Below, one piece after another: positions 1 to 64,000 of a stretch of 64,000 nt of DNA. Below the pieces are notes generated by a model. It had not been told where the DNA came from. It did no database searches and saw only the letters and a program-made list of their open reading frames with translations. Origin of the DNA: Bryum argenteum (Eukaryota; Streptophyta; Bryopsida; Bryales; Bryaceae); NCBI GenBank assembly GCA_037043015.1, contig CM073324.1, positions 17,636,597 through 17,700,596 on the forward strand, read 5' to 3'. Each line of letters opens with the position of its first letter. Position 1 is the first letter of the stretch. The translations under genes were made by a program, and so were the position numbers.

Positions 1-1323
1 TACCTACTCAACCAATGAGGGAGCTCTATTCCATGGCCCCAACCTTAAAAACGGCCTCAACTCCAAGTGTAAATCCACCCTCATATCCTTATTATAAAGG
101 GGTCATCCCCTTTCTAACTTGAAATCCCTATCTGTCACCCCTCTCTAACGGTGTAGATTTGTTAAGGTACAACAATTCTTACACGAAAGATCTTGAATCA
201 ATCGTTTGTACCATAGTACCGCTCGTCTTGAACCAACCATGTTATCTCCTAATCAATTTGACAACCTCTACCAAATTATTTCATGAAGAGAGGATGGCAC
301 CCAGAAAATGGCGGCAGAATCATTCATTTACGCAACATTATGACCCGGAAGAAGTAATTCTGCACCAGTCAATGAATAGAACTTAAAGCTTCTTCTACTC
401 TGTGCTCCATCAACTTAATGGGTGTCTTAACAACAGCATGAAACATACTTATGAATCATAAACCCCACCTCCAACTACTAATCACGAATCATAAGTGACG
501 AAGGCAATAATCAACCAGTAATTCGGCGATTTCAACAGAATTAGTTACGACAATGATCATCCTGTCGGAAGCCGATCGATCAAATGATCAGCACTAACGG
601 CATTGAATTACTGTAGCTTCCACACCGACGCTGATACTACATGTCAGTCCCTCAAAACCATTCTAGCTCTGTCAGCCTTCCTGTGCCAAGCCGTGCAATC
701 GATCGAGTTGCCAAGCGCACATCATCTCAAACAAACCAACGACACTATTCACCTATTATACCCTCATTTACGAGGGCATGCGCGCGGTAATATCTGTGTA
801 ATACTTGGGTAAGTTTTGATTTGTATGTAGGAAAATATCCCAACTCTCCAGAATCAACAACCTCATTCAGCTCATTGTAGCTAACGGCCGGGTCTCCTTG
901 ATCATTGAAACAAACGGGATGAAACCAGATCTTGTGTCAGAGTAGCTTTTAAGAGTACTAGTATCATGATCATGTCATGGTTCAGCCGATGGAGGTGATC
1001 CCACGATGAAGCAGTCTTTCTCGATCTTTTTGTTGCAGCGAGGGAGTGTGTGCTCATTGATCGAGTGAAGACAAATATTAGGGTGACGACGGCGTTGTTG
1101 ATACTTTCTGTAGGGAATTAACATACAATCAAGCTGCCAAAATTTGGCGCAAGGGAACTGTTATTTACTGTGATCGCAAGCTTCAAAGATTGCAACTTTC
1201 TCGAAAGGAATGCGCGGTGTCGGTGCATTTTCGAGAAGGTTATGATGTCGATGGCATTGACGGACATGGCTGTGGCGGGGATTGAAGTGTGATCGAGTGG
1301 GTACAGTAGCTCGGTGGGTGGCC
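1..1323. other. Upstream intergenic region and 5' leader of the OSCA-like gene
   Basis: No convincing gene is seen here. The open frames are short and show no family similarity that I recognise. The last few hundred bases presumably hold the promoter and 5' UTR of the channel gene starting at 1324; I see no clear TATA box at the expected distance. Confidence 0.4.
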
Positions 1324-4300
1324 ATGACGGCGACAGGGGCATTCGCGACTTCGTTGTTGACATCGTTCCTCATTTTCTGTGGCCTCGTCGTTGCTTTCGG
1401 CGTTTTGTCAAAATGGAAGAGCAACCACAACATTTACTTCCCCTCACGCATTCTCTCTGCCAGTGTCGCAAAATTTCCAGTTCCTGTTAATCCCTTAGCG
1501 TGGGTGAAGGAAGCTCTTCTTACTCCCGAAGTGGAGCTTGTTCGTATTGCTGGTTTGGACGCTGCCATCTACCTCAACTTCTTCACTGCAGGTTCGTACA
1601 TCGTTCCAGCCATGGCCTCCACACGATCATGCACATTGCTCTTGAGAATAAGGTCCCCTCTAGCTTTTGCTGATATTAATTGAGGGCTGATTTTAAACAG
1701 TGTTGGAGATTTTCGGGTACTCGGCTCTCTTCTGTATTCCGGTGCTGGTGCCCATCGCAAGCAAGAGCAGGCACAATGCAGAAGCGTTCAAGATGGATCC
1801 TAACCAGACTTACGAAGCTTTCGACAACCTTGCCATGGGAAATGTCGAGGTTAGAAACAAAGCATACATGGAAGCTTGTCTCCAAGTTAGTCTTTATGCT
1901 TTTTCCTGTTGAAAGGTGTCAAACAAAAGAAATTGCACTCTGAAAGTGGTGTACATTGCAATGGTGGGGAATGCGTGCAGGAAGGGACGGCGAAGCTATG
2001 GGCATTTGTGGTGGGCACGTACTGGGTGTCATTCGTGACATACTACGTGCTCGTCAAAAACTACAAGAAGATGATTCGGTTGCGAGGGAAGGAGCAGGCG
2101 CATGAAAATGCTCGCCCCCAGCAATTTGCTTGTCTTGTTCGTGACATTCCTGCACCGCCCAAACATCTCTCACGAGCTGAGCAAGTGAATGCTTTCTTCC
2201 GGAAGATTCACCCTGACACTTACGAAACTTGCATCATCGTCCCAAACCTCAAAAAGGTGACACATTTCTTGAAATCAAGATAGGCGATCACTTTTCATGA
2301 AACAATCTGATGAAAATGGTACAAGAAGCAGTCGCAAGGTCAAATCCTACACTGTTCAATGCGTGAGCAGATGAGTTGCTTGCTAATAAGAGGGATGCGA
2401 TCAGTTCTTCAGATATTGTCTATAATTTAAGGGACCGGTGCAGACCTGTCTTATAGAGCTCTGATCATGGAATTGACCATCCATAATTTCTGCAGCAGTA
2501 ATAGATGATCTGAGGGTGTTTGTATATTGGCATTCTTCAGTTGATGAAGATATGGGTGAGGTATCAATCGGCAAAGAAGAGTCTAGAGCGAGCAGAAGCG
2601 ATTTTTGAGCAATCGAAGACAACCACAACGCCTGAAGGTACTCGCCCAATGCACAAGCCACACTTGCTGGGACTCTTTGGTCCCAAAATCGACTCTCTCA
2701 CTTTTTACGGGGAGCAAGTGAAAGAGTTCGCTCGCACCGTGGAAGCCGAGCAACAGCGTACTGTGAAAGAGGAGCAGATGTCGGCAGCTTTTGTGTTCTT
2801 CAACAACCGGCGAGCTGCTGCCGAAGCTTCACAGGTCTGACAGGCCATCTGCTTGATTAACAATCAACTGATAAATCAATCTCAACTCCAGGATTCTTTA
2901 TCATAATGCACACTCTTTCGCTCACATTCTGCTATATTGATACATGTGTGTAAGTGCCGCAGGCTGTTCATGCGCCATATGCCATGCAATGGCAGGTGTT
3001 CCCAGCTCCAGAGCCTCGAGAGATAGTGTGGAGCAATCTTGCCATACCCGTGTACGAACGAATGGTGCGCCAGGGTCTCGTCTACGGTGCTGTCTTCATG
3101 ACAGTCTTGTTCTACATGCTTCCGATTGCACTCATTTCCACTTTCACTTCTATTAACAACTTGGTGAAGATCCTCCCTTTTCTCAAGATCATCGTCAACT
3201 ATCAACCCATCAACACACTCCTCCAGGTCAAATCCTATAATCTCTTCACCCATCTTTGCAGTCCACATCCAAAGGCACAAACATCGATAGAATCATTCAT
3301 GTTTTTTACATGCGTGTGTGAAGCCGTTGTTTGTTACAACTCGTTGGAGGTGCTGAAACAGAGATAGGATTATTCATGCTTTGCATATGTGTGTGGAGTG
3401 CAGGCATTTTTGCCACAAGTAACGCTGATAGTGTTCATGAGGCTGCTGCCATCGCTGCTGATGGCGTTGTCACGAATGGAGGGCATCCCGTCCCAGAGCC
3501 ATCTGGTGCGAGCAGCTTCGGGGAAGTACTTCTACTTCATCGTGTTCAATGTGTTTCTGGGAGTGACGCTATTCGGGATGGTGTTCTCGTCGCTGGCGGG
3601 GTTCAAGGAGCTCATCAACTCCAAGAATTTCTCAGTTAGTAGTGTGGTTACTTTGTTTGGTAGCCGATTGCCCCCCGTGGCTGCCTACTTCATCACCTAT
3701 GTTGCCCTCCAGTAAGCACCATCTCTCTCATTGCTTGCAGATCATACTTTTCAAATCGTCATGCATGTTTTTACCGACACAGATCGAAACTCCTTGCTTG
3801 CAACAGATGTTCAGTTAAAGCATTATGAGAAATTAGAGTGGGTATACAGGATATTACGTTGATATGTATGTTAATTAAATTTGGGTAGGTAATGTTGACA
3901 AGTATGTCCACTGAGTTTGGGTAGTGCATTGTATGACGCTGAACTAACAATTCCTGAGGAATTTGGAAGTAGGAACACTTGCATGTGCTGATAAATCTTA
4001 TTGTTTTACATCGATGTGGTAAGCCCTGTTTTTGGAAAAGGAAATCCAATTTTGACAATTTAGGGTTATTTATGGCAGGGTTTTTGTTGGATTCGGTTTG
4101 GAATTGTCGCGAGTGGTTCCATTGGCAATCTACCATGCAAAGAAGAAGTTTCTGTGCAAAACGGACAAGGAGGTAGCAGATGCATGGGCACCGGGTCCAT
4201 TTTCATACGAGACGTTGGTGCCTCAAGACATTCTCATCCTCATGATATCTATGGCGTACAGCGTCATTGCTCCTCTTATTCTCTTCTTTGCCATCCTCTA

Positions 4301-5046
4301 CTTCGCCATTGGCTACGTTGTTCTCCGTAACCAGGTTAGTCAACTGCTCTTCCTTCTAACCAATTATCACATTTCGAGCTCTTCCTAGTAACCAATTTTC
4401 AGAATTCAAACTTAAATACTTCTTACCAAGATTCCGAAGACAAGAGAGCAAGAAAAGGATTAGCATCAACATCGAGGAATGCAGTGAGGGGCAGTTATAG
4501 AAAATCGTTGAGAACAGAGACACTTCGGTTCTCTAAGCTAGTTTTGCAGGAACATTTCACTGATATGTGAACATTTGCATGATTATCATAAGTGAGTGCA
4601 TGTTGCAGGCATTGAAGGTATATGTCCCCGAGTTCGAGAGCGGAGGAAGAATGTGGCCGCACATACATTCACGCATAGTAGCGGCACTCTTCATAGGCCA
4701 AATCACAATGATGGGCTACTTCGGCATCAAAAAGTTCCCCTACGCAGTACTCATCATCCTACTCCCTCTCATGACCATCTTCTTCGCCTCAACGTGCCAC
4801 ATGAACTATTACCCCTCCTTCCACGTCACATCCCTCGCCATTGCCAGCGAGGATGTGAAGGAGTCTCCTCCAATGTGGCGCATCATCGAAGCCTACACGC
4901 CCGAGTGCCTAAAGAATGTGGAAAGTGTATATTACGGAGACAGTGATGCATTTGAAGACGCCATGTCCAGCATTGGCTCCCGGTCTGTTTCAAGAGTGGA
5001 CTCGGGCCCTCGGCCCCTCAGCACCGAGAATTTGTATGCTTTGTGA
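1324..5046 (+). CDS. ERD4: OSCA/CSC1-like hyperosmolality- or mechano-gated channel, ERD4 type
   Basis: Predicted membrane channel of the OSCA/TMEM63 (DUF221) family, closest by eye to the plant ERD4/OSCA3 branch; family members conduct cations on osmotic or mechanical stimulation. Eight exons join in phase: 1324-1591, 1701-1885, 1981-2256, 2541-2834, 2963-3226, 3404-3711, 4079-4334 and 4609-5046, giving 762 aa (Arabidopsis ERD4 is about 724). The N-terminal helix is at residues 6-28. A further helix starts exon 2. A cytosolic block fills exons 3 to 5 and includes CLVRDIPAPP. The helical core starts with FYMLPIALIS in exon 5. Diagnostic stretches are GIPSQSHLVRAASGKYFYF, GLELSRVVPLAIYHAKKKF and ALKVYVPEFESGGRMWPHIH. 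The ATG at 1324 was chosen because it starts just before the first hydrophobic helix; the frame upstream lacks a better ATG. No break was found, so the gene looks functional. A damaged copy of part of exon 6 lies at 7639. Confidence 0.93.
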
Positions 5047-5270
5047 TCTAGCCATGCAAGATCTGTACTTTTTGAATGTGCGCATACATTTTCCAGACTA
5101 TGTCATATCACAATATAGTTTTTTTGATTACTACTTGAGGTACATGGATGTAATTTAAATTGATTTGTAATTCAATTGGTCAAGAGGTAGGTTGATGTGT
5201 GCAACAATTGTGATTTTATTGCATGGTTGATATGCACATTCACTAACTTTGGTAGTAACTACAGTACTGA

Positions 5271-5276
5271 AATAAA
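5271..5276 (+). promoter_or_regulatory. Candidate poly(A) signal of the OSCA-like gene
   Basis: AATAAA lies 225 bases after the stop codon at 5044-5046, a reasonable 3' UTR length for a plant gene. Confidence 0.4.
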
Positions 5277-5635
5277 CGCTTAAATGTTTTATATATTCTG
5301 CGAGGTGTTATTGACACACTCAGTTAATATATGCTCAGTATCCACTACATATTGGAAAACGTGAACCACATTGCAAAAGTAAATGTTTCATACATTCACT
5401 GAGGCGTACGGTGGTTCAAACACCCATCAACACAAGGACACAGTGATGAAAAGAATTAAGAGATTGATTCATAATGGGTGATGTATACATCAACTTTTCC
5501 TATCAATTCTCAAACTACACTGAGTGCATAAACTCATTGAAGAGTGCATCAACTCAATATAGCTATAATTCTGCTCTTAATGCAGAATTTTACTTGCAAC
5601 CGTTCGAATTCTAATTCGAACAGTTTATTTACTCC

Positions 5636-6551
5636 TTACTCGTTATCTAAGAGCTCATTGAATAACTCATTCCAAGATAGTCCCAATTCCTCGATGAAAC
5701 CCTCGATGGGAGTATCGTTGGGAGCATTGGTTGGAGCATTGGTTGGAGCATCCTTGGTTGCATCATTGGGAGCATAGAAGAGCTTGTTTGGATCAAAATT
5801 TAGTGTTGAATTCATTTTCTCAACGTGCTCCAAGTTGTATGAATTGTACGTTGGAATATCGACATTGTAATGGGTCATGGGATCCCATGGAATGTTGTCA
5901 TTTAGAGCCATGGGATCCCATGGAATGTTGTCATTTAGAGCCATGGGATCCCATGGAATATTGCCATTTAAGATCATGGGATCCCATGGAATGTTGTCAT
6001 AGACCCCATGAATGGGATTTGCTTCATTGACGAGCTCACTTGGCTCATCACTCAATGCTTCCTCTAGTTGTTCACAATAGGAAATGTCCTCATGGGTGAT
6101 TACATTCCCATGACATGATGTGTTGGAAGAGGGAGGTTTTTTGTGACTTTTTTGTGTGGTGTTTTCCAACCACCTTTGATTGCCTTGTATGAACAACCGG
6201 GTTTGGAATTGGTGCTTACAAGCCAAGCATTTGAAGCGCGGTTGCAAATTGTTGTTGTTGTTGTTGTTGTAATACTTGAATGTGGCCTTGTTTGCCACAT
6301 TACAATGAGGGCATTGTTTGTGCGAGCCTTGCAACTCTTGGGGATCCTCATTACGTTTTTTGAGGTAGGATTTTCCTTTGGAACGTCCATATGAGCTCCA
6401 TGAGAATTGTTTGTTGCAATTGCAAAACCTTGGTTGGTTCTCATTTTTGTTGTTGAAGTACATGAATTTGTGATGTGGAGACACATGCTTGCATAAGTAG
6501 CACTCTCTGTTCAAGAACACTGTTCAAGGACAGATCAACTTGAGGAGCCAT
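5636..6551 (-). CDS. Tandem Dof-like zinc-finger protein with acidic repeat-bearing tail, frame broken near start
   Basis: Probable DNA-binding protein. Counting residues from 6520, finger 1 has Cys7, Cys10, Cys33 and Cys35; finger 2 has Cys70, Cys73, Cys98 and Cys101. Both carry the Dof signature: an aromatic pair followed by an Asn run, then QPRF before the second Cys pair (FMYFNNKNENQPRFCNC and FKYYNN...LQPRFKCLAC). Known Dof proteins normally have one finger with C-x2-C-x21-C-x2-C spacing; these have 22 or 24 residues, and finger 1 ends C-x-C. A basic stretch follows each finger. Next come four 11-residue repeats of NIPWDPM type and an acidic end, EELGLSWNELFNELL, resembling an activation domain. 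The likely ATG is at 6551 (MAPQVDLSLN), but a 13-bp tandem duplication at about 6513-6533 moves it out of frame with the fingers. So either this copy is a pseudogene, or initiation or splicing differs. A TATA box precedes the gene. Confidence 0.6.
5876..6007 (-). repeat. Four 33-bp tandem repeats inside the Dof-like gene
   Basis: Units begin at 5876, 5909, 5942 and 5975. Each holds the perfect palindrome CATGGGATCCCATG, and in the coding strand each encodes (D/G)NIPWDPM plus a short linker. Because 33 is a multiple of three, copy number can change without breaking the frame. Confidence 0.85.
6247..6270. repeat. GTT/AAC microsatellite encoding the Asn run
   Basis: An uninterrupted run of GTT on the + strand encodes a row of Asn inside the second Dof-like finger. 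It explains the longer-than-usual spacing between the Cys pairs of that finger. Confidence 0.8.
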
Positions 6552-6708
6552 TTTTTGCGACAGGGCCGCCAAATGCCGGCAAGCAAGCGGCTCCAGGGCG
6601 GCAATCAAGCAGCGGGGGGCGGAGGGCAAGGGGCCGTAGGGGGACGGAGTGAGAGAGGGAGAGAATAAGAAAGAGGAAAATATGATAATGAGAAAATAAG
6701 TGGGGTAC

Positions 6709-6718
6709 TTATATAAGG
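6709..6718 (-). promoter_or_regulatory. TATA box of the Dof-like gene
   Basis: TATATAA, read on the minus strand, lies about 160 bases upstream of the ATG at 6551 and is followed by a purine/pyrimidine-biased leader. It supports transcription towards the zinc-finger frame. Confidence 0.45.
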
Positions 6719-7638
6719 AATGAGTGGGGGGGTTCGTATAATTCATGGGGTACATAACTCCAGTTAACTCCACGCGCTGTAGGGAGCCAATAACCGAACA
6801 ATTTCACGATATCTGGACGACGGGTATTGTTGAGCAGAGTGGAATTAACGGGGTTTGGAACTTTTCTGATGTGAATAATTTGATTCCATCCCAAAATGTA
6901 CCGCTTATGTAGATTCTTGGAAGTGTGACGTTTTTATGTTATGGGAATTCAGACTTTCCCATTTTGAAGATTATTCTTGTTCATTGCGTACATGTAACAA
7001 TATAAACATGATTTTATGATAATATATTTAATTTTTGAATGACCATTTACGGTGTAATTACTCCCGTTGTTTCAAAATAAGGAACTTTTCTGTTGTGTAT
7101 GATTCTAGTGCTAATAGTGTGTTCCAGACTCACTCATAAATTGATAAGCACTCATCGTGGAAAGAAACTAGCTGAAGCACATTCAAATTTGGTTCACTCC
7201 GATGAAGTACAGTATGTTGTCCGGTGACTGGCTTGTTTTCGAATTGGCCGCAGATGACGCATGGCCTTCTTTTTCGCTGCCCATCAGCAAAGTGTGTACT
7301 GTACATGTACAAAGTGTTCTGTACACATATCCTCCGCTTTCATCGTCAACTTGTGTATCTGCACGGAGATGATTTCGAAAGATTCGTAAGTAACTATGCA
7401 ATATTCTTTTATTATTCTGATACTCATGCTTTATCTATTCTTTGTATGTTCTCACTTGATCGAAAATTGTAAAAGTTGTATGAATTTTCATTATGTAAAG
7501 TCATGATATTTTTATTTTTTTACTTTTTTCTGGAAACGTCTTTCTTACCCCTTTGTTTTCAGTCTTCCTTCCTCCCACGAAGGTGGTGGACCGCGGGCGG
7601 CCCCAGTAGCTTAGCTAGTTGCAAATGGAAGAGCAAAT

Positions 7639-7702
7639 GAGCTCATCAACTCCAAGAATTTCTCCGTTAATAGTGTGGTCACTCTATTTACCAGCCGCTT
7701 GG
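7639..7702 (+). pseudogene. Fragment of an OSCA-like exon
   Basis: The stretch starting gagctcatcaactccaag matches 3608-3672 in exon 6 of the OSCA-like gene at roughly 85% over about 63 bases without gaps. The similarity ends abruptly on both sides. It is not part of an open frame with channel similarity, so it is a relic of a partial duplication about 4 kb away. Confidence 0.7.
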
Positions 7703-8513
7703 GGCGGCCGGGCCACGGGATTAGCGTCGGAGCGACGACGGCCACAGTAATAGGGTCCGGAGCAACGGGGATAGGGTCGGAGCGGTTTCGGCGACGGTCA
7801 TAGGGTAAGGGGGGCGTCGCACCTTATCTGCCACAATTGTGCAGCTACAGTGTAGCAATGGACCTGATGCTAGATTCCGCACCAGAATGCCTGCCGGCAA
7901 GTGGCTGGCCCAGTTTTCTTTCGTCTACTCCATCATCATGGAAACCCTAGATTGCTGCCCATTAGTCTCTACATTCGTTCTCTCTTTCTCCACTCGTACA
8001 TACATGTCCACTAGTTTGTGAGGCCCAATGTGAGTGACTGTAGAGTTTCGCTTCTTCACGTTCCTCGCAAACCTCGCCCTCGTCTCGTCTTTTGGGTCTT
8101 TCGAGCTCTTCGTCTTCCTCCTTTTGGACTGTTCTGCCAACAAACAACTAGGGTTGCTTCTCTTCTTGCAGAGGGAGACAGCGATTTTGTTAGATTTCTC
8201 ATGGTACACTAGGTCGTTCTTCTGCTTCTTCGTGAGATGGTTTGGTTGTTGGTTTGGCCGGATGAAAGAGAAATGGAGGGAGGGAATTAAGATTCACCAT
8301 CTAGGACACGTGTGCCTGTCCATGGAATTCTAGGTCTGGAAGATTTGAACGTGGACAAGAATTTTGTGGATGGGTAACATCTGTTCTGGATGATGCCTTT
8401 TGATCCCCAGCCTCACTTCTCACTTTGTGTTCCGAAGCACGGACATCTACAATTCTTTAAACAGTTGTTTCTCTGAGTAACCGAGGTGAATTTGTCGGAA
8501 GAGAACTGTAATG

Positions 8514-8639
8514 AGAACACCCCATTTCCTTGCTACGTGATGAGAGCATCTGGTCTTATTGCTTGATCAACTGATGGGCACCCCATTTCTTCACACGTGA
8601 CGAAAGCGTCTTGTCTTATTGCTCGATCAATCGATGAAC
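8514..8639. repeat. Two-copy tandem repeat of about 62 bp
   Basis: Both copies contain CACCCCATTTC, an ACGTGA motif, GTCTTATTGC and GATCAA in the same order and spacing. The copies have diverged at about a fifth of positions. Confidence 0.65.
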
Positions 8640-8667
8640 TGAGTTGTTGATATTCCATAGTGCCTTA

Positions 8668-9039
8668 GGAGTACTAAGGTAGCGGCACCCATTCCCGTGG
8701 CTTTAAGCTAATTATCATACTTCTGAATGAGGAGTATGAGAAATTATTATACCAGGGGAAAGGCAATTAGATTTTAATCTGAAATGTATCGAAAAAGTCA
8801 TGTTATTGGAAAATTTGTGTTCGTTCTTGATAATCAAAGTCAAAAATTGATTTGCACATTTTGACTGTGTCTAAATGGCCTTGATTCCGTGACTTGGAGA
8901 AGCAAATTCTGCCACTATACCTTTACTGCATTTAGTAATATTTGTTCTCAACAAATGATCAAAGTCACTCAGATTGAGGTGCCCTGTATGCTGACGCAAA
9001 TGGGTACAGTAACGGGAATGGGTGTCGCTACCTTACTCC
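8668..9039. repeat. Inverted repeat pair, possible decayed MITE
   Basis: The left arm at 8668-8698 and the right arm at 9012-9039 are reverse complements over about 28 bases, with one mismatch and a 3-base insertion on the left (core GGTAGCGGCACCCATTCCCG). About 310 bases lie between them. No target-site duplication is evident. Confidence 0.5.
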
Positions 9040-9354
9040 AGAATTGTTGTGAAGGATCAGCAATTCTCCCTGTCCTGGCGCAAAGACTACTGTTCTCCTC
9101 GGTAGCTGGGTACATTATGCTAATAAGTCAAAAGCTTTTGGAGTTTCAATGATTGATGAGCCCACACATCGTTGACGAAAGCTGCATACGCAATAATAAA
9201 TGCAATGGAATATGACAACATAAATGAGTCTGTGATAAGAATGAACTTTCATGGCACACAGCACTGTTCTGTTCTGCTTTAAAGCAAGCCATAGCTGCAG
9301 GGTAGTAGTCAGAGAATTGTACGAGATAGGAGTATTCGGAAAGGACTGAGTCGA

Positions 9355-9360
9355 TTTATT
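9355..9360 (-). promoter_or_regulatory. Candidate poly(A) signal of PGDH
   Basis: AATAAA on the minus strand lies about 200 bases beyond the PGDH stop codon at 9557. Confidence 0.4.
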
Positions 9361-9556
9361 TTTGTAGTGGAAACAAAATGGTATAGTCAAGTAAGCTTGC
9401 CCCAGAAATAAGAAGGGGTTATTATCACCCAGTCGAAATCCTGTGCTTCTACCACCGACAGTCGTAGGGACTAAATATTCTCTCACATAAATAACAAACT
9501 CACAGGTTTTAAGGTAATGAAACCTGTTGTTACATATGGCCGCCCATGCTACTACT

Positions 9557-12524
9557 CTATAACTTGAGGAATACAAACTCCTCGACAGCGGGAATGTCAC
9601 CCAATTTTTGAAGCGTGGCCTTGGTAGGCTCGTCGTCCACGCCGATAGCCATGACGGCATGCTGCCGCGGTGACTTCCGGCCCACACTCATGAAGGAGAT
9701 GTTGACATTGTCTTCTCCGAGGATGGTCCCCACCCTGCCGATCATGCCTGGTTGATCCACCTGTCGGTACAAGATGATGCTGCCTTCCAAACTCACGTCC
9801 ACGTTGAAGCTCCCCACCTTCGACAAATATGGCACTCCGTCTTTCACCTTCCCTTCCAAGTAGATGGCTCCGTCTTGTTCCGAGCTTGCGAACTTCGATT
9901 CCACTCCGCCTACAGTCACCTGCAAGTCACACGACATGATGTTCAAATTCATACATATCTCGCATTCTTCCCGAAGTAGGATGATTCATGTCTCAGTTTG
10001 ATCATATCGTAACATGATGCTCAAATTCATACATCTCTTGTGAAAGAGCATTCCTCCTCAATTGGAATGATTGATGCATGCATGCTCATATTCATGATTC
10101 ACTTGTAAACGACCAATCTTCCTCAATTAGAACGATACATGTCTCAGTCTTATCACATCACAACATAATGCTCATATTCATACATATCTAGCATTCTTCC
10201 TCAAATTAGAATGTTTCATGTCGCTTTGAGAAATTCAAAAGCCTCGAGATGCTGCAGTTCCTGTAGCTCCTTGACCTGGTCAATCTTGAGGGTGCATGTG
10301 TGACAAGTGTGGCAGACATAAAGGATTGACGTGCTGATGGTGTTTTTTTGTGCACTAATAGATGTTCAGTTGATTGCTGTGGCGAGATATAAAATGAATT
10401 GGCATGGGAGAAGAGAAGGTTGTTGCTTGCATACCGCAATGGTTTCGAGTGGCACTTCGATGGCGCCATCGGTGGGCTGTCGCTCCTCGCTGATCTTGAG
10501 ACCACGTTGCTTGGCAACGTAGTCGGCGTTCACCAGGTTGATGAATGCGCTCGACACTGGCTCAATCAAACCCTTAGTGATCATGGCCCTCAATAGCCGC
10601 GTATCCAAATCGTCATCAGCGCGGGCAGATCTGTACACCACCTTCACTGCCTTCACACCAGCCACACCTGCCACCAGTTGCACTGCCAGTCTCCCCAGCC
10701 TCTCGGCCAAAGTCACATATGGAGCCAGCTCCGTAATTACCTGTTGCATAAATATCAGATAGTCAGTGAGCCATTCTCACATTCATGGTTCCAACTAAAT
10801 CAAACATGTTGAAAATTAGAAGCCCGAAACGATGCGAAACTTTAGTCTCATTCTCCACTGTTTCAAATTGAAGAGGAGGGGAGCCAGCTACAGATGAAAA
10901 CACAACAAAGAAGTGACCGAAAAAGGCACCTCTGCAGGAACCATGGGTGCATTGACCGCTGTAGCTGAAAGCTCTCCAGCCAAAGCCCCCGCGACAGCCT
11001 CGGCAATCTCAACGGCAACTCCTTCCTGAACGTGGACAAGAATTTTGTGGATGGGTAACATCCGTTGCCAGTCAGCTCAAAACGGCCCTCTCTTCATCCA
11101 ATTTGTTTCAAAAAAACCCCTCAAGAAATTGGGCCATAAAAAGAACCAAATTTAAAACCATTGTCTCAGCCTTGGGCCAGGGAATTGGTTCTGTAGAACC
11201 TACTCAACTTCTCAGAATCACATGACGGCAATCTCTTCATAAAACTCTCAAGTTAGTACCTGAGCTTCCATGGTGCTCGCGCCCAGATGAGGAGTAACGA
11301 TGACATTCTCGTGATTCACAAGAGTATCACCTTCCTTCGGAGGCTCCACGGTGAACACGTCCAAAGCAGCCTGAAAGTACCAGAAACACATGTAAGAATG
11401 AATCGATAAAAAGAAAACAATCGCTGACACAAGTGTGTGAGAATGGGGCTGACCTGGGCCACGATGCCAGCGTCCAAGGCGCGCACGAGCGCAGGCTCAT
11501 CAATGACGCCACCTCGTGCGACATTGATGATGCGCACGCCCTTCTTGCACTTGGCGAAGCTGTCGTCGTTGAAGATCTTGTCCGTGCTGGGGGTGAGCGG
11601 CATGTGAAGGGAGATGAAGTCAGCTTTCGCAAGAGCCTCATCAAAGCTCACCAACTCCACGCCTACAGCCTTGGCACGCTCAGCTGACGCGTAAGGGTCG
11701 TGCGCAATGACGTGCATTCCCAGCCCCTTGGCTCTCCTCGCCACTTCGGAGCCCACTTTCCCGAACCCCATGACCGCCAACGTCTTGTCGACAAGCGACA
11801 CTCCCACCCACTTGTTGCGTTGCCACTTGCCTGCCTTCATGGACGCACTCGCTTGCGCCACATTCCTCGCCATCGCCGTCAGCAAGGAAATTCCATGCTC
11901 TGCTGCCGCGACTGTGTTCGCCGTCGGCGCATTCACCACCAAGCAGCCCACCTCTGTGGCCGCTTGCAAATCTACATTGTCGATACCCACTCCTGCCCTT
12001 CCCACAACCTGCACATAATCCATCAAGATCAGTGATCCAATAACGCACTAAACCAAGCTCTGCACAGACCATCCAAGATTTACCTTAAGGCGGCCTTTGG
12101 ACGCCTCAAAAACCTCCCGGGTGACTTTGGTCCCGCTCCGGACGATTAGAGCATCGCACTCAGAAATCTTAGCGCAAAGATCCTCCTGGGACAAATTGTA
12201 GGAGCAATCGACGATGGCCACTTTCTCCAGAAGCTCGAGACCGGCAGCGCCCAATTTCTCGGCCACCAGTACGGTGGGCTTGGCAAGCTCGCTCTCAGCG
12301 GGGGCCGTGGTAATAGTAGCCGCAGAAGAGTTCGCAGCCGCAGCAGCAACAACCACAGGCATAGTCCGCCTAACCCCGACAATGCTCTGGGTACTCTTGC
12401 TCGCCATCAAGCTCCGCCGAAGCGAAACGCGCGACAATCCTCGCTGCTGGGCATTGAGAGCTGGGGCTCCAGGAGCTGGGGACTTGAGCAGTGCTTGGAT
12501 CCGGACCTGAGCAGCGGCAGCCAT
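9557..12524 (-). CDS. PGDH: D-3-phosphoglycerate dehydrogenase, plastid-targeted
   Basis: First enzyme of the phosphorylated serine pathway: oxidises 3-phosphoglycerate to 3-phosphohydroxypyruvate with NAD+. Six exons join in phase 0: 12524-12084, 12008-11454, 11370-11260, 11025-10930, 10740-10435 and 9919-9557, giving 623 aa (Arabidopsis PGDH1 has 603). Residues 1 to about 70 are Ala/Ser/Arg-rich with few acidic residues, as in a chloroplast transit peptide. The NAD-binding loop GFGKVG is at 228-233. Likely catalytic residues are Arg312 in [10 protein letters not shown], Glu341 and His360 in TPHLGAS. The intervening domain follows, and a C-terminal ACT domain contains [13 protein letters not shown], ending in EEFVFLKL as in plant enzymes. 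No stop or frameshift was seen. Two introns carry repeats: one acceptor is formed by a 40-bp sequence also present at 8346, and the last intron holds a minisatellite. Confidence 0.96.
9930..10225. repeat. Minisatellite in the last PGDH intron
   Basis: About four imperfect units of 65-80 bp share ATGCTCAAATTCATACAT, a CATTCTTCCTCAA-type stretch and a CATGTCTCAGT-type end. They fill most of the 515-bp intron between exons 5 and 6. Confidence 0.7.
11027..11066. repeat. 40-bp sequence shared with 8346-8385, supplying a PGDH splice acceptor
   Basis: The stretch from TGAACGTGGACAAGAATTTT onward matches 8346-8385 at 39 of 40 positions in the same orientation. Its first bases, read on the minus strand, are the CGTTCAG acceptor directly before exon 4 of PGDH. 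Confidence 0.8.
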
Positions 12525-14499
12525 GGTTGCGAATGTGCAACTGGGTGAATGTGAAAGTGGGGAAGGAGGGGACTATGATAAGAGAAAATGGAGAATTGGA
12601 GATGAGAGAGAATGCTTGCAGCGAATGTGGGATGCTGCCCCTCTAGTGCCGGCAAGGGGGAGAATGGAGAGAGACAAGGGCGTTGGGTATAAACCCCTGA
12701 CGGGAGGACCCTTTTGGACCCCTTGGGTTCGCTAAACCCTGGCCTCGCTGCAGCGCCATTGCTTTCCTTTTGCTCCCGAATTGGCAAGCCCTACTCTCGC
12801 CAAACCGTTCGTTTATAAGTGGAATCTTTCTTTTATTGGGACCTTTGTACTACTGTACCATAATTGTGATTTTTATTGTTATTCATTGGTCAGCGAAATT
12901 ATGTGAGGAGTTCGTTATTTGGTTGTATTGATTACGGAGAAAGTATCTGCTCCTTTGAAGGTTTTTTTTGCCATGTGTATATTTTTTTAATTGGTAATTT
13001 GATTCATCGTGTACTCATTGATGAAGTTTTTATGCGGTTGGCTTGAAATGACATGAATTCTTAAATGTATGTGTTGTTTTGAGTCACTCATAAGTCTCTT
13101 AAAGTCTAGTTGTACAAAATCAAACCTTTGGTGGGGAAATTAAACATCAAACATCTGATCCTAAGATCTTGGAGTTAAATCTCCTAAATATGTAATTAAG
13201 TTTTTGGAAATGAAAAATTGTTTGTAATTTGCAAGATCATGAGGTTTGACTACATGAATTTGGCTTTTGGTTATACCGGGTAGGCAAGCTTTTGAGAATT
13301 CAAGGAACAAAATGTGTGCCTTTGGCAGTTGTCAAAAAAGTTATTCCAACTACGTAACAATGGAGGTTCATGCAAGGTGCACAATATTTCCATATTTTAA
13401 TTTTCATTTGTTGATGATTTGAAGAACAAAAGTATATCAAAAGGACAATGCATAAGGACTCTTGTGCAACCAAAAACAAAACTTTCAAGCTCAACAAGCC
13501 TCAAAAAGTAATCCAAACTTGGTTCATTGAGAACCATTTTTGACGTTTGAGAACGATTAAGGAAGTGCCCAAGAGTTCTACTTCCTCATAAAATATGTTA
13601 TGTTTTGGGTTCTACCAAGCCTATCTACAATTTGAAATTCATTAATGTAACACATGATTCAATTGAACATTATAAATTTTGTTCCTCGTGAAACTGTAGT
13701 CCACACAAGATAATACATGTGTAAAAAATATTTATCTTATGAAAAATTGCAAGCGATGTTATTCAAGGCTTTGAAAAATATATTAATCAAATCATGACAA
13801 CATGGGTGCATAAGGGCTAAAGTAGTAAATGGTGGTGGCAAGAGGAAGGTAAAGTAAAGCCTCCAAGAGTCAACCTCAAGCCTTACAGTTGGAGGTTTGG
13901 CATGTAGATATCTAACGGTAAGTACTTCATCACCTTTTATAAAAAGTCATCACTTTTGTGCTTCTTGTACCTTTCGAAATAATAATACAAAACCAAAAAA
14001 ATAATTAATTATGTAGCAATATGGAGCAAGTCAAAGTCAATATTTTAGGAGGAATTTTCAAAAGGGGACTATTACCCTTCACCTTATAACTTCCTTCTAG
14101 CTATTATTGCCAATATAATACCTTGGTGTGCACAACAATGATTTGATTGAAGATGAATTTACCAAATTGAAGTGATATCAAGAAAAGAAAGGTAGGCAAG
14201 AATAAGATATGGTATGGTTTTTATCCACTAGTTGTAAAAAGACGTGAACAAGACCTTAAGAGCTCTAAGTGCCCAATTCATTGTTTTGTGATCAATGAAA
14301 TACTTTCAAAGATTTTAACTACTACAAATAATAGTTTAACAAATTAAAAACCATTTATGAGAATTTTTGGAAGTCAAGGGTTATATGCAACTTACATAAC
14401 CTTATCTCGATTCATAGTTGTGTTTTGATAAGGCTTAAAACACAAACATAACAAAATTATAGGTAGTTGTACGGCACCAAATTCGTTCATTGAGAGTTG
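12525..14499. other. PGDH upstream region and AT-rich intergenic DNA
   Basis: Bases 12525 to about 12780 are GC-richer and pyrimidine-rich on the minus strand, which fits the PGDH 5' leader and promoter. The rest is AT-rich without an open frame that I can support. Confidence 0.45.
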
Positions 14500-15247
14500 A
14501 ACTTTAGAATCGTTTAGGGTTTAGAAAGTTTATAAGACGTATAGGTTTCGATTCTAAATAACATAAATGAAGATCCGGCACTTCCATTTCCCACAGCGAG
14601 AACAGCATCCACGTATCTTCGTATATGTGCACGATCATGTGATTTAATTTTTGCTATGATCCAATCTAAGTCTCCACCCCCCCCCCTTCCAATAATTTGA
14701 ATTTTCTACGCTATTTTCATGAATCTCAATTACCGAAATTAACTTCTTCAATAATAACAATCACTTTTAGGAACTCCTTAGTTTATATTTGTTCATTATT
14801 TTCCTTTTTCTTAGAGTTGCGTAATATTTTATATATTGACTACCAATATTACCTTGATATTGTGAAGCCTGATAACGTCACCGATAATTATTCCACTAGG
14901 CACCTCTTGGAGGTCGACGTTTGTGGAATAATGCAGGATAGGAAGTTGTTCACCTCGTCCTGGCATCGCGTCCGTGACGGTCATCCTTACGAGGTAAGGG
15001 CCTGTATATATCCACACATACACTAGATGAGTGCTATACACAAATACACACCTTCCCATTTAGCATGATTCATATTTTTTAGTAAGGTTCGTGATAATCT
15101 CTTACCTTCACGGCCTAGTATGTTGCATAGCTTGTAATCTATCACTATGGCTTGAATATCCGAGGGTCCTCTGTCTTCCTTTATCGCACACTCAACCGTT
15201 TTACATCTGAGAGCCCTTGGCGTCGCTCTTGTCCCAATGAACTTCAT
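14500..15247 (-). pseudogene. POT1: POT1-like telomere-end-binding protein, N-terminal OB-fold remnant
   Basis: Three stretches in order resemble the first OB fold of POT1, which binds the telomeric single strand. Exon A (15247-15106) starts with ATG and contains DIQAIVIDYK. Exon B (15001-14853) reads YLVRMTVTDA, then QLPILHYSTN and GIIIGDVIRLHNIK. Exons A and B have consensus splice sites and join in phase. A third stretch at about 14500-14625 reads YVDAVLAVGNGSAGSSFMLF, matching the following strand of the fold, but I cannot join it to exon B in phase and it soon meets a stop. The second OB fold and the remaining several hundred residues of POT1 were not found, so this is probably a truncated, decayed copy. 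The assignment rests on the GDVIRLH and GSSFMLF motifs and their order. Confidence 0.5.
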
Positions 15248-15732
15248 CTCGCAAAGAGATTTATCAATTCCGTTTATTGTATACTACCTTTGCTTTATAG
15301 TTTACGTAGTACAAAAACAACTTTCTATCAATAACAAACATACCAAAATAATTTGAAGATTCGAGGATCATTTTAAAATCAACTCTACCACTAAAATATT
15401 CAAAATCATGGAAACCACCCACCCAAACGGTTAAACCTTAAGCCGTGCATGAGAGCCCAGAGTCATGTATATACTTAAGTGATCCATACACATGAACCAA
15501 AAAATGTGGCTTGTGATGTGCCCTACACTTTTACATTTGTTATAAACCATATCTCCATTATTACATGGAGCTCTATTCTTAAGAGCGGTAGGGGGTGATA
15601 AGTGCAAGAGTTTTCACTAAAAAGTCTTTTAATTTTACCACTTGTGACACTTTTACTATGGTTCTTGTCTACTCTTAACACTCACTTTCGTTTATTATTA
15701 CAGCTGTTTAGGCAATTCTATTGTATCTCAAC

Positions 15733-15789
15733 CACTTAACTCTTGTCATAACACTCACTTAACTCCCGTGATAACACTCACTTAACTCC
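15733..15789. repeat. 23-bp tandem repeat next to the copia insertion
   Basis: Two full copies and one partial copy of a CACTTAACTC...ATAACACT unit occur just outside the 3' LTR of the retrotransposon. Confidence 0.7.
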
Positions 15790-15836
15790 TAATGTAATGT
15801 GTTTTATTTTTATGTAGGACCCGTATCTACGGGATC

Positions 15837-16141
15837 TGTTAGAGTAAAAGCTTAAGAAGTAAGCAAAGAAAGAGAGGGAAACACTAAACCAAGGTGCAAG
15901 CAAAGAAGTGAGGAGAGCAAGGCTCTCCTCTAGTTTAAATGTGTAAAAGGAATAGTGGTTATCTCTAGTGAAAACTTGTGTAATCACATGTGACCACACC
16001 TTTATTATCCAGATAACTACAACTAAACTATCTGTTTACTATCTGTGTTTTACTAGGGGTTAATTCCAAGATTAGAAAGTTCCTAGGTCGTATCACTACA
16101 ACACCTAGGTTGTATCACGACACCTAGGTTGTATCACAACA
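15837..16141 (-). repeat. 3' LTR of the copia element
   Basis: 305 bp with TGTTAG start and CACAACA end on the + strand. It is about 96% identical by eye to the LTR at 21100-21404. It contains repeated CACCTAGGTTGTATCAC units near one edge. Confidence 0.95.
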
Positions 16142-16231
16142 CTCCTTCTCGAGCAAGGAACGCCTCATTAAAAACTCTTCTTGAAGTAAAACTCAATGGC
16201 AAACCTCCAAGATAGAGAAAAGAGTGCGCCC

Positions 16232-19200
16232 TTATAGAAGGTCTTGGAGAGGGCGCATTCCGGCCTTATGTACCAACTCGCGGTGTTTGTACGCCGGTAG
16301 AGCCTTAGAGAGCATATCCGCGATGTTCTTTGTGGATTCAATTTTGGTGATAGTGACCTGACTTGTGACCACAAGATCTTGCATATACCCGAATAAAGTT
16401 GGGTTGATGTGCTTCACTCAATAAGTTTTCATGAAGGCGGTGGAGACTTGGGCTACAGCTGCGGCATTGTCTTCAAAGATCACAGTTGGGGCTGCGGAAT
16501 CCTGAAACCTGCGTTCTTACCATTCTTCTTAGTCATACCGCTTCCCGTGCAGCTTCGTGGAGGGCAGGAAGTTCTGCGTGGTTGGTGGACGTGGCTGTCA
16601 CCGTTTGCTTGATTGACTTCTACGAAATTGGCGCCCTGTTCGTCATGAAGATGTAGCCGGTTTGAGATTTGCCAACAGTCTCATCCGTCCGGAACCCGGA
16701 GTCGGCGTATCCTGCTATCTTTGCATGTGCAGATTTGGTGAAGTACAAACCCAAGTCTTCTGTGCCATGAAGATACCTTAGCAAATGTTTGATGGCAGCC
16801 CAATGTCGTTGAATAGGGTTCCTGCTGTGACGTGCCAAAAGGCTGGTTGCAAATGAGATGTCTGAGCGAGTGTGGGTGGCGAGGTATAGGAGCGCGCCGA
16901 CCGTTGCGAGGTACTTGGGTTTATCTACCTCTTCCTCCTCATCCTCGCACGGGGAGTATGGGTCCTCGCCAGTCTTGCTGCGCCCAATCATTGGTGTTGA
17001 GATCAGATTTGCATCGGCCATGCCTAAGTTCTAAAGAAGCTTGCAGGTGTAGGATTCTTAGTGGAGCAGGATGCTACCATTGGAGAAGTGTTGTATCTGC
17101 AGGCCTAAGCAATATGTGGTCTTGCCTAACAACTTGATCTCAAACAAGCTTTTGAGCAAGTTCTCAACATGATTGCATTCAGTTGTTGTCCCTATAATGT
17201 TGATATCATCAACGTAAACAACAAGAATTGCATAACCGGGGGGTTTGCATAGCACAAAAATGCATGGAAGTGCTGGGTCACAGGAAAAACCTTTCTCAGT
17301 GAGGAATCGGCGAAGGTGGTGATACCACGATATGTCGGCTTGCTTTAGGCCGTATAGGGCCTTGCGGAGATGGATTCCGACAAAGTGACCGGGAGCTGCA
17401 ACTGGGACCGCAGGAAGGGAATCCGGAGGTGGTTTGGTGAAGATAGTCTCATCGAGCTCGCCATAGAGATATGCTGTAACAACATCCAGGAGTTGCATAG
17501 CAAGGGAGAGCTGAATTGCAAGAGCAAGTAGGTACCTGAAGGATGAGCAATCCATCACTGGGGAGTAGGTTTAATGATAATCAATCCCGAGGTGCTGATT
17601 GAATCCTTGTGCCACGCAGCGGACCTTGTATCGAATTGAACGATCTCGCCGTGCTCATTCCTCTTGCGGGTGAAAACCAGCTTGTATCTAATGGGACGGG
17701 TTGATAAGTTGGTGTGCAGTTGGCCGAACACACCACGCTTGCGGAGAGAGTCATACTCTGCTGTTAGTGCACGTTGCCAGTCGGGCCAATCTGGTCTCGG
17801 CTTGGCTTGGTCAAGGGTGGTGGGTTCAGGGTCTAGGTTGAGAAGATTGGTGGCGAAGGTTGAAACGTCGGAGATGGGGCATTCGGGTTCCATGTACTGA
17901 GATTCGGAGGTGGCCGGTTCCTTGGATGGTTGGAGAGACTTGGTTGGTTGTGGGAAGGGTTGGATTTTCGGATCCTGGGATTGGGTTGCGAAGGATACGA
18001 GAGCTAGTTTTGAAGCTATCCGGGAGCTGTTGGGCTAAGGTTTGAAGGTGGAGAAGTTTCTTAACTTCAGTTTCGGCAATTGCCGTGCGTGGATGGGGGT
18101 TCATGGAGAGAGACTCGACGGCACGGAAGGTGAGAGGAGCAAAACTGGAGGAAAATTGAAGTTTTAGAAAGACAGTCTCTATAAATCTGCAATTTTCAAA
18201 ACGGGCCTTGTGTAGGGTGCCATTACGGGGGTCTATGTACTTGATGATGTAGGGAGAATCGAAGCCTACATATAATCCTTCTAGGCAATGGGCACTTATG
18301 GTGCGGATTCGAGGTTCAGGTGCCGGTATCAAGACTTGACATCCAAAGACACGGAGATGACGGATATTGGGTACACAACCAGATACTAGTTCGAGAGATG
18401 TTTGGGTATTGAGCAGAGTTGGTCTGAATCGGAGAAGGGTAGCAGCATGAAGAACGACATGACTGCACATAGAGGCAGGGAGGTTAGCATGGATCAGGAG
18501 GGGGCGGGTAATCAACTGGATTTTTTTAATGTATGCCTCAGCTAATCCGTTCTGGGAATGCTCGTAAGGAGCTAAATACGTGAGATCAATCCCTGAGGCA
18601 GTACAATAGTCTTCAAATGCATGGGATCTAAACTCCTGGGCATTATCCATTCTAAATGTCTTGATGGGCTTATCCAGGAAGTGGTTGCGGAATCTAATGA
18701 GCATCGCGAGGAGTCTTGGGAATGCCATGTTCCGGGTGCTAAGGAGAGATAGTTCTGCATGGCTTCCAGAGGCATCAACTAGAACAAGAAAATAGGCAAA
18801 CTGACTTGAGACGGGGTTAATGGGTCCGCAGATGTCACCTTGTAATTGTTCCAGTGGTTGAGGCTGGGCCGTAGGTAGCGTCCACCTTGATGGGTGATTC
18901 GAGTACTTGCCTTGTATACATGCGGTGCAGTCATCGACCTTGGCTGCATCACTTGGGCTAAGAGTGTGGCCGGTGAGGACCGGTATGATGCTGCGCAGAA
19001 GGGTCGTAGCCGGGCACGACGCGGGTGCCCTAGTCGACGATGCCATATCTGGGCCTTGGATAGTGCCGTTGTATGATAGGAGCGCAGCTCTGTAGTTGGA
19101 GAGATTCGTATCTCATACAGTCCGGAACGTCCAGCAGAAATCTTCGTGATGGTTTTAGTGCCCACTTGTAGTACCATATGTTCATCATCATCTTCCAAAC

Positions 19201-20629
19201 TTGTGGAAATGTGGATCCCATTGGAGCGCACATCCCGGTAGCTGATCAGGCTACGGGGGGCGTCCGGCACATACATCGCCTTACTACACACGAGGGGGAA
19301 TCCCTCGGGCAATACTATCCTTGTCCGGCCCTCCCGCAACTTGAAGTTCCGGCTTCCGGCGATAGTGAATATTTTACATTCTTGCCAGGGTCCGCACAAA
19401 TAAGATGAATAAAAAAATTTGGGTTTTCTAAGTATTGTATGAGTGAACCCGCTATCTAAGAGTGCCTTGTCTAATGGCACTGAATGTCCAGGGGAAAGGA
19501 CCATGAAATTTTCTAGATCTACTTCATTGAATGAGGGTGCATCGAGGGAGTGCACTTCCTTCTTCCCCTCTTTCAGCTTTTGAAGCTTCTGGAAAATTTT
19601 GACCCAATAGCGTGGGGTTCGGCACTCGCGCGCGTAGTGCCCTATACGACCAGAGTTGTGACAAGCCTCTGAAGACGACTCAGAACGGGAAGATTGACTG
19701 GAATGACCTGATGGTCGATCGTGACGATCATAAGGCTCACGACGGTCCTGGTAATACCGTCGGTAATCGCGGCGATCGTCACGGTGGTCAGTCCGTCGGT
19801 CGTCATGGTAGTCAGAGCACTGGCTGTCGCGATGGTAGTAGTCGCGATTGCTTGAGTAGCGGTTGTCCCGGCCTCGGCCACGTCCTCTGCCGCCGCGTGA
19901 GGGTCGTCGTGCAGCCTCGGTATTGTTGGCTTCTACGACTTTTGTTGCTGGCGTGGTGGAAGAAACTAGAGCAGCTGCTGGAGGAGTTGGAGTAGAGGAG
20001 GTTGTGGTGACGGGTTCGGTCGTATGGATCTCCCGCGCCCGCCGAGATTCTGCATTCTTCACAAGCAAGAGCTGCTGCTTCTCTGCCATCAACAAGTTGG
20101 ACATGAGCTCAGAGTGAGTAGTAAATCGCATGTTGCGAAACTGCCGGGCAAGAATAGTTGTTGCAGGTGGAAAAGTAGATAAGGTTTTGTCGATGAGGTC
20201 AGCGTCGGTGATGCGTTCGCCACACAGTCGGAGTTGAGCAGATAAACGGTGGAGGTCGGATTTGAAGTCATAGATGGAAGGGAAGTCCATAACACAAAGG
20301 TTCACCTATTTGCTCCGAGCTTGAGGAAGCAGCAAGTCTTGGTGATGTTCAAAGCGTGCTTGGATTTAAGACCACAGGCTCGCTGCATCCGAAATTTGCA
20401 GGTACTGTTGGCGTAGTGAGGTCTCCGTGTGACGGCCTAAGATCATTAACGCTTGTTGGGGCTTAGAGTTTGGCATCCCCTCTGCCGTGGCTTAGTACAA
20501 GCCACCATCAAGTTCTTCCGCGCTGAGGTAGGTGTGAACGTCGCTTGACCACTCCAGAAAATTGTCGTTGTCTACTGCGAGAGCATCAAAAAGCAGAGCT
20601 TGGATACGAGACTCACGTGCGGTAGTCAT
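16232..20629 (-). pseudogene. Copia gag-pol polyprotein with stops and frameshifts
   Basis: Gag starts at the ATG at 20629 (MTTARESRIQ) and is interrupted by TAA at 20494-20492, TAA at 20368-20366 and TAG at 20308-20306. The zinc knuckle CHNSGRIGHYAREC has Ser in place of the second Cys. Protease shows LLDSG. The pre-integrase motif is IWHRRLGHPRRA. The integrase catalytic residues are in GDICGPI, RMDNAQEF and QNGLAEA. Reverse transcriptase has ALYGLKQA and YVDD. RNase H ends with STKNIADMLSKALP near 16300. Frame changes occur near 19040, 17890, 17560, 17050 and 16620. The product cannot be made as one chain, so mobility would need a helper. Confidence 0.93.
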
Positions 20630-21099
20630 GTTGGCGCAAATGCCGAGCACCTGCCACAAAGATGGCGAAAATAGAGAAAGGGTAAAAAAAATATTTGAAA
20701 ACTTGATATCTGGCTGAGAGCCGCAAGCATGCAGGAGCCGACACACAAGGCCTGCGGGGCTGCAGCGCGGCAGCGACGTCGCTGGCTGGGAGCGCTAGTC
20801 GGCGGAGTAGCAGGCAGGGCCTGCCAAACAACATGCAGGGCAGTGCAAGGTAGTAGGCAGGTTGTGGGCCCAACAAGTGGCTTGGAGATCCTGCAGCCCC
20901 TGCAAGTAGCGGCAGTGGACCTGCACGGAGCAGTGGAGGGCTTGTTGCTACCTCAAATCAGCAAAAATACAAGTTGAGTTAGCAATAGATAAAACGAGTA
21001 ACTATCCTTCTCTCAGGTGTCACTTCTAAAAGAATAGAGAAAATAGTCACAATCACCAATGAAGGTAAAACGAAGATAGAGCTAACAGTGCTGATAACG

Positions 21100-21404
21100 T
21101 GTCAGAATAAAAGCTTAAGAAGTAAGCAAAGAGAGAGAGGGAAACACTAAACCAAGGTGCAAGTAAAGAAGTGAGGAGAGCAAGGCTCTCCTCTAGTTTA
21201 CATGTGTAAAAGGAACAGTGGTTATCTCTAGTGAAAACTTGTGTAATCACATGTGACCACATCTTTATTATCCAGATAACCACAACTAAACTATCCGTTT
21301 ACTATCCGTGTTTTACTAGAGGTTAATTCCAAGATTAGAAAGTTCCTAGGTCGTATCACTACAACACCTAGGTTGTATCACGACACCTAGGTTGTATTAC
21401 AACA
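21100..21404 (-). repeat. 5' LTR of the copia element
   Basis: 305 bp, the same length as its partner at 15837-16141, and directly followed by the GGATC target duplication. As the upstream LTR for the minus-strand element it should carry the promoter. Confidence 0.95.
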
Positions 21405-21409
21405 GGATC

Positions 21410-22327
21410 CATAAAAAAAAGGGAACAGGGGTTTATGGCGAATTATGTGGAGAGATTGTGAAACCCAAGATGTCTGGCTGGATAGAATCAAAGACAGCAA
21501 TTAGAGGATGCAATATGAAGTTCATAATCACGATCAAGTGAATGAATTGAATCAGCAAATGAATTGAATTAACATACATGCAGCCTCAATGCTAGTTTGA
21601 CCTTTGCAATAACTGTTCTTCGTGAATTGCTTGCAACATTGTTATCTCCATTGATGGTCCTTCCAAAATTTGTTTGGTTGTTGATGAACCTGTCGTCCTC
21701 GCGGAAAATCGCACCCTTTTCACAGCTGCAATAAAATGCACTACCACAATGTTAGGTCCGGAATAAAGGGTCGCAATGTCAAAAACCACAGCATTTGTTC
21801 GTCGACCTTCATCGCGTGACTTGCTTTGAGACCCCGCCAAGTTTATAGAACAATCTAAAAATCAGATCGTGCATGTTTCCGCAATGCCAGTTTCCGTAAT
21901 GAATCATTAGGTTTAAAGATTGGAAATGAGGGAATCTATTGGGGTCGATTGGCGGACCGCCGAGATAGCCGACGCGGAGCGAAGTGCCTCCGGTGCCCAC
22001 ATTGCTGCTCCTGCTCGCGGCGCCTGGTAGAGCTCTCAATGGTCCGTTAGCTTTTTCGAAGCTTTATTTTTTACTTTTTCAAAAATCTCGGCTTTTGAGG
22101 GGTCTTAAGGCAATATGATTTGTTGAATCGCAATTGAAATTCCCCCGACCTTATGTTATTATATAGTGGTTGAGACTACCCACAGGATTATGTAATAATT
22201 GATAATTATCACATTTGCACATATTTTTATACTCAATCATTCTAGATTTACTAATATTTAATATGAATCAAATCATTTATAATGACAAATACATGTACAA
22301 TAACAACATGAATTCAATTGGACTTCC
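21410..22327. other. Intergenic, nothing recognised
   Basis: Moderately AT-rich sequence between the copia element and the TTAA-flanked element. Open frames are short and unfamiliar. Confidence 0.4.
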
Positions 22328-22331
22328 TTAA

Positions 22332-23306
22332 CCCCTAAATGCGCCAGGCTATTTTTAGCCAAAAAAACTCAAATTTGAAAAAATTGTCATTGGTGAAAAT
22401 GAAGAAGATTGTTTTAGATCTTAACCGTACAAACTTGTAGTAGACTTATTGTAGGTCATGTGGAACAAAAATTGAGTCATGAAGCCTCATAGATTGCAAG
22501 ATCTTAACATATTAGTCTTCAAACGAGACTACCAAACTTCATGTTTTTCACTTAAGAGTGGAAATGCTACTACTAGACCTAGTGCAATGAAAAAAGCTCC
22601 AACTAGAAATTCGTTCACCTTCATTTCAATAATATCCTTGAATCAAACAATATTATCAAAAAATATTATTTGCTCAAATAATAGCCTTGCACTAGTGACT
22701 TGTGCTATACTATTTACAAAGGAAAAATAGTCCAAGACTAGACCCTTTGCACTCAAATTCTTGCATTATCTTCAAAACACCTTTGGTAGGTCAAGTTTTC
22801 TACCACTAAAATTACACTTTAGTTGAAATCCATCCCAAAAAAGAAAATCAAAATCCATCGGTGTATGAAGGAGATATAGCTCTTCAAAAATCATCCATTT
22901 ATTCATCTTTTTTTCTTTCAGGGAAACATCGTTGCAAATCCAATACCAAAAATTCTTGGATCAAAAATCTTCCAACTAAAAAGTTGTTAGTCTTCATCTT
23001 AAGATCATGATCTTGCAAAATATATACATGTACAACTATTATTGATTTCACATAATTGGCTTACAATGGTAAAACATGCCTAAGTTTGAAAACCCAAAAA
23101 CAGAAGTTGCCTACACTAAAATGCATGCCGTTAATTCATACTTCACTGTATGGGTATGAAAATTTTACCACATAAATCAGACTTGATTTGAGACCCAACC
23201 CAAGTTATTTCATCCAAAACGGACCCTCACTGAAGAAGTTATGGCTCTTCAAAGTTGTTGCTTGTCATCTAAAATGTCGTTTTTCGACATTCGGCGCGTT
23301 TAGGGG
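22332..23306. mobile_element. Non-autonomous piggyBac-type element A
   Basis: A 975-bp element flanked on both sides by TTAA (22328-22331 and 23307-23310). The ends are CCCCTAAATGCGCC and, inverted, CCCCTAAACGCGCC. Near the right end lies the hairpin GTCGTTTTTCGAC. No transposase frame is present. The interior is similar, in reverse orientation, to the element at 59911-60880. TTAA duplication and a CCC-starting inverted repeat are the hallmarks of the piggyBac superfamily. Confidence 0.8.
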
Positions 23307-23381
23307 TTAATGCATATATTGCACTTTATTCAACTAGACTTTTACATTCTTTTTGTTTTTTGTTTTTTAAATTTCTTTTCA

Positions 23382-23462
23382 TTTATTTTTTTATTTTTTT
23401 ATTTTTTTATTTTTTATTTTTTTATTTTTTTATTTTTTTATTTTTTTATTTTTTTTATTAGG
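23382..23462. repeat. T-rich (TTTTTTTA)n low-complexity tract
   Basis: About 80 bases of T runs separated by single A bases, just outside element A. Confidence 0.9.
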
Positions 23463-24590
23463 TGTGTTAGTTTTGCTTGCAAAAATATCACAAATTAAAA
23501 AAAACTTCAAATCCATATAATTCGGTCCCTTTTTTGGGTACTTGAAAGTTAATGATATAACATTGCCACTTAGGCCTAATGGAAAATAACTAGTGTTGTT
23601 CATAATGCAATTTATCCGCGTAAAAGCAAGTAAGGTTCAACGATGACAAAACTAGAGTCCACAAAGAGCTATAAACACACATTCTCTGCTGCAAGTCTCA
23701 ATCTGAGTTATTTCATCAAAAATCTATTGTATCCCTTCCCAATTTCAAACCATATTCATGTATATCATGTCTCACGATCTCCTTATTGCTTGGTTTAGGT
23801 TTTGCAACCTCCTTCTTTGTGGCTGAGTTATGAGTTATCTACAAAACACTTCATGTTCGATCGGATTGCAGTATACGTGACTTCATTTTATTCCCTCATA
23901 GAATGTGAGCTTCCTTGACGCTTCTAATTCCAAAATACACAGAAGAGATGACCAAGTCAGATAAATAGATATGATTTATAGATAAATACCTATGCCTAGG
24001 GCCATAGTTAATGGAGTATTTTTTCGTACTAATAAAGTCTTAGAGGCCACTGGACAAAGAGATATTGTGACAATACTATTCTCTGCTTACGAGGATCGAC
24101 ACTGACCAAATCACTTAAGAAAATTGTCAAGATAGATGTTAAGTAAAATTGCAAGTACTATTATACTCCTCTTATTTTTATTCATCACTCCTTTGACTCT
24201 CCACCTTGTTGAAAATACAAGCTATGCACTATGCTATAAAAAGAAACCACACATGGTAACCAATAAAAAAATGAAAAAATGGCTTCCACCTTGTATTCGT
24301 CTTTGAATAGAAAATAAATAAATAATCTTCCCAAGTGTGGCAATTAGCAATCCTCTTACTTGAAATTCGGTGAAGAGAGGGAGAAGAAAATAGTCCATAT
24401 CCTACCATCTCTAGCCCCAGGAATTGTTTGTGTTTGTCAACACCAAGGGGCCTTCTGTTGAGCTCATATTTTCTCTAATGTAAGGCTAGACCCCTTCCTC
24501 TAAAATTCATGTCATGTCTTTTCTACATTTCGGTTTCGATTACAAAATTTGAGGTTTCTGCCACAAGAAATGAATTCAAATCAAGATCCA
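23463..24590. other. AT-rich intergenic region
   Basis: No gene or clear repeat boundary seen. Confidence 0.4.
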
Positions 24591-25060
24591 ATGCAACAAA
24601 TAAAATTAACATCCAACAACGAATGAAGGAGCTTATCAAGGTTCATGTATTTTTTTTTTGTTTCCCCAATATAGAGACACCCTTGCAATGCCTATACCAA
24701 AATTAGGATTTAAATTGAAAATCATCTAAATACAAAGTTGTTGAATCTCATCTTAACATCATCTATTTGTAAAAAAAATCATGGAAAACCATTTATGATT
24801 CCACATATATTGCTTGCAATTGTAAAACATGGCTCATGTTTGAAAACCAAACACAAAACCTTCACCAAAATGCGTGTCATATTCATATTTTCTTGAAAGA
24901 GTTTGAAATTTTTATCCCAAAAAAAAAAAATTAAAAAAAATTAAAAATTAAAAAAAAAATTAATTAAATTGAATTTCAACCGAAGAGATATCGTCAAAAA
25001 TAGACTCTCGATGTTAAGATGAGATTCAACATCTTCGAATCATAAAACAAAAATTGAAGT
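24590..25060. mobile_element. Decayed partial copy related to elements A and B
   Basis: Several stretches follow the interior of element A in the same order: CCTATACCAAAATT, AAGTTGTTGAATCTCATCTT, GTAAAACATGGCTCATG, GAAAACCAAACACAAA and CACCAAAATGCGTGTCAT. Similarity is perhaps 65%. No TTAA-flanked ends were found. A-rich tracts fill 24917-24965. Confidence 0.45.
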
Positions 25061-25224
25061 TTTTTTTTTTAATTTCTCAATGCAACCAAGCAATGTAACA
25101 CAAGGGTTAACAAGGAGACCTCGAACCCAAAATTAAAGAGGCCTCTACCTCCCCGACATGCCTACCCAACATAAAACATCAATGTATCCAGATACATGTG
25201 AGTCATTCCTCATTTGTCGTCCTC

Positions 25225-26442
25225 TTAGAGGACTTGGGTATAATCTCCTTTGCTATAGTCTCCCTCATCGCCCTTCGCAACTCTGTGCGTGACATCATTC
25301 TCTGCCCGTCTCTGATCCGTTAGTCTACGCTTTGTCTCTGCGCAGTAGGTGTTGTGCATCTCAAAAGCAACATCTACATACGACTCTTTACCATATAGAT
25401 CCTCATTTTGTCCTTGAGGTCTACGTCCGTCCGGTTCTCGAATACCTTGTATTTCCTCCCAAACTCCAAGACTTCTGTTCACGCTGTGCAATGATGTTTA
25501 ACAACCGCCTCCCAAATCAAGGGTTTAGGGACTTACAAATCCACAAAGGTGACTCAAATCGTTTGAAAAGTTGCACTTATTCAAATCGTTTGAAAGGTCT
25601 CGGGGGTTTACGATAAACTTACGATGAGATATTTTACTTCGTCGTCGGTTCAATAAAATGTATCACGTCGTTTCCTTGGAGTGTTGTCTTCACCTGCTTC
25701 TCCCTTACGTTTTTGCTATATGGGACTGGAGCTGTAAATCAGCCAAGATGAATTTAGAATAGCTTGCACTCCCCATGCAAAAATCCCCAACGGTTTAAGG
25801 GTTTTAGAAACTTACCTTCGCCGAACATCTTCAATACACTGAGAAACTGAAACGATTGCCGCCCGATTGTTGTCAAATCTGTGTCTTACTACGTCCCAGA
25901 TTTGGCTTCGCTGATCAGTGAGTTTAGGTCGGGTTTCCTTGTAGTGGCTTAGGAGATTTATTGTCTCTTCTACCCACAACCTCTCGTGAAGCATCGCGGT
26001 ACGGTTTAGGGTCCTAAGACTTCTCCTCCTCCTTTCGAAGGTTCTGCATCTTCTCAACCATGTCCAGTGCCTTGTCTTGTGTCTCTCTCAGTGTCCGTCT
26101 CACGTCGGATGCCTCGCACCTTGCACACACGTAACCTGCTAAAGGAGGCGACAGACTCAACTTCTGTAGGCAATTCTGGTGCGTACTTGAAAAATACGCT
26201 TGACACCTAGTCAAGCGATTCGTGTCCTTCTTCAAGCACGCTTGACAAGTACGTTCCGGAGCGGGATGGTCGCTCGTAACGCACCAAATCAACATATCTC
26301 TAAATGTATCCAATTGGAACCCGGTTTGCCTCCTTGCTCCCTGCTGCAAGAAAGACACTACCGTATCCACGCTATTGTAAATATCAATATGTAAGTTTAC
26401 GAATTCCCGGGTTTCCCAAAACTCTCTCTCTAGCTTTTCCAT
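25225..26442 (-). pseudogene. PHD-like finger plus trihelix-like DNA-binding protein, broken
   Basis: From the ATG at 26442 a frame of 142 codons contains a PHD-like pattern: CQAC, TRC, then H-x2-C and CARC, from TCQACLKKDTNRLTRC onward. The position of the fourth zinc ligand is Tyr (CQAY). The frame stops at 26014, but another frame overlaps it (26057-25812) with HERLWVEETINLLSHYK, an RSQIWDVVRHRF stretch and QCIEDV. That Trp, Trp and QC order is typical of trihelix or Myb/SANT-like DNA-binding domains. A GTAAGT donor follows at 25811. A further frame at 25491-25225 (SLGVWEEIQGIRE, ending CAETKRRLTDQRRAEND) may be a later exon. The frame change near 26020 lies in a GGAGGAGGAG run. A nuclear regulator or transposon-derived DNA-binding protein is likely; whether it is expressed is unclear. 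Confidence 0.45.
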
Positions 26443-26812
26443 ACTTAGAATATTTTAGCTCTTTTAAACTTAAGACTGAACATTTCTCACATCCAAGAGT
26501 TCTTGGGGTCAATTATACCAATTAGACGGGCCGCCCTAGAGCCGACCTACGTTCACTGTCAAATCAGCTTTTAGCCCCCTTTTTGCCTTGTATAAATTAG
26601 CTCATACCTAAAATGAGCACAACTTTCGCACACACGCCGTTACGCTGCCGAATTCTTGCGTTAAGATTTCCCGATTATTCAGCACACGCGTAGTGGACCA
26701 TCGATTCGATCTGCAGTGACATAATGTTTTAGGCTAACAACATGTATAATGTGGCGAAATAAAGGATTTAAGAGCCAAATAAGGAAAACAAACGGCTGAC
26801 ACGGCGTAATAA

Positions 26813-26919
26813 TACTAGTGGGGTTCGTGCCATTCAGCATATTGAACTTGGGTTGTCTCCTGAACAGATTCTAGCTCTGAACTGTCGTGTGAAACAAACC
26901 ATGTTGTATTCTAAGATAG
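26813..26919 (-). pseudogene. Decayed copy of the exon at 27642-27748
   Basis: A 107-bp stretch matches 27642-27748 base for base in length with no gaps, at close to 80% identity by eye. In this copy the coding frame on the minus strand (IQHGLFHTTV, then PKFNMLNGTNPTS) contains a stop, so it is a relic. Confidence 0.65.
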
Positions 26920-27607
26920 ATGTGTGATGGAGTGATGAGCCACTCTGCATATGAATTTTTGTGCTATACTACCAAAACTCGTAAGGTTCGGTACCCCAAG
27001 CCAACGAGGGCAAAAAAAAGTTGTAACCTTTTATATCCGCATCCCTGGTTTAAGTTATATTCAAATAAACATGTGGACCAATGTACAAGAAGAGCACATT
27101 TTTAGTTATGGTTGAGCCGGATGAAATTTTCAAGTTACTAAACTGAGTTGGAAAGTTTTTTTTTTACTGATTCAAAATTTTAAGAAATACCCCAAGTATC
27201 ACGTGGATACCAGATGCGTATCACCCATGTACAACCTAGGTTTTAATTTGAATTACCTGGTGATAAAACAAAGTTAGAGATAATTGCCAGATGATCTCAA
27301 AAAAGTCCTCGGAGACTGCTGTAAACACATGCGTCGATGTGCAACAACAGCTTTCAAATTTACAGACAAGTGGACTTAAATTGTGAGTAAAGTTGACTCT
27401 CAATTGCTACAGTGAGACTATCAGTTAGGCCTCCAAAATAAGAAAGTTTCCCCCGCAGATTACTCTATTTGATCATTTATAGTACTATATTCTAAATCAA
27501 GAGTTTAAATTTTCCTAATTTTAACACTATACAACTTAAATTTCCTGTTTCACTTCGAAATTTCGGCTATTACAAAAGTTGATAAACAATCAATTATTCG
27601 TACAAAC

Positions 27608-27766
27608 CTGGTGTTTGTGAGTGCAGTGAAGTTTGTAGTGTTACTAGTGGGACTCGTGCCGTTGAGCACATTGAGCTTAGGTTGTTTTCTGGACGGATTC
27701 CGAATCAGAACCGTCGTGTGAGACAAACCATGTTGTACTGTAAAATAGATTGCATCAACAACAATT
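27608..27766 (-). CDS. Possible exon of an unknown protein
   Basis: On the minus strand this stretch is bounded by a CTACAAG acceptor and a CAG/GTTTGT donor and is open throughout. It reads GTIVVDAIYFTVQHGLSHTT, then PKLNVLNGTSPTS. I recognise no family. Its neighbours on the same strand are a Ser/Thr/Pro-rich frame upstream and the PHD/trihelix frames downstream, so all may be exons of one gene. The retained open frame in the copy here, against the broken one at 26813, hints at past selection. Confidence 0.35.
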
Positions 27767-27900
27767 GTACCTTGTAGAATAAGAAAAAATACGTCTAAAC
27801 AACAACAAATCGTTTTTAATGATGATCGCAGCATCAAGTGGTTTTTGATGACGACCTAATGAAGATCTGATGACGACCACAAGACGACGAATACAATGAG

Positions 27901-28455
27901 TCAAGTTCTAACGTTGGCCTTTTCAATGAGGAGCTCAGCCAAAACTTGCCATGAAAAATGCACCTCGGGTGATGATGTCTCCACAGCTTTGCTAGACAGC
28001 CCTGGAGGTGTAGGCGGACTTGAGGGTGAGTGATTCACAAGTTTCTTGACTCTATCTCTTGGTGAATCTGTGGCTTTAGCAAGATTTGTAGGAGGTGAGT
28101 TTGTAGGTGTGGTTGTTGCAGGTGACCTTGCGGCTGTGGTTATTGTAGGTGAGCTTGTGGCTGTAGTTGTTACAAATGACCGTGTGGCTGTCGTTGTAGA
28201 TGGAAGCGTATCTATATCTGTAGCGTGTTCTAAGGATGTGTATGTGGATAAAGGAGTATCTCTACGTAGTGAACGAGTATCTTTAACTAGAGAAGAAGAA
28301 AGGTCACAATAAACGACGTCGTACTTACCCATAACAAAGAATGTATAAAGACTAGGAGAGCAAAATATGCAAGGGTTTAGGAGGGACAAGTAAGGAGACT
28401 CTCTCACAAGAAAGACAACGAAGAAAATAACAATGAAATAATCAAATAATTTCAT
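27901..28455 (-). CDS. Ser/Thr/Pro-rich hypothetical protein with N-terminal hydrophobic segment
   Basis: An ATG-initiated frame of 184 codons. Residues 1-18 are hydrophobic (LFDYFIVIFFVVFLV), like a signal peptide or membrane anchor. The middle is rich in Thr, Ser and Pro (TTTATSSPTITTAARSPATT). The end is HFSWQVLAELLIEKANVRT. The repetitive middle comes from a GTTGTGG-like repeat. It may be the first exon of the gene whose later exons lie at 27.7 and 26.4 kb, but I could not confirm a join. Confidence 0.3.
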   Translation of the reverse strand: MKLFDYFIVIFFVVFLVRESPYLSLLNPCIFCSPSLYTFFVMGKYDVVYCDLSSSLVKDTRSLRRDTPLSTYTSLEHATDIDTLPSTTTATRSFVTTTATSSPTITTAARSPATTTPTNSPPTNLAKATDSPRDRVKKLVNHSPSSPPTPPGLSSKAVETSSPEVHFSWQVLAELLIEKANVRT

Positions 28456-29953
28456 GTTTATATGTACTTAATGTGTTTTAGAGCTTTTCCACTTTAACTT
28501 TTACTTCTATCTATTTTTAGATGTTTAGATTTCTTTCTACTCTAACTCTTGTTAAGTCTGTCATGAATTAATTATAACTTCAGAGACAAGTAGTTTACTT
28601 CACTACACGCGAACTTCATACGTGGACAGTAGTGAGCATCTTTCCACATTCTAGGAGTCTTTTCTCTGCGGAATCTGCTCTAACTTTAAAATGACGTATG
28701 CCCTTGAGCATTTCGAATTCTTCTACCCAGACATTTCCTAATCTTGGTCAAAAAGACTATTTACCTAGAATATCAAGGAGGTGAAGCCATATGATATATA
28801 CAATTGATTTTTTTCTGCCTCACATTTTGTTAGAGTAAAAGTTAAAGGAAAAGCTCCTCCAAACATTTTTTTATTTAAAACTTGTCTCAGTCATCACATA
28901 AATTTATTTTAATTTGTATGTGTATTTTTCGGTTCTTTATGGTTGGAAATATTGAATATGATGTAGGTCATAGTGACATAATTTTTAGCCAAATTTTTTC
29001 TAACATTTATTGGGTACCAAATTTTACTGAAATTTTCTGCATGAATTGATTATAGACTTAGTACAAGATGCTACAAATGAAAGCACAAAAACATCAATAT
29101 ATTACACATGATCCAATCAATTTCTAAGAGTATTTTATAATTGTCTTGAATTTTGGAATTTTCAATATAACACAAAACTTCAAGAATTACACATATCAAT
29201 TTAATTGTACCATGTTTTAATTGATCAGTAAAGATTTTTCTTTTTCTTTTTCATACGCATTTTCAAGACTTTAAACTTTATTTACAGAAAGTCAAACTTC
29301 TAAGATATAAAAGCTTTTACTTTTTGTATACTATATCCATGCACTTCCTTTTCAACATTAAAAATAATAAAAAGAGATCAAACAACACACGTCTAACTTT
29401 ATTTCAACACATTTATCGTAGTAGAAAAATGAGGATTTTTATCGTTGCATCTATGCATAGTGTATGGTGTGGCTATAAATCCACATACAATGAGTTCCAA
29501 GTTCTTGTAATATAATTCAATTTGTTCCCGGATATCTACGATGGTTATAGCTTATAATCTTGTGATATCACAAACTATAGCCTAGTGAGCAAAAACTAAC
29601 TTTCTTGATATCAACACTTTCGCGATTTTCCGCTGAGCTCCTTGCAGCCTTGCTCGATCGACCCTTGCTTTCAAACGATGATCATCATTGCTAAAATGCC
29701 TTAGCTCTATTTAGTTACTCGGTCCGAGGTCTTATGGAAGTCCAGCAGTCTTCCGAAGTAGCAACAGAGCAACACCACCGCCTTTAGCTCTTCCCGCCTT
29801 TAGCTCTTCACGTAGACCTCTGTACACGTCGAAACACCGTTGATAGACATTGATAGAAATATACACAGCTCCAAAACTTCCGAAAAGCACAAGTAACCGC
29901 AATACTTGCACTCCCCGTAAACCTTCATGCTTAACCTCGTCATCACCACAACC
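28456..29953. other. AT-rich intergenic region
   Basis: No gene is supported. The last 350 bases before the gag remnant are less AT-rich and may be the leader of the old retrotransposon. Confidence 0.4.
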
Positions 29954-30325
29954 ATGAGAGTAACCAAAACGCAGTCGCTAATGTTTCACCCCCTTGTTAC
30001 CGACGGTACTAATTTTCTTGAGTGGAACACTGACATCAATACTTACTTGAGTGCGGAGGAGCTGAATAGCGCATTAGATCGAGTAATGGCTGCGTGGCGA
30101 TATCAAGCTGTCATGATCATTAGGCGCTACCTCGATCGATCATTACGGCAACAATACATCGAGAGTGAAGATCCCGAGGATCTGTGACAGCAGTTGCAGG
30201 ACCGGTTCCGTCATTGTATGAATCTTCTTTTGGCCCCTCACAAGTGAAGGAATGAACTTGCGTGTGTTGGAATTCCCTAACATGCAAAGTTGCGTGTGTT
30301 GGAATTCCCAAACATGATTTAGGTA
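29954..30325 (+). pseudogene. Copia gag fragment
   Basis: The frame from the ATG at 29954 reads TNFLEWNTDINTYLSAEEL and later RSLRQQYIESEDPEDL before TGA. It corresponds to FLEWSSDVHTYLSAEEL and SLRQQYL in the gag of the element at 16-21 kb, but differs widely, so it is another copia family. After the stop the similarity continues to MNLRVLEFPN, where a 32-bp duplication (30258 and 30290) follows. No LTRs or pol are attached. Confidence 0.7.
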
Positions 30326-33300
30326 TATTTAATATATGATGGTTTAATATCACATAATCTTACATTATGTGATTCTCGTTTGTTGAATGACAGTGATGCC
30401 GAGAATCAAACAGATTGCCAGAATTGTTCAGATGGCTGCGAATGCACCTGCCGAGCCGGAAATCGAAGTGGATATGGATGCGGTGCAGCAAGAGTCTGTT
30501 CCTGAGGTAATAGTCCACTTCATATCTATGTTCTCATCTCATGTGTCTATTTAGCTCGAATCGAGCTAATTCGCCCTCTGTTAATTTGTTATCTACAGGT
30601 CACTTATAACACGCAGTTCTTCTGGAGGGATTCCTCGCACCAAGATAACTCAAGACTGACGATCCGCTTTGGCAGCCTATCACGCGACGCGCAATGGTGG
30701 AGGTTGTGGATCCCTGCCCAAATTCCATCAAGTCTTGGTCTATTCGTCCAGATGAAACAAGACCCATTTCTTCTTCTATCAACAATCCGCTCTCACGGGG
30801 CATTTTTACCTCTCGTGTGTCTTGATGCCTTCATCGAACTTCATACTTATGAAGACGAATTCCTCATGATCAAGTTCGAAGCGAGTGGAGGTCGAAGGTT
30901 TCGTCTTCACTATCAGATTTCCCACATCAAGTCCGTTTCTCCCACAACTTCATCCGCAACTATATTGGTCGGGAAGGTCGATCCCACTCGGTTTCTTCAT
31001 ATCGACACGAGATTGCAGCCCAATGTGTCTTCGCCGAAAGTCTTCGTCGGATCGTCGACATTCCATACACCGCGCAGATCCTGAAGGCTCTGTCGATTTC
31101 GAGATTGCAGTTAAGAAAGCGCAAGGCTTGATGAAACGGTCCGGGAATCTCTTTGTTGCGACCTCCATCCGAGAATGCTCCGTCGGGTCTAGGCACTCCA
31201 AAGGGAAGTCTAGGCGTGCAGGTAATGAAGCGGGCAAACCCGATCTCATCCAGCTCTGGCTCCAAGAGGAAGCAAATTTTCCGCCGGCGCACACGTTACG
31301 TTCAGCCTCTGACCCTACAACGTGGGCATGCCGGAGAAGGAGATCAAGTATAAGGAAGCGGCGAAGTCTCGAAGGACTCTTGGGACAAGCATGCAGTGTT
31401 ATGTCTTGGACGTGACAATCCGGCTTGCGTGTCGTCGACCTGCTTTCGACCTGCGGAACTAAGGTTTATCGTGCGATCTTTGGAACCGGCCGGCATCGCG
31501 CATTCTGAAAACATTTTGATGAAATCCTTCGATGTTATTTTGAGGCAAACCATCATTATTATGCGAAGATGAAAATGGCTGCGCGAGATGTGGGATTGGG
31601 AAGATCTGGTCCAATCTTGTCGGTTCCGAATTATCGGCCAGGCGGACGCGCGTTGAGGCTGCGAAGCGATTGATTCGTGACAAAGAAGATCGACGACTCG
31701 AAGATCGCTTGCCTTCGAGGCATGGAAAGCCCGTGTTGTGTGGCAATCCGACATCAATGAAGATTCGGACGCGTGTCGGCCATGGCGAACATGACGAACA
31801 ATCTTTGGGGCGTTAATACCTTCCCAAACGGCGACATCACGGGCGCGAAAAAAGTTTGGGAAGACTATGGTCGCCCCGAAAACTTAAAACCGCGTCGGCG
31901 TGAGACACCGGTTGAAGTAGATAACCGGAGCGTTATGAGGTTTGAGATTACTTGTTCTTTTCTTTCTCTGCGGTTGGCGTTGTTTGCATTCTCTCGCCGA
32001 CGTTTTTGGGGGCGTCGTTTTAGCTCGACTCGAGCTAAAACAAGATAGGTTGTTTCTTGTCGTTTAGGCTTTCGTGCGGGCGTTCGCGGTTCTATGGTGA
32101 AGAGGTTCATCAAAGATCAACACAAATAATGCGAAGGACAAGATCGTCAGACCGTCCGACCTTCGCAACGAGCTCCTCATCATGACATCTCCGGACGACG
32201 TCTACGAGTTGTGGAAGAGGTTCATCACAAACTACAGTCTTGGTGAGCTGATCGACCCCGACACCGAGCTCCCATTCAATCAGGGGAAAGATTGGGAGAC
32301 CGTCTCAAAGAAGTTCACCTTGAATAGGGAGTTCTTCAAGGGAATAAGGCAGTTAGACGCGGAGAACCTCGAGGTTTTGGCGCAGCACTTGCTGAACGAG
32401 ACTCCGGATCGAACGATGCCCTACCCTGAGGTGGCCGTGAGAGCGCTGCGAAGAAATACTTCCGGTGTATGAGTGCGAAGCAATGGGTCGAGAATCGGAA
32501 GAGGAAGAACACCTGTCGCGAGGGAATTGCACAACCTCAAGCCCTCGCGCTCGGTTTGTTCGACTCCGAGTGGCACTTCGACGTCGACAACTGGAGGAAA
32601 TTCAAGGTGGAATACAATCGACTCGTCGGACTATGTCCATCTTCTCTCGGTCCGGGGCAACTCGTTTTTCACCCTCTACCGCCAAAAGCAGACGAAGAAT
32701 AATAGTGCGTGCGAGATTTCGGAATATGCAGCCGAGTTCTTCAAGAAGTTTTCCTGGATGTCAAAGGGACGTTTAAACCTCCTGCACCGATTGTTTCTGG
32801 CGCGGCTCTTTTACTCTTCCGAGTTCAAATTCGGGATTTGGGACAAGAACTACGCCTGGAACCAATCTAGCAAGTGTGATTTAGGCTTGATTGATTTGCG
32901 GTACAAGGGAGTGGAAGTAGAGTGGATGACACGGAAAGTCCATACTTCCAAGAATTCCTTGATGTGTGGGCAGACACCGTGACCGATTCTCACATCAAGA
33001 ATCCCGAGGTTTGGTTGTTCATCACCTCCAACGTCGGCCGTCACTGCCAGGCAATGGTTTACGTCGACAAGAAGTTGAAAGACGAAGTACTCTCGCAAGG
33101 CGACCAACTACATGCCGGCCCGAACGAAGCGTTTTAACGGCATTGCGGAGGAAAAGCTTGAGAAGAAGCACTTGCCCCTCCTCTTCCTCATCGAGAAGAG
33201 CGGCCATGCTCGAGTGTGTTGGATGCGATACCCTCGTATTCTACGCTCCGTTCTTGCCCCTCTACTCGAAGCCCGGCGCAGACAGTCTACACGACTTGGT

Positions 33301-33465
33301 CTTAGTGACGACACCGAGCTGCGATTGGAGTTCTCTTGTTTGGGTGTTGAAGATGTTCTCATCTCCGGGTGGGAAGTTTTTATCGATTATGGGTGGCACA
33401 AAGCCACTGTTGGCTGGAATTGTAAGTACCTCGCATCTTTCCTTCAATTTGAACTTCTCATGCTC

Positions 33466-33593
33466 GTTTAGCTCGAGTCGAGCTAAACACTCTCATGCAT
33501 GTTTAGTTCGACTCGAGCTAAACAGTCTCCTGCTTGTTTAGCTCGACTCGAGCTAAACGGTCTTATGCTCGTTTAGCTCGAGTCGAGCTAAAC
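33466..33593. repeat. Four tandem 35-bp units built on a palindrome
   Basis: Palindromes of TTAGCTCGAGTCGAGCTAA type occur at 33466-33488, 33501-33523, 33536-33558 and 33571-33593 with exact 35-bp spacing and linkers such as ACAGTCTCATGCTC. They lie in an intron of the decayed gene. The central base varies (G or C), which keeps each copy self-complementary. Confidence 0.95.
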
Positions 33594-35295
33594 AGTCTCA
33601 TGCTTAAATCTCTTCATTTTGTATTTTGTCCATGGCCTTTTAGCTCGAGTCGAGCTATTTTCTCTTAGTCTTCTTATAAGTTTTTGTCTCCTTCTAAAAC
33701 AGATGTGTCAGGCTGAGACATATGTTGTTATCAGCGAGACCGAGAAGGAGGCTTATACGAATGCTGCGACGGATTACCAACATCTGGACTACAACAATAT
33801 CAACGTCGTAGCATACGTAAATCCGGAAGCTAATCGCGTTCCCAAGCCTTCTGCTGAAGGGTCGGAGAAGGGAAAGAAGAAGAAGTCTAAGAAGAAGACC
33901 ACCCAGCCTGTAAGCGACGACTCTTCCGCTTCCGAGCACGAGCGTGAAGATGAAGGTGGTCCTTCTTCTCCGGCGGGGATGAATTCCCCCATAGATTCAG
34001 CTGTTCATCTGGTGTCTCCTCCCGCAATTGACTGGGCTGCGGTGGCAATTCCGTCCAGTACTGCTCGTGCTCCCCCTCGTGGTCGTGGTACTGCTCGTGC
34101 TCCCCCTCAGGTTCGTGGAAGCGGTTGAGCTCGGTCTTCTGCGTCTCATGGCCGCGGTACAGCATGCGCCCCTCCGCGCGAATCTACCAAGCGTTCTTCT
34201 TCTGAGGCGCGAGTTGGAGAGGCTTCTCGATCCAGAAGCGCTACTGTGCCTCAAGCACAGACGGCGCTCGAAGCCAACTATGGCGCCCGCGATGTCGTCG
34301 GGGACATTGAGAGCCCCCCCCCATCCAGCGCGTGGTCGACCATCGGAGGAGGATTTAGCTCGAGTCGAGCTAAACCAGCAGTCTCCAGGGGTCGTCGATA
34401 TTGGGGCCGCTAGGACTCCGGTTCAGCACAGTGTTCCACCCCCGGGGTTTCGGAGGGAGATTTATTCAAAGAACTCGAACGATCGCATCTACCGGGATCT
34501 CTTTGGCAAAGACGATGTAGAACCTGGGCAAGAGCGTGTGCCACGGGATGCATCATCATCCGACAGCTCTGAGTCGTCAGACAATGACGATGTTGAGGGT
34601 GCGAGCGATGGCGATGGGGACGACGATGACCAAGCTGATGATGCTGATCTCGCGGCCATGACCTTAGACGACGAGGTGGCTCCTGATTCATCCCAGGAGG
34701 AGACTACTTTGGCGCCACCTTCCCAAGGCCCGCAGAGCGCACCCAGGAGGCAGATTGAGAAGGGGAAGTACGACAAATGGTTCGTGAAAGGTGTTTGGAA
34801 GCCCGAGGACGAGCCGGAGGATACTACGGAAATCCGGTTTTACGACTTCTCAGAGGAGCCTAGTTTTCCAAAGCCTTTGAGGGCTGAGGATGATCCTCTT
34901 CTCCCTGTCGTGCCTCTGCTCAGGGAAGAAGGAGAGCCTTCACAACCACCAGTGAAAGTGGAAGTTGTCGCCCCCATGCTCACGAAGGATCAGAAGCGAG
35001 CACAGAAGCGGCAAGAGAAGGAGGCTATGAAGGCTCGCAAGGCAAAAGAAGAAGCGGAGAGAGAAGCAGAGAGAGAGAAGCAAAGGTTAGCAGATATCGC
35101 AGCCGCGAATGCTCGAGTGGAAAGATTGGAGTCCACATTCATGAGCTCTCAGTCCGAAACCCGCATGGCACTAGGCAAGATGGAGCAGATGTTTCAATCA
35201 TTCGGAAATATCTTATCCTAACTGCCTAGTTATCCTAAACCCATTGCCTCCATCAACCCCGATCAACCTCGCCTCAGCATCTGTGACGCGATTCC

Positions 35296-35370
35296 ACCAG
35301 CCATCGTCGCGCCTCCACAACCTCCCATCGTCGCGCCTCCACAACCTCCCATCGTCGCGCCTCCACAACC
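35296..35370 (+). repeat. 24-bp tandem repeat encoding PPIVAPPQ
   Basis: Three near-identical copies of a CCTCCCATCGTCGCG-containing unit encode proline-rich PPIVAPPQ repeats at the end of the decayed gene. Confidence 0.85.
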
Positions 35371-35872
35371 TCCTATTGTTGCTGAACCGGAGATCGCACC
35401 CCGCCCCATACCCCTCGAGATTTCGGAGAAGCCGGAGAAAGAGGATGAAGTCCCGATTGAGGCAGCGCCGACGCCGACCCATCACACCTCTGCTGTCGCA
35501 TTGGGGGAGCATGCAGAAGATGCTCCTACCCATGACTCTCCCGTGGCTTCTACCGAAGTTCCTCCTACCGATGACTCTCCTGTGGCTGCTATTGAGGCGG
35601 CTATAACTTCACCGGTAAATCCAGAGGTTAGTTACTATCCTTTCCTTCTCTTTGTCTTTGTGATCGTTGATGGTGATGGCAGTTGCTCTGCTATTCCCTC
35701 ATGTCTTCAAGTTTTCGCATTTAGTAATCTTAAAGCCGGCGCTCCTTGTTTGACAGGAGTCCGGCACCGATGGCGGCGAGTAGGTCGACGAGTAGTCTCC
35801 GAATTATTGGATGTTGTTTCGCTTTTTGTACATAGTATAATTATAATCGTTGTACTTATTGGAACATCATTC

Positions 35873-35878
35873 AATAAA
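35873..35878 (+). promoter_or_regulatory. Candidate poly(A) signal
   Basis: AATAAA lies 90 bases after the TAG that ends the decayed multi-exon gene. Confidence 0.35.
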
Positions 35879-36162
35879 ATAGAGACTCTTTTATTTCACA
35901 TCACTTTTTATCTTCAGTGAGTCTGCGTCCTTCTCATCACAAGGCCCTAAACTTCGTCTTTTTCTATCAGGCCCCCCTTCTGAATACCTTGTTCCGTCCG
36001 ATTGCTTCAAAATCCCCCGCCAACCACCTCATGTTACCTTTGGGTGTGGCGGTTCAAGATCTGTCAGTCTTTGGCGATTCTTTGCATACTTGAAAGATTT
36101 TGCAAGGTACACACCTCTTGTTTTAATACCATTTACCATTGTTACGTGTTCCCTCACCGCAG

Positions 36163-36980
36163 TGAGGACCGTCCAAACATCCCAAACAACAGATCTCGCC
36201 CGAGCTACCCATCACGCATATCTCCCATGGTCTTTTTACGGTCCAAGCCCAAGTGGTTGAATGTGATGTTGGAGTTGGACGGGGTTCTATGTTCGTTGGC
36301 CTTTGTGTCTACCCCAACGCTGCAGAGTGCTGTCTTTTTTCCGGATCCCAATAATCCTCCGGTGTTTTCCTCCACCGTCCCAACCTTAGTTGCCGGGGTC
36401 GTCTCATCGTCGTCCCGGGTTGACCGGGTTCATTTGTTTACTAAATTTGTTTTGCCACATCCACGCCTGGAGTACCCTAGAGCCTAAGGTTGTCCATGGA
36501 CTCTGCCGCTTTTTGTTCTCGAAGTCGACGCCGCTCGACTTGTCTTGGCTTCCAACCAATGCGATAATCTGTTGTTGAAGAATTACGCGTTCGCCAAACC
36601 CCGCACGACAAATCCCATCCTCTTAAAATATCCTCGACGGTTTGTATCCTAGGAAGGGTGCCAATTTTAATGACGATAACTTGCTCATTGTCGATTCCAA
36701 GCCTGAGACTTGCATTGCGGTTCCCACAAAGAACACACTTTTCACTGTTCCGTGGAACCATTCTTGTCCGGAGGATCCAAAGTCCGACTTATAGAAGAGG
36801 ATAGGCGAGATATGTCTTTCCGTGCATTTGAACGGTCCTGAGAATTTTGCCGAGACTATGCGCCATCGTAGACCCACGCATAATGAACTGTCGAAGGACT
36901 CAGAGTTGTATATGCTCTTCAGCCGTAATCTTCCATATTTGTGGAATCAGGACCGAATCAGTGGGAAGAATTTGCCTTAA
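36163..36980 (+). pseudogene. FCP1/HAD phosphatase-like remnant
   Basis: After an acceptor-like CTCACCGCAG, the sequence reads KPKWLNVMLELDGVLCSLAF near 36256, which resembles HAD motif I of FCP1-type phosphatases (hhhDhDGhL). The first Asp, the nucleophile in the family, is Glu here. Further on, in other frames, come LVLASNQCDNLL (36540), KPRTTNPILLKYPRR (36595) and NLLIVDSKPETCIAVPTKNT (36674), the last matching the family's late acidic motif and the segment after it. Stops and frame changes separate these blocks. So this is a decayed member of a FCP1-like family; it would be inactive. Confidence 0.45.
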
Positions 36981-37180
36981 ATTTTTTTATCAGTGGTATT
37001 ATTCTGGTTTTTACCCTAGAGAGCTTATGTTTACCGGTTGCTTAGATGGAGATATATTGTAGATCGATTGGTGAATCCACCCTCGACATACATGATTAAA
37101 TGCGTTGTTATATTGTGTACCTTTTTCATTGCACTTAGTGTCTTGGACTCACTTGCTAATATGGCTGTGTTTATGAACCA

Positions 37181-37805
37181 GGTTGCTGTTGTTGGACGTC
37201 AGCTCTCTCCACATCCATCATGTGCTTTGCAAGCAAATCTTGTAATTGGTCCTTCGACGGTTTCAGAGGCTTCCATTACAAGTGACGACTCCAGAACTTT
37301 CTCAGAACGAATGCGGGGACGGCTAATCTACTTTGCTCCGGACGATGCGTTGGTTGTAGACTACACGAAGGAGGACATGGATAATGACGATGATGGTGTA
37401 CTAGACAGTCCCCCTATTGAGATTCAACCAATTATTGCAACCGGCAATGATCGAATCAGTGTGATGACCTCGGTTGCAGCGGCTCCCCAAGGTGAAGCTG
37501 TATTACGCAACCCCGTCGTCGACGCCCGTGCCTATTTAGCTCGATTCAAGCTAAATAGTTCCTTGCCAAATACTGTGGCTCATTGCTCCTTATCTCTTGG
37601 GGCAAACACTCGGGTTCATCCAACACGATTTTCGACTGAGACTCACCTTGTATTACGGAGACGTGCACCAAAGCGTCGTAGAAGTGGTGGGCTTATGGAG
37701 ATGGACGAACCTGCCTTCTCTAAATACAGACGTAGTGAGGACCCTCTATTCACTAAGAATGATACTTCTGGTGATACCTCCTCTCCGCCACGTCGTAATT
37801 GGTAG
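37181..37805 (+). CDS. Hypothetical basic nuclear-type protein, probable last exon
   Basis: After an ATGAACCAG acceptor the frame is open for about 208 codons to TAG. It starts VAVVGRQLSP, has an acidic patch (KEDMDNDDDG), then RRRAPKRRRSGG, which looks like a nuclear localisation signal, and ends SPPRRNW. It contains one copy of the palindromic repeat, translated as YLARFKLNS. AATAAA follows at 37873. I recognise no domain. It could be the 3' end of the phosphatase-like pseudogene upstream or a separate relic. Confidence 0.35.
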
Positions 37806-37872
37806 ATAATATAGTGCCTACCTGTTGGAGGTCTACAATTACACCAATAAATTGTATTTGTGCTTTCATATG

Positions 37873-37878
37873 AATAAA
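37873..37878 (+). promoter_or_regulatory. Candidate poly(A) signal
   Basis: AATAAA about 70 bases after the stop codon of the frame ending at 37805. Confidence 0.35.
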
Positions 37879-37879
37879 A

Positions 37880-38536
37880 TTTTCTCTTGGGGGAGCATAT
37901 TTCTTAGCTTGCATTATGAATTCTTTTCTATTATTGTTTTTTATATTGAGAAAATTCATTATTATCAGTAAAAACCTGGTGATTTGGTAACTAATCAGGT
38001 CAGAATCGATCTAAATGGAAGTCTCCCTTATTACCAAAATCAGTATATATTCCCATTATAACGAATTACGTGTTTCATCCTTTTATGTGATAAGTAATCA
38101 AACTACAAATTCGCAAGATACTAAACCTTATTAAAATAATTAAAAAATCATGAAACTTATTACAAACTTCTATATACACATTAAAGTTTAAAGCATGCTA
38201 CAACCAATGATAAATTGAGTCAAATCCAAAATTAATTTACTAAACACGGGGTTATTAAGTATTTATGCGTTTTCAATTAGGGTGAACCGTGAATACGGTC
38301 TACACTTGCAGGAAACCCTTCTCGCAAGAATTAAACCTTTTTATGCCTGTTGCATGAGCATAATTTGGGCATTTTATCCAATTACCTCAATTCTTGGTAG
38401 AGTAGAAGATTAGAGCAGGGCTTTAACCAACTTTACCGTCTAAACCTTAATTCATAATAATCTACTAATATAGCTAGTTAGTAGCCGCTTGATTAGGCCA
38501 TTTTGTTTGATTAATGTTCTCACTTGTCCCCACTTA
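37880..38536. other. AT-rich intergenic region
   Basis: Nothing recognised. Confidence 0.4.
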
Positions 38537-38758
38537 CTACACTAAATTTGATAATTAGTGTTAGATTATTATAAGATTTGATAATGCTATAAGTTTTTAC
38601 TTTTTCTTAAAAAAAATTACCAATCGCATTGATTCTGATACTATATAAGGACCCCCATCTTGGCCAATAGAGTGGGTAAAATTGTTGAACAAGAGTAAAA
38701 ATTATAACATATTTATGTAAATTAGTGTATCTAACACTACTTATCAAATTTAGTGTAG
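38537..38758. mobile_element. MITE-like inverted-repeat element
   Basis: Arms at 38537-38566 and 38729-38758 are reverse complements over 30 bases with one mismatch (CTACACTAAATTTGATAA). The whole is 222 bp and without coding capacity. No certain target duplication, so the superfamily is open. Confidence 0.65.
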
Positions 38759-39277
38759 TTACCTCTTTGAGTCTTAGCTTGAGAGTAATTTATGTGGTTC
38801 AGGCGTATGGATAGATGATTATTAGAACTGGGCTAGTGGATGAAACTTAGAATTAATAGATGGATGTATTTTTTGAGTTAGGAAGAGTGCTTAGGCCGTC
38901 AGTACTCTCCTTCTTGTGTGTGTGGGAGGAGATGCTTCTAGGTTGTAGTCATGAAAAATTTAAATCCGATGATTTAACATGAAGACAACATGCAAGTAGG
39001 ATGTGTAGAATTGTTATATGTGCGTGCAAGTGTGGGTAAGTTAGGATAGAAGGTAGGTGAGTTAGAGTTTCCACCCAAGAAGTTGGCTATTGACTTTGTA
39101 GAGTTATGGCTTTCAATAGGAGATGGATCCAAGAGTGTCCTTTCAACAAAAAGAACATCTTCAGGCCAACTTTCCAACAAGCATAAACGTGTAGTCATAG
39201 GAGCAGCTTTCGAGGAACTATTGCGGATTCACCAAGAGGACCTCGCTGGCAGTCGGTGGCAAGATGAGGCGACTTTG

Positions 39278-39365
39278 ATCTTAGGGTTAAAGGGTCCATT
39301 CATGTACGTATCTTAGGGTTGAGGAGTCCATTCATGTTATCATCTTAGGGCAAGGAGTTCATTCC
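39278..39365. repeat. 32-bp tandem repeat
   Basis: Two full units and one partial unit start with ATCTTAGGGT and contain GTCCATTCATG. Confidence 0.7.
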
Positions 39366-40547
39366 TTGGAAGTCACTCTGTGACATTCACATTTAGCCCA
39401 ATTGTAACCGTGTACCGGACCATTGAACAAAGTGCTTAGAATTAGTAATGACATACTTGAGGTACATTTTGAAGGACATTTTATCAGTGTTGTCTACATT
39501 TCTAACTTCTTATAGCTTCTAGTGGATATCTAGTGGCATTTAAGATGTTGTTTATTTTTGAATGTATCTTGCTCGTTATAATAGCAAGAACCAAGATGTA
39601 GCATAGAACATAAATTTTTCTAGATAGGAAGTACATCTTTCAATAAACCTCAATCTCGTACATTGACATCATTACTCCATCATGCACCGTCTATGCATCA
39701 CTACGAGTCAAAGTAGTTACATAATATAATGAAATAGGGCACGGCCAAGGTATGGGTATCACTTTTTGTCAAGACTAATTAGGCGATTTTTGGGTGAAAC
39801 ATCCAAAGTTCATCATTTTTTCCATTTTTATCAATTACAAAGAGTACAAAAGCTTTTTAAAATATTTTAGATGTAATTGGCATCAAGATGCACATTCCTA
39901 AGAAAAAAAATTATTCAAATTTTTTATTTTTGGATCATTGAACCCTCCACAATAAATTGCATATTGGTGGGATTTGCAGGCATCATGGTGCAAAATTTAT
40001 TAATTTTTTATTTGTCAAACTAACTATTTTATATAATGCACAAGTACATGTAAGTCATATCCAAAATTGTTATCAAAATGTGATCATTTGATGTATCGAA
40101 TGATTGTTTCTTAGGATTTTGTGTGATTAAAACACAACTTACTTTTTCAACTCAAATTCCTAATAAAAAATCTTAATATTCTTCAATGCAAATGAAATTT
40201 TCTTTTTTTGGTAGGCTATAAGTGTTGTAAATTGAAACCACATTTGGTGTTCTCATACTTAACTTTATTTAGAAGATGGACATGTTTGACACACTTGCAT
40301 GAGCTGAAATTGTACTAGGGACAACTTTTTTGGACACCCTTAGCTTAACTGTGCCCAATATAACAAAGCACTTTTCAATTCCTGTTGGTAAACATGAAGT
40401 CTCCCTCTTGCTTGACATTACAGAAAAGAAAAGAGACTGGAAAGGCTCTGAAAATCAAATTTGTATCCAAATACTAATGTTGAAGATTTCGTATACAATG
40501 AAGCAAAAGTACTGCAATTCCTACTAGGCTTGCATAAAATAGCTATC
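39366..40547. other. AT-rich intergenic region
   Basis: Nothing recognised. Confidence 0.4.
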
Positions 40548-40551
40548 TTAA

Positions 40552-41478
40552 CCCCTAAACTACCAAGGCCTCCGATTAGGAGATTTGCGATTTCGGGCAG
40601 CCTAAGTTAAGATGTTAAAAGTAATATTTTTGCGTGAAATTTTTACTGGATGTTCCCTATACTACAAGGTGTATGTGGGAAAATTTGCAAAGTCAAACTC
40701 CACCTATGGAGTTCTTAAACGCAAATTTTAGTTTTCAGCCTTGGGGCGGGCAGAAAAAAACTTTTTATTTTTACCTTTTTTTTGAACTTTTTTTTTAAAA
40801 ATCTTTTCTTGATTGATTTTGTACTAAGGTTTTCAAGTGACCCAAGTTGAAACTTTTACCAATCCTACAAGGGCACCCTTCAAAAATTACAAGAGCTAGA
40901 TTCAAAGTTTTCTTTGATATTTCCATTTTTTCTTTCAAAATTTGCCAAAATTTGAGATTTTGGAATTTTTTGAATTTCTTTCTTCTTGAAATTCACAAAC
41001 TCAAGAAGGTATATACTCACCGTTCATTTTTCCCATAAACCATATACAATAAACGTGGTACATGTTTTACCAAATCCTTGATTTCTACCTTCTTATAGTA
41101 AATAAATTGCATGAAGGTTCAAAAAGCAAAATGAGTGTCTAAAGTTTTGCACGGGCATGCCCAACTTAGTTATATACATGGAAAAAAATATGAGCTAGAT
41201 GTTTAAGCTAATAAGCATCACGTTTTCCTTTGCACAAAGTCGACAATGTTTGTTGGAAAAAAAACTGCATCAACTTTGAATGTTATGATCTTACAAATGG
41301 CTACGATCCAACGGTTGAAATTTCAGTCACTACCTCTAATAATAGTTTTCTTCAAGATCATACGGTTGAAAGTTTCAAAAAAGTGTAAAAACTATTCTCA
41401 CACTCCAAAGTTTACAAGGTGGTATAGAATTGTAATTTTGGAGTTTGGAGCTCACAAAACACTATGGTAGTTTAGGGG
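40552..41478. mobile_element. Non-autonomous piggyBac-type element C
   Basis: A 927-bp element with TTAA at 40548-40551 and 41479-41482 and perfect 14-bp inverted ends CCCCTAAACTACCA. The interior lacks coding capacity and is not obviously like that of elements A and B, so it is a separate subfamily sharing the same kind of ends. Confidence 0.8.
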
Positions 41479-41482
41479 TTAA

Positions 41483-41947
41483 AGTGTTGCTAAAACATGC
41501 ACATCTTGTATTATCTTAACAAAAAATTCCATAGCTTATATCAATTTAACCATGGACGATTCATGACCGATGAAGAATGAGTTCATTTATTTGAAAAACA
41601 GTATCCATGGCTTGATTCCGCCGGTAAGCAGTCACCCAGTGCAATGAGACTTTGTGTTCTGCTGAAGTTGCACAACGTCCTCAAAAATCAAGCTTAAAAC
41701 CCTAATTCACGCTTGCCAGGTCCCCAATGTGGTTAGCTCTATTTCAAATTCAATTGTGGGTGGCGCATTGAGCAGTGAGCTTGACTCGATGATTGACGCC
41801 ATAAAAAGCTAGTAGAAAGGATCGACGGGCTACGCGAACAGGAGGGAGCACCCCAGGAAGCGAGCGACATGAGCTTTTTGGAGAATTTTCTTTATACTTT
41901 TTCATACTATTTCAATTTTTTTCTTTCTGTTGGCCACTTTTATGTAA
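41483..41947. other. Intergenic, nothing recognised
   Basis: No supported feature. Confidence 0.35.
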
Positions 41948-42058
41948 GGCAATCACTTGCGACAAGAACAAAGCGCCAAATAATCACCTAATGAGGATAG
42001 CACAGCCCGACGAGGAGAGGGATTATTTGGCGCATTGCCCTCCTCGCACGTGATTGCC
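41948..42058. repeat. Long imperfect hairpin
   Basis: Arms of 38 bases at 41948-41985 and 42021-42058 are reverse complements at about 80%, with perfect outer (GGCAATCAC) and inner (GCGCCAAATAATC) blocks and a 35-base loop. It is the size of a very short MITE or a plant microRNA precursor. Confidence 0.7.
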
Positions 42059-44200
42059 CAACATAAACATTTGCGTGATCATCCAAAATAGCGATGAAAC
42101 TCAAAATCGGAGAAAGGTTGCGGATGATGTCCCCGTGATCCCATGTTACAAGAAATACCCGCAAAGCAAGATATTATGCCTTATAACATGTGCGCGATAA
42201 AAGGCAAAATTTCTCCGTAGAGGTTTATAGGGCCTTGAAATTGTCCCATAAATCTCCCTATGCCATCCTATCATAGAAGGAGATATGATAAGTAGGTATA
42301 CCAAATTTCAAAACAAGGACTACTTCAACTCCCTTTCCTTGGTATTTTCAAACAACTTCTAATATTATATATATATTTTTTTATTGAATGTCAGGTTTTT
42401 TCTTAAATGATTAATGCCTAAACATCTCGATAAACTTTTGGTTTGCAAACACAAGTTTGTTTGACCCCTAAAGATTCAAGGGAATAGGAACCTTCAACTT
42501 TTTCCCAAAATGAGGAAGTTATTTTGTGAATTCTCAAGTTTTTACAAAAATTATTTGGAAAAATGTAAGTTCCACCAATAATTTTCCACCAAAAATTTCA
42601 AAAAATTTCACCAAAGAAATTGCAATATCTATCAATTTGATAATAATCACGCATTGAGATATTTGTGGGCAGTAAAGTTCAAGCAAACACTACAACAACA
42701 CACTATACCTCAAAATCGAAGATTTTTTTTAAAAATTAATGAGTAAATACAGTTACCTACCTCTCTACAACATTTGATTCATACACAACATTGGTGTGTC
42801 TTGCATTCATTGAAGGTACAAAAAAGTTCTAACCCTGAAATAAACTTGTGTGTAAAAGAAAAAAGAAAAAATAGAAAAATAGTGTTATAAGGATTGTACA
42901 TGTCACATTTTCTAGCACTAGTAATTTATGATGCAAACATACTTCGATAGGCTCCCTTTACTATAAGTCTATAACCAAGTCCGTACTTGAAAATCTATAA
43001 TGTCCCTTTTCTGCCATGCTCCCTCATAACACAATCTTGCTCTACCTTAATTATGTTGTATGTGATAATCTATACATTTTCAAATGTGTCGTGTCTCCAC
43101 ATACTACAATATTGCTATAATTCCTTTTACTATGTCATTTATTTCTCATTCATGCATAAAGTCCAAGCATGTAATGTCGTATAAGATCCTTGTCCCAAAA
43201 TAGGTTCTCGGTATCTTCTAAGATTCCAATCTCTCTAACTATCACTGCATCAAATATTCATAATCCATGTAGTATCCAATCTATCACGTTTTCTAAACAT
43301 GGTAAAATATCCATAAAGACATAATCTTGTAGTTTATTTCTTGTCTTATTTTGCCCTTGTCGAATTTGCTGAAGCATCTTCTTTGTCACCTTTCAGAAAA
43401 CTTCGTGCATATTTCTTACAAACAATGTCATATAGTCTAACTCTTACTCTAATCTTGTCTTATTTTGTAATCTATTTAGTATCTCATTTGTCATATTTAC
43501 CTAACCAGATAAAGATTCGATCCAAACAAAGTATTAGAGGTCACTCTTATTTCACGCCCCACTTATAAAATCTTCATCTACTATAATCGTAGGGTGAATC
43601 TCTTAGTAACATTGGTTCAAAATTTGAACAAATTCAATTATTGCAGTGGTAATTTTCCTTTACATCATATATGTATTCCTATATGTAAAAAAATGATTTT
43701 TGACAGAATCTTGGTCATTGGCTCTTAAAATAATCATATTTCATCCTCCAATATTTCTATAGGACACTTTCAACTCTGGCTCCAAAATTCTGGCTTTAAG
43801 TGATAAATCGTAAGTGATATTCTTGAAGCCCTGAAGCATGTCATACATAAAATAGTACACCCTATATCATAGAGATGTTCTCTCAATAAAACTAGAGCAA
43901 GAAGTTGATCAGTTTGAGAAATGTACTCGTGGTGTTCATTTATGTAAATCTGGGGGACCTCCCATCCACATTTAGTAATTATTAACTGGGTAGGATTAGA
44001 CCGAAATGACCCGCTATTAATACCATAACGCCCGGGCCTGGCCGGTTCCAACCGGAATGGGCTTCCGTCTCCAACTGCCGAACGACGAGGAGGAGCATTC
44101 CCCATCGATCGTCAGAGACTGAACGGAGTGGGGGGCTGCGACCGTCAACGACCGTCGAATAGTGGACGATAGTTTCCCGAAGGGACGAAGAGGGCGCGGC
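42059..44200. other. AT-rich intergenic region, then NDR promoter area
   Basis: No gene is supported up to about 43950. From there to 44630 the base composition becomes GC-richer, as expected for the promoter and 5' leader of the kinase gene. Confidence 0.4.
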
Positions 44201-44630
44201 GATCGTCGGTTTTGGAGGGACCGGGGCGTTGCAGAGCCGGGGAGGGCCCAATCGCCATAGCCAGCAGCCTGAGCGAGGAAGAGGCCGGAGAGCTGGACTT
44301 GGAAGTGAAAGAGAGCCGGCTTCGTTGGATCCCCGCTCCAGCGAGACTATCTTTAGCGGCCGTGAAGGTGCCGCCCTTGGCGCCTTGTCATACTCGCACC
44401 GTAGTGCTCTGCGCTCCGTGTTTTCCAGCTGTGGACCTCGCGCGATCTCACTTCTACTCGCCTCCTAACTGCCACTCTGCTTTCTGGTCGCGGCGCTCAT
44501 TGCTGGTGCGGAGATATGCAAGTGATTGGCGAGATTGTGAAATTAACGGAGATTTCTCATAGATTTGTCGAGATTGCGCGATTGGATGAGATGAGATGAC
44601 TTTTCGCGGGCAGTAGCTGTAGATCATCAG

Positions 44631-49767
<5,137 letters not shown>

Positions 49768-51861
49768 CAAATGCTCCGTGAGCTAGAGGATAGTCATTGG
49801 AGCTCGTACATGTAGAAGTAGTGGTGACAGCTTGATATTCTTGTGCTGCACTGGGTTTGGTAAGTGGATGAACGCAGTCTATCACGGTCAAATTGTGTAG
49901 CTGCACAGGGATGTGTCGTAAGTGCCAGAGATGAAAATAATATGCTAAGACTGGGAAGAGGTAATGACCTAACTCACTAGGATTAGACTGACGAAATGGT
50001 GGCTCTGGAACTGATTGAACTTCAGTTTTGTATAAGTTAAAGGTAGGTGGCAGAAGAGTTTGGTGCCTTATTCTGGTAGATGTTGTATTGTGTTGTAGTG
50101 TTCGTATAATTTCGTGGAGAGGTGGTCGTTCAGAAGGCTTGTATATTTGACCCACGCAGTGCTATTCACTCACTATATGGGTCTTACTTTCACTTCAATA
50201 GAGTTTAATCATGTATTGAAGACTCGCTTGATTCTTTTTGTTCATGGAGGGTGGAACAGATGTTACAAATCTGATATGTCTTATAGGAAAGCGACTGGAC
50301 GAGGGAATGCGTCCATCGAAGTTGTTTAGTCGTGATCTCTTTCATTGTTACCGAAATTCTGTTTTGAGGTTTGAGGGGGAGTGGAACAAACAGTCTACCT
50401 TCTTCATATGTGGAGAGCGGAGACTGTAACATAACAAATATGCAAGTACCTTGATACTTGTAGAATCATAGTAATAATCATCGTCTCGAACTACAACCAC
50501 AAAAGTCACCCACCCTTAACTAACATCCTAATCTTAGAGATCGACTTTCTCCATACACACTTGTGAAGAACTATCTTATCATAAACTTTTTACCACGAAA
50601 GACGCAAGAAAGCAAGCGTCTGCAGTCGCCACAAAAGTACTAAATGTGTCCTGAGTTTAGCAGCAAGACAGCTTGCAGGGATAGATGCTCGAAGGCGTTA
50701 TGTTCATGTCAAAATATCCATAATCCCGCTCTCGTTTCGAAACGCTGTTCTGTATGTATGGGTTCACCATCTTCGTATTCTCTAAAAATCTCCGCCAGTG
50801 ATTAAATGTAAATCCCGGGGTAATTACTTTACAAGTATCTGCCAGTCGTTACACAACTTTCAAGTTCATCCTGATTTTGTTCATTCGTTCAGGTGCTCGT
50901 TTTGGATATGGCAATGGACAGGCTGAAGCACGCACTTGTACCTTCTGATGAAATTTCGTAGCTACTAGAGTATGTAGACTTGGTGGAGAAGATAAGCAAC
51001 GAGTTTCGGCATGGTACTGGTAGGGCGATCAACAATAATTTGAAGGTAATATAGATATATCTTCATTGTCGAGCAGTTATAGTTATGTGTTCAATCTGTA
51101 AGAAGTGATCATAGATCTTTGAATTGAGAGTGCTAGTCGAATTTTTAACCGCCATGAGTTACATCGTCAATCATGCATTACATCGACAATCATGCATTAC
51201 ATCGACAATTCCCTTGGAATGCCAGTATTCCAAGTTATATATTGCCAGACTAAGTCTTGCAATGATACACAGTTTCCAAAATGGCTCGTTCTTGGAGCAT
51301 ATCTGGAGCATTGATCCCCAACACCATCTTCATGAGATAGGGTTTTTTTATGCATGATACGGTTGGACTACCTAAAAGCGCCAGGGAACCCAAAAGCGCG
51401 CTGTACCTCATTTGTAGATTGTGAAAATACAGATGTACCTCATTTGTATATAACGCAATTGGGTCAAATCTTACTTAGTACTTTGGAATTTTGTATAAAA
51501 TTCACAAATGCAAATTACATGTTGCAAATTTTTGCAATCCTCCTGAAAACCTATTTCGAATGTGGTCATAATTTTATTTTGAATTTACTAGTGCTAAAAA
51601 TAGGTCAGATCTCTTAAGTTGGTGCTTTTAGGACACTCAACCTTACCTCTGACTAGCTAAGTTGGATCTGATGCGTGTCCATTTTGCAGAAACGCCACAT
51701 ATTGCCTGATGAAGTTTCCAGGTACCTTGCTAGTATATGCTGGGTCCCTCAGACGAGCACCTCTAAGTTAGGTGCTGCGGTGCAAGTCTTTTTTAAGTCG
51801 AGGGGTTCTTGCTCGAGCATGAAGGGCATGACGATGATGTGAACAATCAGATAGAGGCTGC
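49768..51861. other. NDR 3' UTR and intergenic region
   Basis: The first few hundred bases are presumably 3' UTR. No clear AATAAA was fixed. Short open stretches near 50910-51040 and 51690-51790 are not supported as genes. Confidence 0.35.
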
Positions 51862-52131
51862 CACTAGTAGAAAAGAGGGGGGTTTGCAACGTTACAACTT
51901 TTGTGTAAACGTTGCTCAAGTCTAGCAACGTTTCAGACTTGTTTGAGCAACGTTATTCAATCAGCAATGTTATTCGATCACTAAGCAATGTTATTTATAA
52001 TTTAGTTGAAAACGTTGCTTATTTTCTTGAGAACGTTGCTCAAGAAAGTTCCAAAACGTTGCTAGACTTGAGCAACGTTTACACAAAAGCAAAGTTTGTA
52101 ACGTTGCAAACCCTCGTCTTTTCAAGTAGTG
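51862..52131. mobile_element. CACTA-type MITE with AACGTTGC arrays
   Basis: A 270-bp palindromic element. The left end is CACTAGTAGAAAAGAGGGGG and the right end, inverted, CACTACTTGAAAAGACGAGG. The arms remain similar for about 70 bases. Inside are about eleven copies of AACGTTGC or its complement, some as AACATTGC. CACTA ends and repeated short subterminal motifs are typical of the CACTA superfamily, where the motif binds transposase. No coding capacity; a 3-bp target duplication is not clear. Confidence 0.8.
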
Positions 52132-53561
52132 TATGCACCCTCAGGCATCTGCCGAATATCAAACTTACAGAGATCTTATAACACATGAGATCTCAAATAG
52201 TGCTTAATTGCATTTGGAAACGAATATATAACTGACGAAGTGCAACATTTATGTGTGAGAAAAATGACAACCATGCCATTGTTTGAGGGGAGTAGATAGA
52301 GTAGATGTGAAAAAGAACAAATCGACTGGTGCGTATGGTGGAAGCTAATATGTCATTACAATGTAGGAGTCTTGGACAGTTAGAAGCTCGGTAGTCAAAG
52401 TCAAAGGCATCTTTGGCATCTGTGGCAACAAAGCATCGATCTTCTTCTCCTTTCATCTCGGGCGCTTGTGTGGGGATGGATCAATGGAAGCATAATCTGG
52501 CTAGCGCTTTTGAGGCTCGGTTGCGCTAGGCGCTCTGCCCACCACCATCCCTCCAATCCCGACTCCTGCAACTTGCACTTCCTTGTTTCTTATTGGCTCC
52601 TTCACCACCGCTAATGTAGTCTCAACCTTCTCGCCACGAACAACTACTAGATGCTTGTTGTCATCCCACTGAAGCAATGTCGCCACATCTTCGTGTAGCA
52701 TATTAAAACTCAAATACTGCGGGCGACTCTTGGAAGTGCCATCTTTCGCACTGCCATCTTTCGTACCGAGCTTCGCACTACCATATTTGGTACCAAACTT
52801 CACATGCTTTATCTTGTAATGTTCGTCAAGAAAGCCTTGCTCATGGTTGTTTCTCTACAACCCCCCAAAAGTATCATGCCCTTCAACAAGTTACCATTCA
52901 ATCGAATTGATTGAGGTTGATTATGGAGCGATTATGTGATGATAAAAAATGAAAAGCATATAGAAGTAAACATAATATCTCCCATTGCTTAAACATGATA
53001 ATGTTCTCTCTTCTTTGGAACCAACGCCTCCTTCTTAAACATTGTAGAAACAAAATCAACACGTAATTCGTTATAATGGCATTATTCGACTATAAGAAAA
53101 CCCTGTTTTTTGTGATGTCTTGTGTAATGTCTAATGTATTTTGTGATGTCTTACTGTCTTAAAAGATGTCTTCGAAGACGGGAGGATGTCTCTACGTCTA
53201 ACGGGCACATTTTGGATTGGAGGGGTATGAAGACATCACCAAACAAAAAGATGTTGGTGAAGACATGGATATCTTTGAAGACATCTCGATAGACATCAAA
53301 CTCCCACGTTGGCAAGGGATTTTGGACTAGCAAGGTAAAAACGACCAAAATTTACCGGTAGACAGGGTAAAAAGCATTTCTAATGTTAAAAGAGTAGGTG
53401 AATGGGCAGCGGTTTTCAAAAGTAGGAAAAAAGCATCACACTTTTGTTTTTTCTTTTTTTTTCTTTCTTTAATGCTAAATCATTATGTGACGTGGCAATA
53501 CTGAAAATACTAATTTCAGGCTATTCTCAATATTTTTTCATTGGTCTAAATTTTTTTGTTA
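52132..53561. other. Intergenic region with GATGTC-rich stretch
   Basis: A short minus-strand frame at 52501-52803 has TK-GSAK repeats but no recognised family. From 53110 to 53310 GATGTC or GACATC occurs repeatedly. Confidence 0.4.
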
Positions 53562-54285
53562 TTAACCCTTAAGCGGGCCGAATGTTGATTTTCGACATTC
53601 TGGATGACACCACGGATGTTTGAACGCTCCCCGCCTTCTCGTCGTCGCGATTTTTCATCCATCGATTTTTGCCCTTTGTGGGTAAGTGGGGAATGTTTAT
53701 TGTAGGCTTTACTGCCCTTCCAAATTTTATTTTCACAATTTACAATGGCGATTTTAGTGGCAGAATTCTTGGTTTTTTCAGGAGTTTCCTTCGTTTTGGT
53801 GTGAAGTTTTGCCATTTGGGCATTGAAATGGGGCAGTTGGGCATGGGGGCTAATTTGCAAAAGAAATATTAGTGGAAAGAGGGATTTGGGAAGATAAGTC
53901 ATAATTTGGAAAGAAGTGGGAGGATTAGTGCATAAATGCAACTGTCATGGCGGTTGAGCCACCAATTTCAGCCCCCATCACCAATTTGAAGGGCCCAGCC
54001 TTAGAGTATTGAACACCATGAACTTATTCAAATTCAAACTTCTTGCCAACATAATTTCTCCGTGCCAATCCTATCCAGCATCAATACTCTAATGGAAATT
54101 TGCATCATATGGTAGCATCCATCAATTCACATTCAAAATTCAAACCACCACAATCACACCTAAGATATCACATCAATCAATGCCATAATTTTTTAGTTTC
54201 AATTTGAATGTACATGAGTTTTCAAACAAACTCCTCCTCAGTTGTGTCCAACACACGTTCCTCCTATTTCTATCTAACACATATA

Positions 54286-54705
54286 ATGGAGAGTTCAAAA
54301 GAGAGGTTGCTTCATGATGCAAGGGAGGAGTTAGTAAGATGGGCTACAATTGACAAGGGTTTGGGGGAGCAACAAGTGGGTTTTTAGTTAGAGCTTTTGG
54401 ATAGAGATGTGTTACTCAATTTGCCATGTTCAAACAAGGTTGACAAACGTAATACCTCTGAGGGAATTCGTCACCTGTTCTATCACCATGTTAGCAATAT
54501 TTTAGGATGGAAGGAGAGGGTTTGTGAGGGAGATCCATTAGGAATTAGTTCTCTATTATATTCTTTGATTCGTCAAATCTGGCCTACTGAACACCATGCT
54601 AACAACGAGGAGCACAACACACCAAGTATCAAGGGAGATGGGGGAAGAGGAGACAATCAGCAACTTCCAGGTATGCTTACATGTCACCAAATCTTAGTAG
54701 CATAG
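54286..54705 (+). pseudogene. Accessory frame in the piggyBac element, one internal stop
   Basis: ATG at 54286 (MESSKERLLHDAREELVRWA) opens a frame of 139 codons apart from a single TAG at 54385-54387. After the stop it continues LELLDRDVLLNLPCSNKV and, further on, NILGWKERVCEGDPLGIS. I recognise no family. It may be a second protein of the element or the original N-terminal exon of the transposase. The continuous frame on both sides suggests a recent nonsense mutation. Confidence 0.4.
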
Positions 54706-55643
54706 AATTTCCATAGAAATTGGGTTTCAACGAGCTGGGAGGATGGTATCGAGGGTCAACAACGAAGAAGGGCAGGCGTCTGCGAGCTGCTCCCATCGGA
54801 CAGCAAAGGAAGAGATCTCGCCCAACGGCCGCGAAGTCCACCGACAGCTCCTCCATCGGACCAGAGCGGCCGCGAAGTCCAGACCAGCTGCGGTCAGCAT
54901 GCAAGGAGCCAACAAGCTGTTCCATCGGAGGGAACCCCGGCCGACAGCGAAGGGGACAGCGGCCAGCGGAGCGTGGATCCACCGACAACAATGAACACTG
55001 CAGCGACTTCGGAGGAGGAGAGCGAACAGCCCGGGAGGAGCGACCGAGCGAAGCGACCCAGCCGAGCGGAGCGACCCCGGCCGGCAGCAGCTTGGAGGGG
55101 AGCCAGCGGCCGGGGATGGGAGGGTCATCGGCGGCGAGCGAACGGAGCCACCTGCGGAGCCGTTGGGGACTTCGGCCGACAGCAGCTTCGCCGAGGATTT
55201 CGGCAGCGCTCCCCGACCGCGCGACCTCCGTCTCCACCGACGGCGCGGACAGCGCACCCCAACCTGTTCGACCTCCACCGACGGCGCAATTTTACAGCGA
55301 CGGCCCGGATAGCGCTCCCCAACCTCGGTGAGGATCTCCACCGACGGCCCAGTAACCCAGCGACGTGGGAGTAACCCGCCTGCAGCAACAGGAGGGGGAG
55401 GATCAGTTCGGGGGGGTCCTAGACGCTGTGCAACAGCGTTCAAAGATCCAGCGTGCACCAATCTCATGGACCTGCAACGAAGCCATCATGTCATGAATCT
55501 GCCACAAGAGATTATCGAGCCTCTAGAAGTTAGAGTATTGCAAAGGCAACGCATAGATCCAGAAAGTGAGATTGGAGACGAAGAAGAGGAAGGATTGATT
55601 CGATGGGTTAGGGAAACAAACTACTAGCGATTTTGTGTGTCCA

Positions 55644-58235
55644 ATGTCAGCAAGATTGATATATGTGGTGCAAATGAACAATGAAACTAAGCAAGTGCCA
55701 TTTGGTGAGATTGCTCCCATCTTTGCTCATACCATACTGCAGGAAACACAGGAAGAAGAATGCTTGGGGGAACCTGAAGAACCAGGGCTTGATTCTGAAA
55801 GCGATTTAGAAGATTCAGACAGTGGAGAAGAACTGGAATTCTTACTCCTAAATGATGACCTTGGCGGGGCGGGGAGTCCTGCTCGACGGGCGACCTGTGC
55901 TCCATCGCAGGGAATTTCGGAGACCAACGGTCATAGGGCACCTACCCCGGCCAGGCCAGCCCGGTCATCGGACCAGCCAGCGGCGCGGAGGGCAGAGACC
56001 CCGGCCAGGCCGGCCCGGTCATCGGACCAGCCAACCAGCGCGGGGCGGCGACCGGCCAGCCGGCGGTCATCCGACCACGGCCAATGGCGCTGGAGGGCTA
56101 CGACCCCGGCCAGGCCAACCCGGTCATCCGGCCAGCCACCGAGGCAGTGTTGGGCTACGACCCCGGCCAGCCAGGCAGCGTGCAACGACTCCGGCGAGCC
56201 AGCCAGGTCGACGATTTATTTGGATGGTGGAGCGGTGTTGGGCACTCCAGCGGGCCAGCAACTGGCGAGCTCCAGAGGGTTCGGCCCTCCATGCACCTCG
56301 ACGGGGTTGGGGGGGGGTCAGCCTCCAGCTTCCAGCTCGACGGATGCTATTGGAGTGGAAGGTATGGGGAGAGGGACCCGCCAGCCCGAGCCCATTGTGG
56401 GCCACAATCAAGTCTCCCATGCGAGAAAGCCCATTGTCGGGCATAGCCCCGTATCACATTCGAGTTTTGATCATACAAGGGTAAGTGGGCCACATGGAAG
56501 GGGCAGAGGAAGGGGTGTAGGAAGGGGACTAACTAATTGGGATGTTGGTCTAAGTTTCAAGGAATGCTTTGAAGACAAATATTGGGGGAAATTTCGATCA
56601 ACTTACACTCATGATAAAGTTGTTTTCACCGGACCTAGTGAGGGTCCTCCACGTGTTTTTAGGAAAATCTCTCCCGTGTTAGACTTGTTCCACAAATTCT
56701 TCACTAGGAAGACTTTGAGGAAAATAATGAGAGAATCTAACCGGTATGCCGCTTCTATTGACCCGACCACGGGAATGACTAGGGGGCCAAAAGATTGGTG
56801 GAGTTTGACCGTGCCGGAGTTGGAGGCATGGTTGGGCATTAGTATACTAATGGGGTTAAAAATTTTACCTAACCGTAGATGCTATTGGAAAAGTAGCGAG
56901 AAATTTTTCTATTGTCATACTATTGCTAACACTATGAGCATGAAGAGGTATGAGGCTATAACGAAGTGTTTACATATTCATGATGATTCCATGGCCCTCA
57001 TGGATAGAAATGACCCTAACTTTGAGAAATTAGTGAAGTTGAGGTGGCTAATTGAGGAGGTGAGGCACCAATGTGTGTCAAACTGGAATCTTGGTCAATA
57101 CGTAACCGTTGATGAGCTAATGGTGAGATACAAGGGAATCTACGGCCATGGCATGAAGCAATACATGCCTAACAAGCCGGTAAAATTTGGATTCAAGATT
57201 TGGGCGGCCGCAGATTCGAAATCCAAGTACCCTTACAACTTCCATGTCTACACAGGGGCGGATTTGAAGAAAAATCTTCGAACGGCGAAACCGGGGGAGG
57301 CAAAAACGGGGTACGAAGTGGTGATGGGATTGATGGACGGATTGCATGGGCGGGGCCACGTTGTCGTCACCGACAACTTCTTCGCTTCACCGAAACTCTT
57401 CGTCGATTTGCACTCCTTGGGCACATACGCCACGGGCACCGTGCGTTCCAACCGGATTGGTTTGCCGAGCGACTTGGTGGACAAGCGGAGATGGGTGAAG
57501 CAACCCCAAGGGAGCTCCGATTGGCACATGCATTGCACCGGTGCGTTATGTTTTCTTGTTTGGGTAGATAAAAAACCGGTGCTTTTATTGTCAACCCATG
57601 CGGAGCCGTTGTCACCGGATCCGGAGGTGCCTCTCACGGTGCCCCGTTATACTCGTGGGAGGACGGAGCACATACCCACCTCTCCTATCCACTTGGAGTA
57701 CACCCGCATGATGCGGGGTGTGGATGTGAGTGACCAACTCCGGGGAGTCTACACGGCCTTATCCAAGACCCACAAATGGTGGCATAGGATATTCATGTTT
57801 TTGGTAGATTTATCAATTACGAATGCATGGATCATTCACAAGCGGGAGAGTTTGGATTTGGGGCTTGGTGCTATGAACCATTTAGACTTTGTCACGGCAT
57901 TGGCATTCTCTCTCATGGAGAATTGGCGGCGGGACCGGATGGGCGTGGTCTCTCTATGCACTTATACCCCGAGCACTCATGGGCTTGAGAAGGTTCCCCG
58001 AGCTAGACACCAATGTGCCACGTGCAAAGACAAAAAAACTTACAAATTATGTTTGCAAGGATTGTGGTGGTGCATGGTATCACATGGGGGATTGTTTCAA
58101 GAAGTCACACTTTGTACTCCGAAGGTAGTGGGTTATTCATCTAAATGTAAGATCCCATTTCTTCCATCTTCTTTTGTTTATATTTGGCTTGTCTTATCTT
58201 TAATCTTTTTAGCTATGATTTTAGAATATCAATGA
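55644..58235 (+). CDS. piggyBac-type DDE transposase with a late frameshift
   Basis: Cut-and-paste transposase (DDE_Tnp_1_7 family). From the ATG at 55644 the frame has 863 codons. Residues 1-75 are acidic (DSESDLEDSDSGEELEF). Residues about 95-200 are Pro/Ala/Arg-rich with repeated TPARPARSSDQP. The catalytic core starts near residue 305 (GLSFKECFEDKYWGKF). Catalytic Asp residues are Asp490 in VDELMVRYKG, Asp577 in VVTDNFFAS and Asp694 in GVDVSDQ, with the usual second Asp at 697. The C-terminal Cys-rich domain begins QCATCKDKK, but at a seven-A run (58032-58038) its remainder (YVCKDCGGAWYHMGDCFKK, ending at TAG 58126-58128) is in another frame. So the domain that normally binds transposon ends is lost unless slippage occurs. 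The core itself has no stop, so recent activity is plausible. Family members are usually near 600 aa; the excess is the low-complexity N-terminal part. Confidence 0.9.
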   Translation: MSARLIYVVQMNNETKQVPFGEIAPIFAHTILQETQEEECLGEPEEPGLDSESDLEDSDSGEELEFLLLNDDLGGAGSPARRATCAPSQGISETNGHRAPTPARPARSSDQPAARRAETPARPARSSDQPTSAGRRPASRRSSDHGQWRWRATTPARPTRSSGQPPRQCWATTPASQAACNDSGEPARSTIYLDGGAVLGTPAGQQLASSRGFGPPCTSTGLGGGQPPASSSTDAIGVEGMGRGTRQPEPIVGHNQVSHARKPIVGHSPVSHSSFDHTRVSGPHGRGRGRGVGRGLTNWDVGLSFKECFEDKYWGKFRSTYTHDKVVFTGPSEGPPRVFRKISPVLDLFHKFFTRKTLRKIMRESNRYAASIDPTTGMTRGPKDWWSLTVPELEAWLGISILMGLKILPNRRCYWKSSEKFFYCHTIANTMSMKRYEAITKCLHIHDDSMALMDRNDPNFEKLVKLRWLIEEVRHQCVSNWNLGQYVTVDELMVRYKGIYGHGMKQYMPNKPVKFGFKIWAAADSKSKYPYNFHVYTGADLKKNLRTAKPGEAKTGYEVVMGLMDGLHGRGHVVVTDNFFASPKLFVDLHSLGTYATGTVRSNRIGLPSDLVDKRRWVKQPQGSSDWHMHCTGALCFLVWVDKKPVLLLSTHAEPLSPDPEVPLTVPRYTRGRTEHIPTSPIHLEYTRMMRGVDVSDQLRGVYTALSKTHKWWHRIFMFLVDLSITNAWIIHKRESLDLGLGAMNHLDFVTALAFSLMENWRRDRMGVVSLCTYTPSTHGLEKVPRARHQCATCKDKKTYKLCLQGLWWCMVSHGGLFQEVTLCTPKVVGYSSKCKIPFLPSSFVYIWLVLSLIFLAMILEYQ
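55942..56182 (+). repeat. GC-rich repeats inside the transposase gene
   Basis: Irregularly spaced copies of CCCCGGCCAGGCC...CCCGGTCATC start near 55945, 56002, 56105 and 56160 and encode TPARPARSSDQP-like repeats. Composition is far GC-richer than the flanking element. Confidence 0.8.
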
Positions 58236-59280
58236 ACTATACCAATGTGTTTTTTTATCGATTGAAATACTCCGGGGACTCCTGCTTTGCAAGTCCGGGG
58301 ACTCCCATGCGAGAGAGCACCGGGGATTCCAGCGTGGCGAGGCATGGGGGGATTTAGTAGCGACATTTGTTTTGCCAAGATGATGGCGGGGCATCGGTCG
58401 GCGGCAAGGTGGGGGGGGGTGATCACAAGCTCAGCCCATTCCACGACAGGCGGACGACCAAAGAATGGGGCTTGTGGCGGTGCCCCCGACCCCTTCCACA
58501 ACGGCGGGCTTCCTCGCCACCGCCCGACCGAGCGGAGCGCCCCATCACGGAGCATCGACGGCTCATAACGCTCCCCTCTTGTGTAATCCAAATGGGGGGG
58601 ACGGGTGTGGCGGGGGCATCGGATCGGCCCTTTTGGGGTTTGGTCCAAACCGTTTCTAAACCTGATGACCCTATTAGATGGTGGCGGACACCTTTATCCG
58701 GAAGGACAAATTTTATAGTCTCTTTTAGCTATCCTCCCATTATTTTTGTGTTTTGTGTGTTCTTCTTTTCAATCTATCTTTATAAAAGGTCGCCCCTCTT
58801 ACACCAACTCTTGTCCACGGAGGACAAAAGTGTGGGTGGGCAGCCTTGAAACACTATTGAGAAATAGCTCTTTCCTCAACCCACATGCGTTTCAAATAGT
58901 ACTATGTGCAAATGGAAGCTCACAATTATGTTTTTTTTTTTTTGGAATAGCTCCTTTGCTTCATGCCGGATATTATTGTACTTGACCAAATTTGATTTTG
59001 AGGGAATTCTTGATACGACTTTTCACTCCAAAGTCTAAACTTGGTGACTGCCCCACTATTTTCAACCCCCCATTTTTGCCTTCAATCATGTGGATGAAGT
59101 ACCCCCCCAACTCCAAATGGCATGAAACTTGGCATTTCAACTATTTACAAAAGGGAGAAGAAGATCCTACGGTTAGAATTTAAGTTTACTGCCTCTCTTT
59201 TCTTTTAACGACCTTGACATTTTTTCACAAATTGGACCCCTCTCCAACTGCCCCGATGGATTGAAACGTTTAGGGGTTAA

Positions 59281-59910
59281 AATATATAATTATATTTCAA
59301 TAAAAAATATATTTTGTAAATTTTTATTATATTCAAATAAATTAGAATATAATAATTATGTAATTTTTTTATGATTTAAAAATATTTAAATATTTAAAAA
59401 AAATATATATAAAATATAATATCTAAAAGATAACAATGGTGCCGAAAAATAGAATTTCAAAGTAAAAGTAATTTCGTGTATATTTAATCCTCAAAAAACA
59501 CGTGTGCATAGATTAAAAAAGTTATTTACAGCACTTTATCTACATGGCAACAAAAACTCCACGTCGGACCAGTTGACAAGTCATACAACATCTAGTCAGA
59601 TGTCTAACACGATGTCCAACTTACCATAACTACAGTCAGGCATGAATGTCCGCGTAGACATCTACTCGGATGTTTATGAAGATGTTTTGCACGACATCCT
59701 CCTAAACGTCATTTACTAAAAAGCGGCAGTACTTAAGGGTCTCTTAAGAATAATATCAACTTTTTCTCTTACTGCTTGTCCTCCATTGGCGCCGGTCTCT
59801 GATTAGGCTCTGTCTCTAATAACCCTCAATCCTCGTATACTTAAAGAAAATATAAAAAGAAAATAAAAACAATAAACAATATTTTTTGGCTTACTTCAAG
59901 AAGGAATAAA
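59281..59910. other. Intergenic region with GATGTC-rich stretch
   Basis: AT-rich DNA. GATGTC or GACATC and close variants cluster at 59580-59710. Confidence 0.4.
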
Positions 59911-60880
59911 CCCCTAAACGTCCCTAGTGTCGAAAAACGACATTTTGGATGAAGGGTAGAAACTTTGAAGCCATAACTTCATCATCCAAACATCGTTTTT
60001 GACAAAATCACTTGGGTTAGGTCACAAATCAAGTTTAGTTTATGTGGTAGAAATTTCAGACTCATAAAATAAAGTATGAATAAATGGCATGAATTTTAGT
60101 GAAGGCAGCTTTTGTTTTTGGGTTTTCAAACATTTGGCATGTTTTACCATTGCATGCCAATTATGTGAAATCTAAAATAGTTTTTTCATGATTTTTTTTC
60201 ATAGGTTTGATATTTAGATGCATCCCAACAACTTTGTAGTTGGAAGTTTTTTGATCTAAATAACTTTGGTATTGGCTTTGCAATGATGTTTCTACAATGA
60301 AAAAAGTGAAAAAATGGATGATTTTTGAAGAGCTAGATCTCCTTTATCCACCGTTAGATTTTGACTTTATTTTCTGGGATGGATTCCAATTATAGTCTAT
60401 TTTAAGTGGTAGAAATCTTGACCCAATCGAGGATATATTGAAGAAAAGGCATGAATTTGAGTGCGAGGGGTCTAGTTTTGGACTATTTTTCCTTTGTAAA
60501 ATTTTTGGCAGTTTTCACGACTACAAGGCTACTATTTGAGCCAAGATTTTTTTTTGATGAATTTTTTTGGTACAAGAGTGTCTTTGAGATAAAGATGAAC
60601 AACTTTCTAGTTGCTGATTTTTTTATTACAAATTTCATGTTGGTAGTACTTTCACTTCAAAGTGGAAATGATGATATTTTGTATCCTGTTTTGCGCACTA
60701 ATATGTTATGATCTCGCAATCTATGAGGTCCCATGAGTCAAGTTTTGGTCCACATGATCTACTACAAGTCTATTACAAGTTTGTACGGTTGAGATCTGAA
60801 TAGCTTATCTTTATTTTCATCTATATCACTTTTTTTGAAAACGAGTTTTTGGCTAAAAATACCCCAAGGACGTTTAGGGG
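59911..60880. mobile_element. Non-autonomous piggyBac-type element B
   Basis: A 970-bp element ending CCCCTAAACGTCC on both sides (inverted). The right flank is TTAA (60881-60884); the left is TAAA, presumably a mutated TTAA. Next to the left end is the hairpin TGTCGAAAAACGACA. The interior matches element A in reverse complement over most of its length. No coding capacity. Confidence 0.8.
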
Positions 60881-61329
60881 TTAAATATTATTGATTAATT
60901 AATGATTACTTATAGTCTAATGGCAAGATTATACATTACTCTATCATCAACAACCAATATTATACAAAATTAAGCAAATTTACAAGAAATATGAATTTAT
61001 GAAAGTAGCTTCTTAATACAGTTTAGGAGACAATTCTAGAATAGAATTAGTATTAGGAAAGTTAGTTGGAAAGTTAGTTAGGGTAGAAATAAAAGGTAGT
61101 TAAGTGTTTGAAAGATTGCCTATCACCATGGAAGACTATAAATAGTCTCATGATTGTAATCCCACATTTTTTCTATCGATAAAGATTATTTGATTTGTTG
61201 TGGAAGAAACTCTAAGACTTACAATACATGCTTTGTTGTGGAAAGAACTTTAAAGCATGTGGTATTTGATTTGTTGTGAGGGAAAACAAAAAACCTTTTA
61301 TAGTTAATATGTTGTGGTTGAAACCCTGA

Positions 61330-62050
61330 AAATGTCATCAGATGTTTATGATAATGTCTGCAGGGATGTCTAAGATGACGTTCATGAAAATATCTAACAT
61401 GATGTCTATGAAGATGTCGAAGATGACATCTACGACAGCATCCAGAACCATTTACAGGGATGATTTTCATTGACTTCAATGAATGAACAGAGGCGGCTAG
61501 GGTTTGCTGCCGCCGCCATAGTTAGGTCATGAGACCTTTAAGTAGAATTAGAGGCCGCACGAAGCTCATTTTTGCCTTTATTTTTTCAAGGAGTTAGTGT
61601 TTGGAGTGTAGAGGCTAAGGTTTGCTTCTTCATGTGGCTAGGGTTTGTTGCCGCCGCCATAGTTAGGTCATGAGATCTTCAAATGGAATTACAAAGCTCA
61701 TTTTTGCCTTAGTTTTTCCAAGGAGTTAGTGTTTAAAGTATAGAGGATTTCAAAATTGTTTCCTTTCAGTTTCAGAATGATTGTTAACTACAATAAGAGG
61801 ATAGTATTTGTAAAAATCCAGTAGCTCTCAAGAGTAGGTTTCTTTCTTCATGTGGCTAAGATTTCCTACTTAAGAGGTACTGGATTTCAAAAGCATCTTG
61901 TACAAGAAATCCTAGGACTTGTAGTATTTGATTTGTTGTGGAGGAAACCCTAGTACTTGTAGTATTTGATTTGTTGTAAAAGATGTCTATGATAATGTTT
62001 GCAAGATGTCTTAGAGCATGTCTATGAAGATGTCTAAATGTGTTGATGAA
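61330..62050. repeat. GATGTC-rich segments and a two-copy tandem repeat
   Basis: GATGTC motifs cluster at 61370-61445 and 61980-62045. Between them, 61493-61620 and 61637-61745 are tandem copies of a sequence with GGCTAGGGTTTG, TGCCGCCGCCATAGTTAGG and GGAGTTAGTGTTT. No gene is supported. Confidence 0.6.
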
Positions 62051-62105
62051 ATTCTGTTTTGGAGGGTGGGACATAAGGGGTCGGGGCAGCAAATCAGGAT
62101 CTGAG

Positions 62106-63417
62106 TGTCACATCCCTTTCAAAAGGATGCCCGAACACCGTGGTGAGCCAAGAGGACCCCGGGAGTGACGTCCCGGGCTTGGCAAGAGACAAGGTGAAGT
62201 GACTAAGGGGAGTCCCGAGCAAACAGCACGCAATGGCGTCGTGCTCGGGACGAACTTGGTGGTGTGCTTTACATGGTTGGAAACCTTGTTTAAGCACGCA
62301 CCCATAGGTCCAAAGAACGCGCGATTTGGAGTTGTGAGTCATGAGATATGGCTCTCCAAAGTTGGAGCGCGTTCCGGGACACTCCGGGACTCGGGAGTGT
62401 TACCTTTCGGGACTCAAAATGTCGTCCTTCTTGGATGGCGGCATGTTGCATGTCTTTGGAAAGCTTTAGACAAGAGCTTTCCAAAATGCTAAGGCTCGTG
62501 AGGAGCAAAGCAATGCTTTGGGAGATATGGCTCTCAAAGCATCGGGACTTCGGGACTCCGGGACTGCTGCCTCCCGGGACTCCCGAATGTTCAGAGGAGC
62601 ATAGCTCCCACATAGAAGCTCCGATTGGGACAAGTGAGAGTCTATCGACATCTACTCAAAGAGTAGATGTCGAAAATGGGCTCGCACGTCCCATTTGGAT
62701 AACTAAGCTACAAGTTAGCCCGAGAAGAAGATACGGCCCGTTTTTGAGACTAAGGCAAAAACGGGTGGTCTTCCAAAACAAAAGTGTGTCACGGAAGGCC
62801 CCTCAACACAAGAGGGGGCCTACCAAGACTCAGAGAGTACTATGAGGAGGGGTGGTCTCCTCCTCACTTCCACATGGTGCCGAGGAGAGCCGGGGTGGCT
62901 CTAAGGGTGAGGCTTGGGATGGAGCCTCACTCCCGCACCTGGGGCACTATGGGATGCTTGTGGTGTGCATCCCAAACATTGGGTTGGAAAAGTGTCCCGC
63001 TCCAAACTAGTCCCGTGAAAAGTAGTGCCGGTTTCCGGTAATGTCCCGAATGAAGAGTGTAGACATGAATGGAAGGGGACTAGTGGGAGTTGGACAATAT
63101 GCAGGGCGGTTAGCTCCGGGGTGAGTAGTGCCACCCTTGGGAGGAGCTTGGACATGTGTGGAAGGCCGCCCCGTGCCACCAAGTGGCATGCCCATGTGTT
63201 TTGTGGAAGTTCCGGTTTACGGGTTCCGGGTAATGAGTTGGGGGAGTCAAGGTGGGTTGGACACCTTGACTAGAAATGGTGCTAACATTGTGTGTGCTTG
63301 GCATGTGCAGTGTTAGCTAAGTTGTGGCCGGTTGCTACCAACAAAGTAAGCCGTGATTCCGCTACCAAGTAAGGCTTACTTGAAGAAAAAGAGTTGGGAG
63401 TAATTAGGGCCGCGACA
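62106..63417. mobile_element. Solo LTR
   Basis: A 1,312-bp segment starting TGTCACATCC and ending GGGCCGCGACA, directly flanked by the 5-bp duplication CTGAG at 62101-62105 and 63418-63422. Composition is GC-richer than the surroundings. There is no polyprotein. TG...CA ends with a 5-bp duplication identify the product of LTR-LTR recombination of a large, probably gypsy-type, element. Open frames inside have no recognisable product. Confidence 0.85.
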
Positions 63418-63422
63418 CTGAG

Positions 63423-64000
63423 GCCGCGAAGCGACATGCGTGCTTGTAGGTGAGTGAAACAGATGTATGCATAGATGTCTTTAACGTTGTTTTTAATGAT
63501 GTTTAGAAGGATGTCTGAAGAAATGTCTAAGAAGATGTTTGCAAGAATGACTAACTGTGTCGATATCTTGAGGTTAGGAAGTAAACCATCTCAACCTAGG
63601 TAGTGCAATTAAATGGAATTAAATCAGAATTTTTTACCTTTACAAACCCTTCTTTAAATGCAATTGATATTGGCCTATTGAATATGTGTAGCGGCGGGAC
63701 ATGCACATGACCATATGGGTATCGACATCAAGCGATGGTAGTGGAGGGACTTACGGAGTTCAGATTGTGGGTGCGTAGTATATCGTAGTTGTTGACAGGC
63801 GTATTTGTAAATACTCTAGTTTTGTGTTATCTGAGGTTTTAATGACCTCAGCAATATATGTTTGACTCATACTTTTTGATGTGATAGTGTTTACAGTTGA
63901 TGTTATGTGAGACGTCTGTGGATTACGGATCTGATGACTATATAAATATCTAAAAATGTCATTCTAGATGTCCTTTCATATGCCCAGAAAATATCAATAG
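63423..64000. other. Intergenic region with GATGTC motifs
   Basis: GATGTC variants at 63470-63550 and near 63900-63990; otherwise nothing recognised. Confidence 0.4.

Follow-up and report, generated by a model that had tools for sequence, protein, structure and literature searches.

Transposons of the piggyBac superfamily, for which a TTAA target and CCC ends are established, are known mainly from animals and, to our knowledge, have hardly been described from plants. An element of this kind in a moss contig raises a simple question: does it belong there, and if so, is it alone? We address it in a stretch of 64,000 nucleotides (hereafter the window, G000:C4:17636597-17700596), part of a 28.7-Mb contig (C4) in an assembly of 258,844,377 bases (258.8 Mb) and 25 contigs. 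The answer that we develop below is that the element is very probably one member of a large population of cut-and-paste piggyBac transposons resident in the moss genome.

The limits of the element are as follows:

53562..53565, no strand, left TTAA target-site duplication (from the letters and from empty sites)
53566..59276, plus strand, piggyBac-type transposon of 5,711 bp (from paralogues with equal ends and other flanks)
59277..59280, no strand, right TTAA target-site duplication (from the letters and from empty sites)

TTAA flanks, CCC-type ends and a size of 5.7 kb had been claimed in the initial annotation, and the letters bear out the exact coordinates. The termini, CCCTTAAGCGG on the left and CCCCTAAACGT on the right (inverted), begin with CCY and are alike over only about 12 bases; together, the TTAA duplication and the CCY terminal inverted repeats are traits of the piggyBac superfamily. 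Two paralogues match the full query, at C4:22338410-22344154 (96%) and C2:23249333-23254994 (93%), both with termini identical to those of the window element at each end and with different flanks. When the left-end 18-mer was searched with at most one mismatch it was found 428 times in the genome (225+203), against 0+0 for the reversed control, which excludes chance.

The window element is an insertion at TTAA, as can be read from its empty sites. Joining its flanks with one TTAA kept gives a query of 406 bases, for which the best 40 of 299 candidate places all matched across the junction at 88-94% identity, 39 of them spanning all 406 bases and one starting at base 3 (25 additional rows are short pieces inside those 40 places). 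Each of the four places that were read at the empty site has a single TTAA. The C2 paralogue (93%) is lodged in a 267-bp TTAA element, and among the best 40 places for its own joined flanks 39 are empty and one is the occupied locus; the TTAA is kept in the four that were read, with a left arm of only ~17-30 bases because the 267-bp host element ends there. Empty sites of this sort are compatible with sites that were never filled and with sites that were cleanly excised alike.

Inside the element, the transposase and its catalytic residues are placed thus:

55599..58232, plus strand, ORF of the transposase, 878 aa between stops (ORF list, Pfam)
56505..58037, plus strand, conserved transposase core (Pfam, PDB sequence match, model)
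57111..57113, plus strand, catalytic Asp equivalent to T. ni D268 (alignment to T. ni piggyBac)
57372..57374, plus strand, catalytic Asp equivalent to T. ni D346 (same alignment)
57723..57725, plus strand, catalytic Asp equivalent to T. ni D447 (same alignment)
57732..57734, plus strand, Asp equivalent to T. ni D450 (same alignment)

The family PF13843 (DDE_Tnp_1_7) matches this ORF (E=2.2e-73) along positions 4-349 of its 349-position profile, through residues 361-743 of the 842-aa stretch submitted and with no stop in between. A sequence search of the PDB with the core returned T. ni piggyBac (E=4.6e-26) and piggyBat (E=2.1e-21), the other five rows having an E of at least 0.36. The core was modelled with a mean pLDDT of 79.5; the predicted structure has an RNase H-like fold in the piggyBac arrangement, and in a fold search its top match was 6x67 (E=3.3e-24), followed by two piggyBat chains (8.2e-21) and then by Tn5 (1.6e-5). 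The likeness to T. ni piggyBac (6x67/6x68) consequently comprises the four Asp equivalents, the top fold match, the TTAA target and the CCC ends, at an identity of 22% in the fold alignment; with piggyBat (PDB 9c0f), whose host we take to be Myotis, the core and the fold are held in common. A viral link was considered as well and rejected: in the fold search giant-virus transposases (best E 1.5e-11) fell behind piggyBac, a first scan of viral contigs gave 0 pattern matches, and a second gave 48, none of them related by tblastn.

An uninterrupted DDE core with all its catalytic Asp residues had been reported for this element, and that description stands for the catalytic core, which is stop-free and has the D268, D346, D447 and D450 equivalents, and falls beyond it. 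To call the copy intact was wrong, as the upstream ORF is cut by a stop and a frameshift precedes the C-terminus:

54286..54702, plus strand, upstream ORF with a ~110-aa domain and an in-frame stop at 54385-54387 (recurrence in relatives)
58035..58128, plus strand, C-terminal Cys/His-rich part, out of the core frame in the window copy (alignment to relatives)

The stop at 54385-54387 is found in the window copy only, by comparison with nine distinct close copies (14 matches, ten of which passed the coverage filter, L042 and L048 overlapping); in these, the upstream ORF has stops or frame changes of its own in four cases and is undamaged in five. Ahead of the Cys/His-rich part, a homopolymer has a length in the window unlike that of all ten aligned relatives (12 matches, less two removed by the coverage filter), and past it the core frame continues into unrelated residues; the difference may be an assembly error. 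The Cys-rich C-terminus is in frame in the relatives P0001-P0003 and in L002, a copy from another lineage in which core and tail share one frame. A related frame of 1,290 aa, which itself stops short of the Cys-rich tail, is spread over three frames when aligned to the window, so the window frame also shifts near 55.6 kb. One frame runs over nearly the whole core in two of nine close relatives (L043 and L044 among L039-L047), the other seven having broken cores whose best frames are partial, and none of the copies examined reads as an intact gene from one end to the other. The window element does not have the full open transposase of an autonomous, intact copy and is probably unable to make the complete protein. 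Its termini look complete, so it may be mobilisable in trans.

How large, and how lively, is the population to which it belongs? A search of the whole assembly for the family gave 775 first-look candidates, and the best 116, which were scored, all exceed 240 bits and lie on contigs C1 to C11. The match is stop-free in 93 of these 116, a share that is biased upwards because they are the best of 775, and in which frameshifts are uncounted. In another subfamily, three copies of 5.7 kb, one each on C4, C8 and C9, share 99.79-99.84% identity and have different flanks, so that some transposition was recent. Two of them have TTAA at either end; the copy on C8 (L065, G000:C8:13521700-13527700) is bordered at either end by TTAT, as though the target had been non-canonical. 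The frame of these three copies, 831 aa long, lacks the Cys-rich tail present in the relative P0044, and they may for this reason be non-autonomous. It could be argued from such damage that the population is extinct, with only remnants left and no further movement: the window copy is broken, as is the upstream ORF in four of nine distinct close copies; a near-whole core in one frame survives in only two of nine close relatives; the full-length paralogues have diverged by 4-7% from the window copy; and even the recent copies on C4, C8 and C9 are without an in-frame Cys-rich tail. The 99.8% identity of three 5.7-kb copies on three chromosomes argues the other way, as do the 93 stop-free cores among the best 116, and we consider extinction unlikely, though a serious alternative to a resident, mobile population.

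The relationships of these copies bear on how long they have been resident. Our tree has 68 rows, namely 14 from the moss, 52 of 67 environmental proteins and two PDB sequences; the 15 environmental proteins left out are shorter than 340 aa, and they include P0003, 71% identical over half of the query. One branch (100/99) sets 58 rows, the 14 from the moss and 44 environmental ones, apart from ten, which are T. ni piggyBac, piggyBat and eight environmental proteins, both named enzymes lying across it from the moss copies. Placement inside an animal clade, raised initially as the outcome that would betray a contaminant, is therefore not what the tree gives, in a test made weak by an animal sample of two named proteins; a long-branch warning covers T. 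ni piggyBac, piggyBat and the moss row L008. Within the clade of 58, the nearest environmental proteins are 43-71% identical and the moss rows occupy four to five places. Four to five lineages in the moss genome are deep, with 36-42% identity to the window core, and they interleave with environmental rows. Recent horizontal gain, single or repeated, from some other organism could be proposed in place of an old plant lineage, given that the environmental relatives are mostly metagenome proteins. It has to accommodate the coexistence and interleaving of four to five deep lineages, which require either long residence or many gains, and it seems to us an improbable account, if one that deserves to be kept in mind.

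Selection on the core suggests a further reading. Between the window core and L054, L055 and L056, dN/dS is 0.10-0.11 (150-159 silent and 84-95 replacement changes); it is 0.25-0.27 for the near copies L043 and L044, and 0.62, on 13 changes, for the close pair L055 and L056. The low values in the divergent comparisons indicate that the core is under purifying selection, of the sort that a domesticated, piggyBac-derived host gene would also experience; the close pair speaks against it. Yet a host gene does not sit well with TTAA ends, with dispersed copies that have equal ends or with the damage in the window copy, and for that copy the ends and the empty sites refute it, making domestication very unlikely here; a single-copy domesticated piggyBac gene may exist elsewhere in the moss genome.

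That the host is a moss can be read from its LEAFY gene. The LEAFY domain SAM_LFY has five matches in the assembly, and against the PDB the LEAFY exon next to the best of them scores 242.9 bits with 4bhk (Floricaula/Leafy homolog 1), 172.4 with the next row and 167.3 with 2vy1. We take 4bhk to be the protein of the moss Physcomitrium and 2vy1 that of Arabidopsis, and two binding positions, with Asp and Cys, are presumably of the moss type; a plant host gene with moss affinity is accordingly found in the same assembly. In the window, six of the eight ORF pieces scanned against Pfam gave a row and two gave none; the rows comprise a 2-hydroxyacid dehydrogenase, a fragment of a kinase, the reverse transcriptase of a Copia element and, in two parts of which one falls short of the cut-off, an OSCA/CSC-like channel, besides a gag piece that likewise falls short of it. 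The Copia-type retrotransposon pieces lie at window 16623-20305 on the minus strand, with RVT_2 at 17061-17570, and searches of the window for Rfam families and tRNAs found nothing. A moss-like LEAFY together with piggyBac cores on 11 contigs implies that the element is not a contaminant, and the original view of a coding piggyBac belonging to a plant genome has held up on a 28.7-Mb contig; the plant lineage suggested with it is a candidate beyond this moss. Animal or protist DNA joined to a plant contig might come to mind because piggyBac is best known from animals, and it is hardly credible in the face of best-scored cores spread over 11 contigs, of an insertion within a repeat dispersed through this moss genome, whose many empty copies refute it, and of a tree that separates the moss copies from two named animal proteins.

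What distinguishes the moss elements from T. ni piggyBac, beyond their place in the tree, is the extra domain of ~110 aa upstream, with a signature of roughly LLD..HLR.LPVRKKSRAWP....NFRHHFYRQAAHILGW. No Pfam family matches it above threshold (a single sub-threshold row, E=0.032, was seen in a relative), and a profile search of the PDB gave nothing meaningful (best E 0.91). Its predicted model, of low confidence (mean pLDDT 49.5), consists of helices only. The domain is also found upstream of transposases from other lineages, and has 385 candidates in the genome, the best 150 of which were scored and listed. When these 150 were set against the best 116 of the 775 cores, 31 domain rows (30 cores) lay at most 7 kb upstream of a core on the same strand; the controls gave one (same strand, downstream) and 0 and 0 (opposite strand). 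As the cores compared are the best-scored ones, the remaining domain rows are uninformative. At two places domain and core report an equal open-frame length, 1,290 and 1,331 aa, and in the C8 copy they read as one continuous frame of 1,290 aa. An intron between the domain and the DDE ORF was considered: in three relatives a conserved GT and AG flank the variable gap there, but the splice as read breaks the frame. The environmental piggyBac proteins differ in this respect from the moss elements, as the domain scores convincingly in none of the 67 (best E 0.62), so domain and core are perhaps separate ORFs or exons; 14 proteins from public assemblies match the domain profile, including its four members. 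We believe that the domain probably belongs to the transposase system, and our guess is that it binds DNA or protein. For the T. ni transposase, one paper describes a DDD core together with a Cys-rich domain at the C-terminus, and a disordered N-terminus of ~100 aa without which transposition is impaired (PMC9499001). The window contains GC-rich repetitive stretches between the upstream domain and the core, at 54750-55450 and 55880-56400, with 54- and 60-base repeats; their conservation is low, yet they are open in one 1,290-aa relative.

Close to the transposon lies a much shorter element:

59907..60884, plus strand, neighbouring short TTAA element of 970 bp with its flanking 4-mers (from its sequence and its copies in the genome)

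It has CCCCTAAACGTCC at each end, TAAA as its left flanking 4-mer, and a longest listed ORF of 89 aa. Its 17-base end occurs 1,405 times in the genome (control 0), and many of the 100 places listed pair at about 960 bases from each other. The search for copies gave 7,414 candidates, the best 40 of which have main rows of at least 95% identity, besides nine partial rows at 70-86%. Its own empty sites can also be found, all 40 of the best places among 298 candidates continuing across the empty junction; the two that were read have one a TTAA and the other a CTAA. A second abundant family of TTAA elements, ~267 bp long, with ends CCCCTAACTCTCC and 1,875 candidates, is represented by L058 (G000:C2:12969195-12969417); two members of the 5.7-kb family, L040 and L049, are inserted at the same TTAA of the ~267-bp element and have unlike outer flanks.

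If the moss enzymes work as known piggyBac transposases do, they would recognise ends resembling CCC(T/C)TAAACG, excise the element at TTAA and insert it at another TTAA. By analogy, excision would be seamless, the transposase would act as a dimer, and short elements with like ends could be mobilised by the same enzymes. A bolder proposal would be that a separate, diverse and still active piggyBac branch lives in mosses, that its transposases use an upstream helical domain not described before, fused or beside them, and that it also moves thousands of short TTAA elements; taken jointly these parts make a tentative claim, to which we give slightly less than even chances. piggyBac is a main tool of genome engineering, and a recently mobile branch resident in plants, if real, would allow plant control of a TTAA transposon to be studied and would give the insect enzyme a native counterpart for comparison. 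Were the upstream domain part of the transposase, it would be a new component of a well-studied machine.

The superfamily label is not foreign to land plants. In the portions of the papers available to us, PiggyBac is annotated in Ceratopteris as 1,230 pieces totalling 122,417 bp (PMC6890710) and in Stipa as one piece of 75 bp (PMC8319324), in both cases as counts of short pieces with no coding copy described there. Likewise in available portions, a 2015 survey lists PiggyBac among the superfamilies present in every group studied, land plants included (PMC4438587), and a plant review uses piggyBac as the name of a class and of a tool (PMC10794571). The word is absent from the main text of a fern genome paper (PMC9477723) and from one moss paper (PMC13120521), and another moss paper has 'piggybacking' only (PMC10619864). 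Titles and the openings of abstracts, a coverage outside which most subscription papers fall, yielded no coding piggyBac in a moss. As far as the literature could be checked, then, the kind of element is known, and what is new is the host, the scale and the extra upstream domain.

Two features of distribution may be added. One dispersed repeat hosts both the short element and the window element, and occupies window 53362-53561, 59281-59906 and 60885-61081; it has 298 and 299 candidates and is frequent on C1, where 19 of 40 and 17 of 40 of the best-scored places lie. C1, the largest contig (44.1 Mb), is poor in piggyBac, with five of the best 116 cores where 19.8 are expected from its length (binomial P=2.9e-5) and seven of the best 150 upstream domains against an expected 25.6 (P=4.0e-6); one possible reason for this scarcity is that C1 is a sex chromosome.
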